From Acidobacteriaceae bacterium (GTDB lineage Bacteria > Acidobacteriota > Terriglobia > Terriglobales > Acidobacteriaceae), in assembly GCA_003132405.1 (NCBI GenBank), contig PKXQ01000079.1, positions 1 to 64,000 of the forward strand: a DNA stretch of 64,000 nucleotides, given 5' to 3'. Of the stretch, positions 1-64,000 are shown piece by piece (positions within the stretch are counted from its first letter, which is position 1; each line of letters opens with the position of its first letter). The notes under the pieces were generated by a model. That model did no database searches. It had not been told where the DNA came from and saw nothing but the letters and a program-made list of their open reading frames with translations. The position numbers and the translations under genes are program-made.

Positions 1-182
1 CCGCTGCGATAAAAGGCTTCTTCTCAGTGCCGGCTTTAGCCGCTGAGGGAGACTTCCTTTGATCTAGCCGGCACAACTAACCCAGAGGGTGCCCCATCCT
101 TTCGCAGCCTTATCGCGAAGGGTGGGCCGCCGGAACGCCGACACCGTCGGATGCCGGACAGCCTATATGCGAGCGGCCCAAA

Positions 183-363
183 GCCCCGCCCGTCGGCGAA
201 GATTTCCGGAAACGCGCCCGAGTCGTCATGCCAAGCGGCAAGACCTCCGTCCATCTGCGCATCGACAGCGACGTATTCGAGTGGTTCAAGAAACAAGGCG
301 AAGGCCATCATAACGCGTATGAACGCGGTTTTGCGGTACTGCGTGGATGCGAAAAAACACTGA
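183..363 (+). pseudogene. BrnA-like antitoxin remnant, frameshifted
   Basis: One frame (ATG at 228) reads KTSVHLRIDSDVFEWFKKQG followed by EGHH. The next frame reads TRMNAVLRYCVDAKKH and stops at 361-363. Joined, these match the C-terminal ribbon-helix-helix region of BrnA antitoxins, whose consensus is slRiD..v..wFk.qG.gyqtRmNavLr.Y. One surplus base near 310-314 (the A after CATCAT) breaks the frame. Upstream codons in the first frame (FRKRARVV) still look like BrnA, but no credible start or N-terminus is visible. No BrnT toxin lies in the window. The gene therefore looks like a decayed type II antitoxin next to other accessory genes. A sequencing error is the alternative, but the missing N-terminus argues against an intact gene. 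Confidence 0.6.
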
Positions 364-390
364 CGCTGGCGGGCCCACCTGCCTCCGACC

Positions 391-972
391 TTATGCGCCA
401 ACCTGCCGTATCCAGTCCTTAATAGAGGTGGCGATGCGCTCCACGTCCTGCAATCCGAGGTCTCCGCTGTGCATGATCACGTTACGTGAACGTTCGACGG
501 TTGAAATAACTAACTTCATCCATTCCTGGTTTTGAACATAGTCCTCAAACAGCACCCAATTCTGACTCATGATCGAGCTAAGGTCTCCGAACTCCGTGTA
601 GTTGATCGGCTCGTCTCCGCGAGGCGTGTGCCAGCGAATCTTCTCCTCTTCAGCGCGGCGAGATTCTGCCTTAGTTCTGATCTTCTCCGATACGGATTGC
701 AGCCACCATTCAGCGCCAAACTTCTCAAGCAGCACCTTGCTGACGAACTCTCGCACAGAATTCTCAAAGGCGGCTATGGCAACATACACGACCGCCATCT
801 TCTGGGCGCGAGCGACAAGTTCCTCGTCAAAGGAATCAATCGGCAGTCGCGCTGCCATCTCGGGATCGAAATGAGCGGCGAGACCAAACCTTCTGAGCCG
901 ACCGGTCTGGTCCAACGCTTCCTCAGTCAGCAGGCCTCGGAACACGAACGAATAGGCCTCGTCTGCATTCAT
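391..972 (-). CDS. Swt1-like HEPN domain protein
   Basis: This 193-aa protein is all-helical in character and ends with an R-N-x3-H motif in RSRNVIMHSG (about residues 171-180). That motif is the hallmark of HEPN domains, many of which are RNases or RNA-binding partners in defence and toxin systems. The middle segment (IAAFENSVREFVSKVL) fits Swt1-type HEPN proteins. I prefer the ATG at 970-972 over the one at 982-984 because a GGAGGA ribosome site precedes it by about five bases. The gene follows the DUF5343 gene on the same strand with about 14 bases between stop and start, so they form a two-gene operon. No toxin activity can be shown from sequence alone. The assignment rests on the motif and the fold-like helical pattern. 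Confidence 0.72.
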   Translation of the reverse strand: MNADEAYSFVFRGLLTEEALDQTGRLRRFGLAAHFDPEMAARLPIDSFDEELVARAQKMAVVYVAIAAFENSVREFVSKVLLEKFGAEWWLQSVSEKIRTKAESRRAEEEKIRWHTPRGDEPINYTEFGDLSSIMSQNWVLFEDYVQNQEWMKLVISTVERSRNVIMHSGDLGLQDVERIATSIKDWIRQVGA

Positions 973-986
973 GCAATCCTCCATCT

Positions 987-1631
987 TTACGGCAAGTGCT
1001 TCCGGAGAGCGGCAAAGATCGCTTCAAACACAGCTGCGTCGCGAGATTCAGGCAGATGTATTTGTATGTCGTAATGAAGCTGGAGCGGCCGACTGCCCGT
1101 GTCTAGGTTCGGCGGCACAGCGATTAGTGGTGCAGCGGTTTTTGTGGGGTCTTCTGGCTTCTTCTCGGCGGTCGAGGCTTGAGCGGGCGTGCTCGCGGGC
1201 GGCGCGGCTTTCCAATCAGCGAGATCGGAGAGCGCCTTGAAAGTGTTGGCCATCAGCGACACTACGTTGTCCGACTTTTGCCCTAGAGTGAGCGTACGGA
1301 GTTTATTCTTGACCTCATCGACACCCAAGGCCTGCGCGTTCTTGTTTACGTTGAAAAGGTCGGAGTACGCTTCGCGAATGCCTTCAGCAAGCACTCTCGC
1401 GGATTGACCTTGGTCCAAGAAGTCGAAGTATCGCTGCCTCGGCACCCCAGCATCGTCGATGAATCCCAAAGCCTTGAGCACACCTAGAAAGAGCCGATCA
1501 TTAGAGCTGGTGAAGTCCAGTTGCTTCAAAAACTGGATAGTGAAGCGCTCCGGCGCTTTTGCGGACTGGATCGACTTCAGAAACGCGTCCAGGTTCTTCG
1601 TCGTCATTAGGTAAGCATTCGGTAGCGCCAT
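987..1631 (-). CDS. DUF5343 family protein
   Basis: This 214-aa protein begins ALPNAYLMTTKNLDAFLKSI and continues with FLKQLDFTSSNDRLFLGVLKALGFID. That is the signature of DUF5343, a winged-helix-like N-terminal domain of about 130 residues with no known biochemical role. A proline/alanine/lysine-rich linker (about residues 143-165) leads to a short C-terminal segment (LQLHYDIQIHLPESRDAAVFEAIFAALRKHL) found in proteins that partner with HEPN or nuclease-like genes. An AGGAGA site sits six bases before the ATG. It is the first gene of a two-gene unit with the HEPN gene downstream. The family often occurs in accessory islands, which suits its place beside a transposable element and an antitoxin remnant. 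Confidence 0.75.
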   Translation of the reverse strand: MALPNAYLMTTKNLDAFLKSIQSAKAPERFTIQFLKQLDFTSSNDRLFLGVLKALGFIDDAGVPRQRYFDFLDQGQSARVLAEGIREAYSDLFNVNKNAQALGVDEVKNKLRTLTLGQKSDNVVSLMANTFKALSDLADWKAAPPASTPAQASTAEKKPEDPTKTAAPLIAVPPNLDTGSRPLQLHYDIQIHLPESRDAAVFEAIFAALRKHLP

Positions 1632-2029
1632 TGGATCTCTCCTCGCGAGTTACTCTGTCTTGGCGGCGTTAAGATTACTCTTGCAGGTACTAGACTTCTC
1701 GCGCGTGGGCCATTTCGACGAGTAAGTATAACTCCGGGTTGCACCACCTTCGAGCGCTCCCTTACAAGTGGCCGGCTAGCGGCATGCCCGAAGCCGTGCC
1801 CTTCCGCTCTTGTTTCACCGTGCTTGATCGCTTCAGTGAGTAGACGTGCAACCCAAAATCCAAAGCAAAGCCGCGCGCCCCATCTCTCGCGAGAAACTTC
1901 TTGACTCCAACCCCTAGTAATGCAATAGTAAATATTGATTGGGGCAGTTTCGAGGAGCGTCCGCCAAAAGCGACCCGCCTGGAAGCTGCCCCAAAGCCAT
2001 TTTCGGAGGCTTTATCGAGGCTAAGTCAT
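1632..2029. other. Intergenic region with an imperfect inverted repeat
   Basis: No gene is visible in this 400-bp stretch. At 1943-1953 GGGGCAGTTTC is answered at about 1982-1993 by GGAAGCTGCCCC, giving a stem of roughly 11 bp with one mismatch around a 30-nt loop. It lies just outside the left terminal repeat of the transposable element. It could be a transcript structure or the end of an older insertion, and nothing in the sequence decides between these. Confidence 0.4.
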
Positions 2030-2064
2030 TATTCCGGAAGGTAATTATCCCTTGACAGTAGGTA
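2030..2064 (+). repeat. Left terminal inverted repeat of the IS1595-type element
   Basis: The 35 bases beginning TATTCCGGAAGGTAATTATC and ending CAGTAGGTA recur in inverted orientation at 5826-5860 with a single A/G mismatch. The segment contains TTGACA, the -35 box of the transposase promoter. Flanking bases show no clean direct repeat (aagtcatt on the left, attatgca on the right), so any target duplication has decayed or the true tip lies a few bases inside. Confidence 0.88.
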
Positions 2065-2081
2065 CGACTATTTGCTATGAT
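2052..2081 (+). promoter_or_regulatory. Sigma70-type promoter of the transposase, -35 in the terminal repeat
   Basis: TTGACA at 2052-2057 and TATGAT at 2076-2081 are separated by 18 bases, close to the sigma70 consensus. Transcription would begin near 2088, giving a short leader with AGGTAAG about eight bases before the transposase ATG at 2105. Confidence 0.75.
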
Positions 2082-2104
2082 TTTACCTGAGAGCAGGTAA
2101 GATT

Positions 2105-3040
2105 ATGGCCCACAACAATCGCAAGCCGAACATGCTGCCGTTCACCCTGAAAGACTTCCAAAAGCAATTCCCGGATGACGCGACCTGCCTTGAATGGCTC
2201 AAGAATTATCTCTACCCGGATGGCATTTTTTGCGAGGCGTGCAACGCGATCACCAAGCATCACCGCGTCAAGAGTCGCCCGTCCTACTCTTGCGATCATT
2301 GCGGCCATCACGTTCACCCAACCGCTGACACGATCTTTCACAAATCGCCTACTCCACTCACGACTTGGTTCTATGCCATCTACCTCATGGCCCAGACGCG
2401 TTGCGGCATCTCGGCAAAGCAGATTCAGCGCGAGACGGGCGTTACCTACAAGACGGCGTGGCGCATGTTCAAACAGATTCGCACGATGTTGACGGATGAA
2501 AAGAGCGGCCCGATTGGTGGATTCAATCGCAAAGTGGAAATGGATGAGACGTACTACGGCAGCAAAGCTAGGGGCACGCGTGGGCGCGGGACTACCAAGA
2601 CTCCCGTTGTCGGCATGGTGCAGCGCAAGGGGCAGGTTCGGGCATTCGTAGCCGCCGACGTGAAAGCCGATACGCTGAATGGACTCATCAAAGAGCATGT
2701 GCTCCCGAAGTCGGTTGTCTTCACTGACACTTTCCGCTCCTACAATGGGCTGGATGCGCGTGGATACCAACATCAGAGAATCAATCACAGCGAGGGCGTC
2801 TACGTGGTTGGCGAGGTTCACACGAACACCATCGAAGGTTTCTGGAGTCTAATCAAGCGTGGAATCAGCGGCGTCTATCACTCCGTTGGCCGTCACTACC
2901 TCCAGACCTATCTCAACGAATACAGTTTTCGCTACAATCGGCGATTCGATGTGCAACCGATGTTTCTTAGCATTTTGCAGCAAGTTGAGAAGCGGGATGC
3001 AGTTGTGCGGCAATCGCCCGTCGCGGTTGAGCCGTTCTGA
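2105..3040 (+). CDS. IS1595 family transposase (ISXO2-like DDE)
   Basis: This 311-aa protein opens with a zinc-ribbon region (CEAC at about 39-42 and CDHCGHH at about 59-65) that is typical of IS1595-family transposases. The ISXO2-like catalytic domain follows. Its candidate acidic residues lie in KVEMDETYYG (first Asp), VVFTDTFRSYN (second Asp) and VHTNTIEGFWSLIKRG (the N/E-containing third motif). C-terminal YLNEYSFRYNRR is the usual family ending. Length and motifs are complete, so the enzyme looks functional. It is driven by a near-consensus promoter inside the left terminal repeat. IS1595 family members are known to carry passenger genes, and here five genes lie between this gene and the right repeat. 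Confidence 0.92.
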   Translation: MAHNNRKPNMLPFTLKDFQKQFPDDATCLEWLKNYLYPDGIFCEACNAITKHHRVKSRPSYSCDHCGHHVHPTADTIFHKSPTPLTTWFYAIYLMAQTRCGISAKQIQRETGVTYKTAWRMFKQIRTMLTDEKSGPIGGFNRKVEMDETYYGSKARGTRGRGTTKTPVVGMVQRKGQVRAFVAADVKADTLNGLIKEHVLPKSVVFTDTFRSYNGLDARGYQHQRINHSEGVYVVGEVHTNTIEGFWSLIKRGISGVYHSVGRHYLQTYLNEYSFRYNRRFDVQPMFLSILQQVEKRDAVVRQSPVAVEPF

Positions 3041-3074
3041 CTCGGCTTCGGTCGTCACGGAAAGACGAGGGGAT

Positions 3075-3401
3075 ATGAGCGAAGACGAAAAGGCACGGCA
3101 AATCGGCAGCATTCTGAAGCAATATAGCGAAGCAAAAATAACACTCGCCCATGTGGATACGAAACTTAAGAGAGTGTCGGAAACGTATAAAAAGTGCGGA
3201 CAGGCTATCGAGCAAAGCGCAGCGCGCTTGACTATAGAACATGGCCACTTGCGGGACAGTTATACGCCAGACTTTGATGCTGCCTGCCTATTGGACGAAG
3301 CGAAGTTGGTCGAATTGCTCAACGAAAGGTTAGCGGCTGAAAAACTGGTAGCGCAATTAAGTGAGGAAATGAAAGACCTCGGCATCAGCAACGTGAAGTG
3401 A
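3075..3401 (+). CDS. Passenger protein, predicted coiled coil, unknown function
   Basis: I do not recognise this 108-aa protein. It starts at the ATG at 3075, preceded by GAGGGG, and is rich in Lys, Glu, Ala and Leu with heptad-like spacing (ILKQYSEAKITLAHVDTKLKRVSETYKK and LVELLNERLAAEKLVAQLSEEMKDL), so a two-helix coiled coil is likely. There is no signal peptide or membrane segment. It begins 34 bp after the transposase stop on the same strand and can share its transcript. Its place inside the inverted repeats marks it as cargo of the element. Confidence 0.6.
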   Translation: MSEDEKARQIGSILKQYSEAKITLAHVDTKLKRVSETYKKCGQAIEQSAARLTIEHGHLRDSYTPDFDAACLLDEAKLVELLNERLAAEKLVAQLSEEMKDLGISNVK

Positions 3402-3417
3402 GGTCACAACTGAAGCC

Positions 3418-3879
3418 ATGAAAACCCTGCTTACCGTCATGCGTCTATCTGCCCTGACCGCCTGCTCGAAGCAGTCTTCTCAGCCGGTAGCTTCCGAAAC
3501 TCCTCAACCCGCCGTCTCTCAGGAATCCAAGCACGGGTATGAACTAGCGAAGACGTGGGACTCTGCAACCGTGGAAGAAAGAAAGGCTGAAGCTGACGCC
3601 TATTACACCAGCGGCCTTACCAGATTCGGCAAGACCGATAGTCAACTCGCGCATCTTGAGCTTGACCGCGTGAGCTATGAAGTATGCGTCACTGATGCCC
3701 ATCTCGTGACCGCGTGTGCAAGTCCGGCACTCCCGAAGAACGCTGAAACCGCTAAGGCTTGCGCCGACGCGGGAGAGCTGGGGCCACAACATATCGCTCA
3801 GTGCGACAAGCTGATCGACGAACTCCCCAGGTTAATTGAGAAACAGAACGCCGCTTTAAAGGAAGAGTTGAAGCGTTGA
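3418..3879 (+). CDS. Small putative lipoprotein, passenger gene
   Basis: This 153-aa protein has a short N-terminal hydrophobic stretch ending in LSALTAC (Cys16), a plausible lipobox, followed by a Ser/Pro/Gln-rich linker. Lipidation and anchoring at the cell envelope are therefore inferred. The mature part is hydrophilic and helical, with three further cysteines (VSYEVCVTDAHLVTACASP and AKACADAGELG) and a fourth in IAQCDKLI, which could form disulfides. No family is recognised. It follows the coiled-coil gene by 16 bp on the same strand and is closed by the terminator at 3914-3941, so it ends the transposase-led transcript. Confidence 0.6.
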   Translation: MKTLLTVMRLSALTACSKQSSQPVASETPQPAVSQESKHGYELAKTWDSATVEERKAEADAYYTSGLTRFGKTDSQLAHLELDRVSYEVCVTDAHLVTACASPALPKNAETAKACADAGELGPQHIAQCDKLIDELPRLIEKQNAALKEELKR

Positions 3880-3913
3880 AAGAACTGCTGGCCGCATAGA
3901 CAGGCTAAAATGG

Positions 3914-3941
3914 AAAAGGCCCGCGTCAACGGGCCTTTTTC
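3914..3941 (+). terminator. Rho-independent terminator
   Basis: GGCCCG (3918-3923) and CGGGCC (3930-3935) form a stem around a six-base loop, preceded by AAAA and followed by TTTTT. It sits 35 bp after the lipoprotein stop and ends the transposase-led transcript. The A run upstream means it could also act on the opposite strand. Confidence 0.85.
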
Positions 3942-4001
3942 TGCATTCGGAAAAAACTGGAGGGCGTCGGTCGTCACTCCCACTCCGAGTATAGCGCAGG
4001 G

Positions 4002-4409
4002 GTGTGGCCATGCGGAACACTCATGACGCTGAGAGACTTTCTTGTGGGAGTTGCAGCTAGTTTGACTGTCGCAATAATTGTTGGGCATTTCAAAGGCGAG
4101 AATGCCGCTCTTGGTTGCCTCGTCATTGTCGTGCTTTTGCTGGGTGTCATTGAGTTGTTTTTCTACACGAAGGGTCTCGTGATTCATTATGCGGGACACG
4201 GGATCGGTGATGAACAATATGCGGACGTGACCCTGCTTTTGAGGGGCTACATCAGAAATAACAAGCTAAACGTACCCATTGATGGCACGACGTTCCCTGA
4301 TGACCCATACCGCGGAGTGAGAAAGCATGTTTTGGTACGGTATTCCTATCGCAGCAGAACAGTCAGAGAAAAAATAAGGCACGATGGCGATAGACTTATG
4401 CTTCCCTGA
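4002..4409 (+). CDS. Small membrane protein, passenger gene
   Basis: This reading frame encodes up to 135 aa. Two hydrophobic segments are visible: LRDFLVGVAASLTVAIIVGH and ALGCLVIVVLLLGVIELFFY. They predict a hairpin in the membrane followed by a hydrophilic tail of about 70 residues. The start is unclear. GTG at 4002 has an AGGGG too close to it, and ATG at 4023 lacks a good ribosome site. I recognise no family. It lies alone on the plus strand after the terminator, convergent with the minus-strand pair that includes the protease. Confidence 0.5.
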   Translation: MWPCGTLMTLRDFLVGVAASLTVAIIVGHFKGENAALGCLVIVVLLLGVIELFFYTKGLVIHYAGHGIGDEQYADVTLLLRGYIRNNKLNVPIDGTTFPDDPYRGVRKHVLVRYSYRSRTVREKIRHDGDRLMLP

Positions 4410-4432
4410 CAATTCTTGCAGCCTGTGAATTA

Positions 4433-4771
4433 CTACTGAGTTTTCATATTCTTTTCGTCTCGACTGCGTTCTTCTTCCAGAATGTTCGCCTGCCCCTGAG
4501 CCGCTTGCCTTGGGTACTTCAGCGCCCATTCCTGCTCAGCGGCGCCCTTGCGCTCCTTGCAGCCCTCTAGCGGTATCTGGCATCCGATGGGATAGCGCTT
4601 GCACTCCGCTGTTTCGTAGGGCTTGCGGCACGCTTCGTCTTTTCTGTCGATTTCACTGAGGGCGAAAGCTGCTACGGTATCCTCTTGCTTTTGGATGTGA
4701 CGGCTGTACAGATAGGCGAGGCTTCCGATCAGCGCTAGGGCGAGTATCGCCAGCGCGACTAGAGTTTTCAA
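4433..4771 (-). CDS. Small membrane-anchored protein, passenger gene
   Basis: This 112-aa protein has one N-terminal hydrophobic segment (LVALAILALALIGSLAYLYS) and a hydrophilic, charged tail with four cysteines (EACRKPYETAECKRYPIGCQIPLEGC). It should be anchored in the inner membrane with the tail outside. Translation starts at a TTG that overlaps the stop of the upstream protease gene in a TTGA arrangement, so the two are probably translationally coupled. The spacing of the cysteines suggests a disulfide-stabilised knot. No family is recognised. The coupling implies that it works with or on the serine protease. Confidence 0.6.
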   Translation of the reverse strand: MKTLVALAILALALIGSLAYLYSRHIQKQEDTVAAFALSEIDRKDEACRKPYETAECKRYPIGCQIPLEGCKERKGAAEQEWALKYPRQAAQGQANILEEERSRDEKNMKTQ

Positions 4772-5751
4772 GATGACGTTTTCGACTTAGGGTCGATCTT
4801 GCGACTCGCCTTTTTCAGAGCAGTCTCGAAATCCTCTTTCGTGAAGATACTTTCACTAGAGGCGGAATCCATTGTCGCACCCTTGGTTTTCCCGATCTCT
4901 GCATCTTTGAGTTTTCTTCGCATATGGGTTAACTCCGCGCCGTGTAGCACTTCTAATATATGCGCTGCCGGTACAACGATGGCAAGTCCCACATTGAATC
5001 CTTTTTCCACGTGCTCAATCATTGGACTGTCGATTTCTTTTAGGTCTATATTCCAGTGGCCATGCGCTAGACCCAGCAGACGAATGACGTTTGAAGATGC
5101 TTGTGCGGTCGCAGGGGTGTTCGTTCCCCACAGAAACAATCCAGGGATATCGACTGTTTGTCGAATGAAAACAGGGGAGCCACTTATCCCGCCTAGAGAC
5201 TTGACTTCGATCAGATATGCTTCGATATTCCCCACACCGCTGGGAACCACCGGCCCATGTGGCACCATGGCTAGATTGCCGATTCTGACGATGGGCACAT
5301 TCTTCGACTGGCCCTTGATCTTTGTAAACAGCCCAGTTATCGAAACCTCATCGCCCGGCCCGACGTTCGTTTTTTCCGCGATCTCTCGCGTGAGAAACAT
5401 GCCGGTCGGGATTGCAAGCAAATCCAAGTCTCGGGACGGCATTTGCCACGAGCATAGGGCAACGTCAACCGATTCTCCCTTTGGGTGCCGATGCCACACC
5501 AGATCGCCAGACTCGTTCGCTGCAATCTCTACCGCTTCTCCCGATTTCCGATTTGCGCGAATCTTGAAAGGCACCCCGTCGAGATCGTCAGCAACGTGAT
5601 TGGCTGTGACCAGATAGGTGAATCGAAATGTGCCTTCCCCCTCTTTCTCTTCCAGCGAGACCAGAAAGCCCGTACCTACCCATTCGACAGAGACTCCGTG
5701 CTCGATGCCGAGAAACACGACGCACTTCAGCACTTCATCAGGGACGCGCAT
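4768..5751 (-). CDS. Trypsin-like serine protease, passenger gene
   Basis: A chymotrypsin-like fold is indicated by the triad motifs: VTANHVAD (His), VDVALCSW (Asp) and LGGISGSPVF (Ser), in the expected order and spacing. Before the His motif, GTGFLVSL is the usual first-barrel strand. No signal peptide is seen, so the enzyme may act in the cytoplasm. The frame stays open to an ATG at 5866-5868, but the first 14 or so codons would lie in the terminal inverted repeat, upstream of the promoter at 5809-5838. I therefore place the start at the ATG at 5749-5751 (327 aa). The downstream membrane-protein gene overlaps its stop. The C-terminal 80 residues are charged and may be a regulatory tail. Confidence 0.78.
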   Translation of the reverse strand: MRVPDEVLKCVVFLGIEHGVSVEWVGTGFLVSLEEKEGEGTFRFTYLVTANHVADDLDGVPFKIRANRKSGEAVEIAANESGDLVWHRHPKGESVDVALCSWQMPSRDLDLLAIPTGMFLTREIAEKTNVGPGDEVSITGLFTKIKGQSKNVPIVRIGNLAMVPHGPVVPSGVGNIEAYLIEVKSLGGISGSPVFIRQTVDIPGLFLWGTNTPATAQASSNVIRLLGLAHGHWNIDLKEIDSPMIEHVEKGFNVGLAIVVPAAHILEVLHGAELTHMRRKLKDAEIGKTKGATMDSASSESIFTKEDFETALKKASRKIDPKSKTSS

Positions 5752-5808
5752 ATTGATGTCTTTTCGTGGCGTGAGATAGTACCTCGCCACGCCGCCAAGC
5801 CGATAATC

Positions 5809-5838
5809 AATATACGGAAAGTCCTTACCTACCGTCAA
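5809..5838 (-). promoter_or_regulatory. Promoter of the protease gene, -35 in the right terminal repeat
   Basis: Read on the minus strand, TTGACG (5833-5838) lies 18 bases before TATATT (5809-5814). Transcription would begin near 5802, downstream of the first ATG of the open frame. This favours translation from the ATG at 5751. It mirrors the promoter in the left repeat. Confidence 0.6.
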
Positions 5839-5860
5839 GGGATAATTACCTTCCGGAATA
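5826..5860 (-). repeat. Right terminal inverted repeat of the IS1595-type element
   Basis: This 35-bp segment is the inverted copy of 2030-2064 with one mismatch (G for A within TTGACR). It closes a 3,831-bp element that carries a transposase and five passenger genes. Confidence 0.88.
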
Positions 5861-6035
5861 TTATGCACATTAACCCTTTAGACTCAAAGATTTGGAAGGA
5901 ATTTTCTCCTAAAGCCATGATTCTAAAGATCGCGGCATTAAAAAAAAATCAGCCCAATCGCCATGGTTACTTAGTAGTAAACATTGCAATTAAATAAAAG
6001 AGACAATCAAAAGCGAAACCCAGCCGCCCGCCAAC

Positions 6036-6656
6036 CTACTTTTCGACCGTCTTAATATCCAGACTCCGCCAAAGATACCAGCAGGCAACCGACCGATAAG
6101 GAGCCCAAGCCTTAGCGATCTTGGTCATCACATCAGCCTTCGGCCACTTGCGTTTCTTATAGTGCTTCTTGATCGCGGCCTGCACCCCATAATCGCCCAC
6201 CGGCAAAATATCCGGACGCCGCAGCGTGAACATCAGGAACATGTGCGCGGTCCAGACGCCGACGCCCTTGACCTGAGTGAGATGTGCGATCACCTCTTCT
6301 TCAGCCATCTCGGCCATGCGCTCAAACTCAAGCAACCCAGCCGCCGTCTTATCGGCGAGATCGCGCAGATAGGCCGTCTTCTGCCGCGATAATCCAACGC
6401 CGCGCATCTGCGCATCGGTGAGTTTGAGAATGCCTTCGGGAGTGAGCGGATCTCCGGCCAGCGCCGTAAAGCGATCAAAGATGGTAGCGGCCGCCTTGCC
6501 ATTCAACTGCTGATAGAGTATCGATTCCGCCAGCGCATGAAACGTAGGGTCGCCAAACTGCATGTTGCAAGGCCCTACCCGCTCAATAATCGCCGCCAGG
6601 ATAGGGTCAGATTTCTTAAGGTGTCGCGTGGCGGATTGGTGGTTCGCCTTGTGCAT
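6036..6656 (-). CDS. DNA-3-methyladenine glycosylase II (AlkA type)
   Basis: This 206-aa HhH-GPD glycosylase removes alkylated purines in base-excision repair. The core is visible: FHALAESILYQQLNGKAAAT near residues 40-60, the helix-hairpin-helix LTQVKGVGVWTAHMFLMF, and the following LPVGDYGVQAAIKKHY, whose Asp is the catalytic residue of the family. Only the catalytic half of E. coli AlkA is present, as in the short bacterial/yeast MAG-type enzymes. The start at 6656 has AGGA five bases before it. An ATG at 6671 is the alternative. The gene lies just outside the right end of the transposable element and is monocistronic. Confidence 0.9.
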   Translation of the reverse strand: MHKANHQSATRHLKKSDPILAAIIERVGPCNMQFGDPTFHALAESILYQQLNGKAAATIFDRFTALAGDPLTPEGILKLTDAQMRGVGLSRQKTAYLRDLADKTAAGLLEFERMAEMAEEEVIAHLTQVKGVGVWTAHMFLMFTLRRPDILPVGDYGVQAAIKKHYKKRKWPKADVMTKIAKAWAPYRSVACWYLWRSLDIKTVEK

Positions 6657-6740
6657 TCGTGTCCTGCGCATGATTGACCGTCGGAGAACTGATCGGCAGA
6701 GAGTTTAACACAGAGGCGAACAGATGGGGAATGTGGAGAA

Positions 6741-6830
6741 GATCGGGTGATCGGGCCATCGGGTGATCTGGTGATCGAAAAGCAGACGTTTTTCAGATCG
6801 CCAGATCGCCAGATGACCCGATGACCCGAT
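6741..6830. repeat. Imperfect inverted repeat built from GATCGGGT/GATCTGG units
   Basis: The left arm (6742-6780) contains stacked ATCGGGTGATC and ATCTGGTGATC units. The right arm (6791-6830) holds their complements (CAGATCGCCAGATCGCC then GATGACCCGATGACCCG). Each arm is itself a short tandem repeat, so the segment can fold into a long hairpin. It lies between the ends and starts of flanking minus-strand genes and may serve as a transcript end for the TonB-like gene. Confidence 0.7.
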
Positions 6831-6834
6831 GTGT

Positions 6835-7524
6835 CTAAGAGGGGAAATGGAAGTGCACGTCGACGTGAGACGCTACCGGAGCGCCATCGAGCGTGGCGGG
6901 CTGGAAGTGCCAGCGGCGCACGGTGGCTTCGATCTTCTCGTCAATGCCGTGGCCAACTGTCTGCACGATCTTGGTTTCTACAACATTGCCCTGCGAGTCG
7001 ATGGTCGCGACGATCACGACATCGCCCACTAAGTCCCTAGGCAACTCAGAGCGAGCGACCGGCGGATCGGGATGGATAACCGAATACGCGACATGAACCT
7101 CGTGGCCGGTAATGGGCCCGTCAACCACAGTGCCGAGCGGCGATCCGGCATGGGCGTCATGGTCTCCCGCCGCTTCATCGGCAACAGCAGTGACGGGCTG
7201 AGGCTTTGGAGGCACTGGACGCGCGTGCGGCTTGGATTTACTTGCGCGCGGAAATAAAAGCTTCGCGGCATCCGGTGCGTCTTTGTTTGCCCCCGGCGGA
7301 AAATAAATCAAAGTGACGTTGCCATCTCCATGGGCAAGCCACATGGGAGTGAGCGTGACCGGCGCGCGATTATAAAAGACGATGGCAGCGAGTAGCACCA
7401 GATGCGCGGCCACCGACACTCCGACGACGCGATGGCGTCGAATTGCCGCCGACACAGGAAAAGCATTCGGTGGCTGAAGTCCGGCAAACACGACTTCTAT
7501 TTTACTTACTTGAGAGACGCGCAA
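6835..7524 (-). CDS. TonB family protein
   Basis: This 229-aa protein has an N-terminal membrane anchor (VVGVSVAAHLVLLAAIVFYN), a Pro/Lys-rich periplasmic spacer (SKPHARPVPPKPQP) and a C-terminal TonB fold with VVIVATIDSQGNVVETKIVQ and a terminal VRRWHFQPATLDGAPV. That ending (wrf.Pa..dG.pv) is typical of TonB-like energy transducers. It should couple proton-motive force to outer-membrane receptors, though no ExbBD or receptor is nearby. The first codon of the open frame is TTG, and a GTG eleven codons later is an equally possible start. It stands alone between two repeat-rich intergenic segments. Confidence 0.82.
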   Translation of the reverse strand: MRVSQVSKIEVVFAGLQPPNAFPVSAAIRRHRVVGVSVAAHLVLLAAIVFYNRAPVTLTPMWLAHGDGNVTLIYFPPGANKDAPDAAKLLFPRASKSKPHARPVPPKPQPVTAVADEAAGDHDAHAGSPLGTVVDGPITGHEVHVAYSVIHPDPPVARSELPRDLVGDVVIVATIDSQGNVVETKIVQTVGHGIDEKIEATVRRWHFQPATLDGAPVASHVDVHFHFPS

Positions 7525-7540
7525 GAAGGGGAAAAGAAGG

Positions 7541-7613
7541 TGACAGGTGACAGGTGACGGGTGACAGGAAGAGCCGCGGCGCGACTTTCCTACGACCTGT
7601 CACCTGTGACCTG
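7541..7613. repeat. Direct/inverted repeat of TGACAGG units
   Basis: TGACAGGTGACAGGTGACGG plus GTGACAGG (7541-7568) is followed by complementary CCTGTCACCTGTGACCTGG (7596-7613). The arms can pair around a GC-rich loop. The segment ends just downstream of the stop of the DUF4870-like gene and could terminate it on the minus strand. Confidence 0.7.
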
Positions 7614-7617
7614 GCTT

Positions 7618-8055
7618 TTAGGCCCCCGCCTGCCGTTCGGCTATGTCGCCGATCACCGGCAGTTTGAACAGCTGTCCCTGGTAAGCCTTCAGTAGCAGGA
7701 TCAGCCAGACAATGAATAACGCCAGACTAACTAGCGGCCAAAGGAAAAGTGTTGCCCATCCGAGGAAGGGAATGTGGCCAATGATTGACAGGCCGATGTC
7801 GATCGCGATCCATGCCACAAAAAAGAAGATCGATTGAAACGCGTGGAAGCGGATGAAGCGCTTCCGGTTGAATGGCTCCATAACCAGAAACACGATCGCC
7901 GGAATGATGGTCACATAGGCCAGTGCGCCCGCCACATTATCCGCAAGCCCGGCGCCCGCAGGCACTGCGATGGTGCTGGGCACTGTGCCTGGCACACACT
8001 TCGTACAGGTTGTGCCATCCGCGATCTGGGTTCCACAGGTTGGACAAAAGGCCAC
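7618..8055 (-). CDS. DUF4870-like membrane protein with zinc ribbon
   Basis: This 145-aa protein begins with a zinc ribbon (CPTCG at 4-8 and CTKC at 17-20). Three to four membrane helices follow: AGALAYVTIIPAIVFLVME, AFQSIFFFVAWIAIDIGLSI, and a Trp/Leu-rich C-terminal pair. The sequence FIRFHAFQSIFF is the conserved DUF4870 motif. Its role is unknown. The gene lies alone on the minus strand, divergent from the channel-like gene that starts at 8266. Confidence 0.8.
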   Translation of the reverse strand: MAFCPTCGTQIADGTTCTKCVPGTVPSTIAVPAGAGLADNVAGALAYVTIIPAIVFLVMEPFNRKRFIRFHAFQSIFFFVAWIAIDIGLSIIGHIPFLGWATLFLWPLVSLALFIVWLILLLKAYQGQLFKLPVIGDIAERQAGA

Positions 8056-8120
8056 AAGACCTCCTATGAGTCGTCAGGCAAGGTATCAGAATGCCGTTTG
8101 CGACGCAATGGCGATCGGTT

Positions 8121-8139
8121 CGATTAGAATTTCTAATCG
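8121..8139. promoter_or_regulatory. Perfect AT-rich palindrome between divergent genes
   Basis: CGATTAGAA and TTCTAATCG flank a single central T, giving nine-base arms. It lies in an AT-rich stretch between the DUF4870-like gene (start 8055) and the RCK-domain gene (start 8266), a good place for a regulator to control either gene. No regulator is identified. Confidence 0.5.
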
Positions 8140-8265
8140 ATTCGTAATTAGTTATCGTATTTGATTGTCGCGTGCTCTGCTATATTTCTCGGATTCTCTG
8201 AAACGGTTTTTGGAAGACCTCAGCGATTTCGCTCGGAGGGCGAAAACAGGAGTCGCGTCAATTTT

Positions 8266-9015
8266 ATGGGCCGCATCATAGTTCTTTTTCTAAAGCGATT
8301 ATGGCTGCCCACGCTGGTGTTCGGCGCTTTCTGCCTGCTGTGCGTCGGCGTCTACATGCGAATGGAAGGGCTTCGCCCCCTGGACGCATTCTTTTGGGTC
8401 TTTCATCCCCATTCCATCGATTACCGTTCGGTCGGCGCTACAACCAAGCTATTTTCAATTTTTGTTTACGTCGGGGTGTTTGCCTTTCAGGTGTGGATCG
8501 CGGAACGAGTCATGGTCACGATCTTTAACCGGCAAGGTTTGGAGGCTTGGAAATCCATGGTTAATGATGCCAACATCGCAAAGCTCAAGGATCATTTCAT
8601 TATCTGCGGATACGGCCAGGTGGGCCGCACCGTGGTCGACCAGCTTACTCGCTTCGAGATTCCATTCGTGCTGATCGAGACCAACGAAGGGCTTTGCCGC
8701 GAACTGCTGAACAACGGCATTCTTGTGATTCAGGGAGACGCCAAGCGGCAAGACGTGCTGGTGCAAGCCGGCATCCAGCGGGCGTGCGGAATCTGCATCG
8801 TGATCGACAGTGACGCCGACAATCTTTACATCACGGTCACCGCGAGATCGCTGAACGCCAAGGCAAAGATCATCACGCGCGCAGGACAGCAACGCTACGC
8901 GAATGCCATACGCACCTCGGGCGCCGATGAAGTCGTCATTCCAGAATACGAAGGCGGGCTGATGACCGGGAGAATGATTCAGAAATTCTATCCAACCCAC
9001 GGGAATCTGGAGTAG
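8266..9015 (+). CDS. Potassium-channel-like protein with RCK (TrkA-N) domain, degenerate filter
   Basis: This 249-aa protein has two membrane helices, LPTLVFGAFCLLCVGVYM and SIFVYVGVFAFQVWIA. A Rossmann-type RCK domain starts at DHFIICGYGQVGRTVVDQL (GxGxxG, NAD-binding) and carries the family strand ending VIQGDAKRQDVLVQAGI. The layout is that of prokaryotic two-TM K+ channels with a regulatory RCK domain. Between the helices the expected TVGYG filter is absent; the region reads DYRSVGATTKLF instead. The protein may thus not conduct K+, or may act as a sensor. I chose the ATG at 8266, preceded at 13 bases by AGGAG, over a TTG at 8161 whose peptide lacks homology-like features. Confidence 0.75.
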   Translation: MGRIIVLFLKRLWLPTLVFGAFCLLCVGVYMRMEGLRPLDAFFWVFHPHSIDYRSVGATTKLFSIFVYVGVFAFQVWIAERVMVTIFNRQGLEAWKSMVNDANIAKLKDHFIICGYGQVGRTVVDQLTRFEIPFVLIETNEGLCRELLNNGILVIQGDAKRQDVLVQAGIQRACGICIVIDSDADNLYITVTARSLNAKAKIITRAGQQRYANAIRTSGADEVVIPEYEGGLMTGRMIQKFYPTHGNLE

Positions 9016-9161
9016 TGCGCGCGCCCCGTTTCTTGAGGCTCGGTGTCCGTCGAGAACAGGGAGGTTGGCTCGGCGGGCACCTTCCTCTATCATGCTAAGT
9101 TCTGGGTTCTGCGGGTCGAGGAAGGGAATATTCTTTTTCATTTCTATCTTGAAAGGTACGG

Positions 9162-9725
9162 ATGATCACCATTGTTTCGGGATTGCCGCGGTCGGGCACG
9201 TCACTGATGATGCAGATGCTGCACGCGGGCGGCCTGCCGGTTCTCTCCGACAGTGTACGCAAGCCTAATCTCGACAACCCTAGAGGCTACCTGGAGTGGG
9301 AGCGGGTCAAGCAACTTAAGAAGGACCCGAGCCTGATTGCCGAAGCCGAGGGCAAGGTGGTGAAGATCGTCTCGGAGTTCGTTATGTCGCTTTCCTCAGG
9401 CCACGACTACCGGATCGTTTTCATGCAGCGTCCTCTTCCTGAGGTGCTGAAGTCGCAAGACGAAATGCTGCGCCGGCGCGGCAATGCGGATCTGGTCGCT
9501 GACAACTCCGCCATGGAGGAGTTTTTTCACCGACACCTGATCGAGGTGAATCAGTGGCTCGCCCGCCGCGCCAACATGAAGGTCACGCGCGTGCATTATC
9601 ATCGTGTGCTCCGCGAACCCAAGGCGGTTGCTGAGGAAGTGACGTCGTTCTTGGAGATGCCGCTCGACATCGGTGCCATGGTCGGGCAAGTGGATGGAAA
9701 CTTATATCGCAACCGCATGAAGTAA
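9162..9725 (+). CDS. P-loop sulfotransferase-like protein
   Basis: This 187-aa protein starts with IVSGLPRSGTSLMMQMLHAG, the 5'-phosphosulfate-binding loop of sulfotransferases (PRSGTS). A region consistent with the 3'-phosphate contact follows (VFMQRPLPEVLKSQDEMLRRR), and RVHYHRVLREPKAVAEEVTSFL near the end is the usual C-terminal helix. It is shorter than typical enzymes of 250-300 aa, so the substrate pocket is minimal. AAAGGT lies five bases before the ATG. It follows the channel-like gene by about 150 bp on the same strand. The acceptor cannot be inferred. Confidence 0.78.
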   Translation: MITIVSGLPRSGTSLMMQMLHAGGLPVLSDSVRKPNLDNPRGYLEWERVKQLKKDPSLIAEAEGKVVKIVSEFVMSLSSGHDYRIVFMQRPLPEVLKSQDEMLRRRGNADLVADNSAMEEFFHRHLIEVNQWLARRANMKVTRVHYHRVLREPKAVAEEVTSFLEMPLDIGAMVGQVDGNLYRNRMK

Positions 9726-9840
9726 GGGGCATCGCAGAGTGAAGATCTGAGGAAAAAAATGAATTCGCGGCGGGAAAATTGTGGCGCTGCAGTCATGTGA
9801 CCACGCGATTATCTCTTTGGCTGAGGTTTAAATTCAGCAG

Positions 9841-10434
9841 CTAGACTGCAATTACCTTGGTCCGCGCAGATGGGAGCGCAAATCCGATCTTGCTTCTGCG
9901 AGTGGGTGGTGGTTCCATCAGTCTCTTGATCAATCTAACGATCTCCTGAATCGAGTCGTCGTGCTTCGCCAGATTTTTCTCTAACGCTTCTATCTTGCCC
10001 GCGAGTTCTTTGTTTGTGGCCAGCATCGCACGTAAACGGACAAACGCTCGCACTACAAACACGCTCATTTCTACTGCCTGTTCGGAGTTAAGCACCGTCG
10101 CTGCCATGATGGCACCATGTTCAGTGAAGACATATGGGAGAAACCGTCGGCCGCCACGTCCTTTCTTTGAGGTTGCAATTTGCAACCTCAAAGCGGCGAA
10201 CTCGCCCGGTTTGAGTTGGAACATGAAGTCGACAGGAAAGCGGCTCCGGTTGCGATTTACCTGCTGGTTGAGGCGCTTTACCGTTACTCCGTAAATCTCG
10301 GCCAGGGCCTTATCGAGGATGACTTTTTGCTGCCGCAGAATCGTGATTCGGGATTCAATAGGAACCACGGCCGCCTTTCGCTGTTTCGCCAAGGTGTCTT
10401 TTATCGTGAGGGGTTTTGCCGAGCGCAGTTGCAT
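9841..10434 (-). CDS. ORF6N domain DNA-binding protein
   Basis: This protein of about 197 aa carries the ORF6N domain: IESRITILRQQKVILDKALAEIYGV, RLNQQVNRNRSRFPVDFMFQL, and the conserved GRGGRRFLPYVFTEHGAIMAA. ORF6N proteins occur in phages and mobile DNA and are linked to KilA-N/antirepressor functions. A C-terminal helical region (ELAGKIEALEKNLAKHDDSIQEIVRLIKRL) may form a coiled coil. The frame is open to 10647, but the family begins near IESR, so the ATG at 10432-10434 is preferred. A perfect 27-bp palindrome lies inside the coding region and a related one lies 190 bp upstream. Confidence 0.85.
   Translation of the reverse strand: MQLRSAKPLTIKDTLAKQRKAAVVPIESRITILRQQKVILDKALAEIYGVTVKRLNQQVNRNRSRFPVDFMFQLKPGEFAALRLQIATSKKGRGGRRFLPYVFTEHGAIMAATVLNSEQAVEMSVFVVRAFVRLRAMLATNKELAGKIEALEKNLAKHDDSIQEIVRLIKRLMEPPPTRRSKIGFALPSARTKVIAV
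10166..10192. promoter_or_regulatory. 27-bp perfect palindrome inside the ORF6N gene
   Basis: Arms TTTGAGGTTGCAA and TTGCAACCTCAAA (13 bp each) flank one central T. The segment encodes LRLQIATSK, so it is under coding constraint as well. A related palindrome at 10622-10648 suggests a binding site, possibly for the ORF6N protein itself. Confidence 0.6.
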
Positions 10435-10621
10435 CCGAAAATCGTACTGACGATTGACAGCGCGGGATGTGACGATTGAACAATAAAGATGTGATGAATT
10501 CCACCCGGCGATTCCGTGGCCGCATTCGATTCCTGGATGCTGATGGAACCCATCCAGCGGACACTCCACTAAACCTGTTCGAGGCTTGCCCCACGAGGCA
10601 GTTTGCGAGCGAGCACAAATC

Positions 10622-10648
10622 TTTGTGGTCGCAATTTGCGACCGCAAA
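10622..10648. promoter_or_regulatory. 27-bp near-palindrome upstream of the ORF6N gene
   Basis: Arms TTTGTGGTCGCAA and TTGCGACCGCAAA match at 12 of 13 positions around a central T. They share the core GGTYGCAATTTGCRACC with the palindrome at 10166-10192. It lies between the mutase stop and the ORF6N start. Read on the minus strand it also encodes LRSQIATTK-like residues, so it may be a scrap of a second ORF6N gene. Confidence 0.55.
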
Positions 10649-10653
10649 CAAAA

Positions 10654-12462
10654 TCACGTGACGCTTATTTCCGTATACGTTCCATACACCTGGCGCAACG
10701 CTTCGCAAATTTCTCCTACCGTCGCATAGGCGCGGACGGCATCGATGATGTAGGGCATGGTGTTGACTTCAGAGATATTGCCATTGCTGCCCGCGGTCGG
10801 ATTCTTTGCGGCGGCATGCTTCAGCGCGTCGAGCCGGCGTTGAACCTCCTCGCTCGAGCGACGGCTGCGCAAGATATTGAGTTTCTTCTCCTGCGTCCGC
10901 GCCACCGACTCGCCAATGTAGAGAATATGCGGCGATCCCTCTTCGATGACGAAATCATTCACTCCAACCGTGATTTTCTCATTGGCCTCGACCGCGCGCT
11001 GGTACTGGTAACTCGCCTCGGCAACCTCCTTCTGGGGGTACCCACGCTCAATGGCCTTGACCATTCCGCCCATCTGATCGAGCTTCTCGAAGTATTCGAA
11101 CGCGCCCTTTTCCATGTCGAGTGTTTGCTTTTCGACGAAGTAGCTTCCGCCCAGCGGATCAACCGCTTGCGCAACTCCCGACTCAAAGGCAATGATCTGC
11201 TGCGTGCGCAAGGCAATGCGCGCGGCCTCTTCGGTGGGCAAAGCGAGCGCTTCGTCGTAGGCGTCCGTGTGTAACGACTGCGTGCCGCCCAGTACTGCCG
11301 CCAAAGCCTGCAGCGCAACGCGCGCGATGTTATTCATCGGTTGTTGCGCTGGCAGCGAAACGCCAGCAGTTTGCGTGTGAAAGCGCATCAGACGTGTCCG
11401 ATCGTTCTTCGCGCCGAAGCGATCTTTCATCAACCGATACCAGATCTTGCGCGCAGCCCGGTATTTGGCGATCTCTTCAAAAAAATCATTGTGAGCATTG
11501 AAGAAAAAGCTGAGGCGAGGCCCGAAATCGTCGACCTCGAGCCCGCGGCGGCGTGCCCACTCGACATACTCAACGCCGTCGTAAATGGTGAAGGCGAGTT
11601 CCTGCAGCGCTGTCGAACCGGCCTCGCGAATATGGTAGCCGCTGATGGATATTGTGTTGAAGCGCGGCGTAAATTTCGACCCGAATTCGAAAGTATCAAT
11701 CACCAGCCGCATCGAAGGCGCGGGCGGATAAATGTATTCTTTCTGCGCGATGTACTCCTTGAGAATGTCATTTTGAATGGTGCCCGAAATCTTCTTCCAT
11801 TCGGCGCCCTGTTTCTCGGCCACGACCAGATACATGGCCCACAGCACGCTGGCCGGAGAATTGATGGTCATTGATGTTGTGACGTTTTCGAGGCTGATGC
11901 CGTCGAAGAGAATTTCCATATCCTCGAGCGAATCGATGGCCACACCGCACTTGCCGACCTCGCCTTCGCTCGCCGGATGATCGGAGTCGTAGCCCATCAG
12001 CGTCGGCAGATCGAACGCGACGGAGAGTCCGCCTCCGCCATGTTCGAGAAGATATTTGTATCGTTGGTTAGTCTCCTCGGGCGAAGCGAAGCCGGAGAAC
12101 ATGCGCATCGTCCACAGTTTTCCGCGGTATCCGGTGGAGTGAATGCCGCGCGTGTAGGGCGCCTGGCCTGGATAGCCGAGATATTGATCGTAATTCCAGT
12201 CGGCGGGAAGATCGGCCTGCGTGTACAAGCGACGGATCGGCGCATTCGAGATGGTGCTGAAACGGGCGCGGCCGTTTTCGTCAAGGTTGGTGCCGGTAGC
12301 AGCGCCAATCGGCTTTTCGGGAGTCCTGTTGAGAGTCGGTGCCAGAGTTTTTTCGGCCCATTCTTTTTCGGACGCGTCAGGATGACGATCTTCAAATACG
12401 TCAGAAATTGGACTCTCTGCTACGGCCTTGCGCAGGTTGGCTTTCAGCTTATTCTCAGGCAT
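10654..12462 (-). CDS. Acyl-CoA mutase large subunit (methylmalonyl/isobutyryl-CoA mutase family)
   Basis: This 602-aa protein is the catalytic (TIM-barrel) subunit of a B12-dependent carbon-skeleton mutase. Family motifs are clear: [59 protein letters not shown] and [20 protein letters not shown]. The C-terminal B12-binding domain is missing, so a separate small subunit is needed and is not in the window. Residues that set specificity read Phe in RMFSGF and Gln in AQKE. Methylmalonyl-CoA mutase has Tyr and Arg there, and isobutyryl-CoA mutase has Phe and Gln. I therefore favour isobutyryl-CoA or a related substrate. The ATG at 12460-12462 is used, because the frame upstream of it shows no family features. 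Confidence 0.85.
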
Positions 12463-12629
12463 TCCATTCCCCACTTCCACTCCGCCTCTTAATGATAGAG
12501 GAGCGCTCGCCGCGCTGCAAAACGGCGCGACCGACCGAGCGGTTGGCGAAGAATTCGCCCGCGTCTCTGGCCCTGCTGCGGCAAAGATCTGCACGCTTGC
12601 TTGACGCCGCTTTTCCCGTCCACCTATTC

Positions 12630-13289
12630 TTGACGTTCTCCAGCGGAGGAATTCTGAAGGCTTTCCGGCGGTTATTGCAGCGCACTCCGTTCTACGGCGT
12701 CTATAAGGCGATCGGTCACTACCCCGACTACTGGTATTGGATTCTGCGCGGCCGTCCGTCGCGATCTCCTCATCTGCTCAAGCAGAAAGTCGTGCGCGAA
12801 TATGGCCAGAAATTTGGACTGAAGACTCTAGTCGAAACCGGAACTTACTACGGCGAAATGGTAGCGGCCATGAAAGCCCATTTCGATCGCATCTACTCGA
12901 TAGAGTTTGTCCCCGAGCTGGCCGAGCGAGCCAGCCGCAAGTTCGCACGCTATCCCCACGTGCGGATTTTCTGTGGTGACAGCCGCGTCGTCATGCCGGA
13001 AGTGCTCGCCTTATTGACTGGTCCGGCATTGTTCTGGCTCGATGCCGGCTACTACGGCTGGGTGGGCAAACAGGGCGATCAGCAGCGATTGTCGGCCGAA
13101 CTCCAAATGATCCTAAGCCATCCCCATCGCCACGTGATCCTGCTCGACGATGCTCGCGGACTAACCGGCCGCGACGGAATTCCGTCGGTCGCAGACGTGA
13201 AGTCTTATGTAGAGTCAAAATTCCCGAAGCGAACGGTGGAAGTGAAGTATGACATCATGCGCATCACGCTGCGCACAGATGCCGGTTAA
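12630..13289 (+). CDS. SAM-dependent methyltransferase-like protein
   Basis: The protein of about 219 aa has a Rossmann-type start [43 protein letters not shown]. That matches motif I ([10 protein letters not shown]) and the acidic end of strand 2 (YSIEFVP) of class I methyltransferases. Later strands read FWLDAGYYG and [10 protein letters not shown]. The substrate is unknown. The start is uncertain. A GGAGGA site at 12645-12650 lies too close to a CTG at 12654, a TTG at 12630 lacks a ribosome site, and the frame remains open to an ATG at 12492. It is divergent from the mutase gene and convergent with the DUF4397 gene. Confidence 0.65.
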
Positions 13290-13346
13290 TATTGGCGATT
13301 TGCTTCCTAATATTGCTACACATTCTGCGCTCGACAAGTCAAAGAA

Positions 13347-13370
13347 GGGCCGCCCAAGCCCGGCCCCATT
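13347..13370. terminator. Terminator between convergent genes
   Basis: GGGCCG (13347-13352) and CGGCCC (13361-13366) pair around an eight-base loop. On the minus strand the stem is followed by TTCTTTG, on the plus strand by CATTTAAG. It lies between the stops of the methyltransferase-like and DUF4397 genes and may serve both. Confidence 0.65.
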
Positions 13371-13384
13371 TAAGACTTCGCTCT

Positions 13385-14095
13385 CTAGAACACGTCCCGG
13401 ACAGTACGGTTGATGAGCCCAACGGAATTGTTGGATGCCTCACCCGCCGCGTAAGTAAAGGTGGCCGACTGATCCGTCAGGTCGATCTCTTCTGACGTAA
13501 GCATGGTCGTGCTGCCCGAAGCAGTCACCTGAACCAGATACGTGCCCGCCGTTACGCTGGTCGCCGCCTCTGCGCCCGTAGCCGCGGTCACAGTGTAAGT
13601 CTTCGGATTCTTCTCACCTACCTGCGTCAGCGTGGCTTCCAGAGTCGGAGCATCAGCCGCGTTCGCGAAGACGAAGCGCGCATTACCCGCCGCGACCGGA
13701 GAGAGGTTGTCAGCGAACTGCAGCAGAGTGGGCTGGCCGCTTCCGTTGAGCGCGGCTGCGATTGTCGTACTGTCTGTAGCTTCCAGCTTTACCTGCGCAC
13801 TGATCACCGCCGTATTGGTGCAGGGCGCCAGCGAATTGGCTTCGCTGATCTGCACGTCATAAGTTCCGGAGGCGAAACTGAGCGGTCCGCTGGCACTGCC
13901 GAAGGACAATCCGCGTACCAGGCAGTCGCCATCAATCAAAATGTCGACCGGATAGCCGGGATTGAGATTCTTGGAAACATCGTAGCCCGGAATCCCCTGC
14001 ACGATGTGAAGATAAGCGTTGTCGGCGGCGAAGCTGGAGGCTCCGAGCGCGAGACACAGAGTTGCGAGCAAAACGGCACTCCTGCGAAGTTTCAT
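13385..14095 (-). CDS. DUF4397 domain secreted protein
   Basis: This 236-aa protein has a signal peptide (MKLRRSAVLLATLCLALGASSFA, cleavage near AFA/AD). A DUF4397 domain follows, beginning AYLHIVQGIPGYDVSKNLNP and continuing PVDILIDGDCLVRGLSFG, FASGTYDVQIS and ANAADAPTLEATLTQVG. DUF4397 is an extracytoplasmic immunoglobulin-like domain of unknown role. The ATG at 14093-14095 has GAGGAG six bases upstream, which settles the start although the frame stays open to 14263. It is followed by a shared terminator. The 240-bp gap upstream probably holds its promoter. Confidence 0.85.
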   Translation of the reverse strand: MKLRRSAVLLATLCLALGASSFAADNAYLHIVQGIPGYDVSKNLNPGYPVDILIDGDCLVRGLSFGSASGPLSFASGTYDVQISEANSLAPCTNTAVISAQVKLEATDSTTIAAALNGSGQPTLLQFADNLSPVAAGNARFVFANAADAPTLEATLTQVGEKNPKTYTVTAATGAEAATSVTAGTYLVQVTASGSTTMLTSEEIDLTDQSATFTYAAGEASNNSVGLINRTVRDVF

Positions 14096-14333
14096 AAGTC
14101 TCCTCAAAGTTGGTGGAAGTTGTGAAGCTGATTGTGGGGGATGAACCGCCCGTGAACGCAGAAGAACGACGTCAGGCAGTTCACAATGCACCGCTGGGAT
14201 CCTAACCGGGAAGCTGCTTAGCTTCGTTTGCTTCAAACCCAGCTTGCTCGTGGAAGTTGTCACGAGAACGAAAAAAAGAATCGTGGGACCAAAATGTCAA
14301 TATCGATTCGTTCCAGAGATGCAATGTTAGTTT

Positions 14334-15197
14334 CTATCGCGATTCTTTAGAACGCGAAAGCTCCCACGCCTTCGCATACTTCCATGACACATAGACGGCG
14401 TGGTAGAGATGCAGAAGCAGTCCCTCGCGCCCATCAAGAAATCCCAGTCGAAAAAAATAGTTGTAGGTGAAGGTTGCGAGTGGTCGCACCACGATGTTGA
14501 ACACGCTAAAGCCGCGCGGGCCTTTGGCGACGGCCATTTCCGCGCCAAGCGATGAGTAGCGGTTCATATGGTCGATATAGTCGGCGAGGGTGGGGTAGGA
14601 GTGGTGGAGGAGGGCGTGTTCAAGTCGCCTCGATATTCCCTCGATAAGCTGCGCGTCTTCGTGAACAGCACGGTCCTCAAATCGGGCCGCTCCTTTGCAA
14701 AACAGACGTAGTTTCGGATCGGGCCAAAAGCCGCCATGTTTGATCAATCGGCCAAGGAAGAAGTTCTTCCGAGGAATCCAAAACCCAATCGGAGCAGTTG
14801 TCACGCCTCGCGCCTGTGCTTGCTGAATAGCCATGACTTTCTCGACGTTTTCCAACGAATCAGTTGTCTTTGAATCCTCGCTGAAATGGCCGTGCATAGC
14901 CGCATAGATCTCCCCTGCAAGTCCCGGTCCTAGCTCCTCATCCGCATCCAAACTCAAAATCCAATCCCCCGCGGCCTTGTCGATCGCCGAATTCTTCTGC
15001 GCGGCGTAACCCTTCCATTCTTCAATAAACACTTTCGCCCCAAAAGATTTTGCGATCTCTGCGGTGCGGTCAGTTGAGCCAGAATCGACGACGATGATCT
15101 CGCCTTTGCCATCCGCAACCAGCGCCTGCACGCTGGCGAGCGTGCGCCCGATATTAACTTCCTCGTTATGAGTGATGACGACGACGGAGAGGATCAC
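14334..15197 (-). CDS. Family 2 glycosyltransferase (lipopolysaccharide-type, WaaE-like)
   Basis: This 287-aa protein has the GT-A fold of GT2 enzymes. VVVITHNEEVNIGRTLASV binds the nucleotide, IIVVDSGSTDRTAEIAKSFG follows, and the DXD-like metal motif is ILSLDADEEL. PRKNFFLGRLIKHGGFWPDPKLRLFCKG and VHEDAQ are typical of the WaaE/KdtX-like group acting on lipid-linked or LPS core sugars. The C-terminal part has an amphipathic region (FNIVVRPLATFTYNYFFRLGFLDGREGLLL) likely to touch the membrane. The GTG at 15195-15197 is preferred because AGGA lies seven bases upstream. A TTG two codons earlier is possible. Confidence 0.85.
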   Translation of the reverse strand: MILSVVVITHNEEVNIGRTLASVQALVADGKGEIIVVDSGSTDRTAEIAKSFGAKVFIEEWKGYAAQKNSAIDKAAGDWILSLDADEELGPGLAGEIYAAMHGHFSEDSKTTDSLENVEKVMAIQQAQARGVTTAPIGFWIPRKNFFLGRLIKHGGFWPDPKLRLFCKGAARFEDRAVHEDAQLIEGISRRLEHALLHHSYPTLADYIDHMNRYSSLGAEMAVAKGPRGFSVFNIVVRPLATFTYNYFFRLGFLDGREGLLLHLYHAVYVSWKYAKAWELSRSKESR

Positions 15198-15310
15198 ACA
15201 CAATTCCTAAGGAGAGAGAATACGCGAGAGTCAGCGCGGCGCAAAAGAGAAACGCCGGGATGCAGCCACCCCAGCGCTTCACTGCTTAAACTCACGCTAC
15301 GATAAGCGCC

Positions 15311-17401
15311 CTATTGCTGCGGTTGCGCCGGAGGGTTCGCCGGAACCGGATGATCCGCGTTCCGGGGCGCTACGTGAGGAATACTCGGCGCGTGCGTGAC
15401 CTGACCGCGCTCCGCATCGCCGATCAGGATTCCGGCATGATCGAGCAGAAGGCCTGTGGCTCGATCCAGTTCAACCTCGGCCTTTTCATACAACGCCTTG
15501 GCTGAAACAAGCGTGACTTCGGCTTGCGTCATCGCCGCCTGATTCTGAAGTACGAGAGTCGAAGTCGACGCTCCAAGCGCATACTTCTTTTGTTCGGCGT
15601 CGAGTGACTGCCGCGCCAGATCAACGGCCGCCTGTGCAGAGGCGACGCTGGCGCGATTCTGCTGCACACCAAACTGAGCATTGCGCACCTCGATGCGCAA
15701 CTGGTTTTCAATCTGCTGGATGCGCAGTTGCGCTTGCCGGTATTCGAATTCGCCTCGCACTTGAACCGATTGCGCCGCGCGGTTGCGCAACGGAATATTG
15801 ATGGCAATGCCCGCGCCCTTGTCAGAAGCGGTGGAGTTAATGAGTTGGTTCAATGTGCCAGGGTAAGAGACGGGAGGCGGGGCCGGGGCAGGACTGGTGA
15901 GGCCGCAGACTGGAAATTCAGTGGCGCTAGTACATACGTAGTTAGGATTCGAATTCCCGCCTTGACCAGCACCGCCGTAATACGCAAACAGGTCCACCGA
16001 AGGCAACAAAGCGCTGCGAATCGCTTTGTTGCTGATCTCGGTATTGGTGAGGTTGATACGCTGTTCGGCGAGTTCGGGGCGATGACTGAGGGCATCGTTT
16101 ACCAGATCCTGCGTGGGTACAACCGCTTCCTCCGCCGACAACACCATCGTCGAGGTAGGAATCACTTCCGCATCGGCCAGTGTCGGGTCGACCAGCGAGC
16201 GACTCAGAGCATTCTTCATGAGGAGCTGTTGCAACTGGAGGTTGGTCAACGCCACCGTCAGGGTTTGCTGATCGGAAGCAACCGTACTCTGGGCGCGTAC
16301 CACCTCGATCGGCGCGAGCGTGCCGATTTCCACCTGCTTCTGATTGTCGGAGAGCGTCTTCTGCGCAAAAGCTATTTGTTCTTTCTGAACCCTAACATTC
16401 TCGTACGCATAGACCAGATCCCAGTACATATTCTCGATTTGGTCAACCGTAGTTGTGATTTGTAGGCGGAAAGCTACGTCCGAAATTTCACGATTGTTTT
16501 TCGCGATCCTGATGAAGCGGTCGTTGGCCGCGAATCCGAAACCCTGCAACAGGTGTTGCGTCAGCTTGAACTGGAAACTGGAATTAAGTAACGGAGTGAA
16601 CGCATTGTAAGGGTTATCCGAGGTTACGCGGGTGTTGTTGAAGCCGACCGATACATTCGTGCCCCACTGGAATCCCTGAGTGTATGTAAAGTTCCCGGTT
16701 GCGGTGTTCTGATGAGGGCCGCAGAAGGGACTGGTGCAGATAATGCCCAGGCGATCGTTTTGCAAAGTGCCCGTCAGGATGGGATCGAAGCTGGTAATAA
16801 GTGGCCCGCTGCCCAGAGTGGACTGAACCAGCCCGCTCGTTCCGGCGCCGGCGCCGCCCGCCCCGACCGACGTACCGCCCTGCCCCGACCCCACCTGAGT
16901 TCCGAGTCCGCCTACACCGCCGCCAGGCGTATTCTGCACGACTCCGTTGTTGACGCCGAGAATGGTGTTGACGCCCGACTTGGCCCGCCACACGTCGGTA
17001 TCGGCAATATTCAGGTTATAGCGCGCAATCGCGATATCCAGGTTATTTTCGAGCGCCAACGCGACCGCGTCGTTCATCGAAATATAGAGTTTGCCGTCAT
17101 GCATGAGCTCGTCGATGCGCGGAGTGTTGGCGAGGTTGGGCGCCTCGACGTGCCGCGGAGTATACGGAGCAATCAGATTAGGGAAGTGCGACTGTGGTTT
17201 CGAATACTCCTGCACATCAAAAGGCTGCGTTGACGAGGAGGACGACACAGCCCGCTGCGCCGGCATCTGCGCCGACGGCGCGCTGGGCACTGGCGCATCT
17301 TGTGCCAATCCCGCAGGCACCATCACTACAGCAAAGAAGATGGCGGCAATGAAAACAACGGCGGCCCGCCGAAACGCAGTGAACACTCTAAAACGTTGCA
17401 T
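15311..17401 (-). CDS. TolC family outer-membrane efflux protein
   Basis: This 696-aa protein starts with a signal peptide (about 35 residues, ending PAGLAQ). The duplicated outer-membrane efflux domain of the TolC family follows: LALENNLDIAIARYNLNIAD at the start of repeat 1, LRLQITTTVDQIENMYWDLVYAYENVRV, then RPELAEQRINLTNTEISNKAIRSALLPSVDLF in repeat 2, and a final coiled coil NRASVASAQAAVDLARQSLDAEQKKY. It is longer than E. coli TolC, with a Gly/Thr-rich insert near residues 165-200. It would form the outer-membrane exit duct of a tripartite pump. No inner-membrane partner is adjacent. The ATG at 17399-17401 has GGAG nine bases upstream. Confidence 0.88.
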   Translation of the reverse strand: MQRFRVFTAFRRAAVVFIAAIFFAVVMVPAGLAQDAPVPSAPSAQMPAQRAVSSSSSTQPFDVQEYSKPQSHFPNLIAPYTPRHVEAPNLANTPRIDELMHDGKLYISMNDAVALALENNLDIAIARYNLNIADTDVWRAKSGVNTILGVNNGVVQNTPGGGVGGLGTQVGSGQGGTSVGAGGAGAGTSGLVQSTLGSGPLITSFDPILTGTLQNDRLGIICTSPFCGPHQNTATGNFTYTQGFQWGTNVSVGFNNTRVTSDNPYNAFTPLLNSSFQFKLTQHLLQGFGFAANDRFIRIAKNNREISDVAFRLQITTTVDQIENMYWDLVYAYENVRVQKEQIAFAQKTLSDNQKQVEIGTLAPIEVVRAQSTVASDQQTLTVALTNLQLQQLLMKNALSRSLVDPTLADAEVIPTSTMVLSAEEAVVPTQDLVNDALSHRPELAEQRINLTNTEISNKAIRSALLPSVDLFAYYGGAGQGGNSNPNYVCTSATEFPVCGLTSPAPAPPPVSYPGTLNQLINSTASDKGAGIAINIPLRNRAAQSVQVRGEFEYRQAQLRIQQIENQLRIEVRNAQFGVQQNRASVASAQAAVDLARQSLDAEQKKYALGASTSTLVLQNQAAMTQAEVTLVSAKALYEKAEVELDRATGLLLDHAGILIGDAERGQVTHAPSIPHVAPRNADHPVPANPPAQPQQ

Positions 17402-17744
17402 TCGCATCATCTCCATTGGTGATACTCAGTTGGTGACAATAAGTGACCTGCCTCAACCGATCCGGTTTGAGGGCACGGGACGCAGTGGTCCGCAATTTCG
17501 CCGACATCTTCTTATACGCAGGCCGATGGGCAAGAGTTCCTTGCAATCTTCTCCTTCAGTCGCCCAATTGGCGACGGCGGAAAAGACAATGTTCCCAGCA
17601 CCTTGGTCGCGAATAACTAGATTGCAAATAAATTGATCGTAAGTGAAATAGTATAGCTGACGCGCCGCCGCGCTTTCTGTGACGAGGCGGCGGGTTTGTA
17701 ACTCACAATGATGTTGCCCATGCAACCGAGGATTCGAAAAGAAC
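17402..17744. other. Intergenic region between divergent tolC-like and truA genes
   Basis: No convincing gene is visible. GTCGCC (17559-17564) and GGCGAC (17570-17575) form a small inverted repeat around CAATT. An open minus-strand frame at 17453-17725 lacks family features and a ribosome site. The promoters of both flanking genes should lie here. Confidence 0.4.
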
Positions 17745-18584
17745 GTGCGTAATCTCAGACTGATTCTTTCTTATGATGGCGCCGATTTCGCCGGCTGGCA
17801 GATGCAACCCGGCCAGTCGACGGTCCAGGGCGCGCTCGCCTCAGCTATTGGACGTTTGACCCGCGAAAACGTACTGCCTCAAGGTTCCGGCCGCACCGAC
17901 GCGGGCGTCCACGCGCTCGCTCAAGTCGCGAGTTTTACGACCGCGTCGGCGATCCCGGCGGAAAACTGGCTGCGCGCGTTGAATGACATTCTGCCGCCCG
18001 CGATCCGCGTGCTCGAGGTGACCGAGGCCGCGCCCGATTTTCACGCGCGCAAATCGGCGCTCGCCAAAACTTATCGCTATCGCATTTTGCGCGCTGCGAT
18101 CTGTCCACCGTTTCTGGCTCGTTACGTGTGGCATTATCCTTATCCGCTCGACGAATCGGCAATGAAGGAAGCCGCAGGCACGGTTGAGGGCGAGCACGAC
18201 TTCACCTCGTTCGCGGCCGTTGATCCGGAGCGAGTGAAACGCATAGCTGCCGGCGAGAATGCTTCTCTCGGTAATGCGCCAAGGGGCGTCGCGATGAACG
18301 CCGACGCGCCCACCAATATTCGCACCATCTATTCTTCGGTCTGGGCGCGTGAAGGCGACGAACTCATCTATACCGTTCGCGGCAGCGGATTCCTTCATCA
18401 CATGGTGCGCAACCTGGTCGGCACATTCTTGCTGCTGGGAAAGGGAACGGTGACCCTGGAAGACTTTCGCCGCATCCTCCGCGCGCGCGAGCGCACCGCT
18501 GCCGGCCCCACCGCGCCCGCCAGTGGCCTATATCTGGTCGCGGTGGAGTACCGACGAGAATCACCTCAAACTCTGTCATCCTGA
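17745..18584 (+). CDS. truA: tRNA pseudouridine(38-40) synthase TruA
   Basis: This 279-aa enzyme converts U38-U40 of tRNA anticodon stems to pseudouridine. The N-terminus (LRLILSYDGADFAGWQMQPG) and GSGRTDAGVHALAQVASF, which holds the catalytic Asp in RTDAGVHA, are diagnostic. RKSALAKTYRYRI, FTSFAAVDPE and GSGFLHHMVRNLVGTFLLLG follow in the family order. Translation begins at a GTG. The stop codon lies inside a repeat of the GTCATCCTGAGC type. A roughly 20-residue insert (GENASLGNAPRGVAMNADAPTN) lies before the IRTIYSS strand. Confidence 0.95.
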   Translation: MRNLRLILSYDGADFAGWQMQPGQSTVQGALASAIGRLTRENVLPQGSGRTDAGVHALAQVASFTTASAIPAENWLRALNDILPPAIRVLEVTEAAPDFHARKSALAKTYRYRILRAAICPPFLARYVWHYPYPLDESAMKEAAGTVEGEHDFTSFAAVDPERVKRIAAGENASLGNAPRGVAMNADAPTNIRTIYSSVWAREGDELIYTVRGSGFLHHMVRNLVGTFLLLGKGTVTLEDFRRILRARERTAAGPTAPASGLYLVAVEYRRESPQTLSS

Positions 18585-18600
18585 GCGCAGCGAAGGACCC
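18574..18600. repeat. GTCATCCTGAGC...GAAGGACC dispersed repeat
   Basis: TGTCATCCTGAGCGCAGCG followed by AAGGACCC overlaps the truA stop. Related sequences occur at about 38727-38795, 43889-43925 and 44806-44866, all at gene ends. The sequence is a common short intergenic repeat in this kind of genome. Confidence 0.65.
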
Positions 18601-18704
18601 ATGCATTAGCTTGCAGCGCAGGAATGCACACGCCTGGAAGACAATCTGGAACAAAGATGAAGTCTCTGGCGCGGCCCTCGCATCCCGCGTAAACTTCTTC
18701 CGAG

Positions 18705-20282
18705 ATGGCCCCGAACGCCGAATTCGCCGTCACCCGCATCGCCTCCGTGAACCCGGCAACGGGCGAAGTGCTGGGCGAACTCGATAGCGCTGGCCCAACC
18801 GAAGTGCGATCGGCAGTGGCCCGCGCGCGCGCCGCGCAGCCTGATTGGAACGCCTGGGGCATCCGCAATCGCGTGAAGGCACTCGGCCGTTTTCAGCAGA
18901 TTCTTCTCGCGCGCAAGACAGATATCGCCCGCCGCATCGCCCAGGAAGCAGGGAAGCCCCAAGTCGAAGCCCTCCTCACCGAAGTTCTCGTCGTGCTCGA
19001 CGCGGCTCGATTCCTGATCGATAACGCCTTCGCGATTCTGCGCGACGAAAAACTCGCGCACGGAAATCTCGCGATGAAGTCGAAATCCGGCCGCATCCTG
19101 CACGAGCCCTACGGCGTCGTAGGAATCATCTCGCCGTGGAATTATCCCTTCTCGATCCCGGCGACCGAAACTCTGGCAGCTCTGGTGGCGGGAAATGCCG
19201 TCGTGCTCAAGCCCTCTGAGTTGACGCCACTGATCGCGCTCGAACTAGAGGGGTTGCTCCGCCAGGCCGGAGTTCCCAACGACATTTTCCAGGTGCTTCC
19301 GGGCGAAGGCGAAACGGGAGCAGCGCTCGTGGAGAGCGAAATCGACAAACTCGTCTTCACCGGCAGCGTCGCCACGGGCCGGCGGATTGCCCAAACCGCC
19401 GCCCAACGCCTGCTTCCAGTGGTGCTCGAACTCGGCGGCAAGGACCCCATGATCGTGCTCGAAGACGCCGACGTCGATGTCGCTTCCAGCGGCGCCGTTT
19501 GGGGAGCATTCGTAAACGCAGGCCAGACGTGCCTTTCGATCGAACGCTGTTATGTGCATCAGAGCTTATATTCCGCATTCCTGGACGCATGCGCCGAGAA
19601 GGCGCGCAAGCTGCGCGTCGGCAATGGCATGGATCCTTCCACCGAAATCGGGCCGATGATCAACGAACGTCAGGTGCGCATAGTTGAATCGCACGTCGAA
19701 GATGCGCGGCAGCGGGGCGCGCGCGTGCTCGCCGGCGGTGCGCGCTTGCGCGAGTTGGGTCCAACATTTTTCGCACCCACCGTGTTGGCCGACGTCGATC
19801 ACGGCATGCGCGTGATGCAGAAAGACGCAGAAACCTTCGGCCCTGTGCTGCCCATCGCGCCCTTCAGCAGCGATGCCGAAGCCGTACGCCTGGCCAATGA
19901 TTCCGACTACGGACTCGCCGCCAGCATTTGGACACGAGATCGCGCCCGCGGCGAGCGCCTAGCTCGCCAGATCAATGTTGGGACCGTAATGGTGAACGAC
20001 GCCGTCTCGTGTTTCAGCATCAGTGAAGCTCCGCATGGAGGCGTTAAATCAAGCGGCGTCGGTCGCACCCATGGACGCTGGGGCCTGGAAGAAATGGCGC
20101 GCGTGAAATATATCGACAGCGATCTGCTTCCGCGCATGAAAAAAATCTGGTGGTTTGGCTATGGCGGCGGACTCGCGGGTGAAATGGAAAACTTTGTCGA
20201 CCTGCTCTATGCCCGCCCACTGCGACAGAAGCTCAAAGCTGCCGTTCGCTCCGCCGGAGCTCTTTGGCGCAAAAAATTGTAG
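18705..20282 (+). CDS. NAD(P)-dependent aldehyde dehydrogenase
   Basis: This 525-aa protein belongs to the ALDH superfamily, oxidising an aldehyde to its acid. Motifs present are GVVGIISPWNYPFSIPATE, NAVVLKPSELTP, the cofactor region LVFTGSVATGRRIAQTAAQ, the general base in LELGGKDPMIV, and the nucleophilic Cys in NAGQTCLSIERCYV. QKDAETFGPVLPI and GGVKSSGVGRTHG complete the fold. The C-terminus runs about 45 residues past the usual end (MKKIWWFGYGGGLAGEMENF and on), with Trp and basic residues that may help membrane contact. The closest functional class (succinate-semialdehyde or long-chain aldehyde) cannot be decided. It begins 120 bp after truA on the same strand. Confidence 0.9.
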   Translation: MAPNAEFAVTRIASVNPATGEVLGELDSAGPTEVRSAVARARAAQPDWNAWGIRNRVKALGRFQQILLARKTDIARRIAQEAGKPQVEALLTEVLVVLDAARFLIDNAFAILRDEKLAHGNLAMKSKSGRILHEPYGVVGIISPWNYPFSIPATETLAALVAGNAVVLKPSELTPLIALELEGLLRQAGVPNDIFQVLPGEGETGAALVESEIDKLVFTGSVATGRRIAQTAAQRLLPVVLELGGKDPMIVLEDADVDVASSGAVWGAFVNAGQTCLSIERCYVHQSLYSAFLDACAEKARKLRVGNGMDPSTEIGPMINERQVRIVESHVEDARQRGARVLAGGARLRELGPTFFAPTVLADVDHGMRVMQKDAETFGPVLPIAPFSSDAEAVRLANDSDYGLAASIWTRDRARGERLARQINVGTVMVNDAVSCFSISEAPHGGVKSSGVGRTHGRWGLEEMARVKYIDSDLLPRMKKIWWFGYGGGLAGEMENFVDLLYARPLRQKLKAAVRSAGALWRKKL

Positions 20283-20816
20283 ACCAGAAAATCGTTGTCG
20301 GCCAGAATCAGCGCAATGAATCAGCGCAATGAATAAGTCCGCGTCAGTGCGCCAGTAACTGAAGGTAACAATAAACGAGTTCCGCAAACGCGATGGTCGC
20401 AAACACCAGTCGACTTGTCCCGCGTCCAAACAGACTGCAAAAGAGACCAATGACCGTGCCAATTTGCGCGAATTCTACAGCTCCGCCATAGCCGCCATCA
20501 AAGCAATGGAATCCTCCGAGTCCACAGGTCCGCGACCAGAGAACGACTATAACCACATAGAGAGCAGCTAATCAGAACAGACCCGAGTCGGGCCAGAATC
20601 CTCAGCGTGGACGCTGTCATCTTGGCCTTTCCGCTTCTTAAACCTGAATTTCGGTATCCAGCAAACAAAAGCTCCTAATATGTTTCGATTAGAGACACCA
20701 CTTCCAGCCGGCCGATAATATATCGCAACCGTGGGCGCGGGTTCTTAATGTAGGCCTGCAGGATTTTGTCGCATTGCTCGCCAAACCTTATTTGCCAACT
20801 TTGTGACAGACTTTCT
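20283..20816. other. Intergenic region between ALDH and cytochrome genes
   Basis: Mostly non-coding. CAATGAATCAGCG is duplicated in tandem at about 20312-20337. A possible small minus-strand membrane-protein gene is listed separately. The promoter of the cytochrome operon should lie within the last 150 bp, but I see no clear boxes. Confidence 0.4.
20344..20556 (-). CDS. Possible small membrane protein
   Basis: A 70-codon frame starting at GTG encodes two hydrophobic stretches, VEFAQIGTVIGLFCSLFGRG and RLVFATIAFAELVYCYLQLL, which look like membrane helices joined by a short basic turn. The composition resembles real small membrane proteins more than a random frame. There is no clear ribosome site and no family match, so this is tentative. 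Confidence 0.35.
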   Translation of the reverse strand: MVIVVLWSRTCGLGGFHCFDGGYGGAVEFAQIGTVIGLFCSLFGRGTSRLVFATIAFAELVYCYLQLLAH

Positions 20817-23753
20817 ATGAATCGATTCCTGTCGCTGCTGATCGGTTTCCTCATCCTGTCCGCGATTTATTTGTACACGTTCCCGCAAGCGAATGTTCTC
20901 TATGCCGGAGTCGTCTTGCTGCACGCGGTCGCAGGTGTCGTAGCTTCAATCTGGCTGCTGCTTTGGTTACTGCGCTCGTGGCGTCAAGGTGAGCCGCTCG
21001 TCCGCGTTGGAATCGCCCTTCTCTTCCTGGGTGCGATCCCAGGACTGGCGCTGATCTATACCGGAGCATTGCGTACCGAGTGGACGCTGGTCTACGTTCA
21101 TTTAGCTCTAAGCTTTCTTGGAGCGGGATTGATCTTCGCGGCGCGCGTGGGCGCGACTCGAGAAGCGAATCTTCAAAACGCAACTCGTGGATGGCTCTCG
21201 CGCCACACTGCTTTGCGCATCGTAGCCGTGCTCGCAGTTCTGGCCGTTCTCGCGCCGGCGGCTCGTTATCTCCGCGAAACCCGCTGGAACCGGCACGCGC
21301 GCATTCAAAATCCTGAGCTCCCACCTCTCACGATGGATGGCGAAGGCGATGGCCCCAGCGGCCCATTCTTCCCTAGCTCCGCGCAGGTCTACGGGGGCGA
21401 AAAAATTCCCAGCCAGTTCTTCATGGAATCCGATTCCTGCAAGCGCTGCCATGAAGATATTTACAATCAGTGGAACAGCTCCGCCCACCATTTTTCGTCA
21501 TTCAACAATCAGTGGTATCGCAAGTCGATCGAGTACATGCAGGATACGATCGGCACCAAGCCTTCGAAATGGTGCGGCGGATGCCACGATCCGGCCGTGC
21601 TCTACGCGGGCAAAATGGACACTCCGATCAAGCAGATCGTGCACACGCCCGAAGCTCAGGCCGGCCTCGGCTGCATGATGTGCCACTCCATCGCCGACGT
21701 GAAGAGCACGATGGGGCAGGCTGATTTCTATCTCGAATATCCCAAGCTGCACGAACTAGCGGCCAGCAAAAATCCTGTGGTTCGCGGCCTGCACGATTTT
21801 CTGATCAAGCTCAATCCCGAGCCGCACCGCCGCGTCTTCCTCAAGCCATTTATGAAGCAGCAGACGGCGGAGTTCTGCTCCTCATGCCACAAAGTGCATC
21901 TCGACGTGCCAGTCAATCATTATCGCTGGTTTCGTGGCTTCAACGAGTATGACAACTGGCAGGCCAGCGGCGTTTCCGGAGAGGGCGCGCGCTCGTTTTA
22001 CTATCCGCCGAAGCCGCAGCAGTGCGCCGACTGCCACATGCCGCTCCAGCCCTCCAACGACATGGGGAACGTCGATGGCAAAGTTCACTCGCACCGTTTC
22101 CCGGGCGCCAATACCGCGCTGCCGACTGCCAACGAAGACACTGCGCAGTTGAAGGCCACCGAAGATTTCCTGACGAGCGAAGCGCTTACCGTCGATATTT
22201 TTGCGCTCTCGCCGGCAAACGCTCCACGCAAGGCGCCAATGTTGAAAGGCGGGGGAACCAGCGACAATGAGCTGGCAACGACTTTCGCGGTAGGCGAAGA
22301 AGCGGAAACAAAAATCACGCCTGGCGCCGGTTCCAACGCCAATAGCGAGGCTGCCCCAGTCACTGCGCCTTTAAATCGTGTGCAACCCGCAGTCCGCCGC
22401 GGCGATGCAGTACGCGTCGACGTAGTGGTGCGCACCAAACGCGTCGGCCACTTCTTCCCCGGAGGCACTGTTGATGCCTACGATACCTGGCTCGAACTCA
22501 AAGGCGTCGACGACAAAGGCCAGACGATTTTCTGGAGTGGCATGGTCGAAGATAACGGCAAAGGTCCTGTCGAAAAGGGCGCACACTTCTATCGCTCGCT
22601 TCAGGTGGATGCGCACGGCAACCCAATCAACAAACGCAATGCCTGGGCTACACGCGCCGTAGTGTACGTACGCTTGATTCCCCCCGGTGCGGCTGACACC
22701 GTGCACTTCCGCGTGAAGATTCCCGAGAAAACCGGCAGCAAGATTACGCTGAGCGCGCGGCTTTGCTATCGCAAATTCTCCTGGTTTAATACGCAGTTTG
22801 CTTTTGCTGGGGAGCATGAAAACAAGAGCAACAACAACCCAGCGACAGTGGAGACGACGCTTGTATCGACCACGCCCGACTACGACGATACGAAGATGAC
22901 GTTCACCGCTTCGCTGCATGGTGTATCCGCAAAAAAAGAACAAATTCCTGACGTTCCCATCGTCGCGATAGCGCAAGATAAAGTATCCCTCGACGTGTTG
23001 CCCGCGAACGCTCCTCCACCGCAGCCCAAAACGCAACTTGCGAAAGAAGACTGGCAGCGCTGGAACGATTACGGCATCGGCCTCATGCTGCAAGGCGATC
23101 TCAAAGCAGCCCAGAGCGCTTTCGAAAAAGTCACCGAAGTTGATCCGCAAAATCCCGACGGCTGGGTCAACATCGGACGCGCAGGGTTGCAAGAAGGCGA
23201 CACCGCCCGCGCTCGCATTGTCCTTGAGAAGGCATTGGCGCTCAGCCCCAATCTAGCTCGCGCACACTTCTTCTACGCCTCAGTCCTGCGCCAGGAAGGC
23301 GATTACGCCGGAGCGGCACAGCATCTTGCGAAAGTCCTAGCCCAATATCCACACGATCGCGTGGCGCTGAACAATCTTGGCCGCGTTTATTTTCTTGAGC
23401 GCAACTATTCCGGTGCCGTGAAAACTCTCCAGCAGGTGCTCGCCGTCGATCCCGAGGATTTGCAAGCGCACTACAATCTCATGCTCTGTTACAACGGGCT
23501 GGGCGATGAAAAAATGTCGAAAGAACATCAGGCACGCTACCTGCGCTTCAAAGCCGATGAAGCTTCGCAGGCTATCACCGGCCCCTATCGTCAGCTGAAT
23601 CCCGAAGACAACAACGAACGCCAGAGCATCCACGAACACGTCTCCGTCCCGCTGCCCATCGCGAAGACTCACGTAGCGACGGCCGCCCTCGGCCGTCCAG
23701 TCGGGCAACGCGCGGCAGCAGTTAGCGCGGCCATCTCCGGGGCCCAAAAGTGA
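20817..23753 (+). CDS. Multiheme cytochrome c with membrane anchor and TPR repeats
   Basis: This 978-aa protein has four or so N-terminal membrane helices (residues about 1-150). A cytochrome part follows with five CxxCH heme sites: CKRCH, CGGCH, CMMCH, CSSCH and CADCH. A beta-rich middle domain (RVDVVVRTKRVGHFFPGGTVDAYDTWLELKG) comes next, then about four tetratricopeptide repeats (LMLQGDLKAAQSAFEKVTEVDPQNPDGWVNIG onward). It is likely an electron-transfer protein facing the periplasm, with TPRs for partner docking. The gene overlaps the next gene, a CRTAC1-type protein, by one base (TGATG). The start at 20817 is the first ATG before the membrane helices, and its ribosome site is weak. Confidence 0.85.
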   Translation: MNRFLSLLIGFLILSAIYLYTFPQANVLYAGVVLLHAVAGVVASIWLLLWLLRSWRQGEPLVRVGIALLFLGAIPGLALIYTGALRTEWTLVYVHLALSFLGAGLIFAARVGATREANLQNATRGWLSRHTALRIVAVLAVLAVLAPAARYLRETRWNRHARIQNPELPPLTMDGEGDGPSGPFFPSSAQVYGGEKIPSQFFMESDSCKRCHEDIYNQWNSSAHHFSSFNNQWYRKSIEYMQDTIGTKPSKWCGGCHDPAVLYAGKMDTPIKQIVHTPEAQAGLGCMMCHSIADVKSTMGQADFYLEYPKLHELAASKNPVVRGLHDFLIKLNPEPHRRVFLKPFMKQQTAEFCSSCHKVHLDVPVNHYRWFRGFNEYDNWQASGVSGEGARSFYYPPKPQQCADCHMPLQPSNDMGNVDGKVHSHRFPGANTALPTANEDTAQLKATEDFLTSEALTVDIFALSPANAPRKAPMLKGGGTSDNELATTFAVGEEAETKITPGAGSNANSEAAPVTAPLNRVQPAVRRGDAVRVDVVVRTKRVGHFFPGGTVDAYDTWLELKGVDDKGQTIFWSGMVEDNGKGPVEKGAHFYRSLQVDAHGNPINKRNAWATRAVVYVRLIPPGAADTVHFRVKIPEKTGSKITLSARLCYRKFSWFNTQFAFAGEHENKSNNNPATVETTLVSTTPDYDDTKMTFTASLHGVSAKKEQIPDVPIVAIAQDKVSLDVLPANAPPPQPKTQLAKEDWQRWNDYGIGLMLQGDLKAAQSAFEKVTEVDPQNPDGWVNIGRAGLQEGDTARARIVLEKALALSPNLARAHFFYASVLRQEGDYAGAAQHLAKVLAQYPHDRVALNNLGRVYFLERNYSGAVKTLQQVLAVDPEDLQAHYNLMLCYNGLGDEKMSKEHQARYLRFKADEASQAITGPYRQLNPEDNNERQSIHEHVSVPLPIAKTHVATAALGRPVGQRAAAVSAAISGAQK

Positions 23754-25462
23754 TGCGCTCATCAAAGAATTCCATCGCCCTCCTCCTCCGTGCCTCCGTG
23801 TCTCCGTGGTTATTAATGTTCATGATCGTCGCAGCAAGCCACGCGCAGGAGAAAATTACCTTCCGCGACATCACCGCCCACGCCGGAATCCACTTCACCC
23901 ACAACACCGGAGCCTTCGGAAAAAAGCGGCTGCCCGAAACCATGGGCCCGGGCTGCGCTTTCATCGATTACGACAACGATGGGTGGCCCGACATACTGCT
24001 AGTCAACGGTCAGGACTGGCCCGGCCATATCAAAAATGGCGCGACCACGTTAAAGCTCTACCACAACAATCACGACGGCACATTCACCGACGTGACGCGC
24101 AAGTCTGGCCTCGACATTTCGCTCTTCGGACTAGGCGTGGCCGTCGGCGATTATGACAACGACGGCTTCGACGACATCTTCATCACCGCCGTCGGCCAGA
24201 GCCATCTCTTCCACAACAACGGCAACGGCACGTTCACCGACGCTACGAAATCCGCCGGACTGTGGGGCCCGAACGAGTTCTCAACCAGCGCGGCGTGGGT
24301 CGATTACGATCGCGATGGCAGGCTCGATCTCGTCGTTGCCAACTACGTGCAGTGGTCTGAGCAGACCGACCTCTATTGCACTCTCGACGGCTCGCACAAG
24401 TCCTACTGCACGCCCGAATCATATAAAGGAACCTCGGCGCGCCTCTGGCACAACCTCGGCAACGGCAAATTCGAAGATGCCACGCAGAAAGCTGGCCTCT
24501 ACGATCCGACTTCGAAAGGCCTCGGCGTCGCCATTCTCGATTACAACAACGATGGATGGCCCGACATCCTGATCGCCAACGACACGCAGCCGAACAAACT
24601 CTACGTGAATAAAAGGAACGGCACCTTTGAAGAGCGCGCCGTTCCTGCCGGAATCGCCTTCAGCGAAGATGGTATCGCCCGCGCCGGCATGGGCGTCGAT
24701 GCTGCCGATTATGATCGCTCGGGTGGCGCAAGTCTGATCATCACAAATTTTTCCAACCAGATGCTCTCGCTCTACCACAACGAAGGCAACGGACTCTTCG
24801 TCGACGAAGCGCCGCGCTCCGAGGTGGGCCGCGCCACGCTCGTCACACTCGGCTTCGGCTGTTTCTTCTTCGACTACGACAACGACGGTTGGCAGGACAT
24901 CTTCGTCGCCGACGGCCACATCGAAGACCAGATCGAGGCGGTCCAAAAGCGCGTCAGCTACGCCGAGCCGCCGCATCTGTTCCGCAACCTCGGCAACGGC
25001 AGGTTCGAGGAAGTCACGATGAAGGTTGGCAGCGCCCTCGCTGCTCCAAAAGTGGCGCGGGGCGCGGCATACGCCGATATCAATAATGACGGAGCACTCG
25101 ACATCCTCGTCATGACCAACGCCGGCCCGCCCCATCTCTACCTCAATCAGGGCGGCTCTAACCAGAGCCTGCGTATAAAACTCGTCGGCACAAAATCGAA
25201 TCGTGACGGCATCGGTGCGGTTGTGCGTGTAAACTCCAGCAGCGAAAAGCAGTGGCTCACGATGAAGTCCGGCTCCAGCTATCTATCGCAGAGCGAACTC
25301 GTTCTCACCTTCGGCATGGGATCGAAAACCAAAGCCGATACCATCGAAATCGACTGGCCCAGCGGACAGGTAGACAAACTCGCAAATATGGCGAGCGGAC
25401 AGACGGTCACTATTCAGGAGGCGAAAGGCCAGATTGCCGCGCGGCCCTACGCCAAAAAATGA
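23753..25462 (+). CDS. CRTAC1 family protein (FG-GAP/VCBS repeats, ASPIC/UnbV domain)
   Basis: This secreted protein of about 569 aa has a signal peptide ending near ASHA/QEK. At least five FG-GAP/VCBS-type calcium-binding repeats follow, each with a DxDxDGxxD-like loop (FIDYDNDGWPDILLVNG, VGDYDNDGFDDIFI, WVDYDRDGRLDLVV, ILDYNNDGWPDILI, FFDYDNDGWQDIFV). The C-terminus is an ASPIC/UnbV domain (RDGIGAVVRVNSSSEKQWLTMKSGSSYLSQSE and IEIDWPSGQVDKL). Such proteins are extracellular beta-propellers often paired with TPR proteins. It is translationally coupled to the cytochrome-TPR gene. Part of the signal peptide is encoded by a dispersed CTCCGTG repeat. Confidence 0.88.
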   Translation: MRSSKNSIALLLRASVSPWLLMFMIVAASHAQEKITFRDITAHAGIHFTHNTGAFGKKRLPETMGPGCAFIDYDNDGWPDILLVNGQDWPGHIKNGATTLKLYHNNHDGTFTDVTRKSGLDISLFGLGVAVGDYDNDGFDDIFITAVGQSHLFHNNGNGTFTDATKSAGLWGPNEFSTSAAWVDYDRDGRLDLVVANYVQWSEQTDLYCTLDGSHKSYCTPESYKGTSARLWHNLGNGKFEDATQKAGLYDPTSKGLGVAILDYNNDGWPDILIANDTQPNKLYVNKRNGTFEERAVPAGIAFSEDGIARAGMGVDAADYDRSGGASLIITNFSNQMLSLYHNEGNGLFVDEAPRSEVGRATLVTLGFGCFFFDYDNDGWQDIFVADGHIEDQIEAVQKRVSYAEPPHLFRNLGNGRFEEVTMKVGSALAAPKVARGAAYADINNDGALDILVMTNAGPPHLYLNQGGSNQSLRIKLVGTKSNRDGIGAVVRVNSSSEKQWLTMKSGSSYLSQSELVLTFGMGSKTKADTIEIDWPSGQVDKLANMASGQTVTIQEAKGQIAARPYAKK

Positions 25463-25508
25463 TCGCCGCAATCTTCATCTCTATTGCTTCGCCACGCAAT
25501 CAAATAGA

Positions 25509-25817
25509 ATGAACGGAATGTTCACGAAAATTGCGTCACAGTCCGAACTTCCGGCCCCTAACGAAGCCAAAGAATTCCCCTGCGGCGAGAAGACGATTTG
25601 CGTCGCCAACGTAAATGGCGAAATCAGCGCCCTGGACAACATCTGCCTGCATCGCGGAGGCCCGCTCGGCCAGGGCGTGATCGAAGGCGGCAAGGTGATC
25701 TGTCCGTGGCATGGCTGGGCCTGGGACCCGAAAACCGGCGAGGCCGGCCCGCTCGGAGCGAAGCTCGCGGTCTATCCAGTTAAAATCGATGGCGCGGATG
25801 TGCTGATCGACATCTGA
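25509..25817 (+). CDS. Rieske [2Fe-2S] ferredoxin
   Basis: This 102-aa protein carries one Rieske cluster site, CLHRGG then CPWHGW 18 residues later, giving the two Cys and two His ligands. Length and motifs match the stand-alone ferredoxins that feed Rieske oxygenases, or nitrite-reductase small-subunit-like proteins. There is no signal or membrane anchor, so it is cytoplasmic. It follows the CRTAC1 gene by 46 bp on the same strand and may be part of that operon, although no oxygenase is present. The ATG at 25509 is chosen because the sequence homologous to the family begins there. Confidence 0.88.
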   Translation: MNGMFTKIASQSELPAPNEAKEFPCGEKTICVANVNGEISALDNICLHRGGPLGQGVIEGGKVICPWHGWAWDPKTGEAGPLGAKLAVYPVKIDGADVLIDI

Positions 25818-25878
25818 GAGCGACACCTTTCTTTCCCATCCTGCTAACCTGCATACTGATCTTCCCATTCGGCCACTC

Positions 25879-26496
25879 ATGCAGTACACGATTCTTCACT
25901 CGCTTCGCACTTTCATCGCCGATTACGGTTACTGGGCCGTAGTTCTGGCCTTGCTGGCGGAGAGTGCCGGCCTCCCCGTCCCCGGAGAGATCACGCTGCT
26001 GCTGGCGAGCTTTCTGGCCTACTCCGAGCGTCATCTTCATGTTGGTTGGATCATCGTTGCGGGCACGTGCGCGGCGACGCTCGGCGGCAATATTGGCTAT
26101 GCCATTGGCGAGTACGGAGGGCGTCCGCTGCTCGATCGCTATCGCAGCGCGCTGCGAATTTCGCCGGATGCTCTCGAACGCGCTGAGAAAATGTTTGCCG
26201 ACTACGGAGCCGCCGCCATCCTCTCGGCCCGCTTCATCTTCGGCATGCGCGTCTTCGCCGGCCCGCTGGCGGGCGTGCTGCGCATGAACTGGCGAGCCTT
26301 CACTCTCTTCAACTTTATCGGCGCGTCCGTCTGGGTAACCTTCATCAGCGGCTCAGGCTATCTCTTCGGCCGCCATTGGCATACGCTGCTGCGCGTACTG
26401 CAGAGATTCAATATTGCCGTACTGATTGTTGCCGCGGTTGTGATCGCTGTTTTGTCGTGGAGATATCGGCGCCAGGCTCTCGGGAAAAAAGGTTGA
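25879..26496 (+). CDS. DedA family membrane protein
   Basis: This 205-aa protein shows the DedA/SNARE-associated pattern. There is an N-terminal re-entrant helix (YGYWAVVLALLAESAGLPVPGE, with the conserved E and the P-G-E signature), then AATLGGNIGYAIGEYGGRPLLDRY, RFIFGMRVFAGPLAGVLRMNWRAF and a final helix. The conserved F/G-R-x3-G-R segment ARFIFGMRVFAGPLAG is typical. DedA proteins are linked to undecaprenyl-phosphate or lipid recycling and membrane homeostasis. It starts about 60 bp after the Rieske gene on the same strand. A strong hairpin repeat lies 40 bp after its stop. Confidence 0.9.
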   Translation: MQYTILHSLRTFIADYGYWAVVLALLAESAGLPVPGEITLLLASFLAYSERHLHVGWIIVAGTCAATLGGNIGYAIGEYGGRPLLDRYRSALRISPDALERAEKMFADYGAAAILSARFIFGMRVFAGPLAGVLRMNWRAFTLFNFIGASVWVTFISGSGYLFGRHWHTLLRVLQRFNIAVLIVAAVVIAVLSWRYRRQALGKKG

Positions 26497-26536
26497 ATGC
26501 GTTCGTCGCCGAACGTCGCGAATGGATCGGGAGTGC

Positions 26537-26565
26537 GCCACTTCTCGCGCTTTTCGAGAAGTGGC
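26537..26565. repeat. Hairpin repeat GCCACTTCTCG...CGAGAAGTGGC, copy 1
   Basis: Eleven-base arms pair around a seven-base loop CGCTTTT. The same arms and a near-identical loop (CGGTTTT) occur at 51642-51670, each preceded by GTGC. The copies lie between convergent gene ends and could act as transcript terminators or REP-like mobile units. Confidence 0.8.
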
Positions 26566-26607
26566 TTTCGCCGTCCTTATCAGGTCCTCCAATCGCCGTC
26601 TCGGCCC

Positions 26608-26970
26608 TCACTCCTCCACAAACGCCATCAGGCGCGACAACGCCTGATCCCACTGCTCCGACACGAGGTCGAGGTATCGCTTGACTCCCTCCATCGGCAG
26701 CGGATCGAACTCGAATCGGCTCTCGCGCCCCGCTCTGACACCATGCACAATTCCCGCGCTCTCCAGTACTCGGAGATGTTTGGTAATCGCCTGTCGCGTC
26801 AGCTTCGAGCCGCGCGTCAGTTGTGAGATCGAATAAGGACGCTGTCCGCAGAGCTTGGTCACCAGCGCCAGCCGGGTCGGATCGCCGAGAGCCGCAAAGA
26901 CGACCGCGGGATTCGTCCGCCCGGAAGCTCGCCGTTTCGCCCACCCGCCGCTACGACTTCTGTGCGACAT
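26608..26970 (-). CDS. ArsR family transcriptional regulator
   Basis: This 120-aa protein has the ArsR winged helix: VVFAALGDPTRLALVTKLC, then the recognition helix SQLTRGSKLTRQAITKHLRVLESAGIV and the wing VHGVRAGRESRFEFDPLPME. The helix reads TRQAITKHLRVLE, as in the ArsR/SmtB members paired with SRPBCC proteins. No metal-binding cysteine pair typical of ArsR is present, so it senses something else. It overlaps the end of the upstream SRPBCC gene by 20 bases, and both probably answer to the twin operators at 27442-27498. The C-terminal helix is WDQALSRLMAFVEE. Confidence 0.9.
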   Translation of the reverse strand: MSHRSRSGGWAKRRASGRTNPAVVFAALGDPTRLALVTKLCGQRPYSISQLTRGSKLTRQAITKHLRVLESAGIVHGVRAGRESRFEFDPLPMEGVKRYLDLVSEQWDQALSRLMAFVEE

Positions 26971-27436
26971 GATTTTTCGAGATATAGCCTTCGATGTTCT
27001 TCATCTGCTCCGTCCAACCGCCCTCGTTCCTTCGGAAAGCGTCGAGACGGCGATCTTCGGGAAGCTTGTCGAAGCCGGACTCGGTGACCACCAGTAACGT
27101 GCCGCCGGCAGTCTGCTCCAGCCTGAATTCGACGAGCGTGGTCGGTTCCCCCGAGTAATCCTGCGGCGCAGCAGATTTTTCAAAGGACTTGGGATGAGGC
27201 CAGGTAAAGGAAAAGAGCCGCTCGTGCTCCATTTTCTGCACTACCGCCTCCCATCTGACGTGTTCGTATCCCGGATAGGTCATCTGGCCGCGCGAGACTT
27301 GGCCGGGCACAAAGGGCCCATCAAGTTTCACACGAAACCATTTGCCAAACTCACGGTAGTCCGTAAGAGCGCGCCAGACACGCGAAACCGGCGCCTTAAG
27401 CTCAATCCTTTTCTCGATAGCATTAGGATCACTCAT
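26951..27436 (-). CDS. SRPBCC (AHSA1-like) domain protein
   Basis: This 161-aa protein has the START/Bet-v1-like layout of AHSA1 proteins: IEKRIELKAPVSRVWRALTDYREFGKWFRV, then WEAVVQKMEHERLFSFTWPHP and TLVEFRLEQTAGGTLLVVTESGFDKLPEDRR. The final helix is EGGWTEQMKNIEGYISKN. The fold holds hydrophobic ligands in a cavity, but the ligand here is unknown. It is the first gene of the operon with the ArsR regulator, a common pairing. Its ATG at 27434-27436 lies just downstream of an operator-like palindrome. An in-frame ATG sits three codons earlier. Confidence 0.88.
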   Translation of the reverse strand: MSDPNAIEKRIELKAPVSRVWRALTDYREFGKWFRVKLDGPFVPGQVSRGQMTYPGYEHVRWEAVVQKMEHERLFSFTWPHPKSFEKSAAPQDYSGEPTTLVEFRLEQTAGGTLLVVTESGFDKLPEDRRLDAFRRNEGGWTEQMKNIEGYISKNHVAQKS

Positions 27437-27441
27437 ATTAC

Positions 27442-27498
27442 GCAACCTCTAGGTTGCATATTATTCAAGGCGAAGCTAAATAGCAACCTAAAGGTTGC
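27442..27498 (-). promoter_or_regulatory. Twin operators of the ArsR-SRPBCC operon
   Basis: GCAACCTCTAGGTTGC (27442-27457) and GCAACCTAAAGGTTGC (27483-27498) share seven-base arms GCAACCT/AGGTTGC around two central bases. Their centres are 41 bp apart, close to four helical turns. They lie immediately before the SRPBCC start, as expected for ArsR autoregulation. A third, smaller palindrome, GGTTGCGCAACC, overlaps the second at 27493-27504. Confidence 0.8.
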
Positions 27499-27820
27499 GC
27501 AACCAAATCTATAAAGTTTCGGAATCACGCTGCCGCCCGCTTTTCAGCCTCGCGCGTTTTCTTCCGCAGCATTCCCGCCGACACCAGCGTTACATCAGCC
27601 CAATGTGCGTGGCGAGCCAATCGACGTTGATCCTGCACTGAGTCTATGCGCCGTTGTCGCTCGCGGCCTGTGCCACCATCCGTGCTACTATGGCCGGAGC
27701 GCGAAGGGCGCATCCGGTCCGCGGAAAGGACAGAAGTCCACCTTGATCGCAAGACTTGTTTTCACGAACTGACTTTCTGCCCATCAATGCGGACCTCGGG
27801 CAAACGAAAGGAAGTTCGTT
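27499..27820. other. Intergenic region before the ankyrin gene
   Basis: No convincing gene is seen. Short open frames on both strands lack family features and ribosome sites. The promoter of the ankyrin gene should lie here. Confidence 0.35.
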
Positions 27821-28924
27821 ATGCCGGTAAGACGCCTCCCGTCAAATCCCAATCTCAACCATCTCAAGTATCAAGCGAAAGATCTGCTCAAGGAGCATTC
27901 CGCGCGCACGCCAGGATCAGCGCAGCGGCTCAGGGAATTTCATCCGCGATTCAGCCGAGCCGCCGATGCTGAAATCTTTGCCGCGCAGTTCAAACTCAGT
28001 GACGCGGAACTAGCCATCGCTCGCGAATCTGGATCTCCCAGCTGGGCGAGATTGAAAGCGCATATCGAAAAGCCAACCCTCGCCGACCAACTTGATTTGC
28101 CGCATCACCAGCGCATCGAAGACGCAACGTTTCGCCACGCGGTAGAACTCCTCGACGCGGGCGATGTGGCCGGTTTGCGAGCCCACCTGAAACAACATCC
28201 GAATCTGGCACGCCAGCACGTGACCTTCGAGGGCGGAAATTATTTCCGTCATCCGACCCTGTTGGAATTCATCGCCGAAAATCCGGTTCGCCACGGCACC
28301 CTGCCAAAGAACATCGTTGAAGTAGCGAAGGTGATTCTCGAGGCTGGCGTTGAGCAGTCGTCATTAAACGAGACGCTTATGCTGGCTGCGACGGGCAGCG
28401 TGCCGCGGGAATGCGGCGTGCAACTTGCGTTGCTCGATCTGCTCTCCGATTACGGAGCTGATCCCGATAGCGCGATCCACGGGGCCGCTCTGCACGGCGA
28501 GACGGAAGCGCTGAACGCCTTGATCAAGCGGGGCGCTCGCATCGATCTCCCGTTGGCCGCTGCTCTCGGGCGCATCGATGATTTTCGCCGCTTGCTTCCC
28601 GCCAGCAACGGAGAAGAACGCCACCTAGCGCTGGCGTTGGCCGCTCCGTATGGGCACGTCGAGATAGTTCGTATGCTGCTTGACGCGGGCGAAGATCCCA
28701 ACCGGTATAACCCGATCGGTGGCCATTCTCATACAACGCCTTTGCATCAAGCAGCAGGAGCGGGCAACCTTGAAATGGTTCGACTGCTCGTCGAACGCGG
28801 AGCGCGACTGGATTTGAAGGATGTACTCTGGCGCGGAACTCCGGCCGACTGGGCGAGGCACGGAGGCAAGAAAGAAATTGAGGCGTATCTTCGTCGCAAG
28901 ATGGAGAGCGAAAAGCAGGAATAA
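27821..28924 (+). CDS. Ankyrin repeat protein
   Basis: This 367-aa soluble protein ends with two clear ankyrin repeats (LALALAAPYGHVEIVRMLLDAGEDPNRY and TPLHQAAGAGNLEMVRLLVERGARLDLKD). Weaker repeats lie upstream (AIHGAALHGETEALNALIKRGARID). An N-terminal region of about 110 residues (LKYQAKDLLKEHSARTPGSAQRLREFHPRF) is shared by acidobacterial ankyrin proteins, but its role is unknown. There is no signal peptide, so it probably mediates protein contacts in the cytoplasm. GGAAG lies eight bases before the ATG. Confidence 0.85.
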   Translation: MPVRRLPSNPNLNHLKYQAKDLLKEHSARTPGSAQRLREFHPRFSRAADAEIFAAQFKLSDAELAIARESGSPSWARLKAHIEKPTLADQLDLPHHQRIEDATFRHAVELLDAGDVAGLRAHLKQHPNLARQHVTFEGGNYFRHPTLLEFIAENPVRHGTLPKNIVEVAKVILEAGVEQSSLNETLMLAATGSVPRECGVQLALLDLLSDYGADPDSAIHGAALHGETEALNALIKRGARIDLPLAAALGRIDDFRRLLPASNGEERHLALALAAPYGHVEIVRMLLDAGEDPNRYNPIGGHSHTTPLHQAAGAGNLEMVRLLVERGARLDLKDVLWRGTPADWARHGGKKEIEAYLRRKMESEKQE

Positions 28925-29117
28925 AATTTCGTCGTCGATAAAACAGCCGAGGCTACCGTTTCGGCCGAAGTGTCTTCGGTCACTTCCCCCGCGCCCGCGC
29001 GCCGTCATATGCTGTAGAAGAATCTCAACACCGGAGAACAGCCTGATCAGCAAAGCAATTTCGGCAAACGTACAGAATCCGGCGCAGCCTTCGGCTTCGT
29101 CCCATTCGTGGCTCGGA

Positions 29118-30476
29118 ATGTCGCAGGTGTGGGTGCGGTTTCTGCTGGCGCTTGTCGGATTGGTGCTGGCCTTCGGAGCGGCGCTGTTCTCAACCGTATC
29201 GCGCGAGGCGGGCAGCCTTTGGGGAACGCTGATTCTGGCATCGGTCGCGCTACTGCTCGCGACTTTCGTCGGACTGACCACGGTGCCCTATCTGGCGCGC
29301 CGAGTGGCTGCCAGCCGCGTGCGCGAAGCCATGGACTACGACGTCACACGCGCAGGCCTGATCTACATCTTAACCAGCGTTTTGATCGGAATCGCCGCTC
29401 TCAGTTCCGGCAACAATCTGCTTTACGTTGTCGTTGCCGCGCTGCTCTCTGCAATTCTAGTTTCCGGCATCGCCTCGGCGCTGGTGCTGCGCAGTCTGCA
29501 ACTTGACGTGCACTTGCCCGAACATGTTTTTGCGGGGCGTCCGATGCTGGCGCGTTTGCTTTTGCGCAATTTGAGTTCGTGGCTGCCGTCGTTTTCCGTG
29601 CGCGTGGTTCCGGCGAAGCGCAAGAATAAGAATAAAGTGCGCTGGGGATGGGAAGCATCGACCTTTGGCTGGCCGCGCAATCGTGCCCCTCAGGATCAGT
29701 GGTTCCGGCTGCCCGACCGCCGTTTGCGGCGCCTGCAGGATCCGGAAGAGAAGCCGATTCTCCAAGAGTCTGTTTATTTTCCTTTTCTCGCTCCAGGGCA
29801 GGAGTTGCGCGCCGACCTCGAGATCAGCTTCAGGACGCGCGGTCTCTACTCGGAAAAGAACTTTGGCCTGGCCACGCGTTTTCCTTTTGCCTTTCTGATG
29901 AAGACTCGCCGCATCAACCTCGCGCGCGAAGTGATCGTCTATCCAGCCGTCGAGCCGACCGATCAGTTTCTCGAAGTTCTACCCATGGTCACCGGCGAGT
30001 TCGAAACCTTTGTCAGCGGACGCGGCAACGATCTTTATCTGATTCGCGAGTACATGCCCGACGATTCGGCGCGCCACGTGGACTGGAAAGCGACGGCGCG
30101 AACCGGCGCGCTCAAAGTGCGCGAGTTCAGCCGCGAAGATGAACGCAAGCTGCGAATCGTTTTCGACAATCCAGCGCCTGGAGTTCTGCCGCCAGCCGCC
30201 TATGAGCGCGGCGTGCGCCTGGCCGCTTCGCTCGGATGGCACTTCTATCATGAGGATGTCGAAGTTTCTTTCGTCGCGCCGGGATTTGAGCCCTCCCAAG
30301 ACGTCTTTGCTTTTTTGCGATACCTGGCCTTGGTCGAACCTCAGGAAGCGACTCCGGTCTTTAGTCGTCTGCGCGCTAGCGAAGATTACAACCTGATCGT
30401 GACCCCGCTCGATGCTGCCGCAATTCCCTCCGCTTTGGCCGCCAGATCGTACGTGATTTCGTTAGGTGCGTGTTAA
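29118..30476 (+). CDS. DUF58 domain membrane protein
   Basis: This protein of about 452 aa carries membrane helices at the N-terminus (VWVRFLLALVGLVLAFGAALF, LILASVALLLATFVGLTTV) and again at LIYILTSVLIGIAAL and VVVAALLSAILVSGIASALVL. The C-terminal half holds the DUF58 core LYLIREYMPDDSARHVDWKATARTGALKVREF. DUF58 proteins are usually partners of MoxR ATPases and VWA proteins in envelope assembly, but no such partner is adjacent. The ATG at 29118 is a guess; an upstream CTG near 29043 with a GGAG-like site is another option. It ends 190 bp before the CBS gene. Confidence 0.82.
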   Translation: MSQVWVRFLLALVGLVLAFGAALFSTVSREAGSLWGTLILASVALLLATFVGLTTVPYLARRVAASRVREAMDYDVTRAGLIYILTSVLIGIAALSSGNNLLYVVVAALLSAILVSGIASALVLRSLQLDVHLPEHVFAGRPMLARLLLRNLSSWLPSFSVRVVPAKRKNKNKVRWGWEASTFGWPRNRAPQDQWFRLPDRRLRRLQDPEEKPILQESVYFPFLAPGQELRADLEISFRTRGLYSEKNFGLATRFPFAFLMKTRRINLAREVIVYPAVEPTDQFLEVLPMVTGEFETFVSGRGNDLYLIREYMPDDSARHVDWKATARTGALKVREFSREDERKLRIVFDNPAPGVLPPAAYERGVRLAASLGWHFYHEDVEVSFVAPGFEPSQDVFAFLRYLALVEPQEATPVFSRLRASEDYNLIVTPLDAAAIPSALAARSYVISLGAC

Positions 30477-30602
30477 AGCCCGTTGCCTGATTGGGAAAAT
30501 ACCGCTTTCCCGCAACTCGAGATTTCATTTTTTTCTTCCCCCGCGACGATTTTCGACATATACTCCGCCGCGGGTCCAGAGATAAAACGGTTTTGCGCCC
30601 TT

Positions 30603-30619
30603 GGTACAGATCTTGTACC
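30603..30619. promoter_or_regulatory. GGTACA-N5-TGTACC palindrome upstream of the CBS gene
   Basis: GGTACA (30603-30608) and TGTACC (30614-30619) flank GATCT, about 50 bp before the CBS-protein start. It could be a regulator site in the promoter or leader. No regulator is known. Confidence 0.4.
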
Positions 30620-30665
30620 ACCCGGTTTGCCGGCCCCGTCGTTTCCGGCTCCAAAGGAGGTGCGA

Positions 30666-31103
30666 ATGTTGATCCGTGATCTGCTAAAAAACCAAGTCCC
30701 GATATCCGCCGAGCCGCATCAGTCTGTGCTCGAAGTGGCCAGCCTGATGGTGGAGCACAACATTGGTGCCGTTCCCGTCCTGCAGAATGGTGAGCTGAAA
30801 GGGATATTTTCAGAGCGCGACCTGATGAGCCGCGTGGTCGTCGGTGGCAAGGACCCTGCCCGCATCCTGGTGAGCCAGGTCATGACTGAAGATCCTCTGA
30901 CGGTCGCTCCGAACGATTCGCTCGAAACCTGCATGACCTTAATGAAGCGCCACGGTTTTCGGCATCTGCCCGTCTGCCTGGGACGTGAACTGAAGGGCGT
31001 CGTCTCTTTGCGCGATATCCTCTTGCAAAACCTCGACGAAAAAGACGATGAAGTGCGCATGATGCGTGCCTACCTGCATTCCACGCCCGATAGCGCCGGC
31101 TAA
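30666..31103 (+). CDS. CBS domain protein
   Basis: This 145-aa protein consists of two CBS motifs forming one Bateman module. CBS1 is VPISAEPHQSVLEVASLMVEHNIGAVPVLQNGELKGIFSERDLMSRVV and CBS2 is TVAPNDSLETCMTLMKRHGFRHLPVCLGRELKGVVSLRDIL. Such modules bind adenine nucleotides and regulate a partner enzyme. No catalytic domain is fused. A perfect Shine-Dalgarno sequence, AAAGGAGGTG, ends four bases before the ATG and fixes the start, although the frame is open upstream. High expression is suggested by that site. A GGTACA palindrome lies upstream. Confidence 0.9.
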   Translation: MLIRDLLKNQVPISAEPHQSVLEVASLMVEHNIGAVPVLQNGELKGIFSERDLMSRVVVGGKDPARILVSQVMTEDPLTVAPNDSLETCMTLMKRHGFRHLPVCLGRELKGVVSLRDILLQNLDEKDDEVRMMRAYLHSTPDSAG

Positions 31104-31417
31104 GGCAGGGCATTTGAATTGGCCTGCGAAAGAATCGGCCTGCCAGAAAACTCCCGTTTTGGGTCGCCTATGACCTTGGTCAGAGAGGTGTTTCCACGCG
31201 AGAACATTCTCAATTGCCGAAAATCCAACATCTGCTTGGCGTTATGCCACCAACGTGCGTCTTTTGTATAGACTTAGTCTGCGACCTAGCCAGAAGGTAA
31301 TGGTTACTAAGGTTACCTAAGTGGGTTGACCTAACGGGGTAGTCTGCACGAGGATGTGGGGGAGGGGCAGTGCGGCGCGTCTTCGGGCGTGGGTCGCGCG
31401 CTTCCCCTTAACGGCCC
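31104..31417. other. Intergenic region, no gene seen
   Basis: About 310 bp with no coding potential that I can support. TGGTTACTAAGGTTACCTAA near 31303-31322 contains a small GGTTAC direct repeat. The promoter of the following membrane-protein gene is presumably here. Confidence 0.35.
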
Positions 31418-32320
31418 ATGACTTGGCACATCCATACCGTCGTCTTGGTTTTGTGGTGCGCCCAACCGATACTGCAATCGGTGGTGGGGGTTATCTTATG
31501 GCGCCGCAAGTTGCACAAGCAGTTTCCCGTGTTCTTCCTGTTTCTCGTCGTGCAAGTAACGGTGTTTGCCGCTATTTTCCCGCTTTGGTTCGCGGGCAAT
31601 CACAAACTGTATTTCGGGATGTACTGGTTAGGCGAGGCAGCGAATGCGGTTCTCGGTTTCAAGGTAATTCACGAGATTTTCCTCGATGTGTTTCGCCCTT
31701 ATCACACGCTCAAAGACCTCGGCACTCTGCTGTTCAAATGGGCCGGCGTCGTGATGTTGCTGGTTTCGGTGGTAGTGGCCTTTTCGAATTCCCTTGACCA
31801 GAGTCCTCTGGTGCACGCGCTCACTACTCTGCAGCGCTCGGTCCGCATCGTACAGCTTGGCCTCATTCTTTTCCTGGTTCTGTTTTCGCGTTTTCTCGGA
31901 GTGTCCAAGAAGCAAATCAGTTTCGGCATCTCGCTTGGCTTCGGACTCTTTGCCGGTGTCGATTTATTGATGTATGCCTTGAATTCGGGTGGGTTTGTCA
32001 GGCAAGGAATCTTTAACTTGATCAATATGTCGGCCTACAACCTGGCTATTCTTATTTGGGGGGGCTACTCGCTCTCACGCATGCCGGTTCGTGCCACGGC
32101 GGTTAACCATTTGCAGACCCAACGTTGGGAACAGAGCCTGGCCGATCTCCAGCACCCGGTGACTTCGGATTCCCTGATTCCGATGTTCGAAGGGATGGTG
32201 GAGCGCGCATTTTCTCGTAGCTCGAATCTCGAATCAGCGGACGACTCCATCACGCTGAACCAATCTTTAAATCGACCCAGAGCCAGCTCCGCCGCTGCCG
32301 GGGCGAAAATTCGGCGATAG
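31418..32320 (+). CDS. Multi-pass membrane protein, unknown function
   Basis: I do not recognise this 300-aa protein. About seven hydrophobic segments are visible (TVVLVLWCAQPILQSVVGVI, FFLFLVVQVTVFAAIFPLWF, a third near AANAVLGFKVIHEIFL, AGVVMLLVSVVVAF, LGLILFLVLFS, ISLGFGLFAGVDLLMYAL and YNLAILIWGGYSL). The last 80 residues are hydrophilic and probably cytoplasmic. The topology resembles the seven-helix sensor-like proteins that acidobacterial genomes carry in many copies. The ATG at 31418 overlaps no other gene. Confidence that this is a gene is high; the function is open. Confidence 0.75.
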   Translation: MTWHIHTVVLVLWCAQPILQSVVGVILWRRKLHKQFPVFFLFLVVQVTVFAAIFPLWFAGNHKLYFGMYWLGEAANAVLGFKVIHEIFLDVFRPYHTLKDLGTLLFKWAGVVMLLVSVVVAFSNSLDQSPLVHALTTLQRSVRIVQLGLILFLVLFSRFLGVSKKQISFGISLGFGLFAGVDLLMYALNSGGFVRQGIFNLINMSAYNLAILIWGGYSLSRMPVRATAVNHLQTQRWEQSLADLQHPVTSDSLIPMFEGMVERAFSRSSNLESADDSITLNQSLNRPRASSAAAGAKIRR

Positions 32321-32638
32321 CTCAATTACACGAAAATTGTGCTTCTGTAAAACCTTGTCAAGGGGAATTTTTCGCGCCCTGACAACCCACTAACCGCCAA
32401 CCCGCGCCGCGCTCCTCCAGTAAAACCATTACTTTAAGAAGTCAGCGTAAACACAGCTAGTTTCGCTTGCCGAACGACCCCTCAATTCTCGGCGTCTTCG
32501 GCAGTCAGTCCCGCCAGGCGGAGACCTATAAGTAACCTCCTTTTAATCACAAAGTTGCAACCTTGTGTATAATTCCGGCGCCGAACGCTTACGGTTTTAT
32601 TTCAAGCCTTCGGCAGACCCTAAGGAGAAAGTAAACCC
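32321..32638. other. Intergenic region with promoter and leader of the small peptide gene
   Basis: TATAAT at 32568-32573 is a consensus -10 box. The -35 region is weak. The leader ends with TAAGGAGAAAG before the ATG at 32639. The first 200 bp hold no gene that I can see. Confidence 0.45.
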
Positions 32639-32788
32639 ATGAAATGTTCTTTCAGGGCGTTGCTACTGTTGGTAGGTCTTGTGGGCACATTCGCGTACGC
32701 TGCTATCCCGAAGGTTCCGACTCACGGGGGACCAACGCCGCTGTGTGATCCATGGAGAAACCCTAATTGCCCCGATGAAGTGAAATAG
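32639..32788 (+). CDS. 49-aa secreted small peptide
   Basis: ATG at 32639 follows a strong AAGGAG site and opens a 49-codon gene. The N-terminus MKCSFRALLLLVGLVGTFAYA is a clear signal peptide. The mature part of about 27 residues (AIPKVPTHGGPTPLCDPWRN then PNCPDEVK) is Pro-rich with two cysteines spaced for a disulfide. A TATAAT box lies 66 bp upstream and a strong terminator 33 bp downstream, so the gene is a complete, separately transcribed unit. No family is recognised. The signals for expression are better than for many larger genes in the window. Confidence 0.7.
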   Translation: MKCSFRALLLLVGLVGTFAYAAIPKVPTHGGPTPLCDPWRNPNCPDEVK

Positions 32789-32820
32789 GGCGGTGTTTGC
32801 ATCTTGAAATGCAATTTTCC

Positions 32821-32848
32821 GGCTGGCCTCCTTGGCCAGCCTTTTTTA
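32821..32848. terminator. Bidirectional terminator
   Basis: GGCTGGCC (32821-32828) and GGCCAGCC (32834-32841) pair around TCCTT and are followed by TTTTTT. It ends the small-peptide gene on the plus strand and lies at the stop of motB on the minus strand. Confidence 0.88.
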
Positions 32849-33739
32849 TTTCTTACCTTTCTTGTCGGTGTTGTCTGGGACCTCGGATTCCGTCTTCCCT
32901 TCAGATGCGGCTGATTTCTCCACCCCCGCCTCGTTCTTGTTTTCCCCGGCAGATCCGGCAGTATTGGTTGCGCTGAGGTACTGCACAATAATCGAGATGC
33001 GCCGGTTCGATGGATCCAAAGAGTTTTTGGGATTGCGCAGACGCTGGTCGGCAAAGCCCCGCACCTGAGAAACCTGATCCGCGCGTAATCCCGATTCCTG
33101 CATCAGACGTCGCGCGGCATTGCCCCGGTCCGACGAGAGTTCCCAATTGCTGTAACTGCTTTTGCCCGTGTAAGGTTTGGCATCGGTGTGCCCTTCAACC
33201 GAAATATGGTTGGGAAGTTTCCCCAGCTCCTTCGCCAGCAGCGACGCGATTTCCTGTCCGTTCTTGTTGAGTTCGGGACTCCCGCTCTTAAAAAACGTTC
33301 CCCCCGCCGATTCCAGCAGCTCGATACGCAGGCCCTCGGATGTCACCGTCATTTCGATATATTTGCTGAGTTTGTCGAGATCGTGAATCCCCCGAATACT
33401 TTCCTGTAAGTCGGCCTTCAGCTTTTCCATATCCTCCTTCTGCTGGGCCTTCGCGACGGCGGTGGCAAGACTTAGAGTCTCTTTATTCAGGATCGCTGCT
33501 TCGCTCTCCCCGGCCTTTCCTGAAAGCTGACTTCCCGTCTCCTTGCCGGTCCCGCTCGGATCTTTGAAATAGCCGCTGATGGCTAGCTGCACTGGCTTGC
33601 TGGTATTCATGAGCCACAACACAATGAACAGCGCCATCATCGCGGTTACGAAGTCGGCATAGGCGACCTTCCAGGCGCCGCCGTGGTGGCCGCCATGGCC
33701 ACCCTTTTTCTTGATGATGATGATAGGAGGAGTCGGCAT
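32846..33739 (-). CDS. motB: Flagellar motor stator protein MotB
   Basis: This 297-aa protein has a short basic cytoplasmic tail (IIIIKKKGGHGGHHGG) and one membrane helix with the proton-carrying Asp in VAYADFVTAMMALFIVLWLM. A periplasmic linker leads to an OmpA-like peptidoglycan-binding domain (LPNHISVEGHTDAKPYTG, NWELSSDRGNAARRLMQESG, NRRISIIVQYL). The C-terminus ends in a charged tail of about 40 residues. It pairs with MotA to form the H+-driven stator. It starts eight bases after motA in an operon led by a PAS/GGDEF-like gene. No other flagellar genes lie in the window. Confidence 0.92.
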   Translation of the reverse strand: MPTPPIIIIKKKGGHGGHHGGAWKVAYADFVTAMMALFIVLWLMNTSKPVQLAISGYFKDPSGTGKETGSQLSGKAGESEAAILNKETLSLATAVAKAQQKEDMEKLKADLQESIRGIHDLDKLSKYIEMTVTSEGLRIELLESAGGTFFKSGSPELNKNGQEIASLLAKELGKLPNHISVEGHTDAKPYTGKSSYSNWELSSDRGNAARRLMQESGLRADQVSQVRGFADQRLRNPKNSLDPSNRRISIIVQYLSATNTAGSAGENKNEAGVEKSAASEGKTESEVPDNTDKKGKK

Positions 33740-33747
33740 GAGCGTGG

Positions 33748-34644
33748 TTACCCGCCAGCGGCCACTTCAGCCGCCGCCGCAGCTGGCGCGTCCTTCGCGC
33801 CCCGGCAAGCTTCTTCGACCGCTTGGAAGGTAGGGCGCACATGACCAGGTACCGTGCGTCGCCCAATTTCTACCGCCATAATCGGCGCGACGCCTTTGAG
33901 AAAGGCAATCATCGTCACCCGCAACACAAACAGAAACGCGTGCTGCTCGTCGGCGATCTTGCTCATGCGCGATGCCAACGGTCCGACCAATCCATAGCAC
34001 AATAGAATGCCCAGAAAAGTTCCTACTAGCGCCGACGCTACTTTTTTCCCAATTTCTTCCGGAGGGCCGCCCAGCGCGCCCATGGTGATGACCACCCCTA
34101 ATACGGCCGCTACAATGCCCAGCCCGGGCAGCGAATCCGCCATGGTTGTCAAACTGGAGCAGGGCTTAAGCGCTTCGTGATGATGGACATCCATATCCGC
34201 TTCCAGCATCTGATCCAGGTCGAATACTTCCACGCCCCCGCTCACCGCCATGCGCATCGTGTCGCACACGAAAGTCACGGCATGGTGATCCTTGGCGAAA
34301 GCCTCGTACTTCGTAAACAGCGGACTCTTCTCCGGCTCTTCAATGTCCGATTCCAGCGCGACCAATCCTTCCTTGCGAGCCTTTTGCAGGAGCTCGTACA
34401 TCAGCTTCAGTGAATCGATGTAGCGTGTCTGGTCGTACTTTGAGGATCCAAACGCCGCCATGAGCCCGCTGATCATAAGCTTGAGGGTGTGGACAGGATT
34501 TGAGATCAGCACCGTGCCCAGCGCTGCTCCGCCAATGATGATGAGTTCCGCCGGCTGCATCAGCACCTTGAGCGAGCCGTGCTCCATGAGGTAGCCCGCC
34601 AGGATGCAACCGAAAACCACCACGATGCCAATAATCGCAAACAT
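33748..34644 (-). CDS. motA: Flagellar motor stator protein MotA
   Basis: This 298-aa protein shows four membrane segments: MFAIIGIVVVFGCILAGYL, PAELIIIGGAALGTVLI, LPGLGIVAAVLGVVITMGAL and SALVGTFLGILLCYGLVGPL. The long cytoplasmic loop between helices 2 and 3 contains ARKEGLVALESDIEEPEKSPLF, the MotA segment that touches FliG. The Pro residues in helices 3 and 4 needed for proton flow (DSLPGLG and GLVGPL) are present. It lies six bases after the PAS/GGDEF-like gene and eight bases before motB, so the three are one transcript. Confidence 0.93.
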   Translation of the reverse strand: MFAIIGIVVVFGCILAGYLMEHGSLKVLMQPAELIIIGGAALGTVLISNPVHTLKLMISGLMAAFGSSKYDQTRYIDSLKLMYELLQKARKEGLVALESDIEEPEKSPLFTKYEAFAKDHHAVTFVCDTMRMAVSGGVEVFDLDQMLEADMDVHHHEALKPCSSLTTMADSLPGLGIVAAVLGVVITMGALGGPPEEIGKKVASALVGTFLGILLCYGLVGPLASRMSKIADEQHAFLFVLRVTMIAFLKGVAPIMAVEIGRRTVPGHVRPTFQAVEEACRGAKDAPAAAAAEVAAGG

Positions 34645-34650
34645 CGAACA

Positions 34651-35574
34651 TCATCCTCGCCTGCGCTCGGCGTTACTGCCAGCGCTCGCCGTTGCCGCCT
34701 TCGCTATGCCGCTCGAGTGCGACGGCTTCATCTCCCGCAGAACCGATTCCAGTTTGTCACCTGTGGTCACCACCGTATGGGCGACCTCGCTCTCAACCAG
34801 AAAATGATCACCCCACCATAAAACTTCAGAGTGGCTCAGTAAGTGCCACAAAGTATCCGAGATCGTGGCGACAGACACCGGACTGGCCGACGGAAGCACC
34901 GCCAGAAACTCGTTCTCCCCCCAACATCCCAAAAAGTTCTCCGCATCCAGGCTGTGCCGCAACGTGTGCGCCGCCGTGCGCAGAAAGGGCAGCACCGACT
35001 GCGGGCCGTGTTTGGCGCTGAATTCGTTCAGGCCCAACAACCGAATCCTCAGCAGCCCGAAACCGACATTCGATCCCTCCAGGCCGGCCATACATTCGTT
35101 CAGCACTGCCTGTGTCAGCCGCTGCGAAGGAATTCCCGTGACTGCGTCCAGACACCCATACATAGCCGGCCCCGACGCTCCCTGTTGATAACCAAACGTT
35201 TCCTCGAACAGAACTGTCGCGCCCACGACCGCGCCACTGCGTTCGACGATGGGCAGGGTACGAACACTCATCGGCACCCGGTGCCCGCTTTTGTGCAGGA
35301 AAAATGCGGTGACCAGTTGCGGCCGCCGCTCGTTGAGCGTCACCGTCACCGGCCGTTCCTCGCCGCTGAATCTCTCGCCCTGCCGGTCGCACGCCTGCAC
35401 TACCGCTTCAAGGACATGTCCCACCACTTCGTGCGAAAGATACCCCGTGAGATGCTCCGCGCCCCGATTCCAAAAACGAATTCGCCGTTCCCGGTCCACG
35501 AAATAAATGCCCACCGGCAAATCTTCCAACACATGCCGAAACAGCTTCGGATCTTCAAGCAGGTTGGAATACAT
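34651..35574 (-). CDS. PAS domain protein with degenerate GGDEF domain
   Basis: This 307-aa protein begins with a PAS domain (residues about 10-130: FRHVLEDLPVGIYFVDRERRIRFWNRGAEHLTGY and on to VPMSVRTLPIVERSGAVVGATVLFEET). A GGDEF-like domain follows. Its substrate motif reads WGENEFLAVL where active diguanylate cyclases have GGDEF, so GTP-binding glycines are lost and catalysis is unlikely. CLDAVTGIPSQRLTQAVL matches the start of GGDEF domains (D.LTGL.NR). It is the first gene of the operon with motA and motB, which suggests that it ties PAS-sensed signals to the stator as a receptor or scaffold. It is soluble. Confidence 0.8.
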   Translation of the reverse strand: MYSNLLEDPKLFRHVLEDLPVGIYFVDRERRIRFWNRGAEHLTGYLSHEVVGHVLEAVVQACDRQGERFSGEERPVTVTLNERRPQLVTAFFLHKSGHRVPMSVRTLPIVERSGAVVGATVLFEETFGYQQGASGPAMYGCLDAVTGIPSQRLTQAVLNECMAGLEGSNVGFGLLRIRLLGLNEFSAKHGPQSVLPFLRTAAHTLRHSLDAENFLGCWGENEFLAVLPSASPVSVATISDTLWHLLSHSEVLWWGDHFLVESEVAHTVVTTGDKLESVLREMKPSHSSGIAKAATASAGSNAERRRG

Positions 35575-35684
35575 GAGTAGGCAGCGACCGCCACTTATTC
35601 CATCGGCAGCCCGAGCGGAGAACTTTAGCCGAAAGATCGATTGCGACTATGCTGATGTCGCTGACATAGAAAGAGTAGAGCGAA

Positions 35685-36440
35685 TCAAAGCCGGCCTACC
35701 GCAGCCTGAAATAACAAAAGCACACCGATACCCGCCAGTCCGATGTAAATGTATTTCAGGAAGCTATCGCCATGCAGGCGATGATTGATCGCCCTCCCTA
35801 CAACCACCGCCAGCAGAGTAAACGGCAAAGAGATCAGATAATAATGCGTCACCGCATGAACCCACAGTCCCGCCAGCCAATAGCCGCCCATCCCAATGAT
35901 GCTTGCCGGCAGAAAGTATCCTTGCAGCGTCGCGCGAAAGTGTTGCGGCGACCACCTCCGCATGGCGCCATAAATGGCCAGTGGAGGCCCATTCATGCCG
36001 TAGGCTCCGCCCAGCACACCGGCGAAGAATCCACAAACAAGAAGCCAAGCGCGACTATCGCGCTTTAATTCCAGCGGCGCTCGCCCGATCAAAGAATAGG
36101 CGGAGAACAAAATGATGATTACGCCGAGCGCGGCCTTGACCATCCGCTGATGACTGCTCGTCAGCAGCAGTACCCCCAGCGGTATGCCCAACAGAGTCGA
36201 AAGCACCAGCCACGCAGTGCTCCGCAGATGAATCTTATTCCAGTCTTGTACGACGACGATCGCGGCGATCGTAATTGACACGAGAACTGCCAGAGGAGCG
36301 GCGACGCCGAGGGGAATAAAGAAAGCCAGCAGCGGAACCGCCACCAGCGCCTCGCCAAAGCCAAACGCCGATCGAATGAGCGTGGCAAAAAATAGAATGA
36401 GTAAAACGCCTAGAGTTGTAACGTCGATTGTGATCTCCAA
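35685..36440 (-). CDS. TauE/SafE family sulfite exporter-like permease
   Basis: This protein of about 251 aa is highly hydrophobic with seven to eight membrane helices. It carries the paired TauE/SafE motifs SAFGFGEALVAVPLLAFFIPLGVAAPLAVL and GFFAGVLGGAYGMNGPPLAIYGA, which mark the two halves of the family. It should export a sulfur-containing or small organic anion, but the substrate cannot be inferred. I place the start at the TTG at 36438-36440, 13 bp after the stop of the upstream DUF255 gene, because the earlier part of the frame is Arg-rich shadow sequence antisense-free of family features. The two genes are probably co-transcribed. Confidence 0.82.
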   Translation of the reverse strand: MEITIDVTTLGVLLILFFATLIRSAFGFGEALVAVPLLAFFIPLGVAAPLAVLVSITIAAIVVVQDWNKIHLRSTAWLVLSTLLGIPLGVLLLTSSHQRMVKAALGVIIILFSAYSLIGRAPLELKRDSRAWLLVCGFFAGVLGGAYGMNGPPLAIYGAMRRWSPQHFRATLQGYFLPASIIGMGGYWLAGLWVHAVTHYYLISLPFTLLAVVVGRAINHRLHGDSFLKYIYIGLAGIGVLLLFQAAVGRL

Positions 36441-36453
36441 TGCCCGCGGGAGC

Positions 36454-38676
36454 TTATGCCGCCGGCCGCGCCTGCCGCCCCAAAACTCGCGCCAACTCCT
36501 GCGGATCGAAAACCGGCGGCTGGCAAACGAATCCCGAGCACACCACGGCAAACGACTTCCCTCCGCCCAGCGCGGGAAGATTCGGAATCGTCGCCGCCAA
36601 CGCCGGCGGCAAATTCTGCGCGACCGCCTTGTCAGCATCCAAACGCAAAACCGCCGTATTCAAATCAAAAGCCTGCACCGCTGCCCGATACAACTCCGAC
36701 GCGACAGCATCCTTTCCGATGACCACCACCTGCGCATGCGGTTGCACCAAGCGAACTGCTGCCAGGCCATAAGTCGCAGCAAAAATTCCGTGCTGTCCCG
36801 CGACCGGAGAATAAAGCTCCAGCGTTCGCTCGGCTTGATTGCGATAAGACCCATTACGCGAACTATCCTGATCTACTCCGTCATCGGCATAGCCATGCAG
36901 CCGCAGCAGCGCAATCGCCGCCGCCGAATTTCCCGCAGGAGTCGGCGAATCCTGAAACGGTTTCCGCCGCGTCCCCAAAATACCAAGCGCAGCTTTTCCG
37001 TCGGCGGCTCCAATCGCCGCGACAGGCGTATCAAAGAACCCACCTTCATCCGAGTCGAAGAAACTCGCCACCATCGCATCCGCAATCGACCGCGCAAAGC
37101 GAAAATAACTCAAGTCCGCCGTAGCCTCGTAGGCATCAAGGCAAGCAATCACCGCGAAAGCGTAATCATCGAGCCCGCCAGAAGTTTCCCGCCGCTCCGC
37201 CTTCGGATCGGAATAAGCAATCACGTGCTTTAGTGTGGAGCGGGCGCCCTCGCCCGCTGCCGTTGCCTTGGACTCGCCTTGCCATCCTTCCGAGAGCAGT
37301 CGATCGAGCGAGCGCAATGCAAAGTGTCGAGCCTCCGCCAGATCGAGCACCTTCGCTGCCTCGAGATAAGCCGAAACGCACATCGCATTCCATCCCGCAT
37401 AAATCGTCTTGTCGACATAAGGCGTAGGCCGCAGCAGGCGCGCCGCATACATCTTCTTCTTAGCCGCCGCCAGCAATGCTCGCGCCTGTTCTTCCGGAAT
37501 GCTCAACCGCCGCGCAATCTGCTCCAGCGAGTTTGCAACGTAGAACACATTCTTCGCCGGATTGTGATGCATGTCACCACGATCCTGAATGTCGTAATAC
37601 AAAATCGCGGCCGCCGCTTCCTCCTCGCTCAGCGCCGCCTTCGTCTCCTCCAGCGTCCACGTAAAATAATCACCATCATCGTCCATCGAATAATCGGCGT
37701 CCTGCGATGCGTAAAACCCGCCACGCGCGCGATCGCTCAGCCATTCGTTCATCCAGCGGATAATGTCGCGCGCCACGTCCGCGAAGAATTCATTCCCCGT
37801 CGCCTGATACGCGTGCACGTAATTCTTCAGCAGTTCCGAGTTGTCGTAACACATCTTCTCGAAGTGCGGCACAATCCAGCGCTCATCCACCGAATAGCGA
37901 TGAAATCCGCCCGCCAACTGGTCATAAACGCCGCCCCGCGCCATTTTCTCCAGCGTGTGAACGAAAATAGTGCACAGCTCTTCATTACTCGATCCAGTCC
38001 GCGCATACTGCTCCATCACCAGATCGAGCGTCGCCGGATGCGGAAACTTGGGCGCGCTCCCAAATCCGCCATTTACTTCGTCGAACATCTTCCGCGCCGA
38101 TTCGATAATCGCGTCAATCACGCTAGCCGAAACCTTCGCGCCGCCTGCCGATAAAGACTCCGCCCGCGCAATCGCGCTCTCCACCAACTGCGCCTGCTCC
38201 ATCACATCACCGTTCTTGTCGCGATAAGCCGCCGCAATCGATAGCAGCACGCGCTTGAAACTCGGCCGCCCATAACCATCCGCGGGAGGAAAATAAGTGC
38301 CGCCATAAAACGGTTTGCCATCCGGAGTAAGAAACGCGGTCAGCGGCCATCCGCCCTGTCCGCTGAGCGAAGCGACGGCTACCTGATAGCGGCTGTCAAT
38401 ATCCGGCCGCTCGTCGCGGTCGACTTTCACCGCGATGTAATTCTCATTGACGATCGCCGCCACCTCAGGATCGTCGTACGACTCGCGATCCATCACATGG
38501 CACCAGTGGCACCACACCGCTCCAATATCCAAAAGCACCGGCTTGTTAGCCGCGCGCGCCGCCGCAAAAGCCTCCTCGCCAAACTCATGCCACTGAATCG
38601 GCTGATGCATCGCCGAACGCAGGTAAGCAGAGGAGGCGCGAGCGAGAGAATTGTGCGAGGAGTTAGTCATCGACAT
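36454..38676 (-). CDS. DUF255 thioredoxin-like protein (YyaL/SPATA20 family)
   Basis: This 740-aa protein starts with a thioredoxin-like DUF255 domain (SAMHQPIQWHEFGEEAF, then VWCHWCHVMDRESYDD with the CxxC pair, and YGGTYFPP). A large (alpha/alpha)6-barrel-like region follows, with HFEKMCYDNSELLKNYVHAYQ and DADYSMDDDGDYFTWTLEE. The layout is full-length for bacterial YyaL and human SPATA20 homologues. The biochemical role is not settled; a redox or glycan-related function has been suggested for the family. It is followed 13 bp later by a TauE-like permease gene. The start is the ATG at 38676. Confidence 0.92.
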   Translation of the reverse strand: MSMTNSSHNSLARASSAYLRSAMHQPIQWHEFGEEAFAAARAANKPVLLDIGAVWCHWCHVMDRESYDDPEVAAIVNENYIAVKVDRDERPDIDSRYQVAVASLSGQGGWPLTAFLTPDGKPFYGGTYFPPADGYGRPSFKRVLLSIAAAYRDKNGDVMEQAQLVESAIARAESLSAGGAKVSASVIDAIIESARKMFDEVNGGFGSAPKFPHPATLDLVMEQYARTGSSNEELCTIFVHTLEKMARGGVYDQLAGGFHRYSVDERWIVPHFEKMCYDNSELLKNYVHAYQATGNEFFADVARDIIRWMNEWLSDRARGGFYASQDADYSMDDDGDYFTWTLEETKAALSEEEAAAAILYYDIQDRGDMHHNPAKNVFYVANSLEQIARRLSIPEEQARALLAAAKKKMYAARLLRPTPYVDKTIYAGWNAMCVSAYLEAAKVLDLAEARHFALRSLDRLLSEGWQGESKATAAGEGARSTLKHVIAYSDPKAERRETSGGLDDYAFAVIACLDAYEATADLSYFRFARSIADAMVASFFDSDEGGFFDTPVAAIGAADGKAALGILGTRRKPFQDSPTPAGNSAAAIALLRLHGYADDGVDQDSSRNGSYRNQAERTLELYSPVAGQHGIFAATYGLAAVRLVQPHAQVVVIGKDAVASELYRAAVQAFDLNTAVLRLDADKAVAQNLPPALAATIPNLPALGGGKSFAVVCSGFVCQPPVFDPQELARVLGRQARPAA

Positions 38677-38726
38677 AGTTTAGCGTGCAGCGAACAATGG
38701 TGCTGGGCGACCCATGCCTTGCGCAG

Positions 38727-38795
38727 TTGTCACCCCGAGCGAGTATGAGTCTCGCCAAGCGAAAACTCAGATGAGGTCGAAGGGTCCCTACGTCC
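38727..38795. repeat. Variant of the GTCATCCTGAGC dispersed repeat
   Basis: GTTGTCACCCCGAGCGAGTA is followed by GAGGTCGAAGGGTCCC. It is the same repeat theme as at 18574 and 44806 with an internal insertion (ATGAGTCTCGCCAAGCGAAA). It lies upstream of the DUF255 gene. Confidence 0.5.
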
Positions 38796-38857
38796 TTTAA
38801 TCGCCGCTCTGCCGTTTCAAGGCATAATTACGGTGCCGCATCTATTGCCCCCACGAG

Positions 38858-39700
38858 CTAGCCTGTGGGGTTCTTCTGCAGGCTCTTTAGCCGCCGAGTC
38901 ACAACGTGGATAGTCGTCAAGTAGTGGTAGAACATCCAGCTTAGCCAGACTGGGTCGTACTGAGTTTTCTGGTCGTCTTTGTTGTGACGGATTCCAAACG
39001 CATTGGCGATGAAGAACAGGTCTTTCTCGTCTTTCTCGGTGATCACTTTGCTGAGTTGATTTCGTAGAGGCTCCAAAACATCTGCAAGCATTCTCACTGC
39101 ATTGCGACGGTCGTGGTTGGAGGAGTCTCGCTTCCGAAATAAATCTATGGCTGCCAAAACCCGATCGTGATCCGTCTGCTTGATCATCCCAGGGAGCGGC
39201 GTGGCAAGCAATTTGTCGAGACCTGCCTCTGGCAATTGCCTAACTTCCCCGACCGGAGATAGTTCGTAGCCCCCGTCGTAATCCCTAAGGATTTCATTGA
39301 TCTCGTCACGGAACTCTGCCTGGCCCGCCGGTTTCTCGTATCGCCCATAGTGCCATCCGCAATTATTCCATGAGTGGTAATAGCCATCCTCGGGCTTAGA
39401 GACGAGGTCATACATCAGTTCGATCCAGTCAAAAATGTCACTTTCGCTATATTCCTCCGCGTTGATTGGGTACATGGATTTCTTTCGGAGTTTTCGGAAA
39501 ACAAATGTTTCGATGTCCGCACCGGCTGTCCCGGGAGTGTAGCCGCTATCCGTGCACTCTGTACCAAACGCCTCATCGAAGTAATGTTTCGCCTCGAATG
39601 ATTTGAATGTAGCAACAAATAATTTGCGAAGTAGGTCCAAGTCGATGGACGGGTCTTCGGTTTGCCCCTTTCGCGTCGAATAGTACCTCCGTGCGCCCAT
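38858..39700 (-). CDS. Hypothetical protein, possible Abi-type accessory gene
   Basis: I do not recognise a named family for this 280-aa soluble protein. The N-terminal 130 residues are acidic and aromatic-rich. The C-terminal 80 residues (LFFIANAFGIRHNKDDQKTQYDPVWLSWMFYHYLTTIHVVTRRL) recall the C-terminal helical domain of some abortive-infection proteins, where R-H-N might form part of a HEPN-like site. It interrupts otherwise metabolic genes. Its base composition is more AT-rich than its neighbours, in line with horizontal transfer. The ATG at 39700 is the first start. A defence role is an inference only. Confidence 0.6.
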   Translation of the reverse strand: MGARRYYSTRKGQTEDPSIDLDLLRKLFVATFKSFEAKHYFDEAFGTECTDSGYTPGTAGADIETFVFRKLRKKSMYPINAEEYSESDIFDWIELMYDLVSKPEDGYYHSWNNCGWHYGRYEKPAGQAEFRDEINEILRDYDGGYELSPVGEVRQLPEAGLDKLLATPLPGMIKQTDHDRVLAAIDLFRKRDSSNHDRRNAVRMLADVLEPLRNQLSKVITEKDEKDLFFIANAFGIRHNKDDQKTQYDPVWLSWMFYHYLTTIHVVTRRLKSLQKNPTG

Positions 39701-39761
39701 GAGGTAATCCTACGATATGAATTTCCCCACACCAAATGGGTATGTTTCTTCTCGCCAATAG

Positions 39762-40757
39762 CTAAAAGCCGAGTTTCTTCGCCATCTCAAAATAAATCTC
39801 CACCGCCTCCACCAGTTGCTCCTTCTCCACAAATTCGCCAGTCGTGTGCGCCACGTGAATTGATCCCGGCCCCAGTAGCAGCGGTTCGCCCCAATCCGGC
39901 AGCGACGGAATATCCGTAGTGAAAGCCGCGACCATCGTCGGCAACCCGTCCAAAGTTCGCAGCCGCAGAAACGGGGTCTCGCGCGTGAAATGAACGTGTG
40001 CAAGTTCGCCAACAGCCTCGGTAATCTCGCGGCGCAGCGCATCTGCCGGACCAACCAGGCGATAAAAAAGATCAGCCTTGGCATAGTCAGAAATCACATT
40101 CGGCGCGCGCCCACCTTGAATTGAGCCGACGTTTTTTGTGCAAGCGCCTACCTCTGGTTCTGAGGGGAGTTCCATCGCGTGTAGCCGGTGCAGCGCCTCC
40201 ACCAGCTTGTCAATCGCCGATTCGCCCAGCTCCGGATACGCCGAGTGCGCCATCTTTCCCCGCGCCACGATTTCCACGTGCAGCGCGCCCTTGCTGGCCA
40301 GCGCCAGCTTATTTTCCGTAGGCTCGCCGTTGATCATAAAGCGCGCGCCGATCGAATGCTGATTGGCCGTCTTCGCGCCAATCGAATCGCGCTCTTCGCC
40401 CACCAGAAACAGCAGCCCAACGAAAATGCCCGCCCCGCGCAGCTTCTCCGCCGCCATAATCTCCGCCGCGATAATTCCCTTGGCGTCGCATGATCCGCGC
40501 CCGTAAATGCGCGCATCATCTTCCGACGACGCAATAAACGGCGGCACCGTATCCATGTGCGTGGAAAAAACAATCTCCGGCCGCCCATGCCCAGGCCACG
40601 TAGCCAGCACATTCGCGCGCGCGCCCTCGACCGGCATCTTCCGAGCTTCCCATCCGCGCCGCTGCAACTCTCCGCAAAGAAAATCTCCCACCGCAGTTTC
40701 ATTCGGAGTAATCGATTCGATATCGACCAGCCGGCGGGTAAGCGCAAACAGTTCCAT
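39762..40757 (-). CDS. M20 family metallopeptidase (ArgE/DapE-type deacylase)
   Basis: This 331-aa enzyme has the M20 layout. FSTHMDTVPPF holds the first zinc ligand and catalytic Asp, YGRGSCDAKGIIAAEI the bridging Asp, LFLVGEERDSIGAK the general-base Glu and metal Glu, GARFMINGEPTENKL the next ligand, and HVAHTTGEFVEKEQL the final His. A lid/dimerisation domain lies at about residues 160-265 (HVEIVARGKMAHSAYPELGESAI). It hydrolyses an N-acyl amino acid or related amide. ArgE-like acetylornithine deacetylase and LysK/DapE are the main options, and no biosynthetic neighbours decide between them. It is monocistronic. Confidence 0.88.
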   Translation of the reverse strand: MELFALTRRLVDIESITPNETAVGDFLCGELQRRGWEARKMPVEGARANVLATWPGHGRPEIVFSTHMDTVPPFIASSEDDARIYGRGSCDAKGIIAAEIMAAEKLRGAGIFVGLLFLVGEERDSIGAKTANQHSIGARFMINGEPTENKLALASKGALHVEIVARGKMAHSAYPELGESAIDKLVEALHRLHAMELPSEPEVGACTKNVGSIQGGRAPNVISDYAKADLFYRLVGPADALRREITEAVGELAHVHFTRETPFLRLRTLDGLPTMVAAFTTDIPSLPDWGEPLLLGPGSIHVAHTTGEFVEKEQLVEAVEIYFEMAKKLGF

Positions 40758-40772
40758 GCAGCAAAAGAGTAA

Positions 40773-40905
40773 CAGTCGCCAGTCGCAAGTCGCCAGTCGC
40801 TGCCAGACAGATTCTCTGCAATACTATCGACGAACGTTTAGCGACGAACGACGAACGACCAACAGCGAACGACGAATAGCGAACAGCGACCGACCAACGA
40901 CGAAC
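40773..40905. repeat. Degenerate short tandem repeats
   Basis: AGTCGCCAGTCGCAAGTCGC (40773-40800) is followed at about 40838-40908 by many near-copies of ACGAACGACC/AACAGCGACG. The region separates two divergent genes and ends at the GTG of the alpha/beta hydrolase gene, so the repeats may include that gene's promoter. Confidence 0.6.
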
Positions 40906-40913
40906 GACAGCCC

Positions 40914-41588
40914 GTGCCTCACGAATCCTCCAGCATCCGCTCCTTCTTCCTCACCGGCCCCGCCGGCCGCCTGGAAGCCCTTCTCAATGCCGGCGCGCCC
41001 AGCGCGACGCACGCCGCCATCGTCTGCCATCCCCATCCGCTCTTCGGCGGCACGCTGCACAATAAAGTCGTCTTCCACGCCATGAAGGCGCTCAACAGCT
41101 TCGGATTCCCCGTGCTCCGCTTCAACTTCCGCGGCACCGGCCTGAGCGAAGGCGAGCACGCCCACGGCGTAGGCGAGATCGAAGATGTTCGTGCCGCGCT
41201 CGACTGGCTCGAACAAGAATTCAACCTTCCCATAATTTTCGCCGGTTTCTCTTTCGGAGCCGCCGTCGGATCGCGTGCCGCCTATGACGACGATCATGTA
41301 CGCGCTCTCATTGCGTTAGGCTTGCCCGCAGTGGCAGTCGAAGATCGCGTCTACGATTTCGAATTCCTGCGCACCTGTACCAAGCCGAAACTCTTCATCA
41401 GCGGATCGCGCGACCAGTTTGCCCCTCCCAGTAAACTAGAAGCGCTCGTCGACACCTTCGCCGACCCGAAGAAGCTAGTCCGCATCGAAGCCGGAGACCA
41501 CTTCTTCGAAGGCCGCCTGCGCGAGATGCGCGATGCGATTGAAACGTGGATCAGGGATTATCTAAGCTCTGAAACCTTGAAACCCTGA
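40914..41588 (+). CDS. Alpha/beta hydrolase
   Basis: This 224-aa protein has the fold of small alpha/beta hydrolases. It begins with AAIVCHPHPLFGGTLHNKVV, the oxyanion-loop region of the YdjP/YfbR-like group, then FPVLRFNFRGTGLSEGEHAHG, the nucleophile elbow GFSFGAAVG (Ser), the acid in SGSRDQFAPP and His in AGDHFFEGR. All three catalytic residues are in order. The ester or amide substrate is unknown. The start is a GTG. The last codons lie in a fourfold TGAAACCT-type repeat (41570-41601), so the C-terminal SSETLKP may be acquired. Confidence 0.85.
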   Translation: MPHESSSIRSFFLTGPAGRLEALLNAGAPSATHAAIVCHPHPLFGGTLHNKVVFHAMKALNSFGFPVLRFNFRGTGLSEGEHAHGVGEIEDVRAALDWLEQEFNLPIIFAGFSFGAAVGSRAAYDDDHVRALIALGLPAVAVEDRVYDFEFLRTCTKPKLFISGSRDQFAPPSKLEALVDTFADPKKLVRIEAGDHFFEGRLREMRDAIETWIRDYLSSETLKP

Positions 41589-41601
41589 AACTTTGAAATC
41601 T
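41570..41601 (+). repeat. Four tandem TGAAACCT-type 8-mers
   Basis: TGAAACCT, TGAAACCC, TGAAACTT and TGAAATCT are in tandem across the end of the hydrolase gene. The array spans the stop codon at 41586-41588. Confidence 0.65.
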
Positions 41602-41621
41602 GCTTCTCTATAATCTCCCAC

Positions 41622-42986
<1,365 letters not shown>

Positions 42987-43259
42987 CTTGTCCAACACCG
43001 CGAACCACACTTATAACTTCACTTATAGCCTTCGTACGCCTGCCACCTTATATATGTGCGCTAGCGTTCAGAGGCTTGGCCGGAAGCCCACCAGTCGTCG
43101 GTCTGGCTGCATCGACTGCTCACATCCCCTGACAGTTCATGCACTTCCGCATCCGTAAATTTCTGTAAATCTCATTTTGCACCGGCATCGCCACTCTCGC
43201 GCCCTGCATCCAACGTGTTAAATTTGAACTCAAAATCACTATTGTCTAGGAGGTTTCGA

Positions 43260-43874
43260 TTGAAACGGATATCGCGTATTGCCGTCCTCATGACCTTTGC
43301 CTGTGCCGCGCTGGCGTCGTTTTCGAATTTCGCCCAAGCGCAGAAAATCGACCTGGGGTTCGGGGTTAGCGGATTAGTCGCGCCCTCCGCCGATTCGGCG
43401 AGCGGCGGTCACGCCCCGGCGTCACTCAGCGGGGGCACCTATCCCGGCTTTAGCGGCGATGTGCTTTTCTGGCACAACGTCGGTATCGGAGGCGAAGTCT
43501 TCTGGCGAGCTACTCAGGCCGACAATTACGGAGATCTAAATGAAGGTCTGAATTTTCGCCCCGTATTCTTCGACTTCGACGCCGTCTATTCGCCCAAGCT
43601 TGCCACCCACACCTATCTTGACCTCGATGGCGGCGTCGGCGCGATCAGCAACCGCTTCTACTGCGACGGCTGCGGCAACGGCTACAACACCAATTACACC
43701 AGCGACAAACATTTTATGGTCGACTTTGGCGGCGGCATAAAATTCTATGTGAAGGGCGGCTTTTTTGTTCGCCCTGAAGCGCGCCTCTATTATGCCACCA
43801 ACAATAACCTCTTCAGCTCTGGCCGCTTCGCGCGCGCCGGCGCAACCATCGGCTACTCCTTTGGCAACAAGTAG
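43260..43874 (+). CDS. Outer-membrane beta-barrel protein, copy 1
   Basis: This 204-aa protein has a signal peptide (TTG-initiated; cleavage near AQA/QKID). Alternating beta strands follow with aromatic residues at the ends (LGFGVSGLVAP, VGIGGEVFWRATQAD, NFRPVFFDFDAVYSPKL, THTYLDLDGGVGAISNRF, FMVDFGGGIKFYVKGGFFVRPEARLYYATN and ATIGYSFGNK). It ends in an aromatic-rich strand, as barrels do. It is an eight-strand-type OmpA-like barrel; function is unknown. AGGAGG lies six bases before the TTG at 43260, which fixes the start. A paralogue is fused to a TatA-like segment 160 bp downstream. Confidence 0.82.
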   Translation: MKRISRIAVLMTFACAALASFSNFAQAQKIDLGFGVSGLVAPSADSASGGHAPASLSGGTYPGFSGDVLFWHNVGIGGEVFWRATQADNYGDLNEGLNFRPVFFDFDAVYSPKLATHTYLDLDGGVGAISNRFYCDGCGNGYNTNYTSDKHFMVDFGGGIKFYVKGGFFVRPEARLYYATNNNLFSSGRFARAGATIGYSFGNK

Positions 43875-43916
43875 ATTCCGATGTAATTTGTCATGACCCT
43901 GAGCAAGGCCGACAGG

Positions 43917-43955
43917 AAGGACCTACCGCATCCCGGCGGGTCCTTTTAATTTTTC
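43917..43955 (+). terminator. Terminator after barrel copy 1
   Basis: AAGGACC...CCG pairs with CGG...GGTCCTT, followed by TTTTAATTTTT. The upper stem lies in GACCTACCGCATCCCGG. The 5' half belongs to the GTCATCCTGAGC-type repeat, so the repeat provides the terminator. Confidence 0.7.
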
Positions 43956-44022
43956 GCTGGCTATGTTGTTGGTAATCGAATGAGCAGCGCGTGCCCCGTC
44001 TTCACCGTTCCACATTATGCAT

Positions 44023-44028
44023 TATGAT
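44023..44028 (+). promoter_or_regulatory. -10 box of a possibly leaderless promoter (fusion gene)
   Basis: TATGAT ends six bases before the ATG at 44035. TTCACC at 44001-44006, with 16 bases between, is a possible -35 box. Transcription would begin at or near the start codon. The same TATGAT-N6-ATG layout precedes the intact tat gene. Confidence 0.5.
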
Positions 44029-44034
44029 AGCTGC

Positions 44035-44787
44035 ATGAATTTCGGCGTCTCTGGCGAGACGGTTCTTCTCTCTTTTCTGCTGATCCTTTTGGGTTCCAAT
44101 AAATTACCCGAGATCGGCCAACATGTCGCAGGACTCGTTCGCGAATCCCGGCGCGCCTCCCCAAGTTTCCGTTCCGCCCCTAGCCGCCTCCTGCTCCTGG
44201 CGTTCGCCTTCGTCGCTCTCGGCGCGACCTCAACCTTGGCGCACGCTCAAAGAATTGACGCCGCTGTCGGCGTCAGCGCGATCTTAGCCCCCGGAGCCAG
44301 TTCCGCGAGCAGCTCGGAGTACCCTGTATCGCTTAGCGGTGGCCTCTATCCCGGTCTAAGCGGCGATCTGATCTTCTGGCGCAATCTAGGCATCGGAGCC
44401 GAGCTCTACTGGCGCGCCTCCCAGGGCGTCAATTACGGCGGCAGCGTCGGCGTCAATTTCCGCCCGTTCTTTTACGACTTCAACGCCGTGTACTCGCCCA
44501 AACTCGCCAATCATACGTACCTCGAACTCGTCGGTGGCCTGGGCGGCCTCGATACTCGCTTTTACGAGTGCCCCGACTACGACTGCAATCTAGGCTACAG
44601 CCAGGGCGTCAATAGCTTCGCTCACTTCGATGTGGACTTCGGTGGCGGCGTCAAGTTTTACGCCAAGCGAGGCATCTTCATTCGTCCCGAAGCGCGCTAC
44701 TACTTCATCCTGAACGACACCAACTTCAGCTCCAACCACGCCGCCCGAGTCGGCATTTCAATCGGATACACCTTTGGAGCGCACTAG
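44035..44787 (+). CDS. Chimera of TatA/B N-terminus and outer-membrane beta-barrel
   Basis: The first 48 residues (MNFGVSGETVLLSFLLILLG then NKLPEIGQHVAGLVRESRRAS) copy the N-terminus of the TatA/B gene 0.95 kb downstream, including the membrane helix and hinge. After about residue 50 the frame runs without break into a second signal-peptide-like stretch (RLLLLAFAFVALGATSTLAHAQ) and then a beta-barrel that is paralogous to copy 1 (LSGGLYPGLSGDLIFWRNLG, NFRPFFYDFNAVYSPKLANHTYLELVGG). No ribosome site precedes the barrel part alone. The conserved FG of the Tat hinge reads LG. The likely origin is a tandem duplication with junctions inside tat and inside the barrel gene. The native product may be cleaved at AHA/QRI. 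Confidence 0.8.
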   Translation: MNFGVSGETVLLSFLLILLGSNKLPEIGQHVAGLVRESRRASPSFRSAPSRLLLLAFAFVALGATSTLAHAQRIDAAVGVSAILAPGASSASSSEYPVSLSGGLYPGLSGDLIFWRNLGIGAELYWRASQGVNYGGSVGVNFRPFFYDFNAVYSPKLANHTYLELVGGLGGLDTRFYECPDYDCNLGYSQGVNSFAHFDVDFGGGVKFYAKRGIFIRPEARYYFILNDTNFSSNHAARVGISIGYTFGAH

Positions 44788-44805
44788 CCCTCAATCTGAA
44801 TTTGT

Positions 44806-44866
44806 CATCAATTTAAATTTGTCATCCTGACCCTGAGCTCCGTCGAAGGGGAAGGACCTGCTGTTA
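44806..44866. repeat. GTCATCCTGACCCTGAGC...GAAGGACC repeat
   Basis: TTTGTCATCCTGACCCTGAG is followed by GAAGGGGAAGGACCTGC. A shorter variant is at 43889-43925 after copy 1 of the barrel gene, in keeping with duplication of the barrel and its flank. Confidence 0.6.
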
Positions 44867-44964
44867 GCGACCGCGAAAATATAACTGCCGTCGGCTTTGC
44901 TCCCGCCTTGTAACGCATTTGTCGTTTCTCGCGTGGCGAGTGGCCCATTCCCCCCGTCCCGCAT

Positions 44965-44970
44965 TATGAT
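44965..44970 (+). promoter_or_regulatory. -10 box of a possibly leaderless promoter (tatA/B)
   Basis: GCATTATGATAGGACC precedes ATG at 44977. TATGAT lies six bases upstream of the start, and AGGA is too close to work as a ribosome site, so a leaderless transcript is likely. The motif is shared with the duplicated 5' end at 44023. Confidence 0.5.
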
Positions 44971-44976
44971 AGGACC

Positions 44977-45405
44977 ATGAATTTCGGCGTCTCCGGCGAG
45001 ATGATCTTTCTGTTTCTTCTGGTGCTGATTCTTTTCGGCCCCAAGAAGATGCCCGAGATCGGACGCCAGGTCGCGCGCCTGCTCAACGAGTTCCGCCGCG
45101 CCTCCAACGAATTCCGTTCGCAGATTGAGTCCGAGGTCAATTCGCTCGACTCCAGCAGTGGTCGCGGAAGCTATGGCAGCTCTCGCCCCCAGATCATGCC
45201 GTCTTTGCAGGCTCCGCTAGGATCGCTGGCGAATCGCATCTTTAATCCTCCATCGCCTGAAAAGTTGCAGGCTGTCGAAGAGGCTGCCGCCGAAGACGCT
45301 GCCGTCAAGGCCGCTGCCGCTGAATCGGTCGCCCGCAACGCCGCCACCGAAGCCGCATCAGCTCCCGAGCCCTCCGCGGCTGCGAAAGTGGCGCCCGATG
45401 CCTGA
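44977..45405 (+). CDS. Sec-independent translocase subunit TatA/TatB
   Basis: This 142-aa protein has the standard TatA/B build. A short periplasmic start and one membrane helix (GEMIFLFLLVLILFG) lead to the conserved hinge FGPKKMPEIG, an amphipathic helix (RQVARLLNEFRRASNEFRSQIESEV) and a disordered Ala/Pro/Glu-rich tail. The long amphipathic helix and Glu-rich pattern lean toward TatB, but TatA of acidobacteria looks similar. It overlaps tatC by eight bases, so both are made together. Its 5' end is duplicated in the fusion gene upstream. Confidence 0.88.
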   Translation: MNFGVSGEMIFLFLLVLILFGPKKMPEIGRQVARLLNEFRRASNEFRSQIESEVNSLDSSSGRGSYGSSRPQIMPSLQAPLGSLANRIFNPPSPEKLQAVEEAAAEDAAVKAAAAESVARNAATEAASAPEPSAAAKVAPDA

Positions 45406-46216
45406 ATCGGCCATTTCCCCCCTAAACAATTCCGCCATCGACAAGAATAACGACGCGGAGCAAATGCCCTCCATGGGCTTCCTCGATCATCTCGAGGAAC
45501 TGCGCAAGCGCATCGTCTATTCCGTCATCGCCATCGCCGTCGGCTTCTTCGCCTGCTGGGGATACGCCGGCCGTATCTACGGAATCATGCAGCGCCCCAT
45601 CATGGACGCGCTCGCGCGCAACGGCCTGTCGGCCAAGCTCGTCTACGTCAATCCCACCGAGCCATTCAATCTCTATTTAAAAGTCGGAATGATGGCGGGC
45701 TTATTCGTCGCCTCGCCCTTCGTGCTCTACCAGCTCTGGTGCTTCATCTCGCCTGGCCTCTATCGCAACGAAAAGCGCTACGTGTTTCCCTTCATGCTCT
45801 CGACCATCGCTCTCTTTCTAGCCGGTGGATACTTCGGCTACAAAGTCGTTCTCCCGCAGGCGCTGGTCTTCCTCATCGGCTACGGCAAAGACTTTCAGCC
45901 GATGATCACGCTGACCGAATATAGCTCCCTATTTCTGACGCTGATCGTCGGCATGGGAATCATCTTTGAAATGCCGATCCTGGTATTTTTTCTCGCGCTC
46001 ATGGGCATCGTCAGCGCCGGATGGATGTGGCACAACATCCGCTATTCCATCCTGGGCATCTTCGTGGTCGCCGCCATAGTCTCGCCCACGCCCGATATTC
46101 TGAATATGTGTATCTTCGCTGCGCCCATGGTGGGTTTATATATGCTAAGCACCGGTATCGCCTACATCGTTCATCCCACGCAGCGCCAGAAGCGCGCGGA
46201 CAAGAAAAAGTCTTAA
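45398..46216 (+). CDS. tatC: Sec-independent protein translocase TatC
   Basis: This 272-aa protein has six membrane helices and the TatC signature MGFLDHLEELRKRIVYSVIAIAVGF. Its conserved Glu and first-loop residues bind the twin-arginine signal. PTEPFNLYLKVGMMAGLFVASPFVLYQLWCFISPGLYRNEKR, GYFGYKVVLPQALVFLI, and FEMPILVFFLALMGIVSAGWMW follow in the usual order. The overlap with tatA/B implies coupled translation. A Tat substrate, the multicopper oxidase at 47313, lies 1.1 kb downstream on the same strand. Confidence 0.95.
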   Translation: MPESAISPLNNSAIDKNNDAEQMPSMGFLDHLEELRKRIVYSVIAIAVGFFACWGYAGRIYGIMQRPIMDALARNGLSAKLVYVNPTEPFNLYLKVGMMAGLFVASPFVLYQLWCFISPGLYRNEKRYVFPFMLSTIALFLAGGYFGYKVVLPQALVFLIGYGKDFQPMITLTEYSSLFLTLIVGMGIIFEMPILVFFLALMGIVSAGWMWHNIRYSILGIFVVAAIVSPTPDILNMCIFAAPMVGLYMLSTGIAYIVHPTQRQKRADKKKS

Positions 46217-46322
46217 TCACGGGGGACACAGAGGATCATAGGGAAAATCATGAAAAGACCCGCAGCAAAAACTGCAATCCGCAAAGCCTTTCCCCGTGTT
46301 TCCCTGTGCCCCCCGTGGTTAA
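46215..46322. repeat. Inverted pair of CACGGGG(G)ACACAG-type repeats around the M28 start
   Basis: AATCACGGGGGACACAGAGG (46215-46234) is answered by the inverted CCCGTGTTTCCCTGTGCCCC plus CCGTGGTT (46294-46320). The second arm lies inside the signal-peptide coding region of the M28 gene. Related sequences occur at 23781-23812 and 50534-50562. Confidence 0.6.
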
Positions 46323-47224
46323 TACTTTGCCTTTGCTTTTTTATAGCCGTGGCAGGAGCCACAGCCACCGCTGCCCGAGCCGAAAACGCCCCGCTCCCCC
46401 ACATCGACGCCACGCGCGCCTTCCAATACACCCGCGAAGTCACCGCCTTCGGCCCCCGCTACATGGGCAACGAAAATCACAAGAAGCTAGAGCGCTACAT
46501 CGTCGACCATCTCAAAGGCGACCAGGTCGAAGACGACGCATTTACCGCCGACACGGTAGAAGGGAAGTTCGCCGTCCGCAACATCATCGCCAAATTTCCC
46601 GGCACCAAAGATGGCATCATCGTCATCCTCGGCCACTACGACACCAACTACCCGCTGCGCAATATTGGATACGTAGGCGCGAATGACGGCGGCTCTTCCA
46701 CCGCCATCCTCCTCGAGTTCGCAAATCAGCTGCGCGTCGCGCCCGGCAAGAAGCGCGACGGCTACAGCGTCTGGCTCGTCTGGACCGACGGCGAAGAAGC
46801 CGTCCGAAAATGGTCTGACACCGACAGCCTCTACGGCACGCGCCATCTAGCCGAGCGCTGGGAAAAAGACGGCACCCTCAAAAAAATTAAAGCGCTGATG
46901 GTCATGGACATGATCGGCGATGCCGACCTCGACATCCTGCGCGACAGCAACGGCACGCCCTGGCTGCTCGATCTCATCTACTCCGCCGCCGAGCGCCTCG
47001 GCTACCAATCCCACTTCTACGCCATGCAGGGCCCCGTCGAAGACGATCACCTGCCTTTCGTCAAACGCGGCGTGCCGAGCGCCGACGTGATCGATCTCGA
47101 CTACGGTTACAACAATGTCTTCCACCACACCGCCCAAGATACTATTGACAAGCTAAGCCCCAAGAGCGAGGAGATTGCAGGCGACACGATTATGCTAACC
47201 ATCCAGATGCTCGATCAGCGCTAG
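46250..47224 (+). CDS. Secreted M28 family enzyme, glutaminyl-cyclase-like
   Basis: This 324-aa protein has a signal peptide (hydrophobic LILCLCFFIAVAGATATAARA). The M28 zinc motifs follow: LGHYDTNY, GANDGGSSTAILLE (Zn Asp), and DGEEAVRKWSDTDSLYGTRHLAERW (Glu pair). Next come DMIGDADLDI, EDDHLPFVKRGVPSADVIDL and NNVFHHTAQDTIDKL (Zn His). The DGEEA..W...DSLYGTRHLA block is the mark of animal-type glutaminyl cyclases, which form N-terminal pyroglutamate, rather than general M28 aminopeptidases. The enzyme is thus probably a periplasmic glutaminyl-peptide cyclotransferase. It starts 33 bp after tatC. A DGSS-type aminopeptidase is the alternative. Confidence 0.85.
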   Translation: MKRPAAKTAIRKAFPRVSLCPPWLILCLCFFIAVAGATATAARAENAPLPHIDATRAFQYTREVTAFGPRYMGNENHKKLERYIVDHLKGDQVEDDAFTADTVEGKFAVRNIIAKFPGTKDGIIVILGHYDTNYPLRNIGYVGANDGGSSTAILLEFANQLRVAPGKKRDGYSVWLVWTDGEEAVRKWSDTDSLYGTRHLAERWEKDGTLKKIKALMVMDMIGDADLDILRDSNGTPWLLDLIYSAAERLGYQSHFYAMQGPVEDDHLPFVKRGVPSADVIDLDYGYNNVFHHTAQDTIDKLSPKSEEIAGDTIMLTIQMLDQR

Positions 47225-47312
47225 CGCGGCGCGATCGCGCGAAGCGCCGCCGCGCCAACTGGCTTGCGGCTAAATCAGACTGCGACCGCAAATGCGATCG
47301 CAATCTCATGCT

Positions 47313-48665
47313 ATGCAACGCAGAAAATTTCTATCACTCGTCGGGACTGCTGCTTGCGTCGAACTGGCGCGGCGTATGGGTCTCGAAGCCGCCACTGACA
47401 ATTCAAAACCCGACCTGACCATTCGCATCTCCGAGGTCGAGATCGAAGTCGCGCCGCGGAAGATAATCAAAACGACGGGATACAACGGCTCGGCTCCCGG
47501 CCCCGTCTTGCGCCTGCGCGAGGGCCAACCTGTCACCGTCGAGGTCATCAACGAAACGAAAACTCCGGAGTTGGTCCATTGGCACGGCCTCTTCGTTCCT
47601 TCCGAAGTCGATGGCTCCGAGGAAGAAGGCACGCCGATGGTGGCCGCCGGCGGCGTCCGTCAATATTCTTTCGTCCCGCGTCCCTCGGGGACGCGCTGGT
47701 ATCACAGCCACGTTCATGCCGGCCGCGACATGAAACGCGCGACTTACACTGGTCAGTTTGGATTCCTCTACATTGAGCCAAAAGAAGAGCCCGGCCAGTA
47801 CGACGCTGAGGTCTTTCTGGCGCTGCACGGCTGGGACGCCTATCTGAGCAGCCAGGGCGGAGACGGCAGTCTGGAAGCTACCTATCCCGCCTACTCCATG
47901 AATAGCCATGCGCTCGGGTCAGGCGACCCGGTGCGCGTGAAAGAAGGGCAGAGAGTTCTTTTCCGCATCCTGAACGCCAACGCCACCGAACAGCACCGCA
48001 TCGCCTTGCCCGGCCACAAATTCAAAATAGTCAGCCTCGACGGCAACGCCGTCCCAGTTCCGCGCGAAGTGGACGCAATCGAGATGGGTCCCGCCGAGCG
48101 CGTAGACGCCGTCGTCACCATGAACAATCCAGGTGTCTGGATTCTGGGCGAGGCGAACGATCAAACAAGAAAAGATGGCCTCGGCGTCGTAGTCGAATAT
48201 GCCAACCGCAGCGGCGCGCCGCAGTGGATCGCCTCCGCAAATACTCCGTGGGATTACACAATATTCGGCCGCGAAGCGGAGACCCCAGAGCCCGCCGGTG
48301 GCGTCGTCCCCTTAGTCTTCCGCAAGAAATTTGCCGGCAATCGCTGGGTCGATAACTGGACCATCAACGGCAAATCGTTCCCCAAAACCGATCCCATCCG
48401 CGTCCGCGCTAATAAGCGTTACCGCCTTCGCTTCGATAACCAAAGCGACGAATCACACCCGGTTCACCTGCACCGCCATAGCTTCGAAGTGACGAGGTTC
48501 GCCGGCAAAGCGACCGCTGGTGTCGTGAAAGATGTAGTGGTGGTGCCCGCCAGAAAGCAAGTTGAAGTGGATTTCACAGCGGACAATCCCGGCCCAACCC
48601 TGTTCCATTGCCATCAGCAGTTGCACATGGACTACGGCTTCATGACCATGCTGCAATACATTTGA
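47313..48665 (+). CDS. Tat-exported multicopper oxidase
   Basis: This 450-aa protein begins MQRRKFLSLVG, a twin-arginine signal (RRKFLS). It has the three cupredoxin domains of laccase-like oxidases. All copper motifs are present: HWHG (type 3), WYHSHVHAG, HPVHLHRHSFEV and HCHQQLHMDYGFM (type 1 Cys with His and axial Met). It should oxidise metals or phenolics in the periplasm, reducing O2 to water. CueO/LMCO-like function is likely, but no Met-rich loop typical of CueO is seen. It lies 90 bp after the M28 gene and 1.1 kb from tatC, so the exporter and its cargo sit side by side. The ATG at 47313 is used. Confidence 0.9.
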   Translation: MQRRKFLSLVGTAACVELARRMGLEAATDNSKPDLTIRISEVEIEVAPRKIIKTTGYNGSAPGPVLRLREGQPVTVEVINETKTPELVHWHGLFVPSEVDGSEEEGTPMVAAGGVRQYSFVPRPSGTRWYHSHVHAGRDMKRATYTGQFGFLYIEPKEEPGQYDAEVFLALHGWDAYLSSQGGDGSLEATYPAYSMNSHALGSGDPVRVKEGQRVLFRILNANATEQHRIALPGHKFKIVSLDGNAVPVPREVDAIEMGPAERVDAVVTMNNPGVWILGEANDQTRKDGLGVVVEYANRSGAPQWIASANTPWDYTIFGREAETPEPAGGVVPLVFRKKFAGNRWVDNWTINGKSFPKTDPIRVRANKRYRLRFDNQSDESHPVHLHRHSFEVTRFAGKATAGVVKDVVVVPARKQVEVDFTADNPGPTLFHCHQQLHMDYGFMTMLQYI

Positions 48666-48747
48666 CGAAGTAGCTTTCTCGCACGCAGAAGGGTAAAATT
48701 GCGCTCCTCGCATAGGCAGGCGTAGTTTGGCTTCTCTGGAGTCGACC

Positions 48748-49377
48748 ATGAAGCGAATTTCGTTACTTGGTCTTTGTCCGATGCTGTTGTCGATGGCTGC
48801 TTGGGCAGACATCGTTAATCTAACCAATCAGTTTGGATCCGTTACCGTCACTAACGCTGGAATCGATATCACGCGGTCGGAACTTACGGGCTTCGGCTTG
48901 AACTGGAGAAAAGCGCCTCCTGGACACCGCCTCGGCTCGATCAGCTTTTCGACGGGCGCTCTCCTTAGTGGCACTCTCTTTGGCGGCGGAACATTTTCCA
49001 GCAATGACTCCAGCTTCGTCGCCACTGGTTTAGGCAAATTCGGTGTGCCCAAAGGAGCGATCTTTAGCGGTAGTTTCGCAGGCCCTATCACTTGGACATT
49101 AGAAAGCCACACCGGCAACAACTATGTCTTTTTTCTCAGCGGCAATGTGGAGGGAACGCTCTACAACGGCCGACAGGTGGTCGGAGGCACGGAGCAGACT
49201 GTTTATGTGAATCAGAACTCTTGGAACCAGAACCACGGCGGTAGTCTACTTAGCGGCAGGACGGGCATAGGCGCTACGCCCATTCTGTGGCCTGAACCCG
49301 ACACATTGTTATTGTCCACCACAGGCGTCGCCATCATGATTGCCGCAACCTGGCGGCGCAGACGCATACGGGCGTAA
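48748..49377 (+). CDS. PEP-CTERM sorted secreted protein
   Basis: This 209-aa protein has a signal peptide (MKRISLLGLCPMLLSMAAWA). A beta-rich Gly/Ser/Thr body follows. The C-terminal tripartite signal is WPEPDTLLLSTTGVAIMIAA followed by TWRRRRIRA, with the PEP motif, hydrophobic helix and Arg cluster read by exosortase. It is therefore predicted to be processed and anchored or released at the cell surface, perhaps with exopolysaccharide. No exosortase gene is in the window. The central body matches no family I know. GGAG lies five bases before the ATG at 48748. It ends 20 bp before the convergent MBL gene. Confidence 0.78.
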   Translation: MKRISLLGLCPMLLSMAAWADIVNLTNQFGSVTVTNAGIDITRSELTGFGLNWRKAPPGHRLGSISFSTGALLSGTLFGGGTFSSNDSSFVATGLGKFGVPKGAIFSGSFAGPITWTLESHTGNNYVFFLSGNVEGTLYNGRQVVGGTEQTVYVNQNSWNQNHGGSLLSGRTGIGATPILWPEPDTLLLSTTGVAIMIAATWRRRRIRA

Positions 49378-49396
49378 CCTGACGAGTTCCCGCTCC

Positions 49397-50308
49397 TCAG
49401 AAGAACCGCGTGATGCCCTCTTCGAGCACCACCACTTTGTCTTTCACGCCAGCCTTCGCCGCTTCGCGCTCCAATAATTGCAAAGGTTCATCGATGGGCT
49501 CGTGCGACAGCCGGAACGTCCCATAATGCATCGGGACCATCCAGCGCGCATGCAGATCAAGAAAGGCGCGCGTAGCGTCCGCAGGGCTGGTATGCACGTT
49601 GCGGAATTGCGGCGGGTTATATGCTCCGATCGGCAGCAGCGCCAGTTCCGGTGAAAGTCGCTCCCCGATCTCGCGAAAGCCGGCAAAATAAGCGGTGTCT
49701 CCCGCGTGATAAACAGAATGCTTGCCGCTGCGCAGCACATACCCGCCATAGCCACGATGCGAATCTTTCAGAATGCGCGCTCCCCAATGGCGCGAGGGCA
49801 CGTGCGTGATGTCAAGTGCGCCGTGGCGATATGTGTTCCACCATTCGAGTTCGACAATCTGCTCATAGCCCAGATCGCTGACCAGATCAAAGAGATGATG
49901 CGGCACCACCAAAGTGGGCGCGGTTCCCGTCGCACGCCGCGTCTGCCTTGCAATGGTTCTCAACGATTGGCGATGCAGGTGATCGAAATGCGCATGCGTC
50001 ACGAGCACTACATCAGTGGGCGGCAGATCGCGCAGATTCAATCCCGGTTGGCGTAGCCGCTTGAGCACGAAGAGCCAGCGGGCAAAGTTAGGATCGATGA
50101 CCACGTTCAATCCGCCAATTTGCAAAAAGAAGCTGGAATGCCCAATAAACGTTACGCCGAGTTGGCCATTTGAAACCAATTTCGGCTTGTGCGTCTCACC
50201 GGTGCGCGGAGTGACCGCGGAATGCCGCACCAGTTGCGTGAACTGTCCCGCTCGCTTGCGCAAGGCTCGATTTTTCAGGGAAGACTTGATCGTCACTTCA
50301 ACCTGCAA
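49397..50308 (-). CDS. MBL-fold metallo-hydrolase, NAPE-PLD/UlaG-like
   Basis: This 303-aa protein has the metallo-beta-lactamase fold: GVTFIGHSSFFLQIGGLNVVIDP, the Zn motif VTHAHFDHLHRQSL, VPSRHWGAR, VYHAGDTAYFAGFREIG (the bridging Asp) and PMHYGTFRLSHEP (final His). The RHWGAR...AGDTAYF and HYGTF..SHEP blocks are typical of NAPE-PLD-like and UlaG-like phosphodiesterases. It is cytoplasmic; the first 40 residues are basic without a signal. The open frame starts with TTG and a GTG four codons later is possible. The substrate is unknown. Confidence 0.86.
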   Translation of the reverse strand: MQVEVTIKSSLKNRALRKRAGQFTQLVRHSAVTPRTGETHKPKLVSNGQLGVTFIGHSSFFLQIGGLNVVIDPNFARWLFVLKRLRQPGLNLRDLPPTDVVLVTHAHFDHLHRQSLRTIARQTRRATGTAPTLVVPHHLFDLVSDLGYEQIVELEWWNTYRHGALDITHVPSRHWGARILKDSHRGYGGYVLRSGKHSVYHAGDTAYFAGFREIGERLSPELALLPIGAYNPPQFRNVHTSPADATRAFLDLHARWMVPMHYGTFRLSHEPIDEPLQLLEREAAKAGVKDKVVVLEEGITRFF

Positions 50309-50698
50309 TCTTCAACCGGTCCCCGACTCGAACGCAGCCGAGGCGGACCATGAATACTCTGATCCTGCAACGATTATCGACTTTTTTGTCCATAGTCTCT
50401 AGTGCATCTTAGATGCCGGGACCTGCGACATCGACCCGCGTCTATATCGTTTTGTCGCCCGCCAACCCCTCCCTGGCGCTCTACATCCTACCTCAGCCGC
50501 GTAATACGGCGGATTGGAGGCATTTTGAACCAGTCCCCGTGCACCCTGTGTCCCCGGTGGTAAAACTCTTCACCTAATCAATCGAAATATCGACGACCGT
50601 ACTTGACCGCCGCTTTGCTCGTCATATTAAATCCAAAGCGTGGGCCATTCATCAAAACTAGCAGAGTCCAAAAGAAAATCTCCGAAGGAGTAATCTTC
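50309..50698. other. Intergenic region with a CCTGTGTCCCCGGTGGT repeat
   Basis: No gene is seen. A degenerate copy of the CTCCGTG/CACGGAG dispersed repeat lies at 50534-50562. GAAGGAG at 50684-50690 is the ribosome site of the next gene. Confidence 0.45.
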
Positions 50699-51592
50699 AT
50701 GCGCGTCGCTTTTTTAGGTCTGGGAATCATGGGCCGTTCCATGGCCGCCAATTTAGTCAAGGCCGGCCACGAAGTCTCCGTCTGGAATCGCACCAGCGGC
50801 AAAGACAAAGAAGTAGAAGGCGCGCGCACCGCCTCTTCTCCCGCCGATGCGGCGAAGGGCGTCGAAGCAGTGTGGATGTGCGTCTCCGACACGAAAGCAG
50901 CCGAATCCGTTTTGTTCGGCCCTAACGGCGTCAGCGATTCGCTAGCCGAAGGCATGATCATCGCCGACTCCAGCACCATCTCTCCGGCCGCGACGTTGCG
51001 CTTCGCCGAGCGCGTTAAAGCGAAGGGCGTTGCTTACGTCGACGCTCCCATGACCGGCTCGAAGATCGCAGCCGCCGCTGGCAGCCTCATCTTCATGGTC
51101 GGAGGCAACGACGCCGCGCTCGCCCGCCTTCAACCGCTCTTTCAAGCCATGGGCAAGCAGGTCTTCCACATGGGCGAAACCGGCAAGGGACAAGCCACCA
51201 AACTCGCCATGAATCTGCAGATCGCGATGATCTTCGAAGGCTTCGCCGAAGCGCTCACCTTAGCCTCGAAGCTAGGAGTCGACATAGAAAAAATGCTGCC
51301 GCTGATTCAGGCGTCGATGGTCCGTTCCGGAGTGGTCGAATATAAAGCTCCATTTATTTTGCAGCGCGACTTCTCGCCAAACTTTCCTTTGCGCCTGATG
51401 CTGAAAGATATTCGCCTCGCCCTCGATGCCGCCAAAGAATCCCGCGTCCGCCTCCCCGGCCTCGAAGCCGTAGAAGAGGTCTACGACGTAGCCGCCGAAG
51501 AAGGCCAAGGAGACCTAGACTACGCGGCAACGCTGATGCTGCTCGAAAAATGGGCTGGAGTCGAGGTGAAGGCCGCGGCTAAAGCTAGCTAA
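50699..51592 (+). CDS. NAD(P)-dependent beta-hydroxyacid dehydrogenase (HIBADH/GLYR family)
   Basis: This 297-aa protein has the full HIBADH layout. The Rossmann start is MRVAFLGLGIMGRSMAANLV, the substrate-binding loop is DAPMTGSKIAAAAGSLIFMVGG, and the catalytic Lys lies in GKGQATKLAMNLQIAM. The C-terminal helical domain reads FSPNFPLRLMLKDIRLALDAAKE. Enzymes of this group reduce glyoxylate, tartronate semialdehyde or succinic semialdehyde, or oxidise 3-hydroxyisobutyrate. A glyoxylate or tartronate-semialdehyde role would fit with the glycerate 2-kinase nearby, and a 3-hydroxyisobutyrate role with the mutase. GAAGGAG precedes the ATG. Its stop overlaps the end of the convergent gene by four bases. 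Confidence 0.88.
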   Translation: MRVAFLGLGIMGRSMAANLVKAGHEVSVWNRTSGKDKEVEGARTASSPADAAKGVEAVWMCVSDTKAAESVLFGPNGVSDSLAEGMIIADSSTISPAATLRFAERVKAKGVAYVDAPMTGSKIAAAAGSLIFMVGGNDAALARLQPLFQAMGKQVFHMGETGKGQATKLAMNLQIAMIFEGFAEALTLASKLGVDIEKMLPLIQASMVRSGVVEYKAPFILQRDFSPNFPLRLMLKDIRLALDAAKESRVRLPGLEAVEEVYDVAAEEGQGDLDYAATLMLLEKWAGVEVKAAAKAS

Positions 51593-52248
51593 TCACCTCC
51601 AAGTGCCAAACCGGTTGCACCGTAGACTCCACGTGGGGTGCGCCACTTCTCGCGGTTTTCGAGAAGTGGCCCTCGCGACTGCCGACTTCGCTTCACTCTA
51701 CCCGCAAACCCGATCGCACAAATCAGCTTGCGCTCTTCACAGGCCTGGATGGATCCGGGCGGAAGAGTTTCTTCGCCGCTCTCGTTTGTAGGCTTGCTGT
51801 CTTCCGAACTCTTGCTCGCGACGCTTTCGCACTCCGAACTATCGCTTACAGTTTCGTCTTCGACGGGGGCGGCGATGGGAATTTTAAATTCAGTTTCGAA
51901 ATCGGTGACAACCTGCTCGGGCTGGGGCTTTTCGAGTTCCACGCGCTTGAGATTGGAGGAGGCGATCTGGAGAGCATAGAGCAGGAGGCTGGCAGTTTTC
52001 CGTTCGATTCTTTTTTGCAAGAGCATCTGCATGACGCGGCGGACGACGGCCTGAATGGAGTGCGCATCTTCGAAATATGGCAGGACGACGTCGCCGGTCG
52101 CGTACTCACCTTCGGAGTAACATTCGACGGGGCATGGCCGTTCCTTGTGATGGTAGAAACAAAACTTCTTGTCGCGGAGAGCGGGTGAACCACATTGAGT
52201 TCCGTTGACCTTGATGTGGCGGCAACGGGGTGCTGCGTAAGATGACAT
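51589..52248 (-). CDS. Cys/His-rich protein of an acidobacterial family, repeat-extended C-terminus
   Basis: This 219-aa protein starts with a Cys/His cluster, CRHIKVNGTQCGSPALRDKKFCFYHH, that should bind zinc. A helical region (HSIQAVVRRVMQMLLQKRIERKTASLLLYALQIASSNL) and a Ser/Glu-rich acidic region follow. Proteins with this head occur in many copies in acidobacterial genomes, and no function is known. The last 30 or so residues (SRGPLLENREKWRTP and on) are encoded by the hairpin repeat at 51642-51670, so the original stop may have been lost by repeat insertion. The gene is preceded by a 300-bp gap. Confidence 0.72.
   Translation of the reverse strand: MSSYAAPRCRHIKVNGTQCGSPALRDKKFCFYHHKERPCPVECYSEGEYATGDVVLPYFEDAHSIQAVVRRVMQMLLQKRIERKTASLLLYALQIASSNLKRVELEKPQPEQVVTDFETEFKIPIAAPVEDETVSDSSECESVASKSSEDSKPTNESGEETLPPGSIQACEERKLICAIGFAGRVKRSRQSRGPLLENREKWRTPRGVYGATGLALGGD
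51642..51670. repeat. Hairpin repeat GCCACTTCTCG...CGAGAAGTGGC, copy 2
   Basis: Identical 11-base arms to 26537-26565 with loop CGGTTTT. Here the repeat is part of the coding sequence of the Cys/His-rich protein (residues LLENREKW). Confidence 0.8.
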
Positions 52249-52557
52249 ATCTGACTCCTGAGTCAGTGGACTACTTACTTACCGAGTTAGTAGGGATACC
52301 CCCCTTACTTAGGCGGTGTATTGGAATCATCGACTTAGCTCGGGTTGGGCGGGCAAAGTCTTGATAGAAAGATAGTTATAGGTAAAGTCTTGATTGTGGA
52401 AGAGTTAGTGGGGGTGGATCCTTATCTGCCGGTATAGGTCACGGCGGCGCTGGAGTTAGTAAGTGCGCGTAAGTTTGGTGATGCTTTTATTTCTATTATA
52501 TGGGGTGGTGTCAAGAGGATATTGGTAATCGGGGGTCGGCACTGATCGGATAATACA
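52249..52557. other. Intergenic region, AT-rich, no gene seen
   Basis: The region contains ACTGAGTCAGTGG-like and TACTTACTTACC short repeats next to the 52248 start. The promoter of the Cys/His-rich gene probably lies at 52255-52310. GTTAGTAAGTGCGCG and nearby A/T runs show no further recognisable feature. Confidence 0.35.
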
Positions 52558-53064
52558 TTATTCGGGCTTCCAACCTGTCGTGAAGCCTAACTTTTCATTT
52601 AGTTCCCAAGGTCCGCAACAAGGCACTTTTAGACTTTGGCATACATCTGGCACATGCCGATTGTGCCGTTGCTTCTTAGGCTTCGAAACCTCTGTGGTCA
52701 CAATGCATCGTTCAGGATTCCCGAACGCGTACGCAATCAAGAACGGATCGCTTCCGATCTTTTCGACCTCATCATCAGCAAGATCATTCGCATAACCTTC
52801 AACCACTACGCGTCGGACAAGCTCCGGATTTGACATCTCTTCCAGGACGAGCGCCGGACGATTCTTGTCATCCTTCACCCAATCGAGCAGATCGTCGTCC
52901 TCTTTGCGTCCTGCCAATACCTCTTCATACATTTCAATCGGAAGTTTTACGTGCCCGGATGCAGCTTGATGGTGCAGCCAACTCCAAAACTCAGGAACCC
53001 GGTTGATGCCGTAATAAGTATTTGCCGCTGTTATGAGGATGTTTGCGTCGAGAAGGTATAGCAC
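52558..53064 (-). CDS. DUF4411 family protein (PIN-like)
   Basis: This 168-aa protein begins MLYLLDANILITAANTYYGI, the DUF4411 start, in which the Asp at position 6 corresponds to the first acidic residue of PIN-domain RNases. VPEFWSWLHHQA, EMYEEVL, DPFLIAYAF and CIVTTEV follow, giving further acidic positions (Glu in MYEEVL, Asp in SDPFLIAYA). It is predicted to be a nuclease-like toxin. The ATG shares one base with the stop of the upstream ImmA/IrrE gene, forming a classical toxin-antitoxin style operon. Toxin activity is an inference. Confidence 0.85.
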   Translation of the reverse strand: MLYLLDANILITAANTYYGINRVPEFWSWLHHQAASGHVKLPIEMYEEVLAGRKEDDDLLDWVKDDKNRPALVLEEMSNPELVRRVVVEGYANDLADDEVEKIGSDPFLIAYAFGNPERCIVTTEVSKPKKQRHNRHVPDVCQSLKVPCCGPWELNEKLGFTTGWKPE

Positions 53065-54266
53065 TAATCGCCCCCTCGGGTGGGGGTTTCGTCGGACAAC
53101 AGCGGCTCAACGTTTCTGGCTCGCACCCCCAGTAGGCGTCCCGCTTTCGTATAGGTGAGAAGGCCCTCGCCCAACGAGCGGCCGGCGAGATCCAGAAGGG
53201 CTTTTCCTATCCGGTGCCGTCTAACGACGTAATAGCTCGGACCTCCTTCTCTGGCCGCTTGTTTTAGCGCTTCTCGCTCCTTTCGATCGAGCCAATCTTG
53301 TCTGAACCTCTCATTCAGATCGCCCCATGTCTTTTGTGTGATGGCTCCCATTCGGAATACTCTGTACGCCACCATGGCGCGGCTGATTTTGCGCTTGCCC
53401 GCAAATTTACCTATAGAGTCGACGAGTTCGTCAAAAGATGGCCGCCCCATGTCGACGAATTCATCGAGCTCCCTTGGCGGAAGTAGTATCTCTGCAGCGA
53501 CATCGCTGCAGTATTGCTCAATTGCCAATCCGGTCACCCATCCGCTCACACCAGTGTCACCGAGCCACAGATGAGCCACTTCGTGCAATGCAGTAAAGGA
53601 CCACGCAGATCGCGCATCATTGTCATTAATGATTGCTATTGGTGCGATCTCGTCCGCCATCGCGAAGCCACGGAAGGTATCGACGGGGATGTTGGTGTGG
53701 TAGCTGCCCAGATTTCCCAGGAGAAGGACGAAGATGCCTGTGTCCTCTAGTCTGAGACGAAGATAGGCGAACGCCTCTTCGACGGAGTCCTGTCGACGGA
53801 ACTTAGTCAGGTCAAAGTCAGTCTGCAGGACGATGCGCTCCGCTAATTCAGGCACGGGAACATTCACATCTGCCGAGCCGATGAACGGTAGTCTCTCCGC
53901 TTCCTCATCCTCGAGTAGGGACTTAATTACGCTTTGGCGTCCGCGAATATCCCGGATCAACGCATCGAGGACTGGGTTGTAGAGTGGGGGCTTACCCCCA
54001 GGAAGCGTCCGAAAGTCTTTCCCCCGATCACCTGTTTTCGGGGGTCTCTCCAGATAAAACACGAGCAGCGAGCGACGATAGGCCTTGGCCATTCTTACTA
54101 GCAGGGGTCGGGAAGGTTCCTCTTCCCCCGCCTCAAGCGCTGCTAGCCTCTGGGCGCCGGACACACCGCGGGCTTCCTTGAGTTCTATCGCGTGAGCTGC
54201 CTCATCTAGTGACAGCCCGGCGGTTTCCCGTGCCCACTCGAATATTTCAGGGTTTAGTGCCGGCAT
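53064..54266 (-). CDS. XRE-like / ImmA-IrrE family metallopeptidase
   Basis: This 400-aa protein has an N-terminal HTH of XRE type (FEWARETAGLSLDEAAHAIEL, about residues 8-60). Its C-terminal half is an ImmA/IrrE-type zinc peptidase, with the HEXXH in FTALHEVAHLWLGDTGVSGW and the third ligand in IEQYCSDVAAEILLPP (Glu). ImmA/IrrE proteins cleave a repressor. The partner gene encodes a DUF4411 PIN-like protein, so this gene is the probable antitoxin/regulator of that unit. It may autoregulate through the HTH. It overlaps the partner by one base. Confidence 0.88.
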   Translation of the reverse strand: MPALNPEIFEWARETAGLSLDEAAHAIELKEARGVSGAQRLAALEAGEEEPSRPLLVRMAKAYRRSLLVFYLERPPKTGDRGKDFRTLPGGKPPLYNPVLDALIRDIRGRQSVIKSLLEDEEAERLPFIGSADVNVPVPELAERIVLQTDFDLTKFRRQDSVEEAFAYLRLRLEDTGIFVLLLGNLGSYHTNIPVDTFRGFAMADEIAPIAIINDNDARSAWSFTALHEVAHLWLGDTGVSGWVTGLAIEQYCSDVAAEILLPPRELDEFVDMGRPSFDELVDSIGKFAGKRKISRAMVAYRVFRMGAITQKTWGDLNERFRQDWLDRKEREALKQAAREGGPSYYVVRRHRIGKALLDLAGRSLGEGLLTYTKAGRLLGVRARNVEPLLSDETPTRGGD

Positions 54267-54361
54267 GTGCCTATGATTCTACGCGTCGCTCTTCGAGCGT
54301 GCTATGGGGCGGCGGCGATTCGCACGTCTGGTTTTTCTTTGTGGCGCGGGAGTCTGGACCG

Positions 54362-54847
54362 CTATTGCAACGGTGTGATGCTGGAGTCGCAGGTGTTGAT
54401 GGCGGTTACCGAGCTTCGCACTACGGCGTCGGCGAAGGAACAGAAATAGCGCGTTCCGGTTTGGTTCGGCACCGAGGGCGAGGCGATCGCGTTGTAGGTT
54501 CCGGCGGGAGTGCCGCTGACGCCCGATACGGTGTAAACGTAGCCGTTCTTCGTGCCCGAGGCGAGTTGGGTATCGATCAGGCAGGCGCCGGCTGAGGTTG
54601 GCGGAGCGCAGGCGGTTCCGCCGAGAGCGCCGAGCGTGGTGGCGTAGCCTACGGTGGGATAAGCGGAGTCGTAGGAAATCTGAGCAGTGTTGATGGTGCG
54701 CACCGCTCCGACGGCAGAGGCTTCATTGGCCGACATGCGGGCCCGCAGCAGGTTCGGGATCGCAATCGAGGCAATGATGAGGATGATTGCCACCACGATC
54801 AATAACTCGATCAGGGAAAAACCTTTTTGTTTTTTTTGTTTCGTCAT
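54362..54847 (-). CDS. Type IV pilin-like prepilin (PilA/PulG type)
   Basis: This 161-aa prepilin has a short basic leader (MTKQKKQKG) with cleavage at G/FSLIELLIVVAIILIIASIA, the type IV pilin N-methylation signal with Glu5. A globular part with four cysteines (GTACAPPTSAGACLID, TRYFCSFADAV, INTCDSS) follows and may form disulfides. AIPNLLRARMSANEASAVGAVRTINTAQISY is the acidobacterial and deltaproteobacterial pilin pattern. It would be the major or a minor pilin, or a pseudopilin. No assembly genes are nearby. The frame is open to 54928, but the ATG at 54847 fits the prepilin leader. Confidence 0.9.
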   Translation of the reverse strand: MTKQKKQKGFSLIELLIVVAIILIIASIAIPNLLRARMSANEASAVGAVRTINTAQISYDSAYPTVGYATTLGALGGTACAPPTSAGACLIDTQLASGTKNGYVYTVSGVSGTPAGTYNAIASPSVPNQTGTRYFCSFADAVVRSSVTAINTCDSSITPLQ

Positions 54848-55028
54848 TGGTTCACTCGATTCGCTTGCGCTGGAAAAACTTTCGCGTCTGCGGCGTAAAA
54901 CGCCCAACGGTCGCCGCTTTCGGCGCATTCAGTCTACACCCATTGCATTAAAAGATTGTAGCAATCTTCGCTTGCCTGCTGCTTGTTTGCAGTTTTGTGT
55001 CTAACTTTTGCGACTAATACGCGGTCAT

Positions 55029-55054
55029 CCAGCAAAGCTGCCAAGCTTTGCTGG
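55029..55054. repeat. Hairpin between cytochrome and pilin genes
   Basis: CCAGCAAAGCT and AGCTTTGCTGG (11-base arms) flank GCCA. It lies 50 bp downstream of the cytochrome stop on the minus strand and could act as a transcript stop, though no T run follows. Confidence 0.55.
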
Positions 55055-55106
55055 GCTGGGCAAGCAGCTTCTCTATGGGAACGTCGCCCCTGCGCGAACT
55101 TGCGGT

Positions 55107-55574
55107 TTATGGTTGCGAGGGCAATGACTTTAGATAGGCTACGACCGCTTCGGCGTCGCTGCGGTCCATGCGGAATTGGGGCATGGGGAAGCGCAGGCGA
55201 TTGCCGGTGGTCCAGATGCCGGTGGTTAAGAGCTTGACCATGTCGGCGTCGTCGGCCGGCGGAGTGCCTCCGATGCGGGGAACGCGGACTGGCCAGTCGG
55301 AGTCGGGCTCCGCGGGCATGAAGGGCACGGGACCGCCTTGGAGCCAATGCTTGCGGTCGGGATTGCCCTGGCTGTCGCGCGGGGTGTGGCATTGTCCGCA
55401 CATAGCGACACCTTCGACGATATATTTTCCGCGAGCGACGTCGCCGGTTTTTTCAGAGGCGGGTTGCGCAGTCTGTGGCTTGTTGCTCTGGGCGAAAGCG
55501 AACTGCCCCGCAAACACGGCCGTGGTGAAGGCTGCGGCGAGCGCAACCAAGGCAAGCCGGGATAACGCGGACAT
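55107..55574 (-). CDS. Monoheme cytochrome c, periplasmic
   Basis: This 155-aa protein has a signal peptide (SRLALVALAAAFTTAVFAGQFAFA), a linker and one heme site, CGQCH, in GVAMCGQCHTPRD. FPMPQFRMDRSDAEAVVAYLKSL supplies the axial Met and the C-terminal helix. It resembles the cytochrome domains of alcohol or aldehyde dehydrogenase complexes. It is monocistronic. The ATG at 55574 is chosen because the longer frame only adds repeat-encoded MFSK units from tandem AGAACATTTT repeats (55601-55626). Confidence 0.85.
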   Translation of the reverse strand: MSALSRLALVALAAAFTTAVFAGQFAFAQSNKPQTAQPASEKTGDVARGKYIVEGVAMCGQCHTPRDSQGNPDRKHWLQGGPVPFMPAEPDSDWPVRVPRIGGTPPADDADMVKLLTTGIWTTGNRLRFPMPQFRMDRSDAEAVVAYLKSLPSQP

Positions 55575-55833
55575 GAGTCGAGAGAAGCGCGAGAACATTA
55601 TTTTAGAGAACATTTTAGAGAACATTGCCAGTTGACTTTCTGAGGGCTGCGGTTACGAACGCCGCCTTCGTGCTCGGTCGATCGTGCTCGGTCGATATTG
55701 TACGCTTCGAGCAAGGTCGAGAGTTTTACTTCCTGGATTATCTCGATTGCGCATAGCAATTGTCTACTTAGGATCGGCGGATAAGTGCTGCGGGCTTTAG
55801 CGGACAGGAGTGTCCGCTCCACGACAACATGTC

Positions 55834-57027
55834 CTAGTCGCAGACGCTGCGGCTGGCGGGTTGGAAGCGATCCATTTGCGCCTCGCGCTGAGTGGTGACA
55901 TGGCCGCCGGCGGTGTTGCCATATTGCTCTTCGCCGGGACAGTAGTAGAGAGCGGAGTGGGTATCGACCCACACCTGGATGCCGGGGTCTCCCTGAAGGT
56001 GGACGACGGGCGGCGCGGGAGCTTCGGCGATTCCGAGGGTGATGAGGGCTCGCTCCCAGGGGCCGAGCGCATGGTGGCGCGGGGCAGCGGCGGCCGGCCA
56101 CAGTAGGGCCAGCACAGCTACGAAGAGCGATATTCCGAGATAGAGATCGGCGCGGTGGAAGCGCACGGTCACGCTGAGATCGGCGAGGCGCTGCATCAGG
56201 GTCTTCGGCGCGTCGTCACGGGCGGCGCGATCGTCGATGGGATCGTCGACGAGATCATTGCTCAGATCATTGCTCAGATCGTCGCTCAGATCATTGCTCG
56301 GGTATCTGCTCGGATAATCCGCCGCGTCGCTCGCCGCGCTGTCGGAGGCCGTATCGGCGGGAAAAGATTCGTCAAGCGCGGAGGACTCGAAGGGATGTGC
56401 GGGACGATCCGAGGCTTCAACTTTTTTCTTTTCGCTGGAAGTTAGTTGATCCACAGCGAAGCGCTCGCGCGCGGAACTGGGAAGTGGCGAGCTTTTGGTT
56501 CCGAGGTGGGGGAAGCGGTTTGGCAGACCTTGCTGAATTTTCTGGACGGCGTGGTCGGTCTCGGGAGGGCGCTCTGGCCACAAGCCCTGTTCCTGGCTCA
56601 GGAGCCACATCGAAGCCCAATTGCGCTGTAAGCGTTCGCCGGGACGAAAATGATCGAGGCCGCATTTAGGGCAAGTCGATGTCTCGGCCGGCTTGAGCGC
56701 GCCGCAATGCTGGCAAATGGCAGGTGTTTCCGGCGCGAGGCTTGTGGGCGGCTGTTCTTGGTTAGTTTGCTCGGACGGTTGCTCGGTCTGTTCAGTGTGG
56801 GTCTGGGTGTGGGGTTGGTTGTGTTCTGCGTGTTCTTCTTCTGCGACTCGGAAATCGAGAGGTTCTTCCGGCCGCAGGGTCTGCGCAGGAGGCGTGCGAC
56901 CGGGTTCTTCCTGCCGTCGCCGATCGTTGTGTTCCTGAATGGTAAAGGCAGCGGAAAGAAGGCCCTGGAACGATTGCTCGTCCAATGTCAGGTGCAGGCG
57001 AGACGGGCTGGGCCGCGATGTGGACAT
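55834..57027 (-). CDS. Zinc-ribbon, membrane-anchored protein with acidic tandem repeats
   Basis: This protein of about 397 aa is not assigned to a named family. It has a Gln/Glu/Pro-rich start, a zinc ribbon (CQHCGALKPAETSTCPKCG), an acidic tandem segment (NDLSDDLSNDLSNDLVDD), and one membrane helix (LYLGISLFVAVLALLWPAAAA). A short periplasmic domain (IQVWVDTHSALYYCPGEEQY then TAGGHVTTQREAQ) ends it. That last block resembles small extracellular domains of acidobacterial and cyanobacterial proteins that begin VWVNT.S..YHCPG. The ATG at 57027 is used in place of a TTG seven codons before. The acidic segment is encoded by 15-bp DNA repeats and may vary in length between strains. Confidence 0.65.
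   Translation of the reverse strand: MSTSRPSPSRLHLTLDEQSFQGLLSAAFTIQEHNDRRRQEEPGRTPPAQTLRPEEPLDFRVAEEEHAEHNQPHTQTHTEQTEQPSEQTNQEQPPTSLAPETPAICQHCGALKPAETSTCPKCGLDHFRPGERLQRNWASMWLLSQEQGLWPERPPETDHAVQKIQQGLPNRFPHLGTKSSPLPSSARERFAVDQLTSSEKKKVEASDRPAHPFESSALDESFPADTASDSAASDAADYPSRYPSNDLSDDLSNDLSNDLVDDPIDDRAARDDAPKTLMQRLADLSVTVRFHRADLYLGISLFVAVLALLWPAAAAPRHHALGPWERALITLGIAEAPAPPVVHLQGDPGIQVWVDTHSALYYCPGEEQYGNTAGGHVTTQREAQMDRFQPASRSVCD
56245..56300. repeat. 15-bp tandem repeats coding an acidic linker
   Basis: GATCATTGCTCA/GATCGTCGCTCA units recur about four times in tandem. In the minus-strand frame they give the repeated NDLSD/NDLSN peptide. Confidence 0.75.
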
Positions 57028-57318
57028 GGCAAAACGGGGAGACAGCAATACAAACCGGAACCATTGTAGTGCAAGTGTGGACGGTGTGAAACGAAAGAAA
57101 AAGAGGGCTTTTTGGGAGGGATTCCCATTTGCGGGTGCCAGAGTGGAAGAAAGAGATGAAAAGCATTTAAGAAATGGACAAGAGATGTCGAAGGTAAAGA
57201 GGTAAGAATATGGATTTAAACGGATTTGTGGAGGAGCGAAGATTTGGCGAAGCAGGTGCTAGTGGTTGAGCGTGGGTCGCAACCCCAAGACTGAACCGAA
57301 GGAGCAGACGAAACGCCA

Positions 57319-57561
57319 ATGATCAACCTCAATAACATCAAGATAACGCCACGTGACCAAGAAGTGCTGCATCTGCTGGTGCAGGGATGCAGCAACAAAG
57401 AAATCGCGAGCCACCTGAACATCAGCCCGCGGACGGTTAAACAGCACCTGCGCACGCTGTTTCTGCGCGCCGGGATCAAAGAAGGCCGGAAACGCGTGAA
57501 ACTCGCGACCGCCATGTTCATCAAGGAGCAGGTGCCGCCATGCAACCCCGTGATCGGTTGA
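57319..57561 (+). CDS. Stand-alone LuxR-type HTH protein, gene 1 of a pair
   Basis: This 80-aa protein is little more than one GerE/LuxR DNA-binding domain: ITPRDQEVLHLLVQGCSNKEIASHLNISPRTVKQHLRTLFLRAGI. The recognition helix is SPRTVKQHLRTLF. No receiver or ligand domain is present. The gene overlaps the next gene, also a stand-alone HTH, by 22 bases, so the two are co-translated and may form a heterodimer. The two HTH genes are alone in an otherwise gene-free area. Confidence 0.85.
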   Translation: MINLNNIKITPRDQEVLHLLVQGCSNKEIASHLNISPRTVKQHLRTLFLRAGIKEGRKRVKLATAMFIKEQVPPCNPVIG

Positions 57562-57884
57562 CCGCAAAGGAAGTGCAAGTGGCGACCCTGGTCTGGCAGG
57601 GTCTGACCAATAAAGATATTGCCGGAGTACTGCGAACCAGCGAGCAGGTAGTGAAGAACTATCTGCGGACTGCCTTTGACAAACTGGGAGTGTGGACCCG
57701 CCTGGAACTGGCACTGTATGTAGCTGGGCACGGGGGGGCGAACTGGCATTTGCGACTGGGTAACGGCTTGCTTCCGGTGGAACCGGGATGGAGAACATCT
57801 CCCGGGGCGGAGCCTCAGCTTTCGCGGACTAACGATTCGCGAAGCGGCAGCGAAAAGCACTCGCCCGAAGGAGCAGTCTTGTAG
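57540..57884 (+). CDS. Stand-alone LuxR-type HTH protein, gene 2 of a pair
   Basis: This 114-aa protein has one LuxR-type HTH (LTAKEVQVATLVWQGLTNKDIAGVLRTSEQVVKNYLRTAFDKLGVWTRLELALYVAGH) and a Gly/Pro/Ser-rich tail of about 45 residues. The ATG follows AAGGAG by 13 bases, inside the end of the preceding HTH gene. The recognition helix (SEQVVKNYLRTAF) differs from that of its partner, so the pair may read two half-sites. The target is unknown. Confidence 0.85.
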   Translation: MQPRDRLTAKEVQVATLVWQGLTNKDIAGVLRTSEQVVKNYLRTAFDKLGVWTRLELALYVAGHGGANWHLRLGNGLLPVEPGWRTSPGAEPQLSRTNDSRSGSEKHSPEGAVL

Positions 57885-57969
57885 AGACGATCTTGCGTAG
57901 AGAAGATCTTGCGTTTTGATCGCGTGCATGCGGCGCTCGCAATAGCGCCGCACGCGCGCTGCAGATTGC

Positions 57970-58147
57970 TTGCACAAGGATTGATTACAAACGATCATGG
58001 CTGTTGAAAAAATCTTTTCATGGAATTTCAGCAACAAAATTCGTTCGCAAGTTATTGAAGTTTCACTGAAATTACTGCTTTGGTTCCTTTTTCAACACCC
58101 ACGATCGATTACACAAGGATTGATTACACAAGGATCGATTGCACAGG
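57970..58147. repeat. 15-bp tandem array interrupted by a MITE-like element
   Basis: Units of the form TTRCACAAGGATYGA occur at 57970-57984 and again at 58109-58147 (about three copies). A partial unit TTACAAACGATC (57985-57996) is separated from its end, ACGATCGA at 58101-58108, by about 104 bp. Removing those 104 bp with one ACGATC restores a repeat unit. Confidence 0.65.
57997..58100. mobile_element. MITE-like insertion, about 104 bp
   Basis: The ends GGCTGTTGAAAAA (57999-58011) and TTTTTCAACACCC (58088-58100) are inverted repeats with one mismatch. ACGATC flanks the element on both sides as a likely 6-bp target duplication. The inside is AT-rich with no gene. The tips GGBTGTTGAAAAA resemble those of several IS families, but no parent element is in the window. 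Confidence 0.6.
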
Positions 58148-58758
58148 CAATGGCTTAGCGGTAGATAAATCACAGCGCTGCAGCGCTCATGCTAGTCGTA
58201 GTCGGCGCCGCGAATTTGGTTTGGAGCGCTTTGCTTCTAGGGCCACGCCCTAGCATGCGAATTTTTGACCACAGGGCACGCGATTCTGAGAACCGGTTGT
58301 GTTCTTCTGCATTCCGGGGCAAGTTACTGGCTGGGGAAATGGGTGAAATCGTATCCTCAGCCTCCGAAGGTGGAAGCTAATCTGGGTTGAGCCATGCTCA
58401 ATACCCTCCTGTCTATAGCTCTCCACGCCAGCTCTGCCCGCGTTTGCTACCTTGGGAATGTCCACGAGCGAAACAGATTTTCACACTCTTTTCCGGTTCC
58501 GATGCTTACACGGGTTCGATCGGGCCCGAAAGTTGCCACCTTAACACAGCTAACTACCATCTTTTCATGGCAATAGCCGCCGCGCCATCCCTGGAGCAGG
58601 CTTGCAGGCAACACGCCTTGGCCGCCGAAATCCCGGTAATCAAATTGCTGGGTTACGTATGGACCGATTCGCTTCTTTCTTGGCGAATGCCGAACTTCCA
58701 GGTTCGGCAGAATCAATCGTCCACGGCATTGTTTGTTCCTTGCTCGACTGAGGTGGGG

Positions 58759-59166
58759 ATGGCTTACAAGGACATTTTTTGGATGGCGTGCGATTCGACC
58801 GATCAACTGCGGGCTGAATACGGGCCGTTCCATACCCGCGAGGAAGCGGAGATCGAAGCGCGCAAACTGTACTTTCGATATCTGCTTCGATACGAGCACA
58901 TCCTCGGGCCTGACGAGGAGATTGAAGAAGTGCGCTGCATCTTCCTCGAACTGCAAGAGACACAGACGGCGCAGCGGCCGGATGTTACTTTTCACACACG
59001 CTGTGCCAGTTGCGGCGAGGCGGCGGCGCACGAAAGACCGTGGCAGGCGGAAGTGTGGGCTGACATTCACGAATTCGAACATACTCGCCACAAAGTGCGG
59101 CTTTTCGAACATGCCCGCGGAGAAGGTTTGAAGGAGATCGGCGACTGGCGCGGCCACGCAGCCTAA
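58759..59166 (+). CDS. Hypothetical protein with one Cys-x2-Cys site
   Basis: I do not recognise this 135-aa soluble protein. It starts at the ATG at 58759 and reads MAYKDIFWMACDSTDQLRAE, then a helix (EEAEIEARKLYFRYLLRYEHI). A CASCG pair plus His-rich stretch (EFEHTRHKVRLFEHAR) may bind zinc. The frame is open upstream to 58387, but those residues have no family-like features. GAGGTGGGG lies close to the ATG. Codon use fits its neighbours, and the gene is alone on the plus strand. Confidence 0.55.
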   Translation: MAYKDIFWMACDSTDQLRAEYGPFHTREEAEIEARKLYFRYLLRYEHILGPDEEIEEVRCIFLELQETQTAQRPDVTFHTRCASCGEAAAHERPWQAEVWADIHEFEHTRHKVRLFEHARGEGLKEIGDWRGHAA

Positions 59167-59345
59167 CGATCGATCGGACGAGAGTCGGGAAGTTTCTGGA
59201 GCGACCATTCCTACGCAACATTTTATCTTTAGTCTAGCGATCACCCAGATGTGATGGGGGCAGATTCGTCCGGCGAGCAGGGTATGCTGAAAAATTGGCT
59301 TGGGAGCGGGGGCCTTCGCAATTGGGTGAGGACAGGGCTGTTATC

Positions 59346-59363
59346 GCAGCGCTGAAGCGCTGC
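59346..59363. repeat. GCAGCGCTGAAGCGCTGC palindrome
   Basis: Eight-base arms GCAGCGCT and AGCGCTGC flank GA. It lies 35 bp downstream of the stop of the carboxypeptidase-regulatory gene on the minus strand, and a related CAGCGCTGCAGCGCT is at 58171-58185. It is of the kind found repeatedly in acidobacterial intergenic DNA. Confidence 0.55.
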
Positions 59364-59397
59364 GCCACCCAAAAGCAGGAACACTAGGCGCGTTTGC

Positions 59398-60441
59398 CTA
59401 CGGCTTGGCGGCAGCATTATTCGCGAGCTTTGGGGTTAGCCGCTTGATGACAAATTCTTGAAACACATTGCCGATGGCGGTGGCTCCAATTCCGATGGCC
59501 GCGTTTTCGAAGGTTAGTCCTGCCCCATTTCGGTCCTGAGACGGGTAGTAGAGATTGGAAACGCCACCGGCGGCCAGGCTTCCTAGAATATTCGAGTAAT
59601 TTACCTGCCACCGTCCGTTGTCGCCCTTGCAGATCAATGAATTGGCAATCGCGTATAGAAACCGTGACGGCGTGCTGCCGGTTCCCTTGTAGAAATAACG
59701 CGGGTCTTGTTTCAGCAGCGATGGCAGAATCGCGGCTCCGATGAGTGTGCCGGCAGTGGCGTCGGCATAGTTGGCGCCAAAACGTTTGGCGTAGCCTTGC
59801 GCGCCCTGGCCATATTCGGCGAAGTGATTTTGCGCCTGCTCGACTCCCGCGCTGCCCGCCACCATGACGAAGGTGAAGGGATCTTCCAAGGTCTTCCAGG
59901 CAAGATTGAATTTTTGCTTTGGACTGAGTGGAACGGCATGGGGGTCGTAGCTGACATAGAAGTTGGGCAGAACGCCGAGCACCCGTTGCTTTTCTTCAGC
60001 CTTGACCTGCTCTTCTGCCACCTCGGTCTGGGTAAGTGTGACCTCCAAATCAGCCGTATTGGTAGCGACGGCCAGCGCGGCCTCCGGGACCACATCGATT
60101 TCGCCGGAATGCAGCAGGCCGGAGGATGTTAGGGTAGCGAAACCGGCTGAACTAATGGTGAGTTGGAATGGGCCCGGAGCTATTCCGGCGAAGGAAAACT
60201 GCCCGTCTCCGTCGGAGAGAACCTGCTGGTTAAGCGATTGATTTCCGCCCGGCCGAGTGAGCCTGATTTGCGCTCCGGCGATGACCGCTCCACTTTGATC
60301 TGCGACGATTCCGCTGATGCTTCCGGACAGTTGCGGATCGGAGACAGGCATTGGCTCCGGGGTTTGCGATAAGCAGAATGACGTCCAACCCAAAGTGAAG
60401 AGTGCAAGAATCAGCGGTGCAGATTTGGATTGAAAGCCCAT
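59398..60441 (-). CDS. Carboxypeptidase-regulatory-like domain secreted protein
   Basis: This 347-aa protein has a signal peptide (APLILALFTLGWTSFCLS). A carboxypeptidase D regulatory-like domain follows: SGSISGIVADQSGAVIAGAQIRLTRPGG, GDGQFSFAGIAPGPFQLTISSAGFAT. The C-terminal 200 residues include YVSYDPHAVPLSPKQKFNLAWKTLEDPF, YGQGAQGYAKRFGANYADATAGTLIGAAILPSLLKQDPRYFYKGTG and a Gly/Ala-rich end. That second block is frequent in acidobacterial surface proteins of unknown role. It may act in outer-membrane or envelope structure. The ATG at 60441 is used in place of one nine codons before. Confidence 0.78.
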   Translation of the reverse strand: MGFQSKSAPLILALFTLGWTSFCLSQTPEPMPVSDPQLSGSISGIVADQSGAVIAGAQIRLTRPGGNQSLNQQVLSDGDGQFSFAGIAPGPFQLTISSAGFATLTSSGLLHSGEIDVVPEAALAVATNTADLEVTLTQTEVAEEQVKAEEKQRVLGVLPNFYVSYDPHAVPLSPKQKFNLAWKTLEDPFTFVMVAGSAGVEQAQNHFAEYGQGAQGYAKRFGANYADATAGTLIGAAILPSLLKQDPRYFYKGTGSTPSRFLYAIANSLICKGDNGRWQVNYSNILGSLAAGGVSNLYYPSQDRNGAGLTFENAAIGIGATAIGNVFQEFVIKRLTPKLANNAAAKP

Positions 60442-60825
60442 GAATAACCTAACTCTATCTCTTTCCACACTTCGTCTTCAAATTACCGACGTGATCCGTT
60501 CCCGATCAGTGGCGCCGGAAACCGGAAGAATGCGGCAGGACTATTTGCCGCTTGTTACAGTTGAGTTGCTCGCCCGGGAAGTGTTTCTACAGATTTTGAT
60601 GCTTGATAGAAGCGGATCAGTCACTTGCTGGAAGAGCGCTATGAGATTTCTTGACGGGTACAAGGATCTGGCCCGCAGGGGGAAATGCATGGCGAAGAGC
60701 GCGGCAACCGTCACGCGACGGAAGGGAGATGAACGACATCGAAAGCGACAAAGCGCGAGGCGCGGAGGGTTCCGGCTGGCCGTGCCTTATACTTTAGAGA
60801 GCCGGAATCGGTCCCGAAAAATCAG
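60442..60825. other. Intergenic region before the MetE-like pseudogene
   Basis: No gene is seen that I can support. An open plus-strand frame at 60440-60829 has no ribosome site or family features and is rich in Arg and Ser. The promoters of the flanking genes should lie here. Confidence 0.35.
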
Positions 60826-61891
60826 ATGAAGATTCCTACCGAACCTATTGGAAGCATGCCCCGGCCGCTGGAATTGATTGAGGCGATTGCCGCTGCGGGC
60901 AACTTTGCCGATCCTAAGTTGGACCCGCTTTACGAAGCGGCGACTCGCGACACAATCCAACAATTTGAGGCGACGGGTTCTCCGGTAATTACGGATGGGG
61001 AGCAGCGCAAGTATCACATTTTTTGGACTTATTCGGTGCATGGATTGGCCAATACGGCGCCCGACGGTTTTAAGATTCCGTTTTCCGCCGGACATGTGCG
61101 GCGCATGCCGCGACTGACAGCGGGGCCTTTTCGTTACAGAGTGTATGCCGACCGCTACGTTGAAGTCGCGAAGCGCTATGCGCACCTGCCGCTGAAGCAG
61201 GCAGTCATATCTCCTTCTGCGCTGAGCTTGATGTATCCGGCAGAAGATATTCCCGGTTACTCGCGGCAGGATTTCATCGATGATTTGCTGCGCGAGCACG
61301 AAACCGAGGTTCGGCGATGCTTTGAGAGGGATGCATAGAAAGTCCAAATTGATTTCACGGAAGGACGATTGGCGGTGAAGCTCGATCCGACGGGCGAACT
61401 GCTGAATAGTTTTATTGGTTTGAACAACCTGGCGCTGGCGCGATTTTCTACGGTTGAGCGGCAAAGCATCGGTGTGCACACTTGCCCGGGGTGGCGATCG
61501 GGATTCGACGCATAGTGCTGACGTTGATTACGAGCAACTGGTGCCCAGCCTGTTTGAATTGCGCGTGGGGAATTTTTACATCGCGATGGCCGGGGAGAAG
61601 GATCGCACGCGGGTGCCGAAGACAATTCGCCAATATCTCAAGCCGGAGCAGCGCGCGTTTGTAGGTGTGGTTTCGCCGATTGATCCGCGAGTGGATACGC
61701 CGGAGGAGGTTCGCGACCGGGTGCTCGAAGCGGCGAAGTATATTCCGCTCGAGCAACTGGGAACGACGGACGATTGCGGGTTTTCGCCGTTCAGCGACGA
61801 TACATCGACGACGCGCGAAACTGCATTTGCGAAGATTCGGGCGAGAGTGGAAGGCACGCGGCTGGCGGAAAAAATTCTGGGAAACGGGTGA
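60826..61891 (+). pseudogene. Cobalamin-independent methionine synthase (MetE C-terminal-like), disrupted
   Basis: The 5' part (MKIPTEPIGSMPRPLELIEA, GSPVITDGEQRKYHIFWTYS) and the 3' part (CPGGDRDSTHSADVDYEQLV, SLFELRVGNFYIAMAGEKDRTRV, VVSPIDPRVDTPEEVRDRVLEA, DDCGFSPFSDD) together make a 350-aa protein of the MetE C-terminal/UROD superfamily, the kind often annotated as B12-independent methionine synthase or epoxyalkane:CoM transferase. Two lesions are present: an in-frame TAG at 61336-61338 (RDA-stop-KVQIDFTEGRL) and a surplus G in the GGGG run at 61486-61489. Reading resumes in the next frame to the TGA at 61889. The metal ligands (HTC, and Cys in DDCGF) survive. The stop overlaps the start of the next gene. 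Confidence 0.85.
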
Positions 61892-63183
61892 TGGACGAAA
61901 ACGAAGAAAAATTGTTGCGTTTGGTCGCGCTGCAAAATGCGCAGGCGGTGCTTCTCGCGCGAGATCGGGCGGAGCATGAGCTGATTGCGACGAACGAGGC
62001 GTTGGAACGCAAGACGGCGGAGCTGGCCGAGCAGCGCGAATCTTTTCGCGTCACGCTCGCGAGTATCGGCGACGCGGTTATCACCACAGATACCCAAGCT
62101 AAAATCACGTTCTTAAATCCCGTGGCCGAGGCCATGACGGGGTGGAAATCGGACGAGGCCATTGGCCAACCCCTCGAGAAAGTGTTCAACATTATTAACG
62201 AGCAGACCCGGCAGCCCGCGCCGAATCCGGTGAGCCGGGTGTTGCGCGAGGGAGTGGTGGTTGGACTCGCCAACCACACCGCATTGATTGGCCGCGATGG
62301 GAAGGAAACGGCGATTGATGACAGTGCGGCGCCGATCCGAGCCGAAACCGGGAAAATTTCCGGCGTGGTGATGGTGTTTCACGATGTGACCGAGCAGCGA
62401 AAGGCGGAGAACGCGCTGCGACAATCCAATCAGTTGTTGAGCGAGGTGCGGGACGAGCTTGAGAAGCGGGTGCAGGAACGCACGACGGAACTCGAAACGG
62501 CGAATGAGAGTTTACGCGATCTTTCGGCGCGTTTGCTGCATCTGCAGGATGAAGAACGCCGGCGCCTGGCGCGCGAACTGCACGACAGCGTGGGCCAGAT
62601 ACTTGCCGCCATCGGCATGAATATTGCCGTAGTTCAGTCTCAGTCGCACAAGCTGGATTCGTTTGGGGCGAGAGCAGTTTCGGAGAATGCGCAACTGGTC
62701 GACCAGGTTTCGCGGGAAATTCGTACCATCTCTCATCTGCTTCACCCTCCGCTGCTTGAAGTGGCCGGGCTAGTTTCGGCGTTACGGTGGTATGTGGATG
62801 GCTTTTCAGAACGCAGCAAGATCAAAGTCGATCTGGAAGTGCCGGCGGATTTTGGACGGTTGCCAAACGATGCGGAACTGGCCATCTTCCGCATCGTGCA
62901 GGAGTGTTTGACCAACGTCCATCGTCACTCGGGAAGCGCAACGGCGGCGATACTGATCCGGCAGGAAGACGGCCAGCTGACGGTGCAAGTTAGGGATAGC
63001 GGGAAGGGCCTACCGTCGAAGAAACAGCGGGAGCTAATCGAATCGAACCGGGGCGGGGTGGGATTTGGGGGCATGCGGGAGCGGCTGCGGCAGCTCGGCG
63101 GCGCTCTGGAGATACAATCCGAGGGCGAGGGGACGGTAGTGAGCGTGACCCTCAACGTGCAAAGCGCGCCTACTGATGGGTAG
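61891..63183 (+). CDS. PAS-domain sensor histidine kinase (NarL-type HisKA_3)
   Basis: This 430-aa soluble kinase has an N-terminal coiled coil (residues about 1-50) and a PAS domain (RESFRVTLASIGDAVITTDTQAKITFLNPVAEAMTGW, ending GVVMVFHDVTEQRKAEN). A second coiled coil leads to the HisKA_3 phospho-acceptor LLHLQDEERRRLARELHDSVGQILAAIGMN (His in RELHDSVGQ). The GHL ATPase domain has FRIVQECLTNVHRHSG (N box), VRDSGKGLP (G1) and GVGFGGMRERLRQLGG (G2). Such kinases phosphorylate NarL/LuxR-type regulators, but no response regulator is adjacent. The ATG at 61891 overlaps the pseudogene stop in TGATG. It lacks membrane helices. Confidence 0.9.
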   Translation: MDENEEKLLRLVALQNAQAVLLARDRAEHELIATNEALERKTAELAEQRESFRVTLASIGDAVITTDTQAKITFLNPVAEAMTGWKSDEAIGQPLEKVFNIINEQTRQPAPNPVSRVLREGVVVGLANHTALIGRDGKETAIDDSAAPIRAETGKISGVVMVFHDVTEQRKAENALRQSNQLLSEVRDELEKRVQERTTELETANESLRDLSARLLHLQDEERRRLARELHDSVGQILAAIGMNIAVVQSQSHKLDSFGARAVSENAQLVDQVSREIRTISHLLHPPLLEVAGLVSALRWYVDGFSERSKIKVDLEVPADFGRLPNDAELAIFRIVQECLTNVHRHSGSATAAILIRQEDGQLTVQVRDSGKGLPSKKQRELIESNRGGVGFGGMRERLRQLGGALEIQSEGEGTVVSVTLNVQSAPTDG

Positions 63184-63219
63184 CTGCCCCCCGGTATTTC
63201 TGCGAGAAGAGAGCGAATT

Positions 63220-63960
63220 TCAGCGCGATAGTTTGGCGGCGGCGGGCTCGTCGAGCATCCACAACAATTTTCCGTCGGAGGGCTGAACTCTTTGCGAGGG
63301 CAGCGGCGGGGTGCTCTTGCCTTCGAGAACTTGATGGAGCATTTCGGCCTTGTCCGCGCCATTGGCGAGAAACATTATTTCGGCAGCGCGATTGAGCACG
63401 GGGAAAGTAAAAGTGATGCGGTGAGTTTTGAATTTCTCTACCCAATTGGCGACGACGAGCCGCGATTTTTCCTCTAGCGCCGCGGAATCGGGGAAGAGAG
63501 AAGCGGTGTGACCGTCGGGCCCCATGCCGAGCAGGATGAGGTCGAAGCGCGGGAATTCGTTGGGCTTGAGTTCGAAGAATTTGCGAAGCTGAGATTCGTA
63601 ATTCGCGGCCGCAGCGGCGGCATCGGGATTTTCGGCGGGCACACGAAAGACATTTTCTGACGGAATTGTGATCTTGGAGAGCAACGATTCCTGCACCATC
63701 CGGTAATTGCTTTCGGCGTCGGTCGGCGGGACGTGGCGTTCGTCGCCGAAGAACATGAAGACGCGGTTCCAGGCAAAGGTGGCGTAATTCGCAGCGAGCA
63801 GAGAGTAGAGAGCCTTGGGCGTGGAGCCGCCCGAAAGAGCGACGGTGAAGCGTCCCTGGGCGCCGATGGCGGTGCGGGCAATGCGGACGAATTCCTCGGC
63901 AGCGGCGTGGTAAAGGTCGGCGGCAGTGGCAAGGACTTCGATGGATCGAGTCGGCGGCAT
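63220..63960 (-). CDS. pgl: 6-phosphogluconolactonase
   Basis: This 246-aa enzyme hydrolyses 6-phosphogluconolactone in the pentose-phosphate pathway. It is a glucosamine-6-phosphate-isomerase-like fold with RFTVALSGGSTPKALYSLL (phosphate loop), RVFMFFGDERHVPPTDAESNYRM, and the catalytic region LILLGMGPDGHTASLFPDSAAL, followed by VVANWVEKFKTHRITFTFPVLNRAAEIMFLANGADKAEML. The length is normal. Upstream pentose-phosphate genes, such as zwf and gnd, would lie beyond the window's end if clustered. Confidence 0.93.
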   Translation of the reverse strand: MPPTRSIEVLATAADLYHAAAEEFVRIARTAIGAQGRFTVALSGGSTPKALYSLLAANYATFAWNRVFMFFGDERHVPPTDAESNYRMVQESLLSKITIPSENVFRVPAENPDAAAAAANYESQLRKFFELKPNEFPRFDLILLGMGPDGHTASLFPDSAALEEKSRLVVANWVEKFKTHRITFTFPVLNRAAEIMFLANGADKAEMLHQVLEGKSTPPLPSQRVQPSDGKLLWMLDEPAAAKLSR

Positions 63961-64000
63961 GAAATTTTGTAATTTGGGAATTTCGTAATTTTGTAATTTA
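63961..64000. repeat. AATTTTGTAATTTGGG-type short tandem repeats at the window edge
   Basis: AAATTTTGTAATTTGGGAAT and TTCGTAATTTTGTAATTTA follow the pgl start, with TTGTAATTT recurring twice and TCGTAATTT once. The repeat continues beyond the window. Confidence 0.55.

Follow-up and report, generated by a model that had tools for sequence, protein, structure and literature searches.

The window, by which we mean the whole 64,000-nucleotide stretch of DNA analysed here, comes from a draft genome (5.72 Mb, 158 contigs, 88.84% complete) and carries a MOFRL gene, a barrel gene (barrel 1, B1), a second barrel (barrel 2, B2) fused to the 5' end of a tat gene, an intact tat gene, tatC and an M28 peptidase gene, in that order. 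The features that concern us are the following.

41622..42986, + strand: MOFRL/DUF4147 gene of the glycerate-kinase type on the left flank (Pfam DUF4147 and MOFRL, both over cut-off).
43248..43253, + strand: AGGAGG, the Shine-Dalgarno motif of barrel 1 in the sequence; the fused copy has no such motif.
43260..43874, + strand: barrel 1, with a TTG start, a signal peptide ending in AQA/Q and an OMP_b-brl barrel (Pfam PF13505).
43875..44034, + strand: spacer 1, homologous to spacer 2 by alignment score against shuffles.
44013..44026, + strand: CATTATG, doubled before the fusion; it is single before tat, both in the window and in relatives.
44023..44028, + strand: TATGAT, putative -10 box of the fusion, 12 nt before its ATG.
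44035..44175, + strand: Tat-like leader of the fusion, codons 1-47, recognised by identity to the genome's own tat.
44176..44247, + strand: signal peptide of the fused barrel, with a predicted cut at AHA/Q after residue 71, from alignment to relatives.
44248..44787, + strand: mature fused barrel (B2), from an 8-stranded barrel model, Foldseek and invariant columns.
44788..44976, + strand: spacer 2, aligned with spacer 1.
44965..44970, + strand: TATGAT, putative -10 box of the intact tat, from the sequence and comparison with relatives.
44977..45405, + strand: intact TatA/B-family gene (tat), Pfam TatA_B_E 40.9 bits against a cut-off of 21.
45398..46216, + strand: tatC, overlapping tat by 8 nt, Pfam TatC E 5.5e-70.

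B1 scores 29.0 bits against PF13505 (gathering score 28.7), and its start is TTG 43260 with AGGAGG upstream, which corrects an earlier reading; TTG is also the usual barrel start in relatives. Two more short TatA-like genes lie elsewhere in the genome (L001 and L002, on contigs 137 and 148 of G000). Since L001 passes the TIGR01411 cut-off, the window's tat may, judged by its position, perhaps be tatB.

The fused gene is a single open frame (window 44035-44787, 250 aa) in which 47 Tat-like residues are joined in frame to a signal peptide and an 8-stranded barrel. Its best start is ATG 44035, with a second in-frame ATG at 44017, and it runs unbroken to the stop at 44787, so that the complete chimera reported in the sequence-only reading, a Tat-like helix ahead of a signal peptide, is confirmed. 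Homology to tat spans fusion codons 1-47 and tat codons 1-48, one codon being deleted in the fusion, and ends at FRS; the barrel signal peptide starts at about codon 50, and from about residue 50 onwards the fusion matches the barrel signal peptide and barrel over their full length. The Tat part is 58-63% identical to its own tat in protein over residues 1-48 (E 7e-8), and in DNA 81% identical across a 64-nt stretch and 70% across 97 nt, while the fused barrel shares 56-57% of its amino acids with B1. Judged from amino-acid identities of 56-63%, the duplicated copies are old, so that this is no recent duplication.

For the two spacers upstream of the tat starts the alignment score is 94.5, compared with a mean of 33.4 (sd 6.9, highest 52.5) for 500 single-base shuffles; with the promoter block removed the score is 58.7 (shuffles mean 22.4, sd 6.6, highest 44.2). 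This match is owed in part to a repeat-like stretch common to both. A repeat, TGTCAT(CC)TGACCCTGAGC...GGAAGGACCT, lies at 43889-43904 in spacer 1 and 44820-44838 in spacer 2, the pattern having just these two matches within the window. By the spacer alignment and the E value of the Tat part, the proposed order of barrel, tat 5' end plus barrel, and tat is present beyond chance. The junctions, too, fall at tat codon 48 and in the barrel signal region, as had been suggested, and a strict in-situ tandem duplication is favoured although unproven; the longest word common to tat 45090-45150 and B1 43255-43315 is today 7 bases, the copies being too diverged for the original ends to be read.

The fold of the fused barrel is predicted to be 8-stranded and OmpA/OmpX-like. 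An AlphaFold2 model, built on an alignment (A2) of 23 own barrel sequences, has helices at 7-20, 24-39 and 48-65 and strands within 73-248, with a mean pLDDT of 72.1, a pTM of 0.62 and low confidence for residues 1-50; another alignment (A1), to which Tat pieces had been added, placed these pieces in wrong columns and was not used. Foldseek with this model retrieved OmpA (E 1.7e-8, TMt 0.70) and also Ail, NspA and OmpX, and the fusion scores 20.4 bits against PF13505, under the gathering score of 28.7. It resembles the OmpA/OmpX-type 8-stranded barrels (PF13505; PDB 9fzc, 1bxw, 1qj9) in predicted fold and size but is 14-16% identical to these three structures. The signal peptide of the fused barrel is hydrophobic from 51 to 69, and A69, A71 and Q72 are invariant in the 23-row alignment, which predicts that it is cleavable. 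Hydrophobic stretches cover residues 1-28 and 47-71 of the fusion; in residues 21-51 two E face a basic set of K, five R and H, and residues 1-8 carry just an E, a charge pattern that fits an N-out, loop-in, signal-out topology.

The fusion was sought in sister species, as the sequence-only reading had advised. A barrel match was present in 22 of 23 same-genus genomes (G019, without one, was dropped), and all 22 loci have the order barrel-tat-tatC, 20 of them with a single barrel before tat and 20 with the MOFRL gene before the barrel (it was not seen in G008 and is off the contig in G021). The 23 barrel N-termini from these loci are ordinary signal peptides, none of them Tat-like. A match covering both Tat part and barrel occurs in the window's genome only, that is in 1 of 24 genomes of the genus, 1 of 41 when the set of relatives is taken and 1 of 200 sampled from the class, where at E<=1e-6 a strongly diverged Tat part could escape. 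In eight more distant loci tblastn gave barrels and no tat at E<=0.01. Related genomes that carry only barrel and tat had been paired, in the original suggestion, with stop codons in the copy; no fusion was seen in the relatives, but the fused copy is open.

Several candidate fusions were discarded. In G152 and G204, long open frames precede barrels, but no Tat part was found in them; a G006 match over query 1-82 was its tat gene followed by tatC; and the barrel of locus L042, which came from the genome contig scan with a match from query residue 18, begins with an ordinary signal peptide and lacks a Tat part. Two barrels precede tat in G002 and G021, with no fusion seen: the second barrel of G002 and the G021 barrel adjoining tat have their own N-termini, and the start of the other G021 barrel is off the contig. 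These second barrels adjoining tat (L009 and L027) are strongly diverged and form their own clade (99/98). Their presence suggests that this spot gains barrels more than once. In the draft genome G014 two different MOFRL-barrel loci (L006, L037) stand on different contigs, L037 being truncated where its contig ends; either the bin is mixed or the second locus is real.

The two halves of the fusion come from genes that start differently. The 18 relatives' barrels that were scored together (of 23) all begin with TTG, and 17 have a Shine-Dalgarno-like motif; of the other five, read separately, four have GGAGG before TTG or GTG, and the second barrel of G002 has no clear one. None of 21 tat starts in relatives has a Shine-Dalgarno motif (that of G021, with its start masked, was dropped), and all 21 have TATSAT exactly 12 nt before the ATG, as TATGAT in 19 and TATCAT in two. 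By sequence, both window copies and all 21 relatives have TANNNT about 12 nt before the start and no Shine-Dalgarno motif. Passages of PMC3160421 give TANNNT about 12 nt before the start as the leaderless signature, with such genes averaging 13.3% in Acidobacteria. The tat start of the genus hence looks leaderless, and the neighbouring barrel is Shine-Dalgarno-led and mostly TTG-initiated. The TATGAT-N6-ATG block pointed out earlier does stand upstream of fusion and tat alike, but it is not special to those copies, being the conserved tat start of the genus.

At the new joint, the Shine-Dalgarno motif, the TTG start and the first codons of B2 have been removed, and the tat promoter, the ATG and 47 codons have been placed before its signal peptide. 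The fused barrel has consequently lost the barrel-type start and has a tat-type one; from codon 1 to the signal peptide there is just one further ATG, GTG or TTG, the TTG at codon 19, which has no Shine-Dalgarno motif. We propose that the decaying Tat domain is kept as a leader since no good start codon exists outside it. The fused copy most likely survived by capturing the on-switch and start codon of tat, and not by a new export role. Counting against this reading, the 7-base repeat before the fusion alters the promoter spacing and shifts any -35 element, and a promoter scan found one site (44001-44028) where shuffles give 0.9.

Selection appears to have treated the two halves differently. 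Of the 34 columns without any variation in 21 other barrels (a count that also leaves out the G002 second barrel and the G021 barrel), B2 retains all 34 and B1 retains 32. Mean pN to relatives is 0.301 for B2, 0.271 for B1 and 0.257 for other pairs, with barrel pS at about 0.6-0.65; silent sites are near saturation, so we claim no ratio for the barrels. For tat, codon counts used 16 of 21 rows, the shorter G001, G011, G013, G015 and G023 being left out. At the 30 Tat positions invariant in these 16 relatives, the intact tat retains 30 and the fusion 20; the losses include F20L, P22S and F39S, so that neither F20, the FGP motif nor F39 is present, while the polar position 8 (E8) is kept, as are G21, K24, P26 and E27. 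Polarised with the majority of the 16 relatives as outgroup, the fusion's Tat part has taken 33 substitutions since the reconstructed duplication point and the intact tat 8, with nonsynonymous/synonymous counts of 21.3/11.7 and 2/6. Pairwise dN/dS is 0.38 between fusion and tat, 0.23-0.52 between fusion and relatives where defined (15 of 16), and 0.045-0.183 between tat and the 16 relatives. A simple neutral simulation expects 20.8 amino-acid changes in the Tat part, compared with 16 found (2.3% tail), a weak sign of residual constraint, as expected if the helix and charge pattern still matter; the frame stays open in 49% of the neutral simulations, so the open Tat segment is by itself weak evidence. 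The barrel is therefore conserved and the Tat domain is decaying into a leader, as shown by the columns retained (34 of 34 as against 20 of 30) and by the substitutions (33 as against 8).

The leader descends from the TatA/TatB/TatE family (PF02416) and keeps E8 and LPEIG, but it has lost F20, P22, F39 and others and misses the Pfam cut-off. Its 48-aa piece scores 13.6 bits against PF02416 (gathering score 21), compared with 41.1 for the own tat piece, and the full fusion protein had no match to the Pfam Tat family at E<=10. Against NCBIfam Tat models the piece reaches at best 26.1 bits of 62 and the full fusion 21.6 of 62 (E 1.1e-4); the intact tat is also under all cut-offs (best 54.2 of 77), so these cut-offs cannot separate leader from tat. 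For Tat function, position 8, which is kept, would be needed, and probably also F20 and F39, which are lost. Passages of PMC5201420 describe E. coli TatB binding TatC through E8, and cite older reports of an active E8A variant; in passages of PMC10092561, E. coli TatA F39A traps assembled TatA, with CueO export scored negative in those strains. We do not class the fusion as a Tat component. The new export route once envisaged for it finds no support, since the barrel keeps a normal signal peptide with AHA/Q, and competition for TatC, though E8 is kept, appears unlikely from the loss of 10 of the 30 invariant residues (including F20 and F39) and the score under the Pfam Tat cut-off.

We can present a proposal for the origin and working of this gene, which as a whole we consider reasonably probable: duplication or unequal exchange, capture of the tat start, retention of the barrel and decay of the Tat leader. 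In this lineage, a segment reaching from the barrel signal region into the downstream tat as far as codon 48 would have been duplicated, or added by unequal exchange with a near relative, giving barrel 1 - tat'/'barrel 2 - tat - tatC. Transcription from the TATGAT box would start at or next to ATG 44035 (leaderless). The Tat-derived helix would enter the inner membrane N-out/C-in, leaving the arginine-rich linker in the cytoplasm, and the normal signal-peptide helix would take the barrel into the Sec route, where signal peptidase I would cut at AHA/Q. The OmpA/OmpX-size barrel would then reach the outer membrane, and a 71-residue two-helix remnant would stay behind. The gain would be expression from a new switch and a second, diverged barrel.

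The main rival concerns origin only, and the argument about function is independent of it. The extra barrel 1 and tat 5' end may have come in from a different species within the genus and become linked to the resident barrel through a recombination that was unequal and in part illegitimate, with no in-situ duplication and a protein that works as in our preferred reading; we regard this as possible but rather unlikely. In the best trees (partial barrels of G014 and G021 left out) the two barrels do not come out as sisters: B2 groups with G005, G007, G009, G014 and G017 (97/97 protein, 98/87 DNA), four of which also belong to the set in the tree of TatC, the right flank (97/96), while B1 falls elsewhere, unplaced; the MOFRL tree of the left flank leans to G018 (88/62), and the Tat part has three rare states in common with G018, of which one is found in G012 as well. 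At synonymous sites the Tat part is no closer to its own tat (dS 0.66) than to four relatives (0.50-0.56). Since the barrel and TatC trees also conflict at other points, barrels may pass from one species to another. Against import, G13 (V5) and C103 (codon 35) are common only to the fusion and its own tat among the 16 relatives compared, which suggests an event after the split from the sampled species; forcing fusion and tat as sisters raises the likelihood by 3.0 (p-AU 0.627); and sisterhood of B1 and B2 is not rejected (p-AU 0.277 protein, 0.092 DNA). The joint is of the downstream'-'upstream type that results from tandem duplication, it lies between intact copies, and the spacers are homologous. 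A single clade of B2 and the G002 second barrel was rejected (p-AU 0.0026).

That the fusion is unexpressed and decaying seems improbable to us: the Tat part evolves fast, the promoter spacing has changed and the mean pN of B2 slightly exceeds that of B1 and other pairs, but the barrel part is free of stops and retains every one of its invariant columns at a pS of about 0.6-0.65. Very improbable is a Tat part that still functions as a Tat-like helix, with either the whole protein or its cut stub binding TatC or TatA and altering Tat export. The retained E8, G21, K24, P26 and E27, the weak NCBIfam match of the full fusion and the sign of residual constraint would favour such a role; the loss of ten invariant residues (F20, P22 and F39 included), the F39A behaviour of E. 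coli TatA (PMC10092561) and the missing Pfam match weigh against it. An assembly chimera of two strains or species, conceivable in so fragmented and incomplete a draft, would be a highly improbable source of these sequences, since the copies differ by about 40% in protein. They are too different for a collapsed repeat, the frame is kept, tat, B1 and fusion have around the joint no common exact word longer than 9 bases today, and best identities to sampled species are alike on both sides (left 84% near full length, to 88% in pieces, and 85%; right 89%). A two-species chimera was also judged from the neighbour genes, where no clear left/right contrast emerged. We give least credence to a further prediction, that the two-helix leader left over after signal-peptidase cutting (a degenerate TatB-like helix with E8, and the signal helix) remains in the inner membrane and exerts an effect at TatC. 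If true, making the barrel would tune Tat export, and a signal peptide would have turned into a regulator of a second export system.

Under the duplication and start-capture reading, a Shine-Dalgarno-led TTG has given way at this locus to an ATG that is probably leaderless. Because 22 sister species have the unfused state, one can compare which half is conserved (the barrel) and which decays (Tat), and an outer-membrane protein signal peptide that has gained an upstream membrane helix poses a testable question of Sec/SPI processing. No natural Tat-barrel fusion was found among the titles and abstract beginnings of the open-licence PMC papers listed.

The nearest published case that we found, by an analogy of nearly equal geometry, is that of the nusG'-'sigH and rplK'-'sigH chimeras of Staphylococcus aureus, described in passages of PMC3486894 as short-junction tandem duplications in selected clones, with revertants found; in one, codon 50 of the downstream nusG is in frame with codon 7 of the upstream gene. 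There, as here, the 5' end of the downstream gene is joined in frame to the upstream gene with both intact copies retained, and the chimera relies on the promoter and start that the downstream gene supplies (in sigH, the ribosome site too). Spontaneous duplication also activates a gene in PMC11111574, where tandem duplications activate transferred genes, 'promoter capture' is named and a technique is built on the effect; those, however, are transferred genes in recipient strains. Whereas the promoter- and start-capturing chimeras of PMC3486894 are, in those passages, selected laboratory clones and revertible, the one presented here is natural, diverged and retained, its leader is a membrane helix and its start looks leaderless.
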